Below, piece after piece: positions 1-36,392 of a stretch of DNA of 36,392 nucleotides (positions are counted from its first letter, which is position 1; each line of letters opens with the position of its first letter). The DNA is from a virus. The position numbers and the translations under genes were made by a program. The stretch is taken from positions 1 to 36,392 of IMG/VR virus record IMGVR_UViG_3300035698_003521; one strand, given 5' to 3'. Under the pieces are notes generated by a model. It had not been told where the DNA came from and searched no databases. It was given only the letters and a program-made list of their open reading frames with translations.

Positions 1-168
1 GCGCAATCTTAGTAGTAATGCTGATACAAGTTCAAAGCAACAGTACGCTAGTGAGCCACTCATTATGGTGTATCTACAGGTGAGATAATAGAAATCAACG
101 AAATGGTAGTTGGATCAAATGGAGATGCATTAGATTTAACAATGAGTTTGATTTTCGTATTAGCATAA
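1..168 (+). pseudogene. 3' end of a tail/structural gene, apparently frameshifted
   Basis: Partial at the window edge. The last 38 codons (from 55, ending TAA at 166-168) read ATHYGVSTGEIIEINEMVVG and so on, closely matching the C-terminus of the gene at 868-1614 (ATHYGVVNGETVEVNETVVG). Upstream of position 55 that frame has several stops (TGA at 52-54, TAG/TAA at 10-18). The neighbouring frame is open from position 2 and ends in TAA at 89. The two frames would join near position 50-56, so the copy looks frameshifted, or the assembly has an indel there. After the stop the same frame stays open from 175 to TAA 274-276, apart from a TGA at 172-174, with no good start codon. Function unknown; by position and similarity it is a paralogous tail-region protein. 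Confidence 0.5.
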
Positions 169-271
169 GAATGAGAATTAGATGACAAAGATTTAGTATT
201 AGATCCGAACTTCTGGGAGTGTAAGAAGCAAATAACCATTTTCGATACAATTAAAGAATTATTTGAAATCT

Positions 272-279
272 TATAAATA
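272..279 (+). promoter_or_regulatory. T4-type late promoter (TATAAATA)
   Basis: The sequence TATAAATA is an exact match to the T4 late-promoter -10 element recognised by RNA polymerase carrying the gp55 sigma factor. It lies 42 bases upstream of the structural-type gene at 321. A gp55 homologue is encoded in this window (4208-4633), which makes use of this element plausible. No -35 element is expected for this class. Confidence 0.55.
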
Positions 280-320
280 CAAACCTAAATACTATAGATA
301 TTTATTATAGGAGAAATACA

Positions 321-611
321 ATGAAAACTATTCCCGTTACTCTGACTGCAACTGCACAAAGTGTTGCTACTCTAGTACTTGCGTCACTCTCAGATGTAGA
401 GCAGGATATGGTTGGTGATCGTGATGATCTTCGTACAAATACCATTATCCAAGCACTTGAGGCAAATGGTTCAAATGTTGAGTTTGGTAGTGAAACAGAT
501 CAAAGTGGATTCTTAGTTGCTGGTGGATCTGTCTCTCTAGAGAAAGCAAATCTAAACCGAATTTATCTTGTGGGTAATGGTCTTTCTGTTGTTATTCACT
601 TAATGGAATAA
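321..611 (+). CDS. small virion-region protein, 96 aa, function unknown
   Basis: Not recognised. It is an acidic, Gly/Ser/Thr- and Val-rich protein with alternating hydrophobic residues typical of an all-beta structural protein, and no membrane segment. The start has a clear ribosome site (TAGGAGAAATACA-ATG), and the same 18-base leader is repeated before the gene at 868. A late promoter lies upstream at 272-279 and the downstream genes on this strand look structural, so a virion or tail-fibre accessory role is inferred from context only. Confidence 0.6.
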   Translation: MKTIPVTLTATAQSVATLVLASLSDVEQDMVGDRDDLRTNTIIQALEANGSNVEFGSETDQSGFLVAGGSVSLEKANLNRIYLVGNGLSVVIHLME

Positions 612-614
612 AAT

Positions 615-857
615 ATGAATATAATTAATAACGGATTGGGTATATTTCCAACTTTTTCTACAGGTATATATAATCCAAATCTTGAGACTTCAATACCTGT
701 TCCACCAGAAGAGACGTTTTTCTTACTTCGAGAGAATGGTGATAAATTACTACAAGAAAATGGTGGTGGTATTGTTAAGGAATCAGTTTCGTTTAGTTTG
801 TTGAACGAAAATGGGGATGCACTTTTACAAGAGAATGGTAGTTTAATTTTAGTATAG
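615..857 (+). CDS. short ENG-repeat protein, 80 aa
   Basis: Starts 3 bases after the previous stop. The second half carries two copies of a repeat: LLRENGDKLLQENG (about residues 37-50) and LLNENGDALLQENG (about 62-75). This LLxENGDxLLxENG pattern resembles short repeats often found in phage fibre proteins and is probably a beta-strand repeat. The N-terminus is Gly/Pro/Asn rich with no signal peptide. There is no strong Shine-Dalgarno, so translation may be coupled to the upstream gene. It could be the stub of a larger fibre protein or a small virion protein. The function is not known. Confidence 0.55.
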   Translation: MNIINNGLGIFPTFSTGIYNPNLETSIPVPPEETFFLLRENGDKLLQENGGGIVKESVSFSLLNENGDALLQENGSLILV

Positions 858-867
858 GAGAAATACA

Positions 868-1614
868 ATGGCCGATGAGAAGATTTCTGCATTAACAGAA
901 CGTGATGCAAATCCATCTACTCAGTATATTGCAGCTTATGATTCGGAATCTGCGACTGATACATGGAAGGTGCTTTTAGATAAAGCATTGCGCAATCCGT
1001 GGCGATTTGTAGAAGTTGCTAATTACACAACAACTCCAAGCACCACAGCTATCACCACGGCCGATCTTCGTGGGTTCATTAGTGTTGGTGACGGGTTGAT
1101 GATTACGATTGGTGGCACTGCACAATACGCGAGAGTGAAAACGATTGCAGCGGCGGAGATTGTAATTCAAGGCCCGGAAATGGGCGGTGATATTCAATCA
1201 CTTTACTTTTGCGATCAATCACGACTTATCCCAATAGACATGACTTGTGCTGGCGCGTTCGATGCTGGTACTTCAACTTCACTTTATCAAACCACGATGG
1301 AAGCGAAATTTAACTGGCCTTTTGGAAATGCTTACTTAGTGGCATTTACTGGAAGAATCAACACAGAAGATACTGGAGCAGCAGATCCAAAGGTGAATGT
1401 AACTCTTGGAGGCGCAACTAATTTCGTAAGCACGAATGATACGAACAATGGAATCCAACCATCTACTACAGAATCAGATAATCCAGACGTTGCGATCAGT
1501 GCTACTCATTATGGGGTCGTAAATGGCGAGACGGTCGAAGTCAATGAGACAGTCGTAGGCACAAACGGTGATGCTGAAGCTCTTACCATGTCCCTCATCT
1601 TTGTATTGGAGTAA
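868..1614 (+). CDS. tail/structural-type protein, 248 aa
   Basis: The N-terminus (MADEKISALTERDANPSTQYIAAYD) resembles the opening of many phage tail-fibre or receptor-binding proteins, where a short ISALxE...D segment precedes a virion-attachment region. The rest is Thr/Gly/Asn rich and probably beta-structured. The C-terminal ~38 residues are shared with the broken gene at 1-168, so this is one of two related copies. The ribosome site AGGAGAAATACA precedes the ATG. Base composition is richer in G+C than the replication genes, which hints at exchange or different selection. A tail-fibre or minor structural role is inferred, not proved. Confidence 0.6.
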   Translation: MADEKISALTERDANPSTQYIAAYDSESATDTWKVLLDKALRNPWRFVEVANYTTTPSTTAITTADLRGFISVGDGLMITIGGTAQYARVKTIAAAEIVIQGPEMGGDIQSLYFCDQSRLIPIDMTCAGAFDAGTSTSLYQTTMEAKFNWPFGNAYLVAFTGRINTEDTGAADPKVNVTLGGATNFVSTNDTNNGIQPSTTESDNPDVAISATHYGVVNGETVEVNETVVGTNGDAEALTMSLIFVLE

Positions 1615-1617
1615 AGT

Positions 1618-2157
1618 ATGAGCCATTTATTTTTACCTAGAGCACGAAAGATTATCAGCGGTGACGTGGCACCTTCGCTAATTGCCAGCACTCCCTATAA
1701 TTGGACATTGCGTTGCAACCCGAAGGCTGCAACAGATCGTTACGCACAATACAATCCAAACACCTCAGGAACGCTCGGATATACAGCAGGATATTATTTT
1801 AGTGGTTCTTCGTGGGGGTTAGACAATTTATTTGTTCCGATTCATGAACTTGATGTTGGGGGCAATGTGGTATCATATGCAACTGGCTCATCAGGAACAG
1901 AACATAGAGTTGGTACAGTGGGGACAACTGAGCAGGGAACTGGTGCAATCTTCGCTAGTGGTGCTGGTGGAGAAATTCAAACATTTGCGGTTACTATGAA
2001 TGATGGAGTTGGGTCTAATGGGGGGGCAGTCAATGCTCAAGTAATTATTCGTTTAGGAGGTACTATAGGAACTGGGGATATTATAGCAGTATCTGAGTTA
2101 AAGGATTTTCCAACAACAACTACTGAATATATATTTGGAAACTTTGTTACACCATAA
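1618..2157 (+). CDS. structural-type protein, 179 aa, function unknown
   Basis: Follows the previous gene by 3 bases with GGAG at the end of that gene as ribosome site. The protein is very rich in Gly, Thr, Ser and Ala, with many short beta-type segments (for example GTVGTTEQGTGAIFASGAGG), as in tail-fibre tips and other exposed virion proteins. No enzymatic motif, signal peptide or membrane span is visible. The N-terminal residues MSHLFLPRARKIISGDVAP are short and basic. It lies between a fibre-like gene and a tail-assembly-like gene, so a distal tail role is likely but unproved. Confidence 0.6.
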   Translation: MSHLFLPRARKIISGDVAPSLIASTPYNWTLRCNPKAATDRYAQYNPNTSGTLGYTAGYYFSGSSWGLDNLFVPIHELDVGGNVVSYATGSSGTEHRVGTVGTTEQGTGAIFASGAGGEIQTFAVTMNDGVGSNGGAVNAQVIIRLGGTIGTGDIIAVSELKDFPTTTTEYIFGNFVTP

Positions 2158-2170
2158 AGAAGGGTAAGTA

Positions 2171-2554
2171 ATGAGAAATTATGAAAAACATTTCACGAAC
2201 GATCAAGACGCGTATGTTATCAAGCAGGTTTACCCAGACGGACGCAAGATCAAAGTGGATGAAGATCAAGGGCATCTGGTCAAGTGGCTTGCAGACGGGA
2301 ACACACCCGCAGAAGTTCCTTTCGTAGCTCCTAAGGTCGTGCCTGATACACGCACACCTAAGCAGAAGCGTAAACATGAGTATCAAGTGCGAACTGATCC
2401 GATACAGTCGGTAATCAATGGGTATCGCGCAGAAATTGAATATCTTCTGAGTCAGAGGTTAGATTCAAGTGTTGCAAAATCTGAGTTCGATGATGCGATG
2501 GCTGAGTGGTATAAGGAACGAGAAACAATTCGCAAAGAGATCCCAGATGCGTAA
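2171..2554 (+). CDS. tail-fibre-associated / assembly chaperone-like protein, 127 aa
   Basis: The N-terminal part (YVIKQVYPDGRKIKVDEDQG...LVKWLADGNTPAEVP, about residues 15-52) matches the pattern YPDG...I...D......WLAxGNTPxP. That pattern is common in small proteins encoded directly after phage tail-fibre genes, some of which act in fibre assembly. The C-terminal half (about 75-125) is charged and helical. It has a good ribosome site (AAGGGTAAGTA-ATG). It is the last gene of the plus-strand tail module and is followed by a terminator. It is visibly richer in G+C than the replication genes, suggesting recent acquisition together with the fibre genes. Confidence 0.5.
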   Translation: MRNYEKHFTNDQDAYVIKQVYPDGRKIKVDEDQGHLVKWLADGNTPAEVPFVAPKVVPDTRTPKQKRKHEYQVRTDPIQSVINGYRAEIEYLLSQRLDSSVAKSEFDDAMAEWYKERETIRKEIPDA

Positions 2555-2588
2555 GATAGTTTAATTTAAAACTCAATGTATGTTGAAA

Positions 2589-2622
2589 AAATAACCCCTC
2601 TCGTGAAAAAGAGGGGTTATTT
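2589..2622. terminator. bidirectional rho-independent terminator
   Basis: A 12-bp perfect stem (2589-2600 with 2611-2622; core ACCCCTC/GAGGGGT) with a 10-base loop sits between converging genes ending at 2554 (+) and 2643 (-). On the minus strand the hairpin is followed by a run of six T residues; on the plus strand by TTATTTC. A second partial copy of the right arm lies at 2627-2639. Confidence 0.85.
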
Positions 2623-2642
2623 CGAAGAGGGTTATTTTATCT

Positions 2643-2903
2643 TTAGTCTTCTAGGTCTAGTTCTATTTCTATATCTTTTACATATTCTGGTTCACTTGAT
2701 ACCATGACTGAATCAGGACCGGGACCGGGAACGCAGGTGCAACTTCTCTTGTTAAGGATTGCTATTTCATTCACAACTCTATTAAGAGAATATTGAAGCA
2801 ATAGATGATCCTTTCGAGTTCCATTAATTCCAGAAAGTGCTTGATCGATTAAACTAAGACAATCTTCAACACTCATGTCTTCCAATTTCTTTTGTTCTGC
2901 CAT
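2643..2903 (-). CDS. small hypothetical protein, 86 aa
   Basis: Not recognised. The first ~50 residues look helical (DMSVEDCLSLIDQAL...LLLQYSLNRVVNEIAIL). They are followed by a Cys/Pro/Gly linker (SCTCVPGPGPD) and a strongly acidic tail ending EIELDLED. There is no membrane segment. Its ribosome site AAGGAG overlaps the stop codon of the upstream gp47 gene, so it is the last, translationally linked gene of the minus-strand operon. The acidic tail is reminiscent of phage proteins that bind SSB or nucleases, but that is only a resemblance. Confidence 0.6.
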   Translation of the reverse strand: MAEQKKLEDMSVEDCLSLIDQALSGINGTRKDHLLLQYSLNRVVNEIAILNKRSCTCVPGPGPDSVMVSSEPEYVKDIEIELDLED

Positions 2904-2913
2904 TCTTTTCTCC

Positions 2914-4008
2914 TTATGCTAATGACTTATAATGATTATGTTTATTCTTAATTAAATTTATTACTTCCTTTGGATCAACACCATCGGGTAATTTATCACT
3001 AATATTACTTATCCAACTATTCACTACTTCTAAAATATCTGAATTATTATCAAATCCCCCAAATTCAGAATCTTCATCATCAAAAGATGCTCTATTATAC
3101 TTTACACTTAAATTAATAGGTTCCATCGATTTGAAGTAATTATAAACATCATCATTGCATTTTCCATATTCATCCATAATCAACCTAATAAAATTGCCGT
3201 TCACTTTATCTTTTATTTTATTAATTTGATCTTCATCTGCACTTTCAACGAAGGTCATGAACTTTTTAGGATCATCAATTTCAATATACTCGAATCTTGG
3301 TGCTTTATTTGGAATGAATTTATATTTCATCGTTTTTGTATTAATTTGATGCGATCCCTTGATATCTCCCACATCATTAAATGTTTGACTAATAAGTGAC
3401 CCAACATAGATTACAGGTTCTACTATCTTTCTCTTATGATAATGTCCACTCATAACCAAGGTATCTTTTGGAAAATCAGAAGGATTTAGTGCCAAATCTG
3501 TATTATTGTGTTCTCCATAGTTCCCCTCGATGTCAAAGTGACCAAATATAGCGTCATATGATTTTTTAAAGGCATCTATAACAATTTCTTTCTGTTCTTT
3601 GGAATCAATCCACGGTATGATCAAACAACTCTTGCCAGCAATTTTTATTTCGCTTAATTCGTTTATTATTCTTACGGGAGCAATCTCTCCATCTTCCGTA
3701 GGTTCAAACTTAAAGAATCGGCAATTTACATTAGATTCTTCGTTATTCTTATAATAAAGATCATGATTTCCAACTACAACCGTAACTGATCGAACTTTAC
3801 GAGATATGTTGATAAAGAAATCCATAGCATCGTTAAGAATACGATAATCCACAGATGTTCTAGAATCAAAGATATCACCCAACATAACAACATCATCATT
3901 GGGTTTTATACTTTTAATGAGTCGATCTAATTCATCCTTAAGAATCTTATGAAAGACCATACTATTTTTTCTTACCCCATAGTGCAAATCTCCAAAAACA
4001 TGAATCAT
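2914..4008 (-). CDS. gp47: gp47-like recombination nuclease subunit (Mre11/SbcD family)
   Basis: A metallophosphoesterase of T4 gp47 type, the nuclease partner of gp46 in the complex that resects DNA ends for recombination-dependent replication. The family motifs appear in order: GDLH (D7, H9), LGDIFDSR (D45), GNHD (81-83), GHFD (H157) and SGHYH (H189, H191), which together bind two metal ions. The length (364 aa) is close to T4 gp47. The C-terminal ~150 residues would form the capping domain and the gp46-binding region. The gp46 partner is on the opposite strand at 18452, so the two subunits are transcribed from different operons. Confidence 0.93.
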   Translation of the reverse strand: MIHVFGDLHYGVRKNSMVFHKILKDELDRLIKSIKPNDDVVMLGDIFDSRTSVDYRILNDAMDFFINISRKVRSVTVVVGNHDLYYKNNEESNVNCRFFKFEPTEDGEIAPVRIINELSEIKIAGKSCLIIPWIDSKEQKEIVIDAFKKSYDAIFGHFDIEGNYGEHNNTDLALNPSDFPKDTLVMSGHYHKRKIVEPVIYVGSLISQTFNDVGDIKGSHQINTKTMKYKFIPNKAPRFEYIEIDDPKKFMTFVESADEDQINKIKDKVNGNFIRLIMDEYGKCNDDVYNYFKSMEPINLSVKYNRASFDDEDSEFGGFDNNSDILEVVNSWISNISDKLPDGVDPKEVINLIKNKHNHYKSLA

Positions 4009-4215
4009 TTATTTCTCCTGATCATCCATCTTCTCGTAATCTTCATAAATATTATCTAAGATAGGTCTAAGATTCTCTACTACACTTCCGAGAACAAATC
4101 TTGCGAATGATCCCTTATCCATATTATGGTCTTCTATAGTATGAATTAATTCTGATTTAGATAAAGTGATAGAGACTCCATCTTTTCCATTCCAAATATC
4201 TTTTTTCTTAGTCAT
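4009..4215 (-). CDS. small hypothetical protein, 68 aa
   Basis: Not recognised. It is a charged, probably helical protein: a Lys-rich N-terminus (MTKKKDIWNGKDG), a central helix and an acidic C-terminus (DYEKMDDQEK). It overlaps the end of the gp55 gene by 8 bases and its stop is directly before the gp47 start, so it is translationally coupled on both sides. Its place between the late sigma factor and gp47 suggests a role in replication or late-transcription coupling, but the sequence gives no motif. It is too short and dissimilar to be called gp33 or another known co-activator. Confidence 0.6.
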   Translation of the reverse strand: MTKKKDIWNGKDGVSITLSKSELIHTIEDHNMDKGSFARFVLGSVVENLRPILDNIYEDYEKMDDQEK

Positions 4216-4633
4216 CTATATCCTCATTTGAATTTGTATAAAAAACATCTCTAGCTGCTGCATATGCTCGTACTTCTTGAATCATATGATCAGTCTTATC
4301 TTTTCTTTTTCGATTCTTATTTAATTGGTATCTCATTTGGTTGTAGATTATCGTAGTGATATAACTAAAACAAGAAGTTCCTCGATCTATATCAAAATTA
4401 TTATACTTCTGAAGTAATAGGAGCAGACAGTCTTGTTTAACATCTTCTTCGATCCCATACCACTTTAAGTTATTGAATTTTAAAGCAACACCATCTACAA
4501 TCTTAGAAAACATTATTGCCAGTTCATTTGATACTACCTCGGTTTCCTGACATCGTGCTACTTCTTCAATTAAAATCTTCTTGTCAACATAATGAGTTGA
4601 TTTATTAGTATTCTTTTTCCTTTTACTCGGCAT
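4208..4633 (-). CDS. gp55: gp55-like late transcription sigma factor
   Basis: A minimal sigma-70 relative that directs host RNA polymerase to late promoters. The segment from about residue 63 (EDVKQDCLLLLLQKYNNFD...) through DRGTSCFSYITTIIYNQMRY and the basic QLNKNRKRK matches sigma region 2, with the core-binding and -10-recognising helices. No region 4 is present, as expected for gp55. At 141 aa it is shorter than T4 gp55 (185 aa). It overlaps the uvsX end by 11 bases and the next small gene by 8. A TATAAATA element upstream of the structural genes (272-279) fits its expected target. Confidence 0.85.
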   Translation of the reverse strand: MPSKRKKNTNKSTHYVDKKILIEEVARCQETEVVSNELAIMFSKIVDGVALKFNNLKWYGIEEDVKQDCLLLLLQKYNNFDIDRGTSCFSYITTIIYNQMRYQLNKNRKRKDKTDHMIQEVRAYAAARDVFYTNSNEDIDD

Positions 4634-5726
4634 CGTCTCCCCCTAATGCTTCGGTAACATCAGGATCAAATACATCATTTAAGGAACTGTAACCATTTTG
4701 TTCCAACCATTCATTGATCTTTTCAAATGCCTCTTCATTAAAGACTTCTTTGTTATATAGATCCTTTTCATAAACCGTTTTGTCCGTTGCTGTTACCAAA
4801 AATCCTCTTGGTTTGTTTTTTATGACACCCGCATTGATTGCTACAGGTAGTAGTCCAGAATAAGGGTTCATACCCTCTTCGAATTTTAGACTAATTGTTA
4901 CTTCCTTTTCTTCTGGATACTCTCTGTTCTTAACAGTCTGTACCTTCATCTTCACACCAATATGCCCTGTCTTAGTGGCAACATCTCCGTTCTTCTTCGT
5001 TTTAGTTGGATCATCAATAGTATCTTTGTATTGAAGTCTGCTAAAATAAAGGATGATGTGAGAATTATAGATTGCCTTTGATCCACCAGACATTGTTCCT
5101 CTGGATTGGAACATAGCACTTGGGTCCATATAGACATGATTTGTAAATACAAATGGAAAATTATACTTACAACATAGTGAATTCATAACACGGAATGCAG
5201 AGTTCTGGAACTTAGCATTAGTGCCCATATCAGAAGCAACTTTTCCTTCATTGGCATCAGCAATTTCTTTATCAGATGCAAGATTGCCAAGTGAATCAAG
5301 ACCAACGAATAATTTATCCTTCGGTCCCCTTTGACTATAATACTCTTCGATAATTTTAAATGCCTTATTTCTAAATTCTGTAGTCGATCCTACTGGTACT
5401 CTATAAATTTTATCTGGATCACAACCGATTCTTTCATAGTATCCTGCTCTTACAGCACGTTCACTGTCAAAGATGAGACAATCGGTATATCCTGCATCTT
5501 GCGCACCCTTACATAAATGTGCGAGGAAGTAAGACTTACCAGTATTCGATTCTCCAGTTAGAGCAACGATAGAATCTTCCTTCATCCCAAAATGCACATT
5601 ACCACTCAAGATTGAATTAACAGCATAAGAACCAGTGTCAATACAACCAACGTCACCTTGTTCGGAGATTGATTGTATAGAATCAGATAATGCTTTTTGT
5701 TTTGATAATTTTTTAAGTAGAGACAT
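4623..5726 (-). CDS. uvsX: UvsX RecA-type recombinase
   Basis: The strand-exchange recombinase that forms filaments on single-stranded DNA and drives recombination-dependent replication. Walker A is GESNTGKS (residues 58-65), Walker B is KLFVGLDSLG (D144), and the L1/L2-bearing core follows (FTNHVY..., SGGSKAIYNSHIILYFSR). The C-terminus is acidic (DVTEALGGDDAE), typical of RecA-family tails. Length is 367 aa, close to T4 UvsX (391). The start has GGAGGG three bases upstream of ATG. A hairpin at 5744-5766 lies in the gap to the upstream SSB gene. It works with the gp32-like SSB next door and perhaps the UvsY candidate at 22967. Confidence 0.93.
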   Translation of the reverse strand: MSLLKKLSKQKALSDSIQSISEQGDVGCIDTGSYAVNSILSGNVHFGMKEDSIVALTGESNTGKSYFLAHLCKGAQDAGYTDCLIFDSERAVRAGYYERIGCDPDKIYRVPVGSTTEFRNKAFKIIEEYYSQRGPKDKLFVGLDSLGNLASDKEIADANEGKVASDMGTNAKFQNSAFRVMNSLCCKYNFPFVFTNHVYMDPSAMFQSRGTMSGGSKAIYNSHIILYFSRLQYKDTIDDPTKTKKNGDVATKTGHIGVKMKVQTVKNREYPEEKEVTISLKFEEGMNPYSGLLPVAINAGVIKNKPRGFLVTATDKTVYEKDLYNKEVFNEEAFEKINEWLEQNGYSSLNDVFDPDVTEALGGDDAE

Positions 5727-5743
5727 ATGCCCTCCAATTATTA

Positions 5744-5766
5744 GGGAGAGGTCAAAGACCCCTCCC
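5744..5766 (-). other. hairpin upstream of uvsX (attenuator or processing site)
   Basis: An inverted repeat with 10-bp arms, one mismatch and an AAA loop (GGGAGAGGTC / GACCCCTCCC on the plus strand). It occupies most of the gap between the SSB gene and uvsX on the minus strand. The downstream bases are TAATAATT rather than a long T run, so a partial terminator/attenuator or a transcript-stabilising stem is more likely than a full terminator. Confidence 0.5.
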
Positions 5767-5782
5767 GTAAATTTACTATTTC

Positions 5783-6697
5783 CTATTTTCCAAAGATTGC
5801 TTCGAAGTCCTCACTTCCTGTAGCCGGAGCAACTGGTGCTGCTGGAGCTTGAGCAGGAATAGGTTGAGGAACAGGAGCAGGAGCCGGAACTGATGGCAAC
5901 GTTCCTTGAACTGGTACTGCAACTACTGGTTGTGCTACAACTACTGGTACGGGATCTGGCAAGTGATTGGTAGCAACTGGAGCCTGCATTGGAAACTGCA
6001 TTGGTACTGGTTCATCATCCCAAGAAAGAGGTTCTTGTGTAGCTCCGGGTTGTGCTGCTGGATTTTGAGGAACAAAGTTATTCTGAACAGTTTGAGCCGG
6101 TTGTCCTACATTATACGTTTGTTGTTCTGTAACTGCTTGAGGATTAGAATACTGTTCCTGAGGTTGACCTGTGTAATTATCGTTAGTTCTTGGACTGTTA
6201 ATTCGGTTTGCGAAAGCAGCAAAATCAGAAATACGATATTCGTTTAGTTTTTCATAAACAAATTTACCATCAATCTGACTTGGTGCTTGGTCGAATCCAG
6301 AGGCATCATAATTTGGGAACCACTGAGTTCCATCCTTACTCTGAACCAACCTTGCTACAATATTAAAGTTATAACCTTGATTGATATCAAAATAATTAGG
6401 TGGTGTGTTCTCCTTAATTTGTTTATAAACAGTCTTCGACATTTCATACACGCCAACGAAACCATTCTTTTCAGGATGGAGTGGATCATTAATTACCAAG
6501 ACAGGAACAATCCATTTTTGAGAATTTGGGAATTTCGAACGAGAAACATCCTTCTCTACAATAGATTCATAAATTTGTTGATCCTTAAATCCCGGAAGGA
6601 ATCGAACATTAATAGTTACTGTTCCTAGTTGAGCAATTGTTGGGTAATCATTTTGTGTAACGGGACGATACCAAATGTTTTGACGATTTTGTTCCAT
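5783..6697 (-). CDS. gp32: gp32-like single-stranded DNA-binding protein without zinc module
   Basis: An OB-fold SSB of gp32 type. Matching blocks include VTINVRFLPG (27-36), KWIVPVLVINDPLHPEKNG (61-79), the YEMSKTVYKQIKE stretch (84-95) and FNIVARLVQSKDGTQWFPNYDASGF (111-135), like T4 gp32's VKQVSGFSNYDESKF. The T4 zinc-binding Cys/His cluster is missing: T4 has it between FLPS and the later strands, but here that region is short and Cys-free. A Pro/Ala/Val/Gln-rich linker spans about residues 180-295. The C-terminus is a short acidic tip (SEDFEAIFGK), the usual docking tail for replication partners. It has its own promoter at 6742-6768 and AAGGAG before ATG. Confidence 0.8.
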   Translation of the reverse strand: MEQNRQNIWYRPVTQNDYPTIAQLGTVTINVRFLPGFKDQQIYESIVEKDVSRSKFPNSQKWIVPVLVINDPLHPEKNGFVGVYEMSKTVYKQIKENTPPNYFDINQGYNFNIVARLVQSKDGTQWFPNYDASGFDQAPSQIDGKFVYEKLNEYRISDFAAFANRINSPRTNDNYTGQPQEQYSNPQAVTEQQTYNVGQPAQTVQNNFVPQNPAAQPGATQEPLSWDDEPVPMQFPMQAPVATNHLPDPVPVVVAQPVVAVPVQGTLPSVPAPAPVPQPIPAQAPAAPVAPATGSEDFEAIFGK

Positions 6698-6741
6698 GAC
6701 TTTCTCCTTTTCTTTTAATCAAATGTAGTTTATAAGTTTAT

Positions 6742-6768
6742 ATTATAACACATAAAAATCTTTGTCAA
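6742..6768 (-). promoter_or_regulatory. sigma70-type promoter for the SSB gene
   Basis: On the minus strand TTGACA (6763-6768) and TATAAT (6742-6747) are separated by 15 bases. The leader to the SSB start is about 40 bases, A/T rich and unstructured, containing ATAAACT/TATAAACT repeats. T4 gp32 represses its own translation by binding an unstructured AU-rich leader; the same could apply here. Confidence 0.7.
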
Positions 6769-6779
6769 CAACTTTTAAA

Positions 6780-7415
6780 TTATTTTCCTAACTTTTCTTC
6801 AGCATCCTTATAGAGACTCTGCATATCTATAGATTCTCCCTTAGATCCACGAGTGATAGCAGCAGAATATGAACACATTACTGCTTGCGCACCTTTTGCG
6901 GTATTCTTAAAGTTAGTAGTATGACTTTGACGATAACCCATGTTTCCACCTTCACTAAATGAATCAATGTTAGCACCTGTGAAAATGAACTCCCATCCCA
7001 TTTCTTCTTCTAGATTCTTAATTTGGGATTTAATATCTTCTAGTTTATATTCTTTTGATGCATTCTCAAGACCATCGGTAGTAACAAGAACCATAACCTT
7101 TCCCGGTTGATCCTTTGGTTTCATATTACCAATTCGACTCTTAATTGCGTTAATAGTTTTACCTATCGCATCTAAAAGTGCAGTCGTCCCTCTTGCGGAG
7201 ATCTTACCACTAAGGGATTTAACATCTTCAATCTTAGCACCATCGTAGATTAATTCGTACTGATCATCAAATGCTGCAACAGTAACAGTCTTCTTTCCTT
7301 TTTCTTTCTTCTGTTCTTCGATTAGTGTATCGAATCCGCCAATAAGGTCTGACATTAAATTACTCATCGATCCACTTCGATCAAGAATAGCAACAATTTC
7401 CACAGACTTTCTCAT
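6780..7415 (-). CDS. von Willebrand factor A domain protein, 211 aa
   Basis: A stand-alone VWA domain filling nearly the whole protein. The metal-ion-dependent adhesion site is intact: DRSGSM (D12, S14, S16), GTTALLDA (T77/T78) and TTDGLEN (D114). There is no signal peptide or membrane helix, so it is cytoplasmic and probably binds a protein ligand through the bound metal. A Gly/Ser-containing C-terminal segment (about 150-195) follows. It sits 3 bases from the macrodomain-like gene and directly before the SSB gene promoter, in an operon of replication genes. The ligand is unknown; cytoplasmic VWA proteins often pair with AAA+ ATPases or nucleotide-signal proteins. Confidence 0.88.
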   Translation of the reverse strand: MRKSVEIVAILDRSGSMSNLMSDLIGGFDTLIEEQKKEKGKKTVTVAAFDDQYELIYDGAKIEDVKSLSGKISARGTTALLDAIGKTINAIKSRIGNMKPKDQPGKVMVLVTTDGLENASKEYKLEDIKSQIKNLEEEMGWEFIFTGANIDSFSEGGNMGYRQSHTTNFKNTAKGAQAVMCSYSAAITRGSKGESIDMQSLYKDAEEKLGK

Positions 7416-7418
7416 AAC

Positions 7419-8036
7419 TTACTCCTTTTCATACTCTATAGTAGACGTAACACTCATAGAAACCTTTTCGCATTCTTGTTCTATTTGAGATGTTACTAGA
7501 AAAACTTCGTTTGGTAAATACTTATTTAAAATATTTTTAATTCTTACTTCATGTTCGGAATTTTCAGGAACATTGAATGCATCCCAAGGCAAAACAACAT
7601 TAGAAAGTTTATACCACTTAATGACCTCATCTAATTTCCTACAAGCAAATTCTATAATATCACTTCTAGGGTATAGCATCCATCCGGGAACCAGTGTTTG
7701 TTTTTGGTTGCTTAGTAGATGAGGAAGAATATATTTTTCTCTATTTTCGAGTCTAATTGATTGTGCAGAGGGTGTGATAGGAAACGTTGATAGTTTACAA
7801 GGTTTTTTTGTTCCTTGCACAGAATGGAACATAAATGGACAACCACCATATATCTCAACAACATTTCCCATTTCTTGGTCAAGATTTGGGATTCTCTTAA
7901 AGAATTGTGAAATCGTTGTCTTTTTACTAGTATCAATACAAAGAGTTCCATCCTTCTTTAAAAACTGACTACAAGGAAGGACAACCAAATCAAATTGATT
8001 GATATTTTCTAAAATGTTTGTTTTTATTTCTCTCAT
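7419..8036 (-). CDS. macrodomain-like protein (ADP-ribose-binding fold, tentative)
   Basis: The pattern fits a macro (Appr-1''-p) fold: strand LVVLPCSQFLKKDGTL (16-32), a region before FPxTP (FPITP, 85-89), and VVLPWDAFNVPENSEHEVRIKNIL (147-170). The last block resembles the macrodomain block ending strand-P-x-x-G-x-G-x-L-x-W-x-x-V. The canonical catalytic or ligand glycines are poorly conserved (DAFN in place of GxG), so ADP-ribose hydrolysis is uncertain. The start ATG overlaps the stop of the upstream ThyX-like gene (ATGA). It is adjacent to a VWA gene. It might bind ADP-ribose, NAD-derived nucleotides or nucleic acid. Confidence 0.5.
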   Translation of the reverse strand: MREIKTNILENINQFDLVVLPCSQFLKKDGTLCIDTSKKTTISQFFKRIPNLDQEMGNVVEIYGGCPFMFHSVQGTKKPCKLSTFPITPSAQSIRLENREKYILPHLLSNQKQTLVPGWMLYPRSDIIEFACRKLDEVIKWYKLSNVVLPWDAFNVPENSEHEVRIKNILNKYLPNEVFLVTSQIEQECEKVSMSVTSTIEYEKE

Positions 8037-8674
8037 ATATTTTTCTCCATTTCAGTACATGGTATATCGAATAAGTTAGGACAAAGTTCACTCACTTTAC
8101 TTAGGATATGTTCATTTATAACACCAAAGTCCTTATCGGGAACAGATGAATATCCAGAAAAGTAATCTAACCACTTTTTTATAGTCCCACTTACAATTAT
8201 TTCAGTACAAACAGATAATGGAAGAACACTTTTTGCATCATTAAGAGAAACACCTAATGCTAAAAGTCTATTGAAATGATCTTCTGCATAAATCATTGAA
8301 TGTTCCCATAATTCATAAATAGATGCTAAATGTTGATTCTTGCATTCTTCTCTATTTGGAATATACTCTGGTTTGACGACGTAAATCTCTTCACCGTATC
8401 TTACATTCTCAGGTTCGCATTCTGAGATATGTAGTCCAAGATTGCTGAATCTATCACAAATTCTCTTGGAAGATTTTACTGAAATGGAAATATATTCATG
8501 ATTAAGTAAATGATTCATATCTTGATCTTCTGGAATATTCCTTAGAAATACCCTTGAATGAAGAAGATTCTTTGGGAAATTTGGTGCGAGATATCTTTTC
8601 GAAATCTCGTAAATGTTTTTCTCAATATTTTCTGAATGAGAAAGAATTTCTACTTTTTGCTCCAAAACTATCAT
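8033..8674 (-). CDS. ThyX-fold protein, degenerate (flavin-dependent thymidylate synthase-like)
   Basis: The start is taken as ATG 8674, with AAGGAGG six bases upstream; the longer TTG start at 8680 abuts the ribosome site. The ThyX framework is visible: NHEYISISVKS (58-68), then a segment ending VRYGEEIYVVKPEYIP (91-106), and a C-terminal part LLALGVSLNDAKSVLPLSVCT (137-157) and KWLDYF (167-172) matching ThyX SGVPREVARIVLPLNLYT and MNFL. The catalytic signature RHRxxSxNxxSxRY is replaced by GLHISECEPENVRY (80-93): the RHR and the key Ser are lost. The dUMP-binding Arg after the later block is also missing. It is probably an inactive paralogue with a binding role. It is the first gene of the minus operon. 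Confidence 0.58.
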   Translation of the reverse strand: MIVLEQKVEILSHSENIEKNIYEISKRYLAPNFPKNLLHSRVFLRNIPEDQDMNHLLNHEYISISVKSSKRICDRFSNLGLHISECEPENVRYGEEIYVVKPEYIPNREECKNQHLASIYELWEHSMIYAEDHFNRLLALGVSLNDAKSVLPLSVCTEIIVSGTIKKWLDYFSGYSSVPDKDFGVINEHILSKVSELCPNLFDIPCTEMEKNI

Positions 8675-8700
8675 TGTCAACCTCCTTAGTCGATGAAAGA

Positions 8701-8728
8701 ATTATACATCATAAAATCCATTTGTCAA
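8701..8728 (-). promoter_or_regulatory. consensus sigma70 promoter for the minus-strand operon
   Basis: On the minus strand TTGACA (8723-8728) and TATAAT (8701-8706) are both perfect, separated by 16 bases. The leader to the ATG at 8674 is about 25 bases and contains AAGGAGG. It is the mirror of the plus-strand promoter at 8850-8877 and shares the central dyad region with it, so it is a strong early promoter that may be co-regulated. Confidence 0.88.
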
Positions 8729-8753
8729 GAATAAAATTGAAATAAAGCCCAAA

Positions 8754-8823
8754 ATAGCTTATTTTTCTTCAGAAAGCTAGAATCTAGCTAGAATTAAGCT
8801 ATAGCTATAGCCTTTAAGCTAGA
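8754..8823. promoter_or_regulatory. AGCT-repeat dyad region between divergent promoters (operator candidate)
   Basis: Six AGCT cores at 8756, 8775, 8786, 8797, 8803 and 8817. It includes a 14-bp perfect palindrome GCTATAGCTATAGC (8798-8811), a 10-bp palindrome TCTAGCTAGA (8783-8792) and a direct repeat AAGCTAGA (8774-8781 and 8816-8823). Three cores are spaced 11 bp apart, so they lie on one face of the helix. The block sits midway between the two -35 boxes. An operator for a repressor/activator or part of a replication origin are both possible. Confidence 0.6.
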
Positions 8824-8849
8824 TATTATCTTTGAAAAGGGAAAAGTAC

Positions 8850-8877
8850 TTGACAAACGTTTTAAATCTAGTATAAT
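8850..8877 (+). promoter_or_regulatory. consensus sigma70 promoter for the replisome operon
   Basis: TTGACA (8850-8855) and TATAAT (8872-8877) with a 16-base spacer, both perfect. The RuvC-like gene starts at 8896 after GAAAGGAG. This is a strong host-type early promoter likely reading into the replication operon. Confidence 0.9.
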
Positions 8878-8895
8878 TGGTAGAAAGGAGAAAAG

Positions 8896-9693
8896 ATGCT
8901 CAGAATCATGGTTATCGATGGGAGTCTGAAGAATTCAGGGATTTGTGTTGCTGAATTAGATTTCCAAGAGAGATACAAAGAAGATCTATTAAAATTAATG
9001 CTAGGGGAGAATCCTGCTGGTGATGAGTTTTATAAGTCCTTCAATCTCATTGATTTATTTGATATTTCTCTAAATAAAGAGAATGAGAAGATTCTAGCAA
9101 AATCCAGAAAGAACCAGAGAGAATCATTGAAAGAAGAAAAGTATCCATCTTATATTGATTGTCGAGATGAACAATCGTGTTTTACGCATAAGATCACTCA
9201 TCAAGTTGATTCGATGATCTCTTTATGTGAGCATCATAAACCTAGTCTGGTGTTAATTGAGGACTATTCTTTTGGAACTCAAGGGAGTAGTATTGCTCAA
9301 CTCGCAGAATTCAAAGGACATTTAAGAACTGAATTAGATAAGATGCTTATTTCTGGATTTATAGATTTATATCAATTCCTTCCTATCGGATCTTGTAAAA
9401 AGGTAGGTGCTAGGAATGGTGCTGCAACTAAAGAGTTAGTTTGTAAGGAAATGTTAAGGTATGGAAAGAGTTTTGACCCAAAGAAGGAGAATGACATTGC
9501 AGATGCATATTGCTTATCTATATCCGTATTTTTATCCATATTTCATAGATTATTTCCATTTGATTTCGATGATAGGATCAAATCTGTAAAATATAAAGAG
9601 AAACAAGTTTTAAGAAAATACCAAGAAAGTTTAAAATTGATTGCTAATAGAATTGGCACAGATAAAGAGATTGCTGAATGTTTAATTTCATAG
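8896..9693 (+). CDS. RuvC-like/RNase H-fold nuclease (Holliday junction resolvase candidate)
   Basis: An RNase H-fold nuclease. Acidic catalytic residues are spaced as in RuvC-like resolvases: VIDGSLKNSG (D8) on the first strand, VLIEDYSFGTQG (E122) and KKENDIADAYCL (D200, D203). An insertion at about residues 25-100 and a Lys-rich C-terminal extension (about 225-265) make it longer than bacterial RuvC. T4 uses gp49 (endonuclease VII) instead, so this phage probably resolves recombination junctions with a different enzyme. First gene of the plus-strand operon, overlapping the next gene by 16 bases. Junction cleavage is inferred from the fold; a general DNA nuclease is the alternative. Confidence 0.72.
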   Translation: MLRIMVIDGSLKNSGICVAELDFQERYKEDLLKLMLGENPAGDEFYKSFNLIDLFDISLNKENEKILAKSRKNQRESLKEEKYPSYIDCRDEQSCFTHKITHQVDSMISLCEHHKPSLVLIEDYSFGTQGSSIAQLAEFKGHLRTELDKMLISGFIDLYQFLPIGSCKKVGARNGAATKELVCKEMLRYGKSFDPKKENDIADAYCLSISVFLSIFHRLFPFDFDDRIKSVKYKEKQVLRKYQESLKLIANRIGTDKEIAECLIS

Positions 9694-10313
9694 AACTTAT
9701 AGATGATGATTATAATAATAATGAGATAGAAACTTTATATGGTTATCATAAAGTGATAAGTTCTGCGAGAGATGCAATTGCTTCGTTGGTTGCTTTTTCT
9801 CCTACCGAAGAAATAATAAGAACCCAATTGACAAGATTATTGGATGATGATATAAGAAAAAGATATTTCAATAAGATGGAAGATGTTTTATTATTTTATG
9901 ATTTGAGTTCTGAGATTTTTATATTAAATACAATATGTATCCTTATAGATGATTTAGAGAAAGAAAATCTCTTTAAAAAACTCTGCGATGATATTTGTGA
10001 TAAGAATAAATTCAAAAGAAAGAAGTATAAAAAATACTTAAAGTCCTTAATTTATGATATGATAAATAAAAATTTTGAGAAAGTTCTTGACAATTTGGTA
10101 TGGAGCTTGTATAATACACATGTACAAAAGAAACATCACTGGAAATTCATAAGTATGGTACTATCTGATTTATGTTGTGGGTTTCCAAAATGTGAGATCT
10201 ATTATAATGAATCTAAAGAGAATATATCGATAACTTATCAAAAACATTCTGATTCGATTTTTAATGATGTTTTAACAATTCAGTATTTTATGGAAGGAAA
10301 CAACGATGCGTGA
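9678..10313 (+). CDS. unknown protein, 211 aa
   Basis: Not recognised. It is a charged, mostly helical protein with an acidic N-terminus (IELIDDDYNNNEIETLYGYHK), a Lys-rich middle (NKFKRKKYKKYLKSLIYDMINK, about residues 112-133) and a Cys-containing region (SDLCCGFPKCEIYY, about 164-177). There is no membrane segment or nucleotide-binding motif. It overlaps both neighbours (16 bases upstream, 8 bases downstream), so it is translationally coupled with the RuvC-like gene. Its place before the polymerase gene suggests a replication accessory factor, but nothing in the sequence defines it; I see no resemblance to gp62 or gp59 strong enough to name it. Confidence 0.65.
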   Translation: MFNFIELIDDDYNNNEIETLYGYHKVISSARDAIASLVAFSPTEEIIRTQLTRLLDDDIRKRYFNKMEDVLLFYDLSSEIFILNTICILIDDLEKENLFKKLCDDICDKNKFKRKKYKKYLKSLIYDMINKNFEKVLDNLVWSLYNTHVQKKHHWKFISMVLSDLCCGFPKCEIYYNESKENISITYQKHSDSIFNDVLTIQYFMEGNNDA

Positions 10314-10848
10314 GATTTATGATGAATTTTCAATTATGTCAAGTTTGGTAAGAGTAGAACCTACCTCGAATATTCGGTTTATTGCCGAAGAGTTACGAAG
10401 ATATGGGATTAGAACAAATAACAGGAACAATAAGGACAAGATAATTTTTTATCAATCTGCTCATTTGATTTTAAAATTTAATCCACCTATCGAAGACGAA
10501 GAAACTGGAAAACCAGAATTTGCTATTGTTGGTTTCAAAGATCTTTTTCATATCATCGGAAAGAATGATGATGGTGTAGATGATCAAGATATTGTTCGCG
10601 TATGGAACATTGCAGACAAACTAGAGAAAAGAAAGATGGTTAAGATTCTAGGTACAAGTAATCATGCCCTACAATCAGATGAAGAACCTAACCTTCCTAA
10701 AGTATTTGCAAACCTACATCACATACACCGCAATGATAAGGATATTGAAAATTATAATTATAAGAGTAAATTTGCAACTAATAAGTTGTACAATATAAGT
10801 AATGGTAGAATTCTTTATGGTGTTTCTGATTTCTTTGTACTGGCATAA
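10306..10848 (+). CDS. unknown protein, 180 aa
   Basis: Not recognised. It appears to be a mixed alpha/beta protein with the segments NIRFIAEELRRYGIRT (23-38), HLILKFNPP (52-60) and FAIVGFKDLFHIIGK (72-86). The middle (IVRVWNIADKLEKRKMVKILG) looks helical and basic. No catalytic motif or membrane helix is seen. It overlaps the preceding gene by 8 bases and is followed after 2 bases by the next gene, so the three genes 9678-11255 form one translational unit just ahead of the DNA polymerase. A replication or nucleotide-metabolism accessory role is possible by position only. Confidence 0.65.
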   Translation: MREIYDEFSIMSSLVRVEPTSNIRFIAEELRRYGIRTNNRNNKDKIIFYQSAHLILKFNPPIEDEETGKPEFAIVGFKDLFHIIGKNDDGVDDQDIVRVWNIADKLEKRKMVKILGTSNHALQSDEEPNLPKVFANLHHIHRNDKDIENYNYKSKFATNKLYNISNGRILYGVSDFFVLA

Positions 10849-10850
10849 TA

Positions 10851-11255
10851 ATGACAAAAGATCAACCACAAGAACTTAAAAAAGATAAAGATCAAGAAAG
10901 ACTTGATCATCTTTACGAGTTATTTCTAGAAATATGTGATCAGATGATAGAGGAATCATATATTATTACTGATGGTGTAATAGTTTCCTCTGTTGTTATG
11001 GATAAGAGAGTTGGCCATTTGCTTTCTAGAAAAATGAAATTGAGATATGGTAAAGAATGGGGAGTTTATACGATCTCCGAAGCAATCAAATATGCCCATA
11101 AAGTTGGATATGATACTGCCTTGATGGAATTGTATAGAAAATCGCGGCAAGAGGTTACACCAGAAACTGATTCTGGTATAGAGGGAGATGAGAGTAATGG
11201 AGAAGATTCGGAACTTCGCGAACGTGAACTTCAATCGGAAGAGGAATCAAGTTGA
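10851..11255 (+). CDS. unknown protein with acidic tail, 134 aa
   Basis: Not recognised. The first ~20 residues are highly charged (Lys/Asp/Glu). A helical centre follows (LDHLYELFLEICDQMIEES, then VGHLLSRKMKLRYGKEWGVYTISEAIKYAHK), and the last ~35 residues are strongly acidic and disordered-looking (EGDESNGEDSELRERE...EEESS). The gene overlaps the 5' end of the DNA polymerase gene by about 59 bases in another frame, and that overlap encodes the acidic tail. Such overlap suggests co-ordinated translation with the polymerase. The acidic tail could mimic DNA or dock onto a DNA-binding partner. Confidence 0.6.
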   Translation: MTKDQPQELKKDKDQERLDHLYELFLEICDQMIEESYIITDGVIVSSVVMDKRVGHLLSRKMKLRYGKEWGVYTISEAIKYAHKVGYDTALMELYRKSRQEVTPETDSGIEGDESNGEDSELRERELQSEEESS

Positions 11256-14200
11256 TTATACTTATTATGAAAAAGAATCCGGTAAATGGGTAAGAAAAGA
11301 AGGAACATATTATATTGAAAATGAAGTATTTGTTCCAAATCAAAATGCTGTTAAATCTTTTCGTGATTCTAAATTAAAGGATCATGGATCTGGATTTAAA
11401 TGCGATGTCTACGGAAATCCTATCTTAGAACCCGTGTGTACAAAGTTTTATGATAAGAATACACTCCCACCAAATGTAAAAAATTGTCCAAAACGTTTTG
11501 GGTTTGATATCAAACCGGAAGTTAAGTTTCTTTCTGAGAAGATGGAATTTGATGAAGAGAACGATGAGATCCCACCACTTCGTATTCAGTATATGGATAT
11601 CGAAACCATTGTAGATGATGGACCATTCTTAGAGGGGTGGTCAGTTGGACCAGATCGTTATGGGTATGATCGCGGCGGCATTCTTCTCATCTCCACATAC
11701 GATAATTATGATGATAAAGTAATCGTCTTTGGCGCACAACCTATCGCAGATCATAATTTCCAAAAGGGTTTGAATGTCGAATATATCCTTTGTCGAGATG
11801 AAGCAGATATTATCAAACAATATATGCAATATCTATATAATACAGATCCAGATATTATTTCTGGATGGAACTGCTTAGAAGAAAATCAAACAGTTTGGTT
11901 GGGTGATAGAATCGTTAAAATTAAGAATATTGATCTAAAATCAAAAAATAATAAAAATATACCACTTATAACCTCCGGTAATATCATAAATAAACACGAG
12001 TATACTGGAGAAAAAATTATGTATAAAATCAAAACATCTATTGGTAAAGAATTAAATTGCTCTATTGATCATAAGCACTTTGTTCGTATAAAGGACAAAT
12101 CTCAATATAAGAACTTAAAATCTATGAATCAAAATGAAGAATTGGAAATGACAACAAAAGAAATTATGGATGTGTGTGACGATAAAGATTTGTACCTTGA
12201 GTTTATATTCAATAAGAATAATAACCAAGATACAACGTGGAGGGATTTATTTTCTTCACAATCATTCTGGGATAGACTTATTTCTAATCCATTAATAGAT
12301 TTTCCTGTAAAAAATAAAATGATAATCAATTTAGTAAGATGTGATAGAGAGATTAAACAAGATTATTGTTGGGGCAAGTGTTTTTGGAAGAAGTCTTTTG
12401 AGTGGAACTACAAAAGAAATGTTCATTTGTTGGATGATTATGATATCAAGACAGAAATATTAAACTATGATGTTTTTGATTTTACTTTTAGGAAGAGAAG
12501 ATATTCTATTAAATTGGATGATAAGATTACAAACGATCTTTTAAAGTTTATTGGGTTTATTTTTACTGATGGTAGTTGGGATCATAAACGAAATACATGT
12601 TCCGTCACACAAAAATACAATGATGTTTTAATTGGATATGAGTCTATATTAAAAAAAGAATTCAATCCAAGATCAACAACTGTTAAACAAACAAAAGATG
12701 GTTGTTATATTATGAAGTTTTCGGATTCTTCAATTGCTATTATTTTAAATTTGATATATGAATATAGAGATGAACGATTTTGTAAGAATCCAGAGATAGA
12801 ATCTTTGTCCCTATTGTCTAGGGATCAGTTTGTAAATATGTTTTCTGGAATGGTTGATGGTGACGGTTCTATCCTTGATAATGGTTTATGTCTTTATAAT
12901 TTTGACTGCGCAAAATTTGACTTTTTAAATAATATACATGAACTTCTTTTATGGAATGATGTATTCTCTTATATTAATAAAAATAACGTATATATCCCAT
13001 TTGTTAAAAAGAATAAGTATTTTATCTCGACTATTAGAGACTTGTTGTTTCATAAACCGAGAAAGAATAAATTAGAAGGAATAATATTCAGAGAGAATAA
13101 GAATTCAAAGAATAAGATATTGAATAAATGTTATGATGATAATCACGGATTTATTAAAATATCATCCGTGGAAAAAACACAACATAAAGTGAGAATGTAT
13201 GATATTGAAACATCAAATCATTCATTTTATACCTCTGGGATTAAAACACACAACTGTTATCAATACGATTTTCCATATATCATAAACCGTATTAAGTTCT
13301 TTATTGATACTGGAAGATTCGATAAATCTGCCTTGTTTAATTTTGGAAGAGGTAATGCATTTATTCAGAATAATTATCGCAGATTTTACCTTAATGGTAT
13401 CACGGTTATTGATTATCTTGTACTTTATAAGAAATTTGAGTTAAAACCAAGACGATCCTATAAGTTGTCAGATATTGTTGAAGTAGAAGAAGTTTCTGTT
13501 GATGGACAAGGTAAGATGAAGTATAGTGGTTCTATTCGTGACTTTGCCAATAATGATTGGACAGGATTTGTTAAGTACTGTGTTCAAGACTCAATGTTGG
13601 TAAAACAAATTGAAGATAAGAAGGAATTGATTAATACCTTCACAATGCTTTGTTATATGGCAGGTGTTCCATTTCATCTTGCAATCTCTGGTGAAGTATC
13701 TTGGATGAAAATTCATGATTCCTCAATTTATAGATATTGTCAGGAACATAACAAGGAACTACCAGAGAATGAAGAACCACCAGAAAATCTAGGTAAATTC
13801 GCAGGTGCTTATGTTATGGCTCCAAAAATTGGAGTATATGATTATGTAACTGTATTCGATGTTGCATCTCTATATCCTTCATGTATTCGTGCCTTAAATA
13901 TCTCTACTGACTCTTATCGTGGTCAGATAGTAATGAATAAAGAGGATTTCTCTGTTGGATCTGTGCCAGATCAAAAAGGACCATTCACAATCGAATTTTA
14001 TGATCCTCTCTGGTTATCTCTAGGTGAGTATGAAAAGACACTAATTGAAAGAGAGAATGGTAAGTTACCACCTAATGAAAGAAAAGATCCTAATAGTATA
14101 GGACCATACATAAAGAAATTTAGTACATTTGAAGAGATGCACAAGTTCCTAAAGAAGTTTGATATGTGTATTGCTGCTAATGGATCAATCTTCTCTAAGA

Positions 14201-14925
14201 GAACCCGTGGTGTGATGCCAGCATTACTAGACGAGTGGATTGATATTCGTAAGAAGAATAAGAAATTATACTTTGAGTTCAAAGGAAAGTATCAGACAGA
14301 AAAGGATAAGAAAAAGAAGAAGAGGTATAAACAAATGTCTGATAGATATAACACTATCCAGATGGTATATAAAATCCGATTGAACAGTTTGTATGGATTT
14401 ATCGGTGCAAAGTTCAGTAGATTCTTCAACATTCATCAGTCAGAGGCAGTAACCGTTACTGGTAAGTATGTTATTCGATCCACCATCGCCAAGTTACGTG
14501 AAAAGTATGGGGATTCGTTTGTATTCTATTGCGACACTGACAGCTGCCGAGGTGATTCTCTCCTTAGATTAGAGGATGGTGATAAAACAATAGAGGATGC
14601 CTTTGATAATATAAAAGATGATGATTTTGATTCATATAGAGAAACTTATGATGGTAGATCATTCGTATATCCTAAAAATCTTAGTTTACCTTATTACAAC
14701 GAAAAGATAAAAACGGTAGAAAATGGAAAAGTAGACTTTATTGAAAGACATTTTGTTAAAAAGAAGATGTATAAAATAAAGACAAGTGGTGGAAAAGAAG
14801 TTGTAGTTACAGAAGATCATTCTATAATGATTCTAGAGAATGGTGTATTAGTTGAGAAAAAACCTAATGAAATTAACAAAAAAGATAAAATTATTACTCT
14901 GAAACCACCGTGTCTCCATAAATAG
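11197..14925 (+). CDS. gp43: gp43-like family B DNA polymerase, N-terminal part with one full intein and an N-terminal split intein
   Basis: The 5' fragment of the replicative polymerase. Exo I is MDIETIVDDG (11590s); Exo II is split by intein 1 and reads SGWN|CYQYDFPYI after splicing; Exo III is YCVQDS. Motif A is FDVASLYPSCIRALN, motif B is KIRLNSLYGF, and motif C stops at YCDTD (14539-14541), where the second intein starts with Ser. The ORF then runs 127 codons of N-intein to TAA. The rest of the polymerase is at 15883-16902. Extein pieces total about 951 aa after both splicing steps (T4 gp43 is 898). Start taken as ATG 11197 with GGGAG nine bases upstream; ATG 11188 abuts that site. Confidence 0.93.
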   Translation: MEKIRNFANVNFNRKRNQVDYTYYEKESGKWVRKEGTYYIENEVFVPNQNAVKSFRDSKLKDHGSGFKCDVYGNPILEPVCTKFYDKNTLPPNVKNCPKRFGFDIKPEVKFLSEKMEFDEENDEIPPLRIQYMDIETIVDDGPFLEGWSVGPDRYGYDRGGILLISTYDNYDDKVIVFGAQPIADHNFQKGLNVEYILCRDEADIIKQYMQYLYNTDPDIISGWNCLEENQTVWLGDRIVKIKNIDLKSKNNKNIPLITSGNIINKHEYTGEKIMYKIKTSIGKELNCSIDHKHFVRIKDKSQYKNLKSMNQNEELEMTTKEIMDVCDDKDLYLEFIFNKNNNQDTTWRDLFSSQSFWDRLISNPLIDFPVKNKMIINLVRCDREIKQDYCWGKCFWKKSFEWNYKRNVHLLDDYDIKTEILNYDVFDFTFRKRRYSIKLDDKITNDLLKFIGFIFTDGSWDHKRNTCSVTQKYNDVLIGYESILKKEFNPRSTTVKQTKDGCYIMKFSDSSIAIILNLIYEYRDERFCKNPEIESLSLLSRDQFVNMFSGMVDGDGSILDNGLCLYNFDCAKFDFLNNIHELLLWNDVFSYINKNNVYIPFVKKNKYFISTIRDLLFHKPRKNKLEGIIFRENKNSKNKILNKCYDDNHGFIKISSVEKTQHKVRMYDIETSNHSFYTSGIKTHNCYQYDFPYIINRIKFFIDTGRFDKSALFNFGRGNAFIQNNYRRFYLNGITVIDYLVLYKKFELKPRRSYKLSDIVEVEEVSVDGQGKMKYSGSIRDFANNDWTGFVKYCVQDSMLVKQIEDKKELINTFTMLCYMAGVPFHLAISGEVSWMKIHDSSIYRYCQEHNKELPENEEPPENLGKFAGAYVMAPKIGVYDYVTVFDVASLYPSCIRALNISTDSYRGQIVMNKEDFSVGSVPDQKGPFTIEFYDPLWLSLGEYEKTLIERENGKLPPNERKDPNSIGPYIKKFSTFEEMHKFLKKFDMCIAANGSIFSKRTRGVMPALLDEWIDIRKKNKKLYFEFKGKYQTEKDKKKKKRYKQMSDRYNTIQMVYKIRLNSLYGFIGAKFSRFFNIHQSEAVTVTGKYVIRSTIAKLREKYGDSFVFYCDTDSCRGDSLLRLEDGDKTIEDAFDNIKDDDFDSYRETYDGRSFVYPKNLSLPYYNEKIKTVENGKVDFIERHFVKKKMYKIKTSGGKEVVVTEDHSIMILENGVLVEKKPNEINKKDKIITLKPPCLHK
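11872..13254 (+). other. intein 1: contiguous LAGLIDADG intein in the Exo II motif of DNA polymerase
   Basis: In-frame insertion of 461 codons. It begins with Cys (CLEENQTVWLGD, block A), has block B around GKELNCSIDHKHFV (His in SIDH), and ends MYDIETSNHSFYTSGIKTHN before Cys+1 (CYQYDFPYI). Two LAGLIDADG-type motifs are visible: LLKFIGFIFTDGSW (12538-12579) and FVNMFSGMVDGDGSI (12832-12876), the usual two-motif homing endonuclease. The insertion lies between SGWN and the exonuclease aspartate segment, so it disables proofreading until spliced out. Confidence 0.92.
14542..14922 (+). other. split intein, N-terminal half, in polymerase motif C
   Basis: 127 codons starting with Ser (SCRGDSLLRLEDGDK). 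This Ser1 assignment is preferred over Cys because YCDTD + SVFLNYG restores the canonical YxDTDSV motif without an extra Ser. Block B is VVVTEDHSIMI. It ends at a TAA (14923-14925), with no C-terminal HN. The partner half is at 15883-16008. The same DTD|S insertion point is used by inteins of several archaeal family B polymerases, whose inteins can also begin with Ser. Confidence 0.9.
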
Positions 14926-14945
14926 ATAATAGAAAGGAGATACTT

Positions 14946-15881
14946 ATGTCTGGTAAAAAGAAAATGAAGAGTAAAAGAAATTACAAAACGTGGTTAGAAC
15001 TTGGTTGTTCTGAGGAAGATGCAAAGTTTGAAGCAAGTAAGAGGCAACCGGGAAGATTTGAATATTTTAGATACTTTAAGGGTTTTTCTGAAGAAGAAAG
15101 TAAAGAAAAGGTAATAGAGTGGAGAGAAAAAAATACAAAACGAACAAAGAAAAATTATATAGAGAAATTTGGACAAGATGAAGGGTTAAGGAGATGGAAT
15201 CAATATAGAGAAAAACAAGCCAAGTCTAATACTTTTGAGTATAAGAAAGAAAAATACGGATGGACAGAAGAAGAATTTAGAGAATATAATAGATCTAGAT
15301 CTGTAACCGAAGAGAATATGATAAAGAGGTATGGTGAGTATGAAGGTAAAATGAGATGGGTGAATTATATTGAAAGACAAAGATATACTTGTAGTAAAGA
15401 GTATTTTATAGAAACCTATGGAGAAAAAGATGGTTATAAAAAATATACCGAATTTTGTTATGTAAGAGATAATGTAATTAAACAAAAACGACTTGGTATT
15501 AGAAGTTATATATCAGAGGAATTATTTTCTATACTTGATAATTTAATAGATGATTCGTGTTATTGGGGAGAAAATGAATTTAAATTTATAAAATCAGAAG
15601 GTGGGTGTTTCCATGTTGATTTCTTCAATAAAAATACAGGAAGAGTAATTGAGTTTTATGGAGATGTTTTTCATGCTAATCCAAATATTTATAAGACCGA
15701 AGACCAGATCTTGTTTTTTAAGAAATCAGTTAAAGAAGTTAGAGAAAAAGATAAGAGAAGAATTAATGATATTCTTAGTTATAAAGAGGTTTCAGACGTT
15801 CATATAGTTTGGGAAGATGAATATAGAAAAAGAAAACCAGAAGTTATTTCTTATTGTTTGAATTTTGCAAAAGGTAAATGA
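14946..15881 (+). CDS. free-standing homing endonuclease, EDxHD / Vsr-like, inside the fractured polymerase gene
   Basis: A 311-aa protein lying between the two polymerase fragments, with its own ribosome site (AAAGGAGATACTT-ATG). The N-terminal ~175 residues contain three similar units, YIEKFGQDEGLRRWNQYREK (71-90), MIKRYGEYEGKMRWVNYIER (125-144) and FIETYGEKDGYKKYTEFCYV (154-173), probably DNA-binding repeats. The C-terminal nuclease domain has FHVDFF (D225), the signature IEFYGDVFHANP (E236, D240, H243) and HIVWEDE (W289, E290). This is the nuclease type found with split inteins in marine metagenomes. It would cut intein-less polymerase genes to spread the whole cassette. Confidence 0.9.
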   Translation: MSGKKKMKSKRNYKTWLELGCSEEDAKFEASKRQPGRFEYFRYFKGFSEEESKEKVIEWREKNTKRTKKNYIEKFGQDEGLRRWNQYREKQAKSNTFEYKKEKYGWTEEEFREYNRSRSVTEENMIKRYGEYEGKMRWVNYIERQRYTCSKEYFIETYGEKDGYKKYTEFCYVRDNVIKQKRLGIRSYISEELFSILDNLIDDSCYWGENEFKFIKSEGGCFHVDFFNKNTGRVIEFYGDVFHANPNIYKTEDQILFFKKSVKEVREKDKRRINDILSYKEVSDVHIVWEDEYRKRKPEVISYCLNFAKGK

Positions 15882-15882
15882 T

Positions 15883-16008
15883 ATGAATTTTGATATAGAA
15901 GAAGTAGAAGAAGTCGAATGTTTGGGTGTTTGTGAAGAATATGTATATGATATTGGTATGAGAGAATCACCACACATCTTTTTTGCTAATGATATATTGG
16001 TTCATAAT
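15883..16008 (+). other. split intein, C-terminal half (DNA polymerase)
   Basis: 42 codons with its own ATG. Block F/G features are EYVYDIGM and the terminal HIFFANDILVHN, with the C-extein nucleophile Ser+1 at 16009. With the N-half of 127 residues the total is 169, a typical mini-intein size. The first residues are acidic (DIEEVEEVE), like the charge complementarity seen in other natural split inteins, while the last part of the N-half (KKPNEINKKDKI) is basic. Confidence 0.9.
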
Positions 16009-16902
16009 TCTGTATTCTTAAACTATGGTGAGACTCTTAAGAGAAGAGGATTTGATCTTTCTGATAAAAAAGCATGTGTGGAAGAATGTATTCGTATGGA
16101 TAAAGATGTTTCTGAAGTAATCATAAAGAATTGCGATTACGTCTCTAATAATATTATGAATACTGATAATATATATTCATTTGAAAGTGAAGAAGTAATT
16201 GAACGTATGCTTATTACTTCTAAGAAAAAGTATATTGCTAGGGTTGCTTTTGATAAGACTACAAATGAATATCCAGATGAAGACTATGTAGTTAAGGGTT
16301 TAGAGTTTCAAAAGTCTAATCTATCTGATCCAGTTAAAAAGTTCTTAAGAAGTACTACTAAGAAAATAATGGATGGTATAGGTGCTGATGATTTGATAAC
16401 TTTACTTCGAGATGAATTTTATAAAATGGAAACTCGTCCCGTCGATGATATTGCATATTATCAAGGTGTTAAGAATATTGAGAAGTATCAAAAAATGAGC
16501 AGAGTCGAGATTAAAGATTTAGTAAACCAGAAAGCAGAGACAGAATTCCCTAAACATTGCCCATATCACGTTGCTGCTGCAATCTCTTTAAATACATTGA
16601 TTCTGGCAGACAAAGACCTTTCTGATATGTCAACCGTAACAGAGGGAACAAAAGCAGGGATAGTATTTGTAAATAGATCAAACATGTTTGGCGTAAAAGC
16701 AATTGCTTATACGGGTGAGTGGAATCCTAAGTTGTTTGAATATTTTTCCATTGATGTAGATTATATGTTTAATAGATTGATTCTCGGTCCACTAGAACCT
16801 TCGATTAAGGCCGCAGGATTCAAACTTTCAACATCAGATATTTTGGGTTATGATTTTGTCGGTGTTGATAACGAATGTATACAACGTAGTCTGTTTACTT
16901 AA
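15883..16902 (+). CDS. gp43: DNA polymerase C-terminal fragment fused to the C-terminal split intein
   Basis: Codons 1-42 are the C-intein, ending ANDILVHN. Codon 43 onward is the polymerase C-terminus beginning SVFLNYGE, which completes motif C (DTD+S). The basic SKKKYIARV segment corresponds to the family B KxKKRY region, followed by the thumb (to residue 339). The start is ATG 15883, one base after the endonuclease stop, with AAAAGG as ribosome site; a TTG start at 15865 is possible but has no benefit. After trans-splicing the C-extein contributes 297 residues. The protein cannot be an active polymerase alone because motifs A and B are on the other polypeptide. Confidence 0.93.
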   Translation: MNFDIEEVEEVECLGVCEEYVYDIGMRESPHIFFANDILVHNSVFLNYGETLKRRGFDLSDKKACVEECIRMDKDVSEVIIKNCDYVSNNIMNTDNIYSFESEEVIERMLITSKKKYIARVAFDKTTNEYPDEDYVVKGLEFQKSNLSDPVKKFLRSTTKKIMDGIGADDLITLLRDEFYKMETRPVDDIAYYQGVKNIEKYQKMSRVEIKDLVNQKAETEFPKHCPYHVAAAISLNTLILADKDLSDMSTVTEGTKAGIVFVNRSNMFGVKAIAYTGEWNPKLFEYFSIDVDYMFNRLILGPLEPSIKAAGFKLSTSDILGYDFVGVDNECIQRSLFT

Positions 16903-16964
16903 GGGTTTGAGTTTAAATATGTTTTTGGGATGGATAGAAATAATTAAAAATTTTAGGAGATGAT

Positions 16965-18437
16965 ATGAACGAAAAAGTACTTGAAGGTGAAATGAATGAA
17001 CTTGATATTATAACCACGTTGTATTGTAATGCAAGAAATTTACATGCTTATATGATTCGATTGGAACCTCAATTTTTCTCTGAGAAAATGGGATCGTTCT
17101 TTGAAAGAATCCAAGAACATTATAAGACGTATGGACAAGTTCCTTGGAAACCAGTTTTTGAAACAGAACTAACTGGTGCCGAACGCGATCATATGATTCA
17201 GATTCTAGATTCAATTTCTTCTAATTATGAATCTCGTGTAAAACATTTGAATCAGGATTATATTCGTGATAAACTATCTATCTTTGCAAAACGATGTTTC
17301 ATCCGTCAATCTCTAGTTAAATCTTATAATGAGTTTGAGAGTGGAAACTATGACGAAATTATTGCCGAGATGACTAAGATTAATGAATGTCAGATCGATG
17401 ATGATTATGGTATAGAATATCATGCTGAATCTTCACAGGAAGAAAGATATGACCGAAATGTTTCCGACTTCATTCAAACGAAGTTTATTCAGATCGATGA
17501 ATCAATTCAAGGATGGCATAAAAAGTCACTTAATATTATTGCTGGTCCTGCCAACTCTGGTAAGACTATGTATTTAATTAATGCTGCTGCTCGACAGTTA
17601 ATCGATGGTAAGTCTTACATATCTGCTGATTCTGGTAGCGAGTGGTATAATGAAAAACCAGTTAATATTCTTTATGTTACTTTAGAAATTGATCAGAATC
17701 AAGTAGGAAGACGTTTGGATGGGTGTCTTACAAACACTCCTATTAATGAATTGAATAGTACTCATGGTAGAAAAGCACTTAAAGAACTTTTGAAGTATTG
17801 TAAGGATGATCTTAATAAGAGAATTGTGATTAAGGAGATGCCGGGGTATAAAACAACTCCGGGTGATATTGAAGCATGTATGCGTAACTTAGATGTTATT
17901 AGTCAAGGTGAACTGAAACCTGATTTGGTTTTTGTTGATTACCTTGGTCTTATGATGCCTAATCACTTTACTAAGAACATGCAGTTGTATGAGAAGGGTC
18001 TTGCTATTGCTGTTGAACTTCGTTCTATTGCACAACGATACGATGTTCCATTTGTTGTAGCATCACAGACCAACCGAGATAGTTTCTCTGATACCGTAGG
18101 TATGGATAAGATTTCTGACTCCATTGGTATTTCTCAAACAGCAGATGTCCTTATTACTATCAATAGAAATGACGAATTGGATAATGAAGGATGTGTGATT
18201 TTATATCTTGCTAAATCTAGATTCTCTCAGAATAACAAGAAGTGGTTATTTAAAGTTAACTACGATTGTCAACGTGTTAATGATTTCCTTAATGATGTTC
18301 CTGAAAATATTGTTGATATATTAGAAGGTAAGAAAAAGAAAAAGAAGAAAGACAACGATGAAGGATCAAGACCGTTACCTGACGGAGATCGTCGTCAACC
18401 ACCTGCAAATGATATTGAAGCAGCATATAGATCTTAA
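16965..18437 (+). CDS. gp41: gp41-like replicative DNA helicase (DnaB family)
   Basis: A RecA-fold hexameric helicase moving 5'-3' on the lagging strand and loading primase. Walker A is AGPANSGKTM (about residues 191-200), ILYVTLEI the next strand, LVFVDYLGLM the Walker B (about 320-329), and ASQTNRDSF the DnaB motif with the sensor Gln. The C-terminus is Lys-rich, then hydrophilic (KKKKKKDNDEGSRPLPDGDRR). Length is 490 aa (T4 gp41 is 475). AGGAG seven bases before ATG. No intein is present here, unlike several marine phage gp41 genes. It sits between polymerase and gp46, and gp61 primase is in the same operon. Confidence 0.93.
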   Translation: MNEKVLEGEMNELDIITTLYCNARNLHAYMIRLEPQFFSEKMGSFFERIQEHYKTYGQVPWKPVFETELTGAERDHMIQILDSISSNYESRVKHLNQDYIRDKLSIFAKRCFIRQSLVKSYNEFESGNYDEIIAEMTKINECQIDDDYGIEYHAESSQEERYDRNVSDFIQTKFIQIDESIQGWHKKSLNIIAGPANSGKTMYLINAAARQLIDGKSYISADSGSEWYNEKPVNILYVTLEIDQNQVGRRLDGCLTNTPINELNSTHGRKALKELLKYCKDDLNKRIVIKEMPGYKTTPGDIEACMRNLDVISQGELKPDLVFVDYLGLMMPNHFTKNMQLYEKGLAIAVELRSIAQRYDVPFVVASQTNRDSFSDTVGMDKISDSIGISQTADVLITINRNDELDNEGCVILYLAKSRFSQNNKKWLFKVNYDCQRVNDFLNDVPENIVDILEGKKKKKKKDNDEGSRPLPDGDRRQPPANDIEAAYRS

Positions 18438-18451
18438 CAAAGGAGAGAAAG

Positions 18452-20257
18452 TTGATAAAGTTTAATTCACTAACCTTAAGAAATTTCATGTCTGTTGGAA
18501 GTAAACCAGTAAGTTTCAACTATACAGAGGGATTAAATTATGTGTATGGTGAGAACTACGATGTTACTACAGATGTTGACGAACAAGTAATTTCTAATGG
18601 ATCAGGAAAGACAGTCATACTAGTTGATGCATTACTTTTCGTTCTCTTTGGTAGAACTCAGAGAAAGGTAAAGTTAGTAGAGATAATCAATATCTATTCG
18701 GGTTGCGAGTGTGAAGTGACTGTGAGTTTCTCTAAGGATAATAATATCTATGAAATAACGAGAGGATTAAAACCCGATAAGATTAGTATTACATTGAATG
18801 GTGAAGATCTAAATGAAGAAGCAAAGAAAAGAGATTCAAATAAGTTCATCGTAGAAAATATTCTAGATGGTATCTCGTTTGAAGTTTTCCGTAATCTTAT
18901 TGTTTTGAATGGTACATCTTCTAAACATTTCTTTGAATATGGAAGACAAGAGAAACGTCAATTTATTAATGAGGTATTTAAGTTGGGATTCTTGGACTAT
19001 CTCCAAGAAAATCTTACTGAGGAAGTCAAAGACAAAAAGCACCATATTGATAAGATGAAAATTATCATTGAACAAAAGCAATCCGAAGTAGTAAGACTTT
19101 CGGATCTATTTGAATGTTATATGAATGGAGAAGTTCTTGAAAATTCCAAAAAGATTGGAATGATGATAGAAAAGGAAGAATCTAATATAAAGTCAATTGG
19201 AGAAAAAAGAGATAAGATTCTTTCTGATATGGGGATTAATTACGATACATTTGTCGAAAGATTTAAAGAAGCAGAATCAAAATTCAAAAATACATCCTCT
19301 AAGATTATAGAATCTATTCATCAACTTTCTAAGACGAGTGATAAATTTAAAGGAAAACGTGAAGATTATGTATCTATCTCAAAACAATCTTCTTGTTATT
19401 TCTGTCATCAAGATTTACCTGAATCACTTAGAGCAGAACTCATGGATAAGATTAAGAGTGAAGCTCAGATTCTAAAAACGAATGGCAAAGAGAATCTTAA
19501 ATTGAAGAATGGTCTTGAGAATAAAAAAGAGCAGATGGGCGAGTGGATTGAAAGAGGTAAGGTATTAGTTAATAGTTATGATTCCTTTACTATTGAAATG
19601 AATTCTACTCAGAAGTTAATTGATCAATACAGAAAACAGAATAGTGAATCTGCATCTGTTGATACTGATAAGATTAAGAATGAAATTAAAACATTAGAAG
19701 AAGACCTTGGGAGTTATAAGAAAGAGTTAGTGATCTTCGAGGATGAGTATACCCTATATAAGATCTCTAGAGAGATAATCAATGATAAGAATTTCTATGG
19801 GTATTATATTAACATGTTCCGCAGATTCCTAAACAAGAAGATTAACGAATATCTAGAAGAAATGGCATCTCCTCATCGCATTAAATTCAATAACGATCTA
19901 GAAGCAGATGTCTATGATTTAAATACCAATATACACAGTTATGGGAATCTGTCTTCAGGAGAACGATCTAAAGTTAATCTTTCTATGTTGTTTGCTATGT
20001 ATGATGTTCTTAGATCCTTCCATAGAATGGATACCAATATATTGATCTTGGATGAAGTCTTGGATGATGGAATCGATAGTGCATCCGTTCTCCTACTTCA
20101 TAGGATCTTAAAGAAGAAGGTAGAGGGTTCTGATAATATGTCAGTATATATTGTTTCTCATAAGAACTCTTCAAGTACGTTTGCTGAAAGTGAAGGTATA
20201 GGCAAGGTTGTATTCCAGAGAAACATGGGAGTTACTAGTATAAAGGAAAATAAATAA
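18452..20257 (+). CDS. gp46: gp46-like recombination ATPase (Rad50/SbcC family)
   Basis: The ATPase partner of gp47 in end resection. Walker A is SNGSGKTVILVDALLF (near residue 50). A long coiled coil is interrupted by a zinc hook CYFC (near residue 314). The ABC signature is NLSSGERSKVNLS (near 500) and Walker B is ILILDEVLDDGID (near 535). Length is 601 aa (T4 gp46 is 560). The start is TTG 18452: AGGAGAG lies in front of it and the first residues IKFNSLTLRNFMSVG match the family N-terminus, so the rare start codon is well supported. Its gp47 partner is at 2914-4008 on the other strand. Confidence 0.93.
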   Translation: MIKFNSLTLRNFMSVGSKPVSFNYTEGLNYVYGENYDVTTDVDEQVISNGSGKTVILVDALLFVLFGRTQRKVKLVEIINIYSGCECEVTVSFSKDNNIYEITRGLKPDKISITLNGEDLNEEAKKRDSNKFIVENILDGISFEVFRNLIVLNGTSSKHFFEYGRQEKRQFINEVFKLGFLDYLQENLTEEVKDKKHHIDKMKIIIEQKQSEVVRLSDLFECYMNGEVLENSKKIGMMIEKEESNIKSIGEKRDKILSDMGINYDTFVERFKEAESKFKNTSSKIIESIHQLSKTSDKFKGKREDYVSISKQSSCYFCHQDLPESLRAELMDKIKSEAQILKTNGKENLKLKNGLENKKEQMGEWIERGKVLVNSYDSFTIEMNSTQKLIDQYRKQNSESASVDTDKIKNEIKTLEEDLGSYKKELVIFEDEYTLYKISREIINDKNFYGYYINMFRRFLNKKINEYLEEMASPHRIKFNNDLEADVYDLNTNIHSYGNLSSGERSKVNLSMLFAMYDVLRSFHRMDTNILILDEVLDDGIDSASVLLLHRILKKKVEGSDNMSVYIVSHKNSSSTFAESEGIGKVVFQRNMGVTSIKENK

Positions 20258-20279
20258 TATTGTAGAAAGGTTGTAGATT

Positions 20280-20489
20280 ATGCTGACTGTCCAAAGAATT
20301 AATGCTCAATTATATAGAATAAAAGGAGATTCTGCTGACGAAAGAGATAAACTTCTTTCTGGACTAATATATAAACATTCTAAACACATGAAAGGGTATA
20401 TGTTTAGCCCGAAATATAAATCTGGGAGTTGGTCAGGCCGAATGAATGTTTTTTCTCCTACAAGAATACGCCCCGGTTATCTTCAATAA
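20280..20489 (+). pseudogene. uvsW: UvsW helicase N-terminal part, cut by an in-frame TAA
   Basis: 69 codons matching the UvsW N-terminal domain: GYMFSPKYKSGSWSGRMNVF followed by RIRPGYL aligns with T4 FNPRFRYGNWDGRIRLL. It ends at TAA (20487-20489), and the main helicase ORF continues in the very same frame through ACA TTA GAC TAT to ATG 20502. A nonsense change (for example CAA or AAA to TAA) or a sequence error explains this best; readthrough is possible. It has its own ribosome site (AGAAAGG). Confidence 0.82.
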
Positions 20490-20501
20490 ACATTAGACTA
20501 T

Positions 20502-21863
20502 ATGAAATTGAAGGGAATTGCTTGGGAGTGGAAAGACGAGATGCCCCCACTTCGTGATCTTCCTATTGACTTTGGTAAGTATGATTTCACCAAAGAAGAA
20601 TTTGTTGACTATACCAAGAAGATAATCAAGAAGATTGGTCCAAAGTTCAAGAAGAAGTATGATATGGAACTTGAGATTAGAGATTATCAGATTGACGCAA
20701 GTTGGAATTGTCTTACAAAGAAGATAGGAATCATCGCCCACGCAACTGGTGCTGGTAAATCCTTTGAGATTGCTTTGATTATGGGATTCTTGTTTTATAA
20801 AAAGATAATTGATCGAGCAACTATTATTGTACCAAGACAAATGCTAATTACTCAATTTAAGAACGATCTTTCGGACTATGGATTTAATAAGAGAAGTATA
20901 GGTATGTTGTTTGCTGATGAAAAGCAAACGAGTAGAAAAATAACTATTGCTTCAAAAGACACATTGGTTGGAATGATTGATACTCCTACTGGAGAAGATT
21001 TCTTTAGAACTAATCAATTAGTGATTTGTGATGAGTGTCATGGTGCATCGTCTAAGACTGTTACTAAATGTCTTGAAGCATTTTCTCACATGAGATTCCA
21101 GTTTGGTTTTACGGGAACTCTTCCAGAGGAAGAACTTGATAAAGAAATTATATTTTCGCATTTTAATGAAGTATTAGACGAAAAGAAATTAAAGGAACTG
21201 GAGGATAAATACGATGCTGTTTCTAGCGTTACAATTGGAATGCTTAAGTTTAATTACGGTAAGAAAAGTTTTATCAGTCGTACTTCATTCGGAGAGTCTC
21301 ACAACGATTGGGTAGAAGAAGTAAAGTCTATTCAAAATGATGATACGTTCCGCAATCCAATTATCATTAGTTCCATTATGGATAATCGAGAACGAGGTCG
21401 CAATATTGTGGTGCTTGTAAAAAACATCGAGTATGGTGAAAAGATATACCGAGAGATTCGAAAGCAGACTGATCAGAATACTTATGTTATCTTTGGTAGT
21501 GGGGAAGAACAAGTTAACCTCAAAGAGAGAGATGAGATTATTAACAAGTGTAAGAAGTCTAAGAAACCTTATATTATTGTGAGTAACTTTCAGATCTTCT
21601 CGACAGGTATCAATCTCCCATCGATTGACATGGTTGTGTTCTGTGATTCCACTAAGTCAAGTATTGCAGTAGCTCAGTCAATTGGTCGTGGGGTTCGAAA
21701 GACGAAAGAGAAGAACCGTGTTTATATCTTAGATTGTACGTGTGATCTAAAATATAGCAACGCCCACGCACAAAAAAGAGAAAAATTATACATAGAGGAG
21801 GGATTTAAGGTTTTTCACAAGACGATATATCTAGATGAAGTAGATAAACTTAAAGATATTTGA
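20502..21863 (+). CDS. uvsW: UvsW-like DNA/RNA helicase, main body
   Basis: Superfamily 2 helicase of T4 UvsW type, which unwinds R-loops and branched recombination intermediates and helps switch off origin-primed replication. Motifs: the IRDYQ Q-motif-like segment, ATGAGKSFE (Walker A), DECHG (motif II), FGFTGTLP (motif III) and QSIGRGVRKTKEK (motif VI). The segment before this ORF (20280-20489) carries the N-terminal domain in the same frame, separated by one TAA. No Shine-Dalgarno is visible before ATG 20502 (upstream bases CAATAAACATTAGACTAT), so independent translation looks weak. The joined product would be about 527 residues, in the usual UvsW size range. Confidence 0.9.
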   Translation: MKLKGIAWEWKDEMPPLRDLPIDFGKYDFTKEEFVDYTKKIIKKIGPKFKKKYDMELEIRDYQIDASWNCLTKKIGIIAHATGAGKSFEIALIMGFLFYKKIIDRATIIVPRQMLITQFKNDLSDYGFNKRSIGMLFADEKQTSRKITIASKDTLVGMIDTPTGEDFFRTNQLVICDECHGASSKTVTKCLEAFSHMRFQFGFTGTLPEEELDKEIIFSHFNEVLDEKKLKELEDKYDAVSSVTIGMLKFNYGKKSFISRTSFGESHNDWVEEVKSIQNDDTFRNPIIISSIMDNRERGRNIVVLVKNIEYGEKIYREIRKQTDQNTYVIFGSGEEQVNLKERDEIINKCKKSKKPYIIVSNFQIFSTGINLPSIDMVVFCDSTKSSIAVAQSIGRGVRKTKEKNRVYILDCTCDLKYSNAHAQKREKLYIEEGFKVFHKTIYLDEVDKLKDI

Positions 21864-21871
21864 TTTTTTAC

Positions 21872-21899
21872 TTGATTTCTAATTTTTATGAGGTATAAT
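21872..21899 (+). promoter_or_regulatory. promoter upstream of primase
   Basis: TTGATT (21872-21877), 16-base spacer, TATAAT (21894-21899). The spacer end ATTTTTATGAGG before the -10 box is nearly repeated at 27460-27471 (ATTTTTATGGGG before TATAAT), suggesting a shared promoter subclass. It lies in the 54-base gap between uvsW and the primase gene. Confidence 0.65.
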
Positions 21900-21917
21900 A
21901 TACAGTATGGAGATTTT

Positions 21918-22970
21918 ATGAAACTAACATTTGAGTCCAGTGCATTAATTTTTATGAACAGAATTAAACTCGCGAAGAAAAAAGACGAGAAGACCCTAAT
22001 GGGTAGATGTCCCATGTGTGGTGATTCTAAAAAAGATCAAACAAGAACTAGATTTTATTTAGTAAGATCAAATTCACGTTATCCAACTATGGTATATTGT
22101 CACAACTGCTTCTTCAAAAAGACTGCTGATTCATTCTTTAGATCTTTTGCTCCTGAAGAAGTTACAAGATTAGAAAAGATGCAAGAGTCAGACGAAGGTT
22201 TAGAAGGCCTTTTTGAACAGATACAAGAATTTAAACCAAGAACTCCCGAAGAGACAATGCGAGATTTAAAAGAGGAATTACCAAGAGCAAAGAAGGTTGT
22301 TGGTAACTTCTTCAAGACTCATACATATTCTATAGAGAACTTTGAAGAAGCACTTGAGTATACAAAGTCAAGATACATACCAGATGAATGGGTAAGTAAA
22401 TTAAGACTCCTTAAACCTCAATTTCATTCAGGATTTCGATATTCTTATTTGAAGGACTATATTATCTTCCCCTTTATTGATAAAGAAGATAATAAACCTT
22501 ATTATTTCCATTCGAGAAGATTTCGTAATTTAGAGAATGAGAGAATGGCAAGGTATTTATCATGTCCATATCGTCCTACGAATGATGTTACTTTTTACTT
22601 AAATGAATTTAATATTAATGAAAATGAACCAATTTATGTTTGTGAAGGTACTATTGATTCTCTTCATATTAAGAATAGTGTTTCTACAAATGGATGTGGA
22701 AAGATCTCGGACGAATTCCTAGAACTCTATGAACATCGATTTGGAAAGAAGAATCTTGTATTTTGTTTAGACAACGAACTGTTAGATAAAGATGCTAGAA
22801 ACAAAGCAATTGAATTATATAATAGGGGATATTATATTTTTGCATGGTCTAAGTTTATTAAAGATTATCCCTCTCTAAAGAACATTAAGGATTTTAATGG
22901 TTTATGTTGTGTTGCAAAGAAGCAACACCTCCCGTTGGAAACTATTATTAGATATGTGAGTGGAAAATGA
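21918..22970 (+). CDS. gp61: gp61-like DNA primase
   Basis: The start is ATG 21918 (GGAG six bases upstream) rather than the in-frame codon at 21888, which lies inside the promoter. The zinc ribbon GRCPMCGDSKKDQ...YCHNCFFKK (residues about 25-63) reads the priming trinucleotide. The TOPRIM domain has IYVCEGTIDSLHI (catalytic Glu) and LVFCLDNELLDKDA (Asp-x-Asn pair), with an NGCGKI loop between. Length is 350 aa, close to T4 gp61 (342). It works with the gp41 helicase encoded upstream as the primosome, and overlaps the next gene by 4 bases (ATGA). Confidence 0.92.
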   Translation: MKLTFESSALIFMNRIKLAKKKDEKTLMGRCPMCGDSKKDQTRTRFYLVRSNSRYPTMVYCHNCFFKKTADSFFRSFAPEEVTRLEKMQESDEGLEGLFEQIQEFKPRTPEETMRDLKEELPRAKKVVGNFFKTHTYSIENFEEALEYTKSRYIPDEWVSKLRLLKPQFHSGFRYSYLKDYIIFPFIDKEDNKPYYFHSRRFRNLENERMARYLSCPYRPTNDVTFYLNEFNINENEPIYVCEGTIDSLHIKNSVSTNGCGKISDEFLELYEHRFGKKNLVFCLDNELLDKDARNKAIELYNRGYYIFAWSKFIKDYPSLKNIKDFNGLCCVAKKQHLPLETIIRYVSGK

Positions 22971-23527
22971 GTAAATTATTAGACGAATTCAATAAAGAGA
23001 TTAATGAACACAAAGAACCAAAATTTATTTCTGATGATGTCGTGTCTAATGTGATAAAGAATAAAGAGATGATGTTTATAGAAAACAAACAAAAGATTCT
23101 CCTATCAGTCAATTCGGTCTGGTCTTTAGTGAAGGTAAGAGTAGAAACCATACCACCAGAGACATTCAAGATAGATAAGAAAAATCTAACATCAGATATG
23201 GAAAAACTCCAGATCAAACTATCCCACATCAGAGAAGATATCTTTGAGTTTAATAAGACTCTTAGTAATCTAAAGGTTCATCAACATGCTCTTGCTTTAT
23301 TCATATCAAATGAACTAAAAATCAGAACTGGTTCCACAATCAAAACTAATAAAGAATTAGAGTCTGAGATTAAAGCAGATCAACATTATAATGAGATTGT
23401 TATTAAGATAGAAGAATTAAAATCTCTTATTGAGAAAAGCACATCGATGTCTTGGTCAATGAATCAACAGATTGGATTCGTAAGAGAGATAACAAAGATG
23501 GAAACACAAAGGATGTATAATGTCTAG
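22967..23527 (+). CDS. helical protein, possible UvsY-like recombination mediator, 186 aa
   Basis: Mostly helical and charged, with no membrane segment. The C-terminal ~60 residues (SEIKADQHYNEIVIKIEELKSLIEKSTS... and QQIGFVREITKMET) resemble the arrangement of T4 UvsY, whose C-terminus reads VLAADKDVLKVDTSLQ... then FAIKHIQDMRAFE. UvsY helps load UvsX on gp32-coated DNA, and both of those partners are present here. The protein is longer than T4 UvsY (137 aa), and the similarity is seen by eye only. It overlaps the primase stop by 4 bases and the next gene by 8. Alternative: an unrelated replication accessory protein. Confidence 0.4.
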   Translation: MSKLLDEFNKEINEHKEPKFISDDVVSNVIKNKEMMFIENKQKILLSVNSVWSLVKVRVETIPPETFKIDKKNLTSDMEKLQIKLSHIREDIFEFNKTLSNLKVHQHALALFISNELKIRTGSTIKTNKELESEIKADQHYNEIVIKIEELKSLIEKSTSMSWSMNQQIGFVREITKMETQRMYNV

Positions 23528-24413
23528 TCATAATATTCCAGTACTCCGACATACAGAAGACCCAAAGAATGATCCTCTATGGTCGAGAATCTTTGGACAC
23601 CTTTCTCACTCTGATTATAGTACGAGTGTATTCTCAAGACCAAATGGTGATCCTGTAAATCTATACAACCTCTACCAAGGACAGACATGCTTTATAATTG
23701 GAAGAGGTCCAAGCTTGGGTGCCGTTGTTGAGAATGTAGATCTTTATAGAAAGTTAATGAATCCGAGTATAGTTAAATATTCAATGAATGATGGACCAGA
23801 GTGTTTGGATTACAATTGTCAACTATATACATGTACAGATCGTCCTACGAAATTCAATAAGAAGATCTGGACAAATCCAAATATAATGAAACTGATTGCA
23901 GAAAACCGCGTCCTTTTCCATAAACAGAATAGTTCAAAAAAGAATATTGCTTATGATAACGTTTATGTTTCTTCTTGTCCAAATGTTTATTCGGTATTCA
24001 CATACTTAATCGATAACCGTGATTCAAAGAAGATTAATTTTATAAACAGTTTTTTCTCATCTCCTGCTGTTTTGTATGGATATCATAACGGGATCAAGTG
24101 TACCCTCCTTGCGGTACTAAAAATTGCTCTCCTGTTGGGATTCAGTAGAATTGTATTGATTGGTGTAGATTTTAATATGGATCAAAAGAACCCATATTAT
24201 AATAAGAAAGAGAATGAATATCCAAAATTCCATATAGATCATAACAATAAACTGTATAAATTTGTCGCCCCGGTCTTAGAAGGTATAGTAAATCACCTCA
24301 AAGATGAGAGTTGTAATTATAATTGTGAGATCGTAACTACCAAGAAAATAAAAGACTTACCATCAATTCCAGAGATTAATTTGAAAAATGAATTGAAAAA
24401 TGCCATGAAATAG
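23520..24413 (+). CDS. DUF115/MptE-like Rossmann-fold protein (glycan-related, tentative)
   Basis: Two motifs mark this family: CFIIGRGPSLG (residues about 57-67), a Gly-rich phosphate-type loop after the first strand, and SRIVLIGVDFNMD near residue 215. Together they are the hallmark of DUF115 / MptE-like proteins, some of which are linked to glycan or flagellin modification and others to pterin phosphorylation. Phage members are common but unassigned. The ribosome site lies inside the upstream gene, which it overlaps by 8 bases. It may belong functionally with the glycosyltransferase cluster at 28375-36313 rather than with replication. Confidence 0.6.
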   Translation: MSSHNIPVLRHTEDPKNDPLWSRIFGHLSHSDYSTSVFSRPNGDPVNLYNLYQGQTCFIIGRGPSLGAVVENVDLYRKLMNPSIVKYSMNDGPECLDYNCQLYTCTDRPTKFNKKIWTNPNIMKLIAENRVLFHKQNSSKKNIAYDNVYVSSCPNVYSVFTYLIDNRDSKKINFINSFFSSPAVLYGYHNGIKCTLLAVLKIALLLGFSRIVLIGVDFNMDQKNPYYNKKENEYPKFHIDHNNKLYKFVAPVLEGIVNHLKDESCNYNCEIVTTKKIKDLPSIPEINLKNELKNAMK

Positions 24414-24461
24414 GTGGTAATTGGGATAAATAATAAGTTGTCTTAATCAAAGGAGAATAAC

Positions 24462-24623
24462 GTGTGTAAACCTGACGAAAAGAACTGTGAATGTAGAGAG
24501 TGTAATTGTAAGAATGAAGAGAAACCATGTGTAGAGAATGAGGAAAAGGAAGAGAAAGAGGGAGAAGATCAATATCTTATTGAAGGACAAAATCTTTTTA
24601 GCATTCGCAATTATAAGAAATAA
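24462..24623 (+). CDS. Cys-rich miniprotein, 53 aa (GTG start)
   Basis: A small gene beginning GTG at 24462, with AGGAG seven bases upstream, ending TAA 24621-24623 shortly before the RNR start. The product has six Cys in the first 23 residues (MCKPDEKNCECRECNCKNEEKPC), a spacing of CxC/CxxC type that could bind a metal ion. An acidic run (EEKEEKEGED) and a basic end (SIRNYKK) follow. Not a recognised family. The place in front of a B12-dependent RNR, which needs reduced thiols, is suggestive but only inference. Confidence 0.6.
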   Translation: MCKPDEKNCECRECNCKNEEKPCVENEEKEEKEGEDQYLIEGQNLFSIRNYKK

Positions 24624-24637
24624 TTGAGGGAGAATTA

Positions 24638-25663
24638 ATGTCAATCCAAGTACTGTCCGAATACACTAGAATATCAAAATATAGCAAATACATCCCTGAG
24701 AAGAAACGACGAGAGACTTGGAAAGAACAAGTAGATCGTGTTTTTGATATGCATTTAGAATATTATGGAGAAAAGATAACCGAAAACGAAGATCTCCATG
24801 ATATGTTTAAATTTGCAAAGAAAATGGTTATGAAGAAAAAGGTTTTGGGTTCTCAGAGAGCATTACAATTTGGTGGAGATCCAATTCTAAAGAAAAACGA
24901 ACGTCTATATAATTGTACTGCGACCTATGCTGATCGACCTAGAGTGTTTCAAGAATCAATGTTCCTTCTTCTTTGTGGTGCAGGAGTTGGTTTCTCTATT
25001 CAAAAACACCATGTTGTTAAGTTACCATATATTATGCATCCAGAGGGAGAGACAGTAACGTATGAAATCCCCGATAACATTGAAGGTTGGGCAGATGCAA
25101 TTGGTGTTTTGCTCTCCTCTTACTTTTATAAAGATCAACCATTCCCTGAGTTTTATGGAAAGCGTGTTGAATTTGATTATAGTAAGATTAGACCATCTGG
25201 CGCACCATTATCTAGTGGATCGAAAGCTCCCGGTCCAGACGGTCTACGAGACTCCTTAGATAAAATTCGAGCATTACTAAATGATCTATTGAAGAAGCAG
25301 AAGAAACTTAAACCAATTAATGTTTATGATATTCTTATGCATCTTTCTAATGCAGTATTATCTGGTGGTGTTCGGAGGTGTCTTCCTGAATATTATGAAG
25401 TTTTAACAACAGATGGTTATAAAAAAATTAGTGATGTTGAAATTGGTGATAAAGTTATTATCTTAGGTGAGGAAAAGGAAGTAACCAACATATTCGACAA
25501 TGGTGTTAAGAATCTTATTAAAATAAACACCCCTGATGGATATCATGTCTCTACACCGAATCACAAATGGTTAGTATTTAACACTACAACAGAAAATGTT
25601 GAATTTGTGGAGGCGCAATCATTAGACACATCTATTCACAAATTATTGAAAGAAAGGAATTAA
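24638..25663 (+). CDS. nrdJ: class II ribonucleotide reductase NrdJ, N-terminal part with N-terminal split intein
   Basis: Codons 1-247 are the RNR N-extein ending LSGGVRR, and codons 248-341 are the N-intein starting CLPEYYEVLTTDGYKKISDV. The extein carries the first active-site region (RLYNCTATYADRP... and LLLCGAGVGFS) of the adenosylcobalamin-dependent family, which makes deoxynucleotides without a separate radical subunit. The C-terminal part is at 25841. The start has GAGGGAG seven bases before ATG. The ORF ends LLKERN-TAA. Splicing SGGVRR to S of the second part restores the SGGVRRSAT motif of class II enzymes. Confidence 0.92.
   Translation: MSIQVLSEYTRISKYSKYIPEKKRRETWKEQVDRVFDMHLEYYGEKITENEDLHDMFKFAKKMVMKKKVLGSQRALQFGGDPILKKNERLYNCTATYADRPRVFQESMFLLLCGAGVGFSIQKHHVVKLPYIMHPEGETVTYEIPDNIEGWADAIGVLLSSYFYKDQPFPEFYGKRVEFDYSKIRPSGAPLSSGSKAPGPDGLRDSLDKIRALLNDLLKKQKKLKPINVYDILMHLSNAVLSGGVRRCLPEYYEVLTTDGYKKISDVEIGDKVIILGEEKEVTNIFDNGVKNLIKINTPDGYHVSTPNHKWLVFNTTTENVEFVEAQSLDTSIHKLLKERN
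25379..25660 (+). other. split intein, N-terminal half, in NrdJ
   Basis: 94 codons: block A CLPEYYEVLTTDGYKKISD with Cys1, then VEIGDKVIILGE, and block B INTPDGYHVSTPNHKWLVF (His in TPNH). The partner is at 25841-25999. Insertion after SGGVRR is the position of NrdJ split inteins known from phage and metagenomic sequences. Confidence 0.92.
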
Positions 25664-25664
25664 T

Positions 25665-25838
25665 TTGGTATTTATTGGTGGTGGTGTATGCGCAAAGGAC
25701 ATCTGGTTGAAAGACAAAAAAAAGATAGATATTGCAACATCTAATGGATATTCTGTTTTGGTTGTGTGGGAAAATGAATTGAAGTCTGATTATGATTGTG
25801 TTAAAAGTAAAATCAAATCGTTTTTGTTAGGAGGGTAG
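25665..25838 (+). pseudogene. remnant of a Vsr-like/EDxHD homing endonuclease (57 aa)
   Basis: A TTG-initiated reading frame (AAAGG upstream) lies exactly between the RNR fragments. It encodes DIWLKDKKKIDIATSNGYSV followed by LVVWENE, which matches the C-terminal end of EDxHD/Vsr-like nucleases: a W-x-x-D-x-x-K helix, then a GYxVxVxWExE strand. Compare HIVWEDE in the intact enzyme at 14946-15881. The catalytic E...D..H part and all upstream repeats are absent, so the nuclease is lost; it is probably an eroded cassette. Its final codons GGAGGG supply the ribosome site for the next gene. Confidence 0.75.
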
Positions 25839-25840
25839 AT

Positions 25841-25999
25841 ATGAGATTCTTGGAAGTTGATGGTGTTGAGTTTGAATTGATTGATGTTTTAGATATAGAG
25901 GAATATGGTAAAGAACAAACCCATGATATAGAAGTGGAGGATGTTCATTGTTTTACTGCGAGAAATCCCAATTCTGGTCTAGAATCTATATCTCACAAC
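25841..25999 (+). other. split intein, C-terminal half (NrdJ)
   Basis: 53 codons with its own ATG after GGAGGG. Block F is THDIEVEDVHCFTA, and the end is SGLESISHN with Ser+1 at 26000. The full intein would be 94+53 = 147 residues. The last His-Asn and Ser+1 are intact, so splicing should be possible even though the endonuclease is eroded. Confidence 0.92.
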
Positions 26000-27448
26000 T
26001 CAGCAACCATTTGTCTCTTTAGTCCAGACGATAACGAGATGGCAACTGCTAAGACAGGTGATTGGTTTCATAGAGAACCCCAAAGAGCAAGATCGAATAA
26101 CTCTGCACTTCTTATCAGAGACGAGACTTCAAAGGAAGTTTTTAAAGCACTAATCGAAAACGTAAAAGAGTTCGGTGAACCGGGATTCATTTGGGCAGAA
26201 GACAAAGAAGCACTTTTCAATCCTTGTGCTGAAATTGGATTATATGCTTATGATGAAAATGGAAATAGTGGATTCTCATTCTGTAATCTATGCGAAATCA
26301 ATATGAAGAAGGTAAAGGACGAAGCAGATTTTTACGATGCATGTAAGGCGGCCGCCGTCCTTGGGACTCTTCAGGCAGGGTATACCAGCTTCCCATACCT
26401 CGGAAAAGTAACAGAAGATATTGTAAAGAGAGAAGCATTACTTGGTGTCTCTATGACAGGAATGATGGATACGCCAGAAATTGCTTTTAACGAAGAAATA
26501 CAAAAGAGTGGTGCAAAGATGGTTAAAGCAGTTAACCAGAAGATCGCAAAGATCATAGAGATCAATCCTGCTGCTCGTCTTACCTGTGTTAAACCGTCGG
26601 GATCATCTTCGTGTATCCTTGGAACAGCATCAGGTATTCATCCACATCATGCTAAAAGATATTTTCGCAGAGTCCAAGCCAATAAACTAGAAGCACCAGT
26701 AAATCACTTCAAAGGAATAAATCCTCTTGCTGTAGAAGACTCTTGTTGGAGTGATACTGATTATATTATCACTTTCCTTTGTGAAATCCCAGCTGGTGCA
26801 AAATCCAAGAACCAACTTTCTGCAATCGAAATGTTAGAGAATGTAAAACTAACTCAGAACAATTGGGTAAAATATGGTACGGTATCAAAATACTGTACCC
26901 AACCGTGGTTAATTCATAATGTTAGTAATACAATTACGGTTATGGATAATGAATGGGAAGAAGTTGCTGATTACATTTACAAGAATAGAAAGAACTTTTC
27001 TGGTATCTCTCTTCTACCTGTTAGTGGTGATAAGGATTTCCCACAGACTCCATTCGCTTCTGTTCCCTATACAAATGATGTAGTTAGAGAGTATGGTGAG
27101 TGTGCTTTGTATGTTAGTGGTCTTATATCAGAAGCAGAGAATAACTTTTCTAATCTTTGGAAGGCCTGCGATTTCCTTTTAGGGATCAATGGTATTCCAA
27201 ATAAGACTGATGAAATGTATAAATTTAAGGAAAGATGTGAGAAGTTTGCAGAGAGATATCTAGAAGGAAATATTAAGAAACTCACTTATGTTATGAAGGA
27301 TATTAATAATATCAAACTTTGGATGGATCTAAAAAGAGAATACAAAGAAGTAGATTACGAAGGTATGATTGAAGAACAAGATAATGTTAATCATGGTGTA
27401 GAAACAGCTTGTTCAGGAGGTGCTTGCGTCTTAACTTTAGATATATAA
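25841..27448 (+). CDS. nrdJ: class II ribonucleotide reductase NrdJ, C-terminal part with C-terminal split intein
   Basis: Codons 1-53 are the C-intein, ending LESISHN. From codon 54 (SATICLFSPDD) it is the RNR catalytic part: NPCAEIGLYAY (127-137) is the finger-loop signature with the active-site Cys and Glu, and KPSGSSSCILGTASGIHP with RYFRRV marks the class II phosphate-binding region. The C-terminus has a Cys pair (ACSGGACVL), typical of the reducing tail that is recharged by thioredoxin-like donors. The extein parts together give about 729 residues, normal for NrdJ. Neither fragment alone would hold a full active site. Confidence 0.93.
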   Translation: MRFLEVDGVEFELIDVLDIEEYGKEQTHDIEVEDVHCFTARNPNSGLESISHNSATICLFSPDDNEMATAKTGDWFHREPQRARSNNSALLIRDETSKEVFKALIENVKEFGEPGFIWAEDKEALFNPCAEIGLYAYDENGNSGFSFCNLCEINMKKVKDEADFYDACKAAAVLGTLQAGYTSFPYLGKVTEDIVKREALLGVSMTGMMDTPEIAFNEEIQKSGAKMVKAVNQKIAKIIEINPAARLTCVKPSGSSSCILGTASGIHPHHAKRYFRRVQANKLEAPVNHFKGINPLAVEDSCWSDTDYIITFLCEIPAGAKSKNQLSAIEMLENVKLTQNNWVKYGTVSKYCTQPWLIHNVSNTITVMDNEWEEVADYIYKNRKNFSGISLLPVSGDKDFPQTPFASVPYTNDVVREYGECALYVSGLISEAENNFSNLWKACDFLLGINGIPNKTDEMYKFKERCEKFAERYLEGNIKKLTYVMKDINNIKLWMDLKREYKEVDYEGMIEEQDNVNHGVETACSGGACVLTLDI

Positions 27449-27450
27449 TA

Positions 27451-27477
27451 ATGATTTAAATTTTTATGGGGTATAAT
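27451..27477 (+). promoter_or_regulatory. promoter after nrdJ
   Basis: TATAAT at 27472-27477 with ATGATT (27451-27456) 15 bases upstream. The spacer shares ATTTTTATGGGG with the primase promoter at 21872-21899. It drives the small gene at 27490 and the 3D-domain gene behind it. Confidence 0.5.
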
Positions 27478-27489
27478 GGAGGAGTGATG

Positions 27490-27663
27490 ATGGCAAATTC
27501 TGAAAGGTATATACTTAAACAAGTTCAAGAAGAACTAGAACCATCGCAACAAGAATATATCATTAAAGAGTTTAATAGATCAATGAGAGAGAAGTTTAAT
27601 TGGTGGAATACATTTAAGAAGATATGGAGAAGATATGGAGACTATTATGGAAAGAATTTTTAA
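27490..27663 (+). CDS. small hypothetical protein, 57 aa
   Basis: The start is ATG 27490, placed by GGAGGAG five bases upstream; in-frame starts further upstream (27466) overlap the promoter. Not recognised. The product is charged, with an amphipathic N-terminal helix (RYILKQVQEELEPSQQEYIIK) and a Trp/Tyr/Lys-rich end (FNWWNTFKKIWRRYGDYYG) that could lie on a membrane surface. It overlaps the start of the membrane-anchored 3D-domain gene by up to 29 bases, so they are probably co-translated and may work together at the cell envelope. Confidence 0.5.
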   Translation: MANSERYILKQVQEELEPSQQEYIIKEFNRSMREKFNWWNTFKKIWRRYGDYYGKNF

Positions 27664-28111
27664 ATCGATTGTTATGGTATTGAGTCTGTTGCTGTTGTTG
27701 TGGACGAGTATTAGAATTGATACACTTAGTTCGGATTTTGAAAAACATACTAAAGAATCAAGTGTATCTCTAGAAGGATCAGTAGGTGTATCTGACTTCA
27801 AAGAGATGATTGTAAATTCTAGTGCTTACTGTCCTAAAAGTTGCTGCTGCGGAAAATACAGTGATGGTTTTACATCTACAGGAAAGGATGCTCATACAAA
27901 AGGTGTTGCTGTAGATCCAGAAATCATTCCATATGGTTCTATCGTTCAGATCCCCGGTTATGGTAAAGTAAATGCTGATGATACTGGTGGTGCGATAAGA
28001 GGGTGGGATGAAAATGGTTTAGCAAAGATTGATATAAGATTTAAGACTCACCAAGAGGCATTGAATTGGGGACGTAAGAGAATCACAATTAAAGTCTATA
28101 AGGGAGAGTAG
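27635..28111 (+). CDS. membrane-anchored 3D-domain protein (peptidoglycan hydrolase-like)
   Basis: The N-terminus has a hydrophobic segment (IVMVLSLLLLLWTSI) that acts as signal anchor. After a short linker comes a 3D (Asp-Asp-Asp) domain: AYCPKSCCCGKYSDGFTSTG, GVAVDPEIIPYGSIVQIPG, VNADDTGGAIRG and KIDIRFKTHQEALNWG. The three Asp residues of VDP, ADDTG and IDIRF match the MltA/YuiC-type catalytic core, which cleaves peptidoglycan glycan strands. The Cys cluster (CPKSCCC) is unusual and may bind a metal or form disulfides outside the membrane. ATG 27647 (GGAG seven bases upstream) is an alternative start. Role: probably lysis or envelope remodelling. Confidence 0.78.
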   Translation: METIMERIFKSIVMVLSLLLLLWTSIRIDTLSSDFEKHTKESSVSLEGSVGVSDFKEMIVNSSAYCPKSCCCGKYSDGFTSTGKDAHTKGVAVDPEIIPYGSIVQIPGYGKVNADDTGGAIRGWDENGLAKIDIRFKTHQEALNWGRKRITIKVYKGE

Positions 28112-28378
28112 ATGTCAAAACTTAAACGAATAGAATACGAAATAGGAGAATTATTAGGATCAGAATCTGTAGAAAATGGGGAGAATAGAATGGTAACTTA
28201 CCAGTATCTATGCGAGTGCGGCCACCTTACAGAAATCGAAGAAGCTATGGGGAATGCTCCTAGAACTACATCATGCGACCAATGCGACCAAGAAGCAGAT
28301 AAGATAATTTGTACAAATCCTTCAATAATCACAGGGAAACCAGTTCATCCCGCTAGAGAGGGTAGGGGCAAAGGTTGA
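28112..28378 (+). CDS. FmdB-like zinc-ribbon protein, 88 aa
   Basis: The centre, TYQYLCECGHLTEIEEAMGN followed by APRTTSCDQCDQEADKIICTN, has two Cys pairs (CECG and CDQC) and follows the FmdB/zinc-ribbon pattern YxYxCxxCGhxxE...CpxCgxxA. The fold binds one zinc ion, but the biological role in phages is unknown; DNA, RNA or protein binding are all possible. It starts directly after the stop of the 3D-domain gene. The last codon region holds the TTG start of the next gene, so expression continues into the glycosyltransferase cluster. Confidence 0.65.
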   Translation: MSKLKRIEYEIGELLGSESVENGENRMVTYQYLCECGHLTEIEEAMGNAPRTTSCDQCDQEADKIICTNPSIITGKPVHPAREGRGKG

Positions 28379-29136
28379 GTCTAGATATAGGTGTTTCTAT
28401 TCTTTCCACTGGAAGATTTAGTTGTTTTAAAAGATTGATTGATTCGATAGAAGAACATACAGATAAAAATATTTTAGATAAAATTATTTCTGTTTTTGTT
28501 TTAGATGATACTTCCAAAGGTAAAGAAAAGAACCAAATCGAAAGATATGCTAAGAAGAGGAAGTTTGTCAAGTATTATGATACTGGCGAATGTATTGGTA
28601 TTGTAAACAATTCTAATAATGCATTAAGAGCATTGAAACCATTCCAATTTAAGTTGATGTTTAATAATGACATAGAGATCTTGAATAAAGATTGGTACTA
28701 CGTTTATTTTGATGCTATGGAAGATACAGGGTTCCACCATTTCTGTATGCAACAACGTGGTCTTTGGGGTCATGGAACTGAAAAGAAAAGACCAGAAGTT
28801 AAATCTGAAGTAAATGGTATTAAGATCCGAACCATCAAAGAAAAACCAATGGGTGCGATTATGTCTTTTGATAAGTTGGCACAGGATACCGTTGGTTACT
28901 ACGATAACATATTTCCTAAGTATGGGATGTCTCACCACGATTGGACAAACAGAGTTTCGCTATCAGGAATTCAACCTTCCGGTATTCATGATTTAAAGAA
29001 CTCAAATTCTTATTTTAAAATATACGACGAGTATTGTTCTACTCTTCCCAAGGATAGAATCAAATTTTATAGTCAGGCAAAGAAGATATACAAACAAGTT
29101 AGAGATAATAAGAATAGGATATACATAGATGTCTAG
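28375..29136 (+). CDS. glycosyltransferase, family 2-like (GT-A fold)
   Basis: The start is TTG 28375, overlapping the previous stop by 4 bases. N-terminal strand VSILSTGRFSCFKRLIDSIE (7-26) and the acidic site FNNDIEIL (DxE in the DxD position) are typical of GT-A transferases that pass a sugar from a nucleotide donor in a metal-dependent way. The SHHDWTNRV segment resembles the C-terminal acceptor-site region with its catalytic acidic residue. No membrane segment, so it is cytosolic. First gene of the cluster. The donor and acceptor cannot be read from the sequence. Confidence 0.72.
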   Translation: MSLDIGVSILSTGRFSCFKRLIDSIEEHTDKNILDKIISVFVLDDTSKGKEKNQIERYAKKRKFVKYYDTGECIGIVNNSNNALRALKPFQFKLMFNNDIEILNKDWYYVYFDAMEDTGFHHFCMQQRGLWGHGTEKKRPEVKSEVNGIKIRTIKEKPMGAIMSFDKLAQDTVGYYDNIFPKYGMSHHDWTNRVSLSGIQPSGIHDLKNSNSYFKIYDEYCSTLPKDRIKFYSQAKKIYKQVRDNKNRIYIDV

Positions 29137-30094
29137 TATTTTATTTTTAAGTTATCGATGGGATGATGAAAGATTAAAATCTCATTCTTCTGATTATATG
29201 ATGGGTTTGGCATTTAAGAGACTGGGTTGGAAAGTCTCTTATTATGATTATAGAGAAAATGCGAAGTCTATAGGATCTCGTGGTATTCAACGAGAGATAT
29301 ACGAAAAGATAATGGGTATAAATCCAGATATCTTATTTATTACTAAGGGCGAGAAAGTAGATCACCAAGTCATATTAAAGGCAAAGAAGGACGGTTTTAA
29401 GGGAACGATCATTGGGTGGTATAATGATATAAGGAGAAGACCTCTTAGGTGCGTTATAGAGTCACAATCGGTCTGTGATGCTTTCTTTCATTGCAAGGGT
29501 GGTGATAGGATGAAAGAGTATGAACATTTAAGTAGAACCCCCTCCTATTTTTTATTCGCACCATATGAACCAGAATTCACAATACCAACAGAATTCAATC
29601 AGAGAGATATAAATGTCTCTTGGTTTGGTCAATTATATAAAGGCGATTCTAGATTTGATAACCTTAGAGAATCCATAATACCAAAGATCAAAGATAAACT
29701 CGATGTATATTATGCTTGCTTTGGAAAGACGTTCATAAGAGGTGCTGAATATTATGGATTGTTAGGGAGGTCTAAAATATCTATAAATGTTCCTGCAATA
29801 GATATGTGTTACTATTTCAGTAATAGATTAAGTCATATTATGGGAAGTGGATGCGTTCCCGTCACGTATAAATTCAAAGGATACGATGAGATATTCGAAG
29901 ATGGGGTAAATTGTTTATCTTTTAAAACACCAGAAGACTTTAATATGCTAAATAAGTATGAGGATAAATTAGAAGATATAGCAATACGGGGCAAAGAATT
30001 TGCAGAAGAGTTTATGTGTTCTGATAGAGTTGTAGAAGAAATACTATATGTTATAGAGAATAGAAAAAATAGTTATTGCTTTTGTGGGAGATAA
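29129..30094 (+). CDS. CgeB-like glycosyltransferase (GT-B type, family 1-like)
   Basis: 321 aa. The segments ILFLSYRWDDERL, DILFITKG, SWFGQLYKGDSRFDNLR and the late IMGSGCVPVTYKFKGYDEIF...DGVNCLSF block match the CgeB/Glyco_trans_1_2 group of GT-B enzymes; the last block is the nucleotide-sugar site with its Glu-containing loop. It overlaps the previous gene by 8 bases. It is a clear paralogue of the next gene (shared SYRWD/SFCWD start, YYDYR, NRLSHIMGS/NRMSHTIGS), so the pair arose by duplication. It may add successive sugars to the same chain. Confidence 0.75.
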   Translation: MSSILFLSYRWDDERLKSHSSDYMMGLAFKRLGWKVSYYDYRENAKSIGSRGIQREIYEKIMGINPDILFITKGEKVDHQVILKAKKDGFKGTIIGWYNDIRRRPLRCVIESQSVCDAFFHCKGGDRMKEYEHLSRTPSYFLFAPYEPEFTIPTEFNQRDINVSWFGQLYKGDSRFDNLRESIIPKIKDKLDVYYACFGKTFIRGAEYYGLLGRSKISINVPAIDMCYYFSNRLSHIMGSGCVPVTYKFKGYDEIFEDGVNCLSFKTPEDFNMLNKYEDKLEDIAIRGKEFAEEFMCSDRVVEEILYVIENRKNSYCFCGR

Positions 30095-30095
30095 G

Positions 30096-31325
30096 ATGGA
30101 CAGACCTCGATTATTGAATAGTACCCTTAAACTAAAAATGGTAGAGAAAAATATATCTCGGCCGAAAAAAATAATTCATAGAGAAGAGAAAAAAGAAAGA
30201 GTTGTGGAAAATAAGAAACACAATCCTAGTTTATTATTCATTTCATTTTGTTGGGATAATGAAAATCTAAAATACAACCACTCTGATTATGTTTTAGCTC
30301 TAGGGTGGTTGAAGAAGGGATGGGATGTCTATTATTATGACTATAGATTTAATGCAGAATTGCATAATAATAATAAACTCATGAATAAAAAAATATTAGA
30401 TTTGATATCGAAATATAATACAGATATAGTTTTCTTTGGAAAACCAAATGGCACATCAAAAATCAAATCAAGAAGAGGATTCTCCGCCGCGATTGATCCA
30501 TCTATAATTCCTCAAGCAAAAGCAAAGGGATATAAGGGTCTATTCTTAAGTTGGTATATGGATCAAAGAAAGAACCCTTATGAACCAGTAGTAAAGTTAG
30601 CAAAGGCGTGTGATTGGTTTTTCTTATGTTGTGGTGGAGACACTCTAAAGGATTATAGTAATGTTATAAAAAGACCATCTTCCTTCGTAATAGCACCGAA
30701 CGCACCTGATGTATATAGACCAAAACCATACAACAAAAGAACTACAAACATATTATGGATGGGTGGAATTCATAAACCAGATAAGAGTGGATTCGAATCT
30801 TTTAGATACGAGATTCTAAGTAACTTACATAGAAATAATCATCTAAGTCAATATTTCGGATGTTTTGGTAAACCTAGAATTCTTTATCCTAAATATCATG
30901 ATAATTTGGGAAATGCTAAAATGAATCTATCTCTTTCTGCATTCGATAGAGAAATGTATTTTAGCAATAGAATGTCTCATACCATAGGTTCCAATACAGC
31001 ATCCCTTTCGTATAGATTTAAGGGGTGTTATAAAATATTCTCTGATGATAGTTGTGTATTCTTCGATAATGTTAACGAATTATTAGAGAAGTCGAGATAC
31101 TATCTAAATCATCTAAACGAATTAAGTGATATTGCTGATAATGGAAATAAGATATCTAAAGAGTATTTCACTTCCGAGAAGGTAGTTGAGGACATAATGT
31201 ATACCTTGAAGAATGGATCATCTAATTTGCCATTTGGAGAAACAATTAATAAAGATAACGTAAAGTTTGATTTACCAGAGAATCCCAATAGGATTGGGGA
31301 ATTAGTTCAACTAAAAATTAGATAA
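30096..31325 (+). CDS. CgeB-like glycosyltransferase (GT-B), paralogue of the previous gene
   Basis: The start is ATG 30096 with GGGAG five bases upstream (a GTG in frame at 30084 is weaker). The first ~40 residues are a Lys/Arg-rich extension absent from the paralogue. The rest aligns along its length: SLLFISFCWDNENLKYNHSD, VYYYDYRFNAE, LFLSWYMDQRKNPYEP, ILWMGGIHKPDKSGFESFR and NRMSHTIGSNTASLSYRFKG. The basic extension could bind nucleic acid or an acidic glycan. The sugar donor is unknown. Confidence 0.75.
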   Translation: MDRPRLLNSTLKLKMVEKNISRPKKIIHREEKKERVVENKKHNPSLLFISFCWDNENLKYNHSDYVLALGWLKKGWDVYYYDYRFNAELHNNNKLMNKKILDLISKYNTDIVFFGKPNGTSKIKSRRGFSAAIDPSIIPQAKAKGYKGLFLSWYMDQRKNPYEPVVKLAKACDWFFLCCGGDTLKDYSNVIKRPSSFVIAPNAPDVYRPKPYNKRTTNILWMGGIHKPDKSGFESFRYEILSNLHRNNHLSQYFGCFGKPRILYPKYHDNLGNAKMNLSLSAFDREMYFSNRMSHTIGSNTASLSYRFKGCYKIFSDDSCVFFDNVNELLEKSRYYLNHLNELSDIADNGNKISKEYFTSEKVVEDIMYTLKNGSSNLPFGETINKDNVKFDLPENPNRIGELVQLKIR

Positions 31326-31338
31326 TGGGAGAAGTACT

Positions 31339-32067
31339 ATGATCACAGCATCTCTTACAACGATACCAAATAGAGTAATACCACTCAAAGAAATGATATC
31401 TTCAATAATAGACCAAGTTGATGTTATTCAGATCTATTTGAATGAGTTTAAGGATAACGAGATCCCTAAATTTCTAAATGACGATAAAATCATAATTAAG
31501 AGATCACAGAATGAGTCGTTCGGAAACAGAGGCGATCTTGGAAAATTCTTCAATGTACAGAATATAAAAGGATGGCATCTTATTTGTGACGATGATATTC
31601 ATTATCCAAAGAATTATGCAGAAACGATGATAAATATATCTGAGGAGTATGATAGAAAGTATGTGGTTGGTACTCATGGTGGAGACTTTAATAAATTCCC
31701 AGTAAACGATTCATATAAAGACAGAAGAAATATGTCACATTATAAGAAGAGTAAGGTTGAAAAGGATTATATTGTTCATTTCTTAGCAACAAATTCTGTT
31801 TGCTTTCATGATTCTACTATATCTCTCAACCAAGAAGATTTCAAAATAGCAAACATGGGAGACATATGGTTGGGTCTTATGTGTCAATTAAAAGAAGTTG
31901 GAATGTTGTGTATAAAGAAAGAAAAAGAATGGATATTGGATTGTAAAAATTATGATATGTGGGATAGTATATATGGCCATCGTTATAAAGCAGAAAAGGG
32001 AGGTACTGCACATATCCAAACTCAAACAGTAAATTCCTTAAACAGACCTTGGAAACATTATAAATAG
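31339..32067 (+). CDS. GT-A-type glycosyltransferase-like protein, 242 aa
   Basis: Begins MITASLTTIPNRVIPLKEMI and carries WHLICDDDIHYPKNY with a DDD metal site, as in GT-A transferases. Another region, GDIWLGLMCQLKEVG, matches the position of the acceptor-side acidic motif in family 2-like enzymes. No membrane helix. GGGAG precedes the ATG. The stop codon is embedded in a TATAAATA sequence (32059-32066) identical to a late-promoter element, but a start only 12 bases later makes promoter use doubtful. Acceptor unknown. Confidence 0.68.
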   Translation: MITASLTTIPNRVIPLKEMISSIIDQVDVIQIYLNEFKDNEIPKFLNDDKIIIKRSQNESFGNRGDLGKFFNVQNIKGWHLICDDDIHYPKNYAETMINISEEYDRKYVVGTHGGDFNKFPVNDSYKDRRNMSHYKKSKVEKDYIVHFLATNSVCFHDSTISLNQEDFKIANMGDIWLGLMCQLKEVGMLCIKKEKEWILDCKNYDMWDSIYGHRYKAEKGGTAHIQTQTVNSLNRPWKHYK

Positions 32068-32077
32068 AGAGAATAAA

Positions 32078-32731
32078 ATGAAGAAGATATCCATAATAGT
32101 TGTTGCTCATGGGATCGATCAACCCACAAGAGATAGATTTACAGATTCTATACTTAAGTCTAAATGCAATTATCCATATGAAATCTTCATGATGGGTGAT
32201 CTAAAAAGAGATCTCTCTAAGAGTTTTAATAAATGTATACTTCTTAATGAGGGTCTTAGACAAACTCTGAAGGGTGATTTTGATTTTATAATACAAACTG
32301 ATATTGATTTAGTTTGCCCTCCGGGACTCATTAATAAAACCATTGAGACTATCGACAATAAGGAAGATATAATGTTCCATCATTGTATGAGAAGATTAGA
32401 AAAAGAAGAATTTGATAAGTATGATTGTTATGATAAATATCCATTTGATGAATGGAAAGAATGTCATATGGTTTATGCAACTGGATGTTGGAATGGTATG
32501 AGAACTAAATTATGGAAAAAGAGCGGTGGTTTTGATGAAGGTATGATTGACTGGGGATACGAAGATAGAGATTGGATGAATAGATGTAAGAAGAAAGGTG
32601 TGGAGGTTAAAGATTGCTATGACTATGCTTTGACACATATAGAACATCTCGAAAGAAATGAAAATGTAACAACATATAATAAAAAAATTGCACAACAATC
32701 AAAAGATAAAGATAAGGATAACTGGATATGA
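32078..32731 (+). CDS. glycosyltransferase family 2/7-like (GT-A, galactosyltransferase-type C-terminus)
   Basis: N-terminal SIIVVAHGIDQPTRDRF is followed by the acidic metal site IIQTDIDLVCP (DxD). The C-terminal block GGFDEGMIDWGYEDRDWMNRC is a textbook GT7-type (Glyco_transf_7C) motif, GGFdE...WGyEDxD..R, in which the acidic residues bind acceptor and catalyse transfer. 217 aa, no membrane segment. It overlaps the following gene by 4 bases (ATGA). Galactosaminyl- or galactosyl-type transfer is the usual activity in this family but is only inferred here. Confidence 0.8.
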   Translation: MKKISIIVVAHGIDQPTRDRFTDSILKSKCNYPYEIFMMGDLKRDLSKSFNKCILLNEGLRQTLKGDFDFIIQTDIDLVCPPGLINKTIETIDNKEDIMFHHCMRRLEKEEFDKYDCYDKYPFDEWKECHMVYATGCWNGMRTKLWKKSGGFDEGMIDWGYEDRDWMNRCKKKGVEVKDCYDYALTHIEHLERNENVTTYNKKIAQQSKDKDKDNWI

Positions 32732-33438
32732 GTAATTTAGTTTTATCTACATTTTTCACCAGAGATAATAGTTTTAGTCAACATGATTGTTCTCATGGTG
32801 GCCGCGGCGGCGCTAGACCTGAGGAATTTCACCTAATTGAAAAGTGGTGCAAGTCTGTAGAAAAGAATAATTTAAAAGCAGTAGTGTTTCATAACGAACT
32901 ATCAAGTGATATGATTAAAGAGTATGAAAGCGATAATATAAGTTTTTCTTTTTATGGGGTAGAACATAGACCATCTTATAATGATAATAGGTTTTACTGT
33001 TATAGAGATTTACTTAAAGAGAATCCGTCCATAGATAATGTTTTGTGTACTGATATCTTCGATTTAGAGTTTTTTGGAAATCCATTTTCTTTAATCGATG
33101 ATGGTTATGATTTTTATTGTGGTTCTGAGATAAGAAACAAATCCAATTGGATTAAGTTGAAAATGAAATCTTGTGGATTTAAACCAATATCAAAAGAAGA
33201 AACGATTTATAATGCTGGTATAATTATGACAAAGAGAGAAAAACTTCTAGAATTTATCGATGTGGTAATTTCACACTTTAGAAAGATAGACGAGAGTATA
33301 AATTCAAATATGGCTGTGTTCAATGAAACAATAAGACACTTCTCTAAATTGAAATGGAAGATATTTACAGGTCATCCACTCCACAACAAATTCAAGAGTT
33401 ATAAAAATCCAGAAGGAGCATTGATAACTCACAAATGA
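32728..33438 (+). CDS. putative GT-A glycosyltransferase (GT8-like, tentative), 236 aa
   Basis: Candidate metal site VLCTDIFDLEFFG (DxxD) and the later IYNAGIIMTKREKLLEFID, which resembles the NAGxxx segment of GT8/GT-A enzymes that hold the acceptor. The His/Gly-rich start (DCSHGGRGGARPEEFHLIEKW) is uncommon. Identification is by pattern only. ATGA overlaps on both sides show translational coupling with the neighbours. An alternative is a nucleotide-diphospho-sugar transferase with no known donor. Confidence 0.58.
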   Translation: MSNLVLSTFFTRDNSFSQHDCSHGGRGGARPEEFHLIEKWCKSVEKNNLKAVVFHNELSSDMIKEYESDNISFSFYGVEHRPSYNDNRFYCYRDLLKENPSIDNVLCTDIFDLEFFGNPFSLIDDGYDFYCGSEIRNKSNWIKLKMKSCGFKPISKEETIYNAGIIMTKREKLLEFIDVVISHFRKIDESINSNMAVFNETIRHFSKLKWKIFTGHPLHNKFKSYKNPEGALITHK

Positions 33439-34238
33439 TTAAGAATATACTACCTAAACATTATATAGAGCATGAATACTTTGACGAGATGGAGAAGTAT
33501 CTTAAAATAGGAGATAGAGTTCTCTATTTCTCTCACAATTATAAAGAACTCCCCGAATATGGTAAGAATGTGATTGTAGTTTTAACAGCAGGAGACGAGA
33601 GAGGCAATCCACCTAGATATTGGAATAAAGTCGGTCATGTTTTTAAGCACCAATATAATTATGATGGAAATGAAAAGTACCCTAATGTATTTCATATCCC
33701 CTTAACTCCAATTGCTGGTTTTTCTGGAGATAATTCTATTCCAATTCACGAAAGAAAATATGATGTATCTTTTGTCGGTCGAACTCAGAAAAGAAAAGAT
33801 TTCATAGAATCATGTAATTCAATCAACAAAAGGTATAAGTCTTATATAAAGATTACTGGATCTCAATGGTCAAATCGTAGTGCTGAAAGTCTATCGGTTG
33901 AAGAATATTCAAATATAATGAAGAATACAAAAATAGTATTAAGTCCTCGCGGAGCAGCTAGAGTAGAATGCTTGAGATTTTCAGAGGCAGTTAAGTGTGG
34001 TTGTGGAATTATAACACCAATCTATCCAGACGTTAGGGCATTTCAAGAGTGCATGTATACTTCCATAAAGAATTGGGATAATATTAATAAGAGAATAGAA
34101 GTAACGTTAAAAAACATCGAAGTGATAAATAAGAATATGGTAAAGTGTTGGGATAAGTATTTTTGTCCCAAAGCAGTTGCGGAGTATATTAATATGGTAA
34201 TCTATAAAGGAGAAAGAAATGAAACTAAGAAAATTTAA
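33435..34238 (+). CDS. exostosin-like glycosyltransferase (GT47-type), 267 aa
   Basis: The block YDVSFVGRTQKRKDFI (near 111-126) and NTKIVLSPRGAARVECLRFS followed by EAVKCGCGIITPIYPD match the exostosin/GT47 family, in which the PRG...R..EA..CG motif binds the nucleotide sugar. No membrane anchor is seen, unlike eukaryotic exostosins. It overlaps the next gene by 20 bases, and its C-terminal part supplies the AAAGGAG ribosome site for that gene. Inverting transfer of a hexose or glucuronate is typical of the family but not shown here. Confidence 0.75.
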   Translation: MIKNILPKHYIEHEYFDEMEKYLKIGDRVLYFSHNYKELPEYGKNVIVVLTAGDERGNPPRYWNKVGHVFKHQYNYDGNEKYPNVFHIPLTPIAGFSGDNSIPIHERKYDVSFVGRTQKRKDFIESCNSINKRYKSYIKITGSQWSNRSAESLSVEEYSNIMKNTKIVLSPRGAARVECLRFSEAVKCGCGIITPIYPDVRAFQECMYTSIKNWDNINKRIEVTLKNIEVINKNMVKCWDKYFCPKAVAEYINMVIYKGERNETKKI

Positions 34239-34824
34239 GAATTACGAGCATTATGTAGAAGAACAAGTAAAGACCAATAAGAGAAAGATCAAAGCAGTAA
34301 TGATTACCGACGAGGAGTTGGAGAAGGTTTCTGAGTATATTAAGAAGAAATTACCTAATGCAACTAATGGTATTTGTCACGGAACAAGAAATGGATACGA
34401 GATCAAAGAGTTTAGGAAAAGAACTGGATTAGATGTTGTTGGTACTGAGATCTCCGAAACAGCTAAGGATTATAAACACACACTTCATATGGATTTCCAT
34501 GATGTTAAAGATGGTTGGGAAAAGAAGTTCGATTTTATCTATTCGAATGCTCTAGATCATAGTTATGATCCACCCAAAGCTCTTAGAATTTGGATCAGTA
34601 CGATGAAAGATGATGGATTAATGTTTATTGAATGGAGTGGGTGGGATAGTGAAGAGATCTTTGATATTCAAACGGATTATGCTGATTGTTTTTGTGCTGA
34701 TGTTGATGAATATATAAAGATGTTTGAAGAAAATGGATTAAAGCACATTACTACATTGGATCACAAAAGAGTAGATAGAGGTGGTAAGAGAATTACCTTT
34801 GTTTTAGGTAAGGGTAAAGGTTAA
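34219..34824 (+). CDS. class I SAM-dependent methyltransferase-like protein, 201 aa
   Basis: The centre ATNGICHGTRNGYEIKEF (near 47-64) takes the place of the Gly-rich SAM loop, followed by LDVVGTEIS (acidic residue for the ribose) and FDFIYSNALDHSYDPPKAL, a Methyltransf_11-type segment with the EALEHxxdpxxal pattern. Probably methylates a sugar or small molecule made by the surrounding transferases. AAAGGAG precedes the ATG. It is joined to the following gene by a TAATG overlap. Substrate unknown. Confidence 0.7.
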   Translation: MKLRKFKNYEHYVEEQVKTNKRKIKAVMITDEELEKVSEYIKKKLPNATNGICHGTRNGYEIKEFRKRTGLDVVGTEISETAKDYKHTLHMDFHDVKDGWEKKFDFIYSNALDHSYDPPKALRIWISTMKDDGLMFIEWSGWDSEEIFDIQTDYADCFCADVDEYIKMFEENGLKHITTLDHKRVDRGGKRITFVLGKGKG

Positions 34825-35675
34825 TGAAAAAACATAATCTTATTATGAAATATAGAGGTAGAAGAGGAAACAATATGTTCCAATTCTGCTTCGGTAAATT
34901 GTTATCTGAACGATTGGGGTATAATTATATCTGCAAACCCATACCCGGATTCAAGAACACAGAAGGGTATGATAAGAATTATGATCGTTTGATTAAAGAT
35001 ACTATAGTTAGAATATCTGCATCACATTTATTTGAGGATCATGAAGTTCCCAAGAATACAGATTTTGTTTTATCTGGGTTCTTTCAAAATATGAAATATT
35101 ACAATGACCATATCCATAAAATACGAGAATGGTTCTCTGTGTCAAAGACCAATAACAAGTATAATATTGGTATTAATGATATTTTGATGTATGTTAGATT
35201 AGGAGATATGGTAAACTTAGATATCAATATTCCTAATTATTATTATGAGGGTATTTTTGATAACGGTTATTTGGATAACAAAGATAGGATTTTTGTGTGT
35301 ACGGATAGTCCCGATGATGTATTTTTTGATAAACTGAAGTTAAAATACAATATTATATTCCCTGATGAAATAGACGATGAGATATTTTGTATGAATTTTT
35401 CCAGACATTTTGAAACGATAGTAATGGGTGGAGGAACATTTTCTTTTTGGTCATTCTGGTTATCGGATGCCAATACTGTCTACTTCCCTCTATTTATGAA
35501 AAAATCAAAATGCATCCAAAACCTAAACAGTATAAAAAGAGGAATCGATATAAGAGTAGATAGAGAAGGAATAAAATATTTCTATATAGATAACGTCGAT
35601 CAAAGAACAAAGAACGAATTAACAAATAAATTCATAACACCATTTCATAAAAAGTCAACTTACGAGGTAATATAA
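34824..35675 (+). CDS. GT11-like fucosyltransferase
   Basis: Family GT11 motifs are in order: YRGRRGNNMFQFCFGKLLSE at the N-terminus (family G-G-LGNQMFQYAFG), LMYVRLGDM (near residue 131, family HxRRGDY), IFVCTDSPDDVF (family FSDD) and METIVMGGGTFSFWSFWLS-type block (near 207, family STFSWWaawL). The first Arg of RRGD is retained but the motif is altered, so donor specificity may differ from GDP-fucose. 283 aa; the family is usually 270-300. Start overlaps the previous stop by one base. Confidence 0.8.
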   Translation: MKKHNLIMKYRGRRGNNMFQFCFGKLLSERLGYNYICKPIPGFKNTEGYDKNYDRLIKDTIVRISASHLFEDHEVPKNTDFVLSGFFQNMKYYNDHIHKIREWFSVSKTNNKYNIGINDILMYVRLGDMVNLDINIPNYYYEGIFDNGYLDNKDRIFVCTDSPDDVFFDKLKLKYNIIFPDEIDDEIFCMNFSRHFETIVMGGGTFSFWSFWLSDANTVYFPLFMKKSKCIQNLNSIKRGIDIRVDREGIKYFYIDNVDQRTKNELTNKFITPFHKKSTYEVI

Positions 35676-36313
35676 TGAATAAGAAAATATACGAAGAGAA
35701 GAAAAAGATTTTGAACATGATATCAGGTGATGTCAACCTCATCTTAGATGTGGGGTCTAATGACGGAGAACCCGAACTCCATCTCTTCCCTGAACACTTT
35801 CCAAACGCAGAGATTCATTGTTTCGAACCCATAGAATCCAATACAGAAAAGATAGATAATAGAAAGATAAATAATTGCTATACTCATAATATAGCAATTG
35901 GTAACGAAGATGGTAAAACAACATTTTATTTAAGTACTACTCGTGGAAATACAGATCATTCTCATTCTTCCTCAATCAAAAAACCAACCGGACACAAAAA
36001 GAAATATCCAGAAGTTAAATTCAAAGAGACACCAGTAATAAAAGACATTAATAAATTAGATACGTGGTCTAGAAAGAACATACATGATAGAACCATTGAT
36101 CTTTTATGGGCTGATGTTCAAGGTGCCGAAGAAGATCTTATTCTTGGTGCTGTCTCCTCTCTTAAACGTACAAGATATTTTTATACAGAGTATTCCCATA
36201 ACGAATTATATGAAGGTCAAATTAATTTAGAATCAATGAAAGATCTAATGCCTTGGTTTGAGATCATAAGTATAGAGAAGTCTGATGTTCTTTTTAGAAA
36301 TACACTTTATTAA
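35675..36313 (+). CDS. FkbM family methyltransferase
   Basis: The SAM loop LILDVGSNDGEPELHLF (near 21-37), the acidic strand EIHCFEPIESN (near 47-57), NIAIGNEDGKTTFYLS and the C-terminal DLLWADVQGAEEDLILGAVS (near 142-161) are the four characteristic blocks of FkbM methyltransferases, which usually O-methylate sugars or secondary metabolites. Cytosolic. It fits with modification of a glycan built by the preceding genes. Starts with a one-base overlap of the previous stop. Confidence 0.85.
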   Translation: MNKKIYEEKKKILNMISGDVNLILDVGSNDGEPELHLFPEHFPNAEIHCFEPIESNTEKIDNRKINNCYTHNIAIGNEDGKTTFYLSTTRGNTDHSHSSSIKKPTGHKKKYPEVKFKETPVIKDINKLDTWSRKNIHDRTIDLLWADVQGAEEDLILGAVSSLKRTRYFYTEYSHNELYEGQINLESMKDLMPWFEIISIEKSDVLFRNTLY

Positions 36314-36329
36314 GAATGAGAGAATAGTT

Positions 36330-36392
36330 ATGAATTCTAATGTTATTTCAGGAATATCTTATTATTGTTATACAAAAGAATCGGAATATCTA
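36330..36392 (+). CDS. start of a further gene, cut by the window end
   Basis: An ATG at 36330 opens a frame of 21 codons (MNSNVISGISYYCYTKESEY...) to the window edge without a stop, 16 bases after the FkbM gene stop. Too short to identify; the context suggests another member of the glycan cluster. Confidence 0.45.
   Translation, partial: MNSNVISGISYYCYTKESEYL

What the first reader, a model, noticed from the sequence alone, without database searches (positions are those of the whole stretch)
24638..27448. NrdJ fractured by a second split intein, with only an endonuclease remnant left
N-intein (25379-25660) and C-intein (25841-25999) flank SGGVRR|SAT, the class II RNR motif. The gap holds 57 codons that match only the C-terminal tip of an EDxHD/Vsr-like nuclease. 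This looks like a later stage of the same life cycle seen at the polymerase: the mobility enzyme is decaying while the split genes persist, so the fracture is fixed and trans-splicing is essential.
Basis: partly seen in the sequence, partly recalled or inferred. Interest (0 to 1): 0.85.

Follow-up and report, generated by a model that had tools for sequence, protein, structure and literature searches.

The report
Split virus gene, worn-out homing nuclease
In this phage the gene for a vitamin-B12-dependent ribonucleotide reductase is cut in two by a split intein that should rejoin the two proteins, and of the mobility nuclease that normally sits between the halves only its last 57 codons are left, while related phages show the same site empty, filled by a one-piece intein, or cut with the nuclease still whole.

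Summary
NrdJ is encoded in two ORFs (24638-25663, 25841-27448). A 94-aa N-intein and a 53-aa C-intein flank SGGVRR|SAT, with C1, TxxH, terminal HN and +1 Ser all present. A phage whose NrdJ is 70% identical (L002) has the empty site with that exact sequence. The 177-nt gap encodes the last ~50 residues of a Vsr-type (EDxHD) homing endonuclease: PHROG 22677, E=1e-8, profile positions 302-340 of 353; 48.7 bits against a best of 8.9 in 5,000 shuffles. Every invariant catalytic residue is lost.

They do: L010, L017 and L106 have the same split intein at the same site with intact 364-403-aa nucleases. L107 and L108 have one-piece mini-inteins there, other phages have LAGLIDADG inteins, and others are empty.

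The remnant's last codons carry the strongest ribosome-binding site tested in the window, which serves NrdJ-C. That may be why this end survived. 'Fixed' and 'essential' are not shown: the nearest relative has both the nrdJ and polB sites uninterrupted.

This is a degenerate 'fractured gene' (Dassa 2009) at a site other than that of the published NrdJ-1. Trans-splicing is inferred, not tested. An assembly artefact cannot be excluded.

The parts
24638..25378 (+). NrdJ (adenosylcobalamin-dependent class II RNR) N-extein, 247 aa, ends ...AVLSGGVRR
25379..25660 (+). N-intein, 94 aa: starts C1 LPEYYEV, block B TPNH; TAA stop at 25661-25663
   Evidence: joined intein matches gp41-1 intein structure 6qaz, E=2.8e-5
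25665..25838 (+). 57-codon remnant of a Vsr/EDxHD-type homing endonuclease (homology spans about 25686-25802); catalytic part missing
   Evidence: PHROG 22677 E=1.1e-8, profile 302-340/353; own HMM 48.7 bits
25829..25834 (+). AGGAGG ribosome-binding site for NrdJ-C, inside the last codons of the remnant, 6 nt before the ATG
   Evidence: anti-SD duplex -10.7 kcal/mol; only 0.8% of ATG/GTG/TTG in the window reach -9
25841..25999 (+). C-intein, 53 aa: block F DIEVEDVHCF, ends ISHN
26000..27448 (+). NrdJ C-extein, 482 aa, starts +1 Ser; carries NPCAE, SFC and C-terminal CSGGAC
11188..16902 (+). Companion case: PolB cut by a second split intein (halves 11188-14925 and 15865-16902) with an intact nuclease of the same family at 14946-15881

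Best explanation
This is a 'fractured gene' after loss of its mobility enzyme. A split intein sits in nrdJ at SGGVRR|S. The two halves are translated separately, NrdJ-C from its own strong ribosome-binding site. The N- and C-inteins should associate, splice in trans and yield a full-length NrdJ of 729 residues. A free-standing Vsr-type homing endonuclease once lay between the halves and spread the whole insert into empty nrdJ alleles. One large deletion has removed its DNA-binding part and catalytic core, and the 57-codon end that remains carries the ribosome-binding site for NrdJ-C. Shown: the anatomy, the splice residues, the homology of the remnant, full nucleases at the same site elsewhere, and the empty site in a relative. 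Inferred: trans-splicing, past homing, and the reason the tip was kept.
For: Joined flanks equal the uninterrupted L002 sequence. All splice residues are intact and the N+C length (147 aa) matches the contiguous mini-inteins at this site (149 and 154 aa), so nothing is missing from the splicing domain. Joined intein matches gp41-1 intein (6qaz, E=2.8e-5). Remnant homology: E=1.1e-8 and 48.7 bits against 8.9 in shuffles. Three phages have N-half, full nuclease and C-half at this exact site (L010, L017, L106). Invariant residues D313, I321, E322, G325, H329 and near-invariant D326, N331, P332 lie upstream of what is kept. L017 nuclease model matches Vsr (Z 11.2) and I-Bth0305I (Z 10.3). Patchy distribution: window and L002 (empty) are sisters at 100/100 and split forms are scattered on the NrdJ tree, while the intein tree groups this split and mini family at 100/99. 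NrdJ-C ribosome-binding site -10.7 kcal/mol. Of 19 viral stretches with the tip motif, the eight that are true nucleases all keep the catalytic motif, so a bare tip is unusual.
Against: No splicing test. The sequence comes from a virus record in IMG/VR with no reads available, so a collapsed population variant or misassembly of about 1 kb cannot be excluded. Only one genome with the remnant was seen. Whether NrdJ is needed in infection is unknown.
Confidence: 0.86

Rival explanations
1. The halves work as a gene in pieces without splicing: the two proteins associate and form an active reductase while the intein parts are inert, as reported for NrdA of phage Aeh1.
For: Aeh1 precedent cited in PMC3653736; both halves keep their reductase residues.
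Against: Aeh1 has no self-splicing element, whereas here both intein halves keep every splice residue and full length; unspliced, a 94-aa and a 53-aa tail would hang inside the conserved SGGVRRSA motif.
Confidence: 0.07
2. Assembly or population artefact: the real phage carries a full nuclease and the contig collapsed two alleles or dropped about 1 kb.
For: Relatives carry 364-403-aa nucleases here; the remnant tip is not eroded, so the deletion is either recent or artificial.
Against: The 177-nt gap is self-consistent: the N-ORF ends where those of relatives end, the tip is in one open frame, and NrdJ-C has a strong ribosome-binding site. No single base error could restore a nuclease.
Confidence: 0.1
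3. The 57-codon ORF is a kept, translated small gene (leader peptide or regulator) rather than debris.
For: No stops, near-invariant residues kept; a moderate ribosome-binding site before the TTG (-5.6 kcal/mol); it overlaps the ribosome-binding site of NrdJ-C.
Against: It is only the terminal helix-strand-helix part of a nuclease domain; no relative with a bare tip was found; a TTG start is weak evidence.
Confidence: 0.15
4. The fracture was never mobile in this lineage: the split form arose by internal breakage of a one-piece mini-intein such as those of L107 and L108.
For: Mini-inteins of the same family occupy the same site.
Against: The gap holds nuclease sequence in the position and orientation of the free-standing nucleases of L010, L017 and L106; split and mini forms separate on the intein tree, weakly (75/91).
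Confidence: 0.04

Closest known systems
Fractured genes with split inteins and a free-standing endonuclease (Dassa et al. 2009, PMC2677866; not held here, known from citing papers PMC3653736, PMC6892783, PMC12350094 and from memory)
   Same: DNA-metabolism gene of a phage broken by a split intein; nuclease of the Vsr/EDxHD type between the halves; two nrdJ cases were reported among the GOS data
   Different: Here the nuclease is reduced to its last 57 codons, and the insertion point is SGGVRR|S
NrdJ-1 split intein
   Same: Split intein in an nrdJ product, +1 Ser
   Different: NrdJ-1 lies at NPC|SEI (PMC13123727), a different, later point in the protein
gp41-1 split intein (PDB 6qaz, 6riz)
   Same: Nearest solved intein by sequence, E=2.8e-5
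   Different: Different host gene and insertion site
I-Bth0305I (3r3p) and Vsr (1cw0) nucleases
   Same: Fold of the C-terminal domain of the intact relative in L017, Z 10.3 and 11.2
   Different: The window remnant keeps only the end of that domain, without catalytic residues
PolB split intein with nuclease in jumbo phage MIJ3 (PMC6892783)
   Same: Same arrangement as the companion PolB case in this window, with very similar splice blocks (TEDHSIM, VYDIGM, ILVHNS)
   Different: A different gene; nuclease intact; described there as HNH
Aeh1 NrdA gene in pieces
   Same: RNR large subunit split by a homing nuclease
   Different: No intein, no splicing

Membership tests
Fractured gene (Dassa type) | Conserved enzyme gene broken in two ORFs on the same strand | tested here: met
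Fractured gene (Dassa type) | Split intein halves with complete splicing residues at the break | tested here: met
   C1, TPNH, HN, +1 Ser; length as in contiguous homologues
Fractured gene (Dassa type) | Intact free-standing endonuclease gene between the halves | tested here: not met
   only the last 57 codons remain, catalytic residues absent; met in L010, L017, L106
Split intein (trans-splicing) | Ligation of the exteins in trans | not testable with these tools
   needs protein expression
Vsr/EDxHD homing endonuclease | Vsr-like fold | tested here: inconclusive
   met for the intact relative in L017 (model Z 11.2 to 1cw0, 10.3 to 3r3p); the remnant is too short to carry the fold, sequence homology only
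Vsr/EDxHD homing endonuclease | Catalytic residues (conserved D, E, D, H of the family) | tested here: not met
   they lie upstream of the retained part
Adenosylcobalamin-dependent RNR (NrdJ, monomeric type) | Family match and active-site cysteines | tested here: met
   TIGR02505 partial matches E=2e-27 and 6e-26 (bits under the whole-protein cut-off, as each ORF is half a protein), 1l1l match of the relative L002, cysteine motifs in place

The most novel reading that the evidence does not exclude
The locus catches a mobile fractured gene turning into a permanently split host gene: the nuclease is gone, the leftover end has become the translation start region of the second half, and trans-splicing alone now keeps the reductase working. 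With empty, one-piece, split-with-nuclease and split-without-nuclease forms all at one codon, the site would allow the origin and fate of split inteins to be reconstructed.
Probability: 0.45. Interest if true: 0.65.

Novelty: new variant of a known kind. Interest (0 to 1): 0.5.

Why it matters
How natural split inteins such as cyanobacterial DnaE arose is an open question; fractured genes with a nuclease between the halves were proposed as the link. A split intein that has lost its nuclease, at a site where all other states survive in relatives, is a candidate for the later step and can be tested directly. The intein pair is also a candidate tool, since gp41-1 and NrdJ-1, from the same kind of locus, are among the fastest known.

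Tried and rejected
Group I or II intron in the gap: 177 nt only, and no Rfam match anywhere in the window. Internal promoter or terminator: no excess over shuffles. Cellular NrdJ with an intein at this motif: the pattern scan of genome contigs gave 27 stretches, none in an NrdJ frame; the motif is narrow, so this says little about cells. Bare nuclease tips elsewhere: a scan for the tip motif gave 19 stretches, of which the 8 true nucleases all keep the catalytic motif. Dassa 2009 full text is not held, so whether it lists this exact site or any nuclease-free locus could not be checked. Sequence search of the nucleases against the PDB gave only sub-threshold matches, to 3r3p and Vsr among others; the fold comparison was needed. 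Selection tests (dN/dS) were not run: the nearest NrdJ is only about 70% identical. The direction one-piece to split, or split to one-piece, could not be rooted.

Full report
OBSERVATION. The window is a 36,392-bp virus record. The N-ORF ends at TAA 25661-25663, the gap ORF ends with TAG 25836-25838 and NrdJ-C starts at 25841. The N and C halves are in the same reading frame, the gap ORF in another.

HOST GENE. Both halves match the adenosylcobalamin-dependent RTPR family and PHROG 367. Joined at the splice point they give a 729-residue protein with all reductase cysteine motifs in place. L002, from another virus contig, is about 70% identical and encodes the same protein uninterrupted as 741 aa, reading AVLSGGVRRSATICLFSPDD across the point of insertion. 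By the alignment to ribonucleoside triphosphate reductase 1l1l, the insertion falls between R319 and S320.

INTEIN. C1, the TPNH of block B, the terminal HN and +1 Ser are present. The two pieces sum to 147 residues. One-piece inteins of the same family at the same site have 149 (L108) and 154 (L107) residues, so the splicing domain is complete. The joined sequence matches the gp41-1 intein (6qaz) at E=2.8e-5.

REMNANT. The gap ORF matches PHROG 22677 at E=1.1e-8 over profile positions 302-340 of 353. The same family matches the intact nuclease inside the polymerase gene (1.3e-41) and the nucleases of L010 (4.9e-22) and L017 (8.7e-16). An HMM from 40 nucleases gives 48.7 bits; the best of 5,000 shuffles is 8.9; no window ORF other than the polymerase nuclease (193 bits) comes near. 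In the 40-sequence alignment the invariant residues D313, I321, E322, G325, H329 and the near-invariant D326, N331, P332 (L017 numbering) all lie before the retained part; W352, D355, K358 and W373 are within it and are kept (remnant sequence aligned). An AlphaFold model of the L017 nuclease has a confident C-terminal domain that matches Vsr (1cw0, Z 11.2) and I-Bth0305I (3r3p, Z 10.3), which supports the 'Vsr-like' label for the family. The remnant keeps only the last part of that domain.

RELATIVES AT THE SAME CODON. A scan for SGG[VI]RRC in viral contigs and follow-up gave these states. Split intein with a full nuclease: L010 (403 aa), L017 (394 aa) and L106 (364 aa; the record of L021). 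L007 has a 466-aa nuclease, but its N-half is broken by a frameshift and no C-half was found in its record. One-piece mini-inteins: L107 (record of L020) and L108 (record of L013). Longer one-piece inteins, apparently of LAGLIDADG type: L008, L014, L015/L019, L016 and probably L012; also a one-piece intein in Thermus phage phiLo. Empty sites: L002, L003, L004, Rhizobium phage RHph_I1_18 and Pseudaeromonas phage KLEP7. In the intein tree the SHN-ending family (split and mini) separates from the others at 100/99. In the NrdJ tree the window is sister to the empty L002 at 100/100 and split forms are scattered, which fits gain and loss by homing. The record of L002 also has an uninterrupted polB (open frame 957 aa) where the window has its second split intein.

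HOW IT LIKELY WORKS. NrdJ-C has an AGGAGG six bases before its ATG, with an anti-SD duplex energy of -10.7 kcal/mol; only 0.8% of ATG/GTG/TTG triplets in the window reach -9. This AGGAGG is inside the last codons of the nuclease remnant; in L106 the same position also carries a strong site (-9.2). So NrdJ-C can be translated on its own, and loss of the last nuclease codons could have cost the phage its reductase. This is an inference for why this end was kept; L010 and L017 show no such site. The two proteins would then be joined by trans-splicing, which is inferred from the intact intein halves. The nuclease is predicted dead, so the insert can no longer spread by itself, unless helped by another nuclease.

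'Decaying' is better described as one large deletion: the tip has no frameshift or stop and keeps its conserved residues. 'Fixed' and 'essential' are not shown. A gene-in-pieces RNR that works without splicing is known in Aeh1 (PMC3653736).

KNOWN OR NEW. Fractured genes with split inteins and EDxHD nucleases were described by Dassa et al. 2009, with nrdJ cases among them (PMC3653736). The published NrdJ-1 lies at NPC|SEI (PMC13123727), so this is another site. I could not read Dassa 2009, so I cannot say that this site or a nuclease-free locus is absent from it. The homing-cycle model (PMC1654191; PMC7765530) predicts nuclease loss after spread; here it is seen for a split intein with the intact form at the same codon in relatives. 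I file it as a variant because one defining feature of a fractured gene, the intact endonuclease gene, was tested and is not met.

LIMITS. Single record, no reads, no splicing test, no near-identical relatives for a selection test.

Noticed in passing
window 11188-14925: The polymerase ORF also carries a one-piece intein (Pfam Intein_splicing over residues 254-689), so the 36-kb contig holds three inteins in two genes: one contiguous and two split.
   Followed up: partly
window 14946-15881: Intact free-standing nuclease of PHROG 22677 between the halves of PolB; the PolB split intein has blocks very similar to those published for jumbo phage MIJ3.
   Followed up: partly
L010 7000-8063: The nrdJ gene of L010 appears to be broken a second time, at VKPSGNA|C ... 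SHN|SVILGTSSG, by another split intein, so it would lie in three pieces.
   Followed up: no
L107 and L108 (reverse strand): Both NrdJ proteins carry a second one-piece intein at NPC, next to the NPC|SEI point known from NrdJ-1.
   Followed up: no
L006 1163-1338: NrdJ of KLEP7 is empty at SGGVRR but split near NP|CxE with a 176-nt gap without an Rfam match; perhaps a short intron or a deleted insert.
   Followed up: partly
L022, L023: Large terminase genes fractured by a split intein with a nuclease of the same family between the halves; the A1 search found at least 469 stretches encoding relatives of this nuclease in viral contigs.
   Followed up: partly
L007 9771-10848: The N-half with N-intein is broken by a frameshift at about 10680, before a 466-aa nuclease: sequencing error or a truly broken copy.
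   Followed up: no
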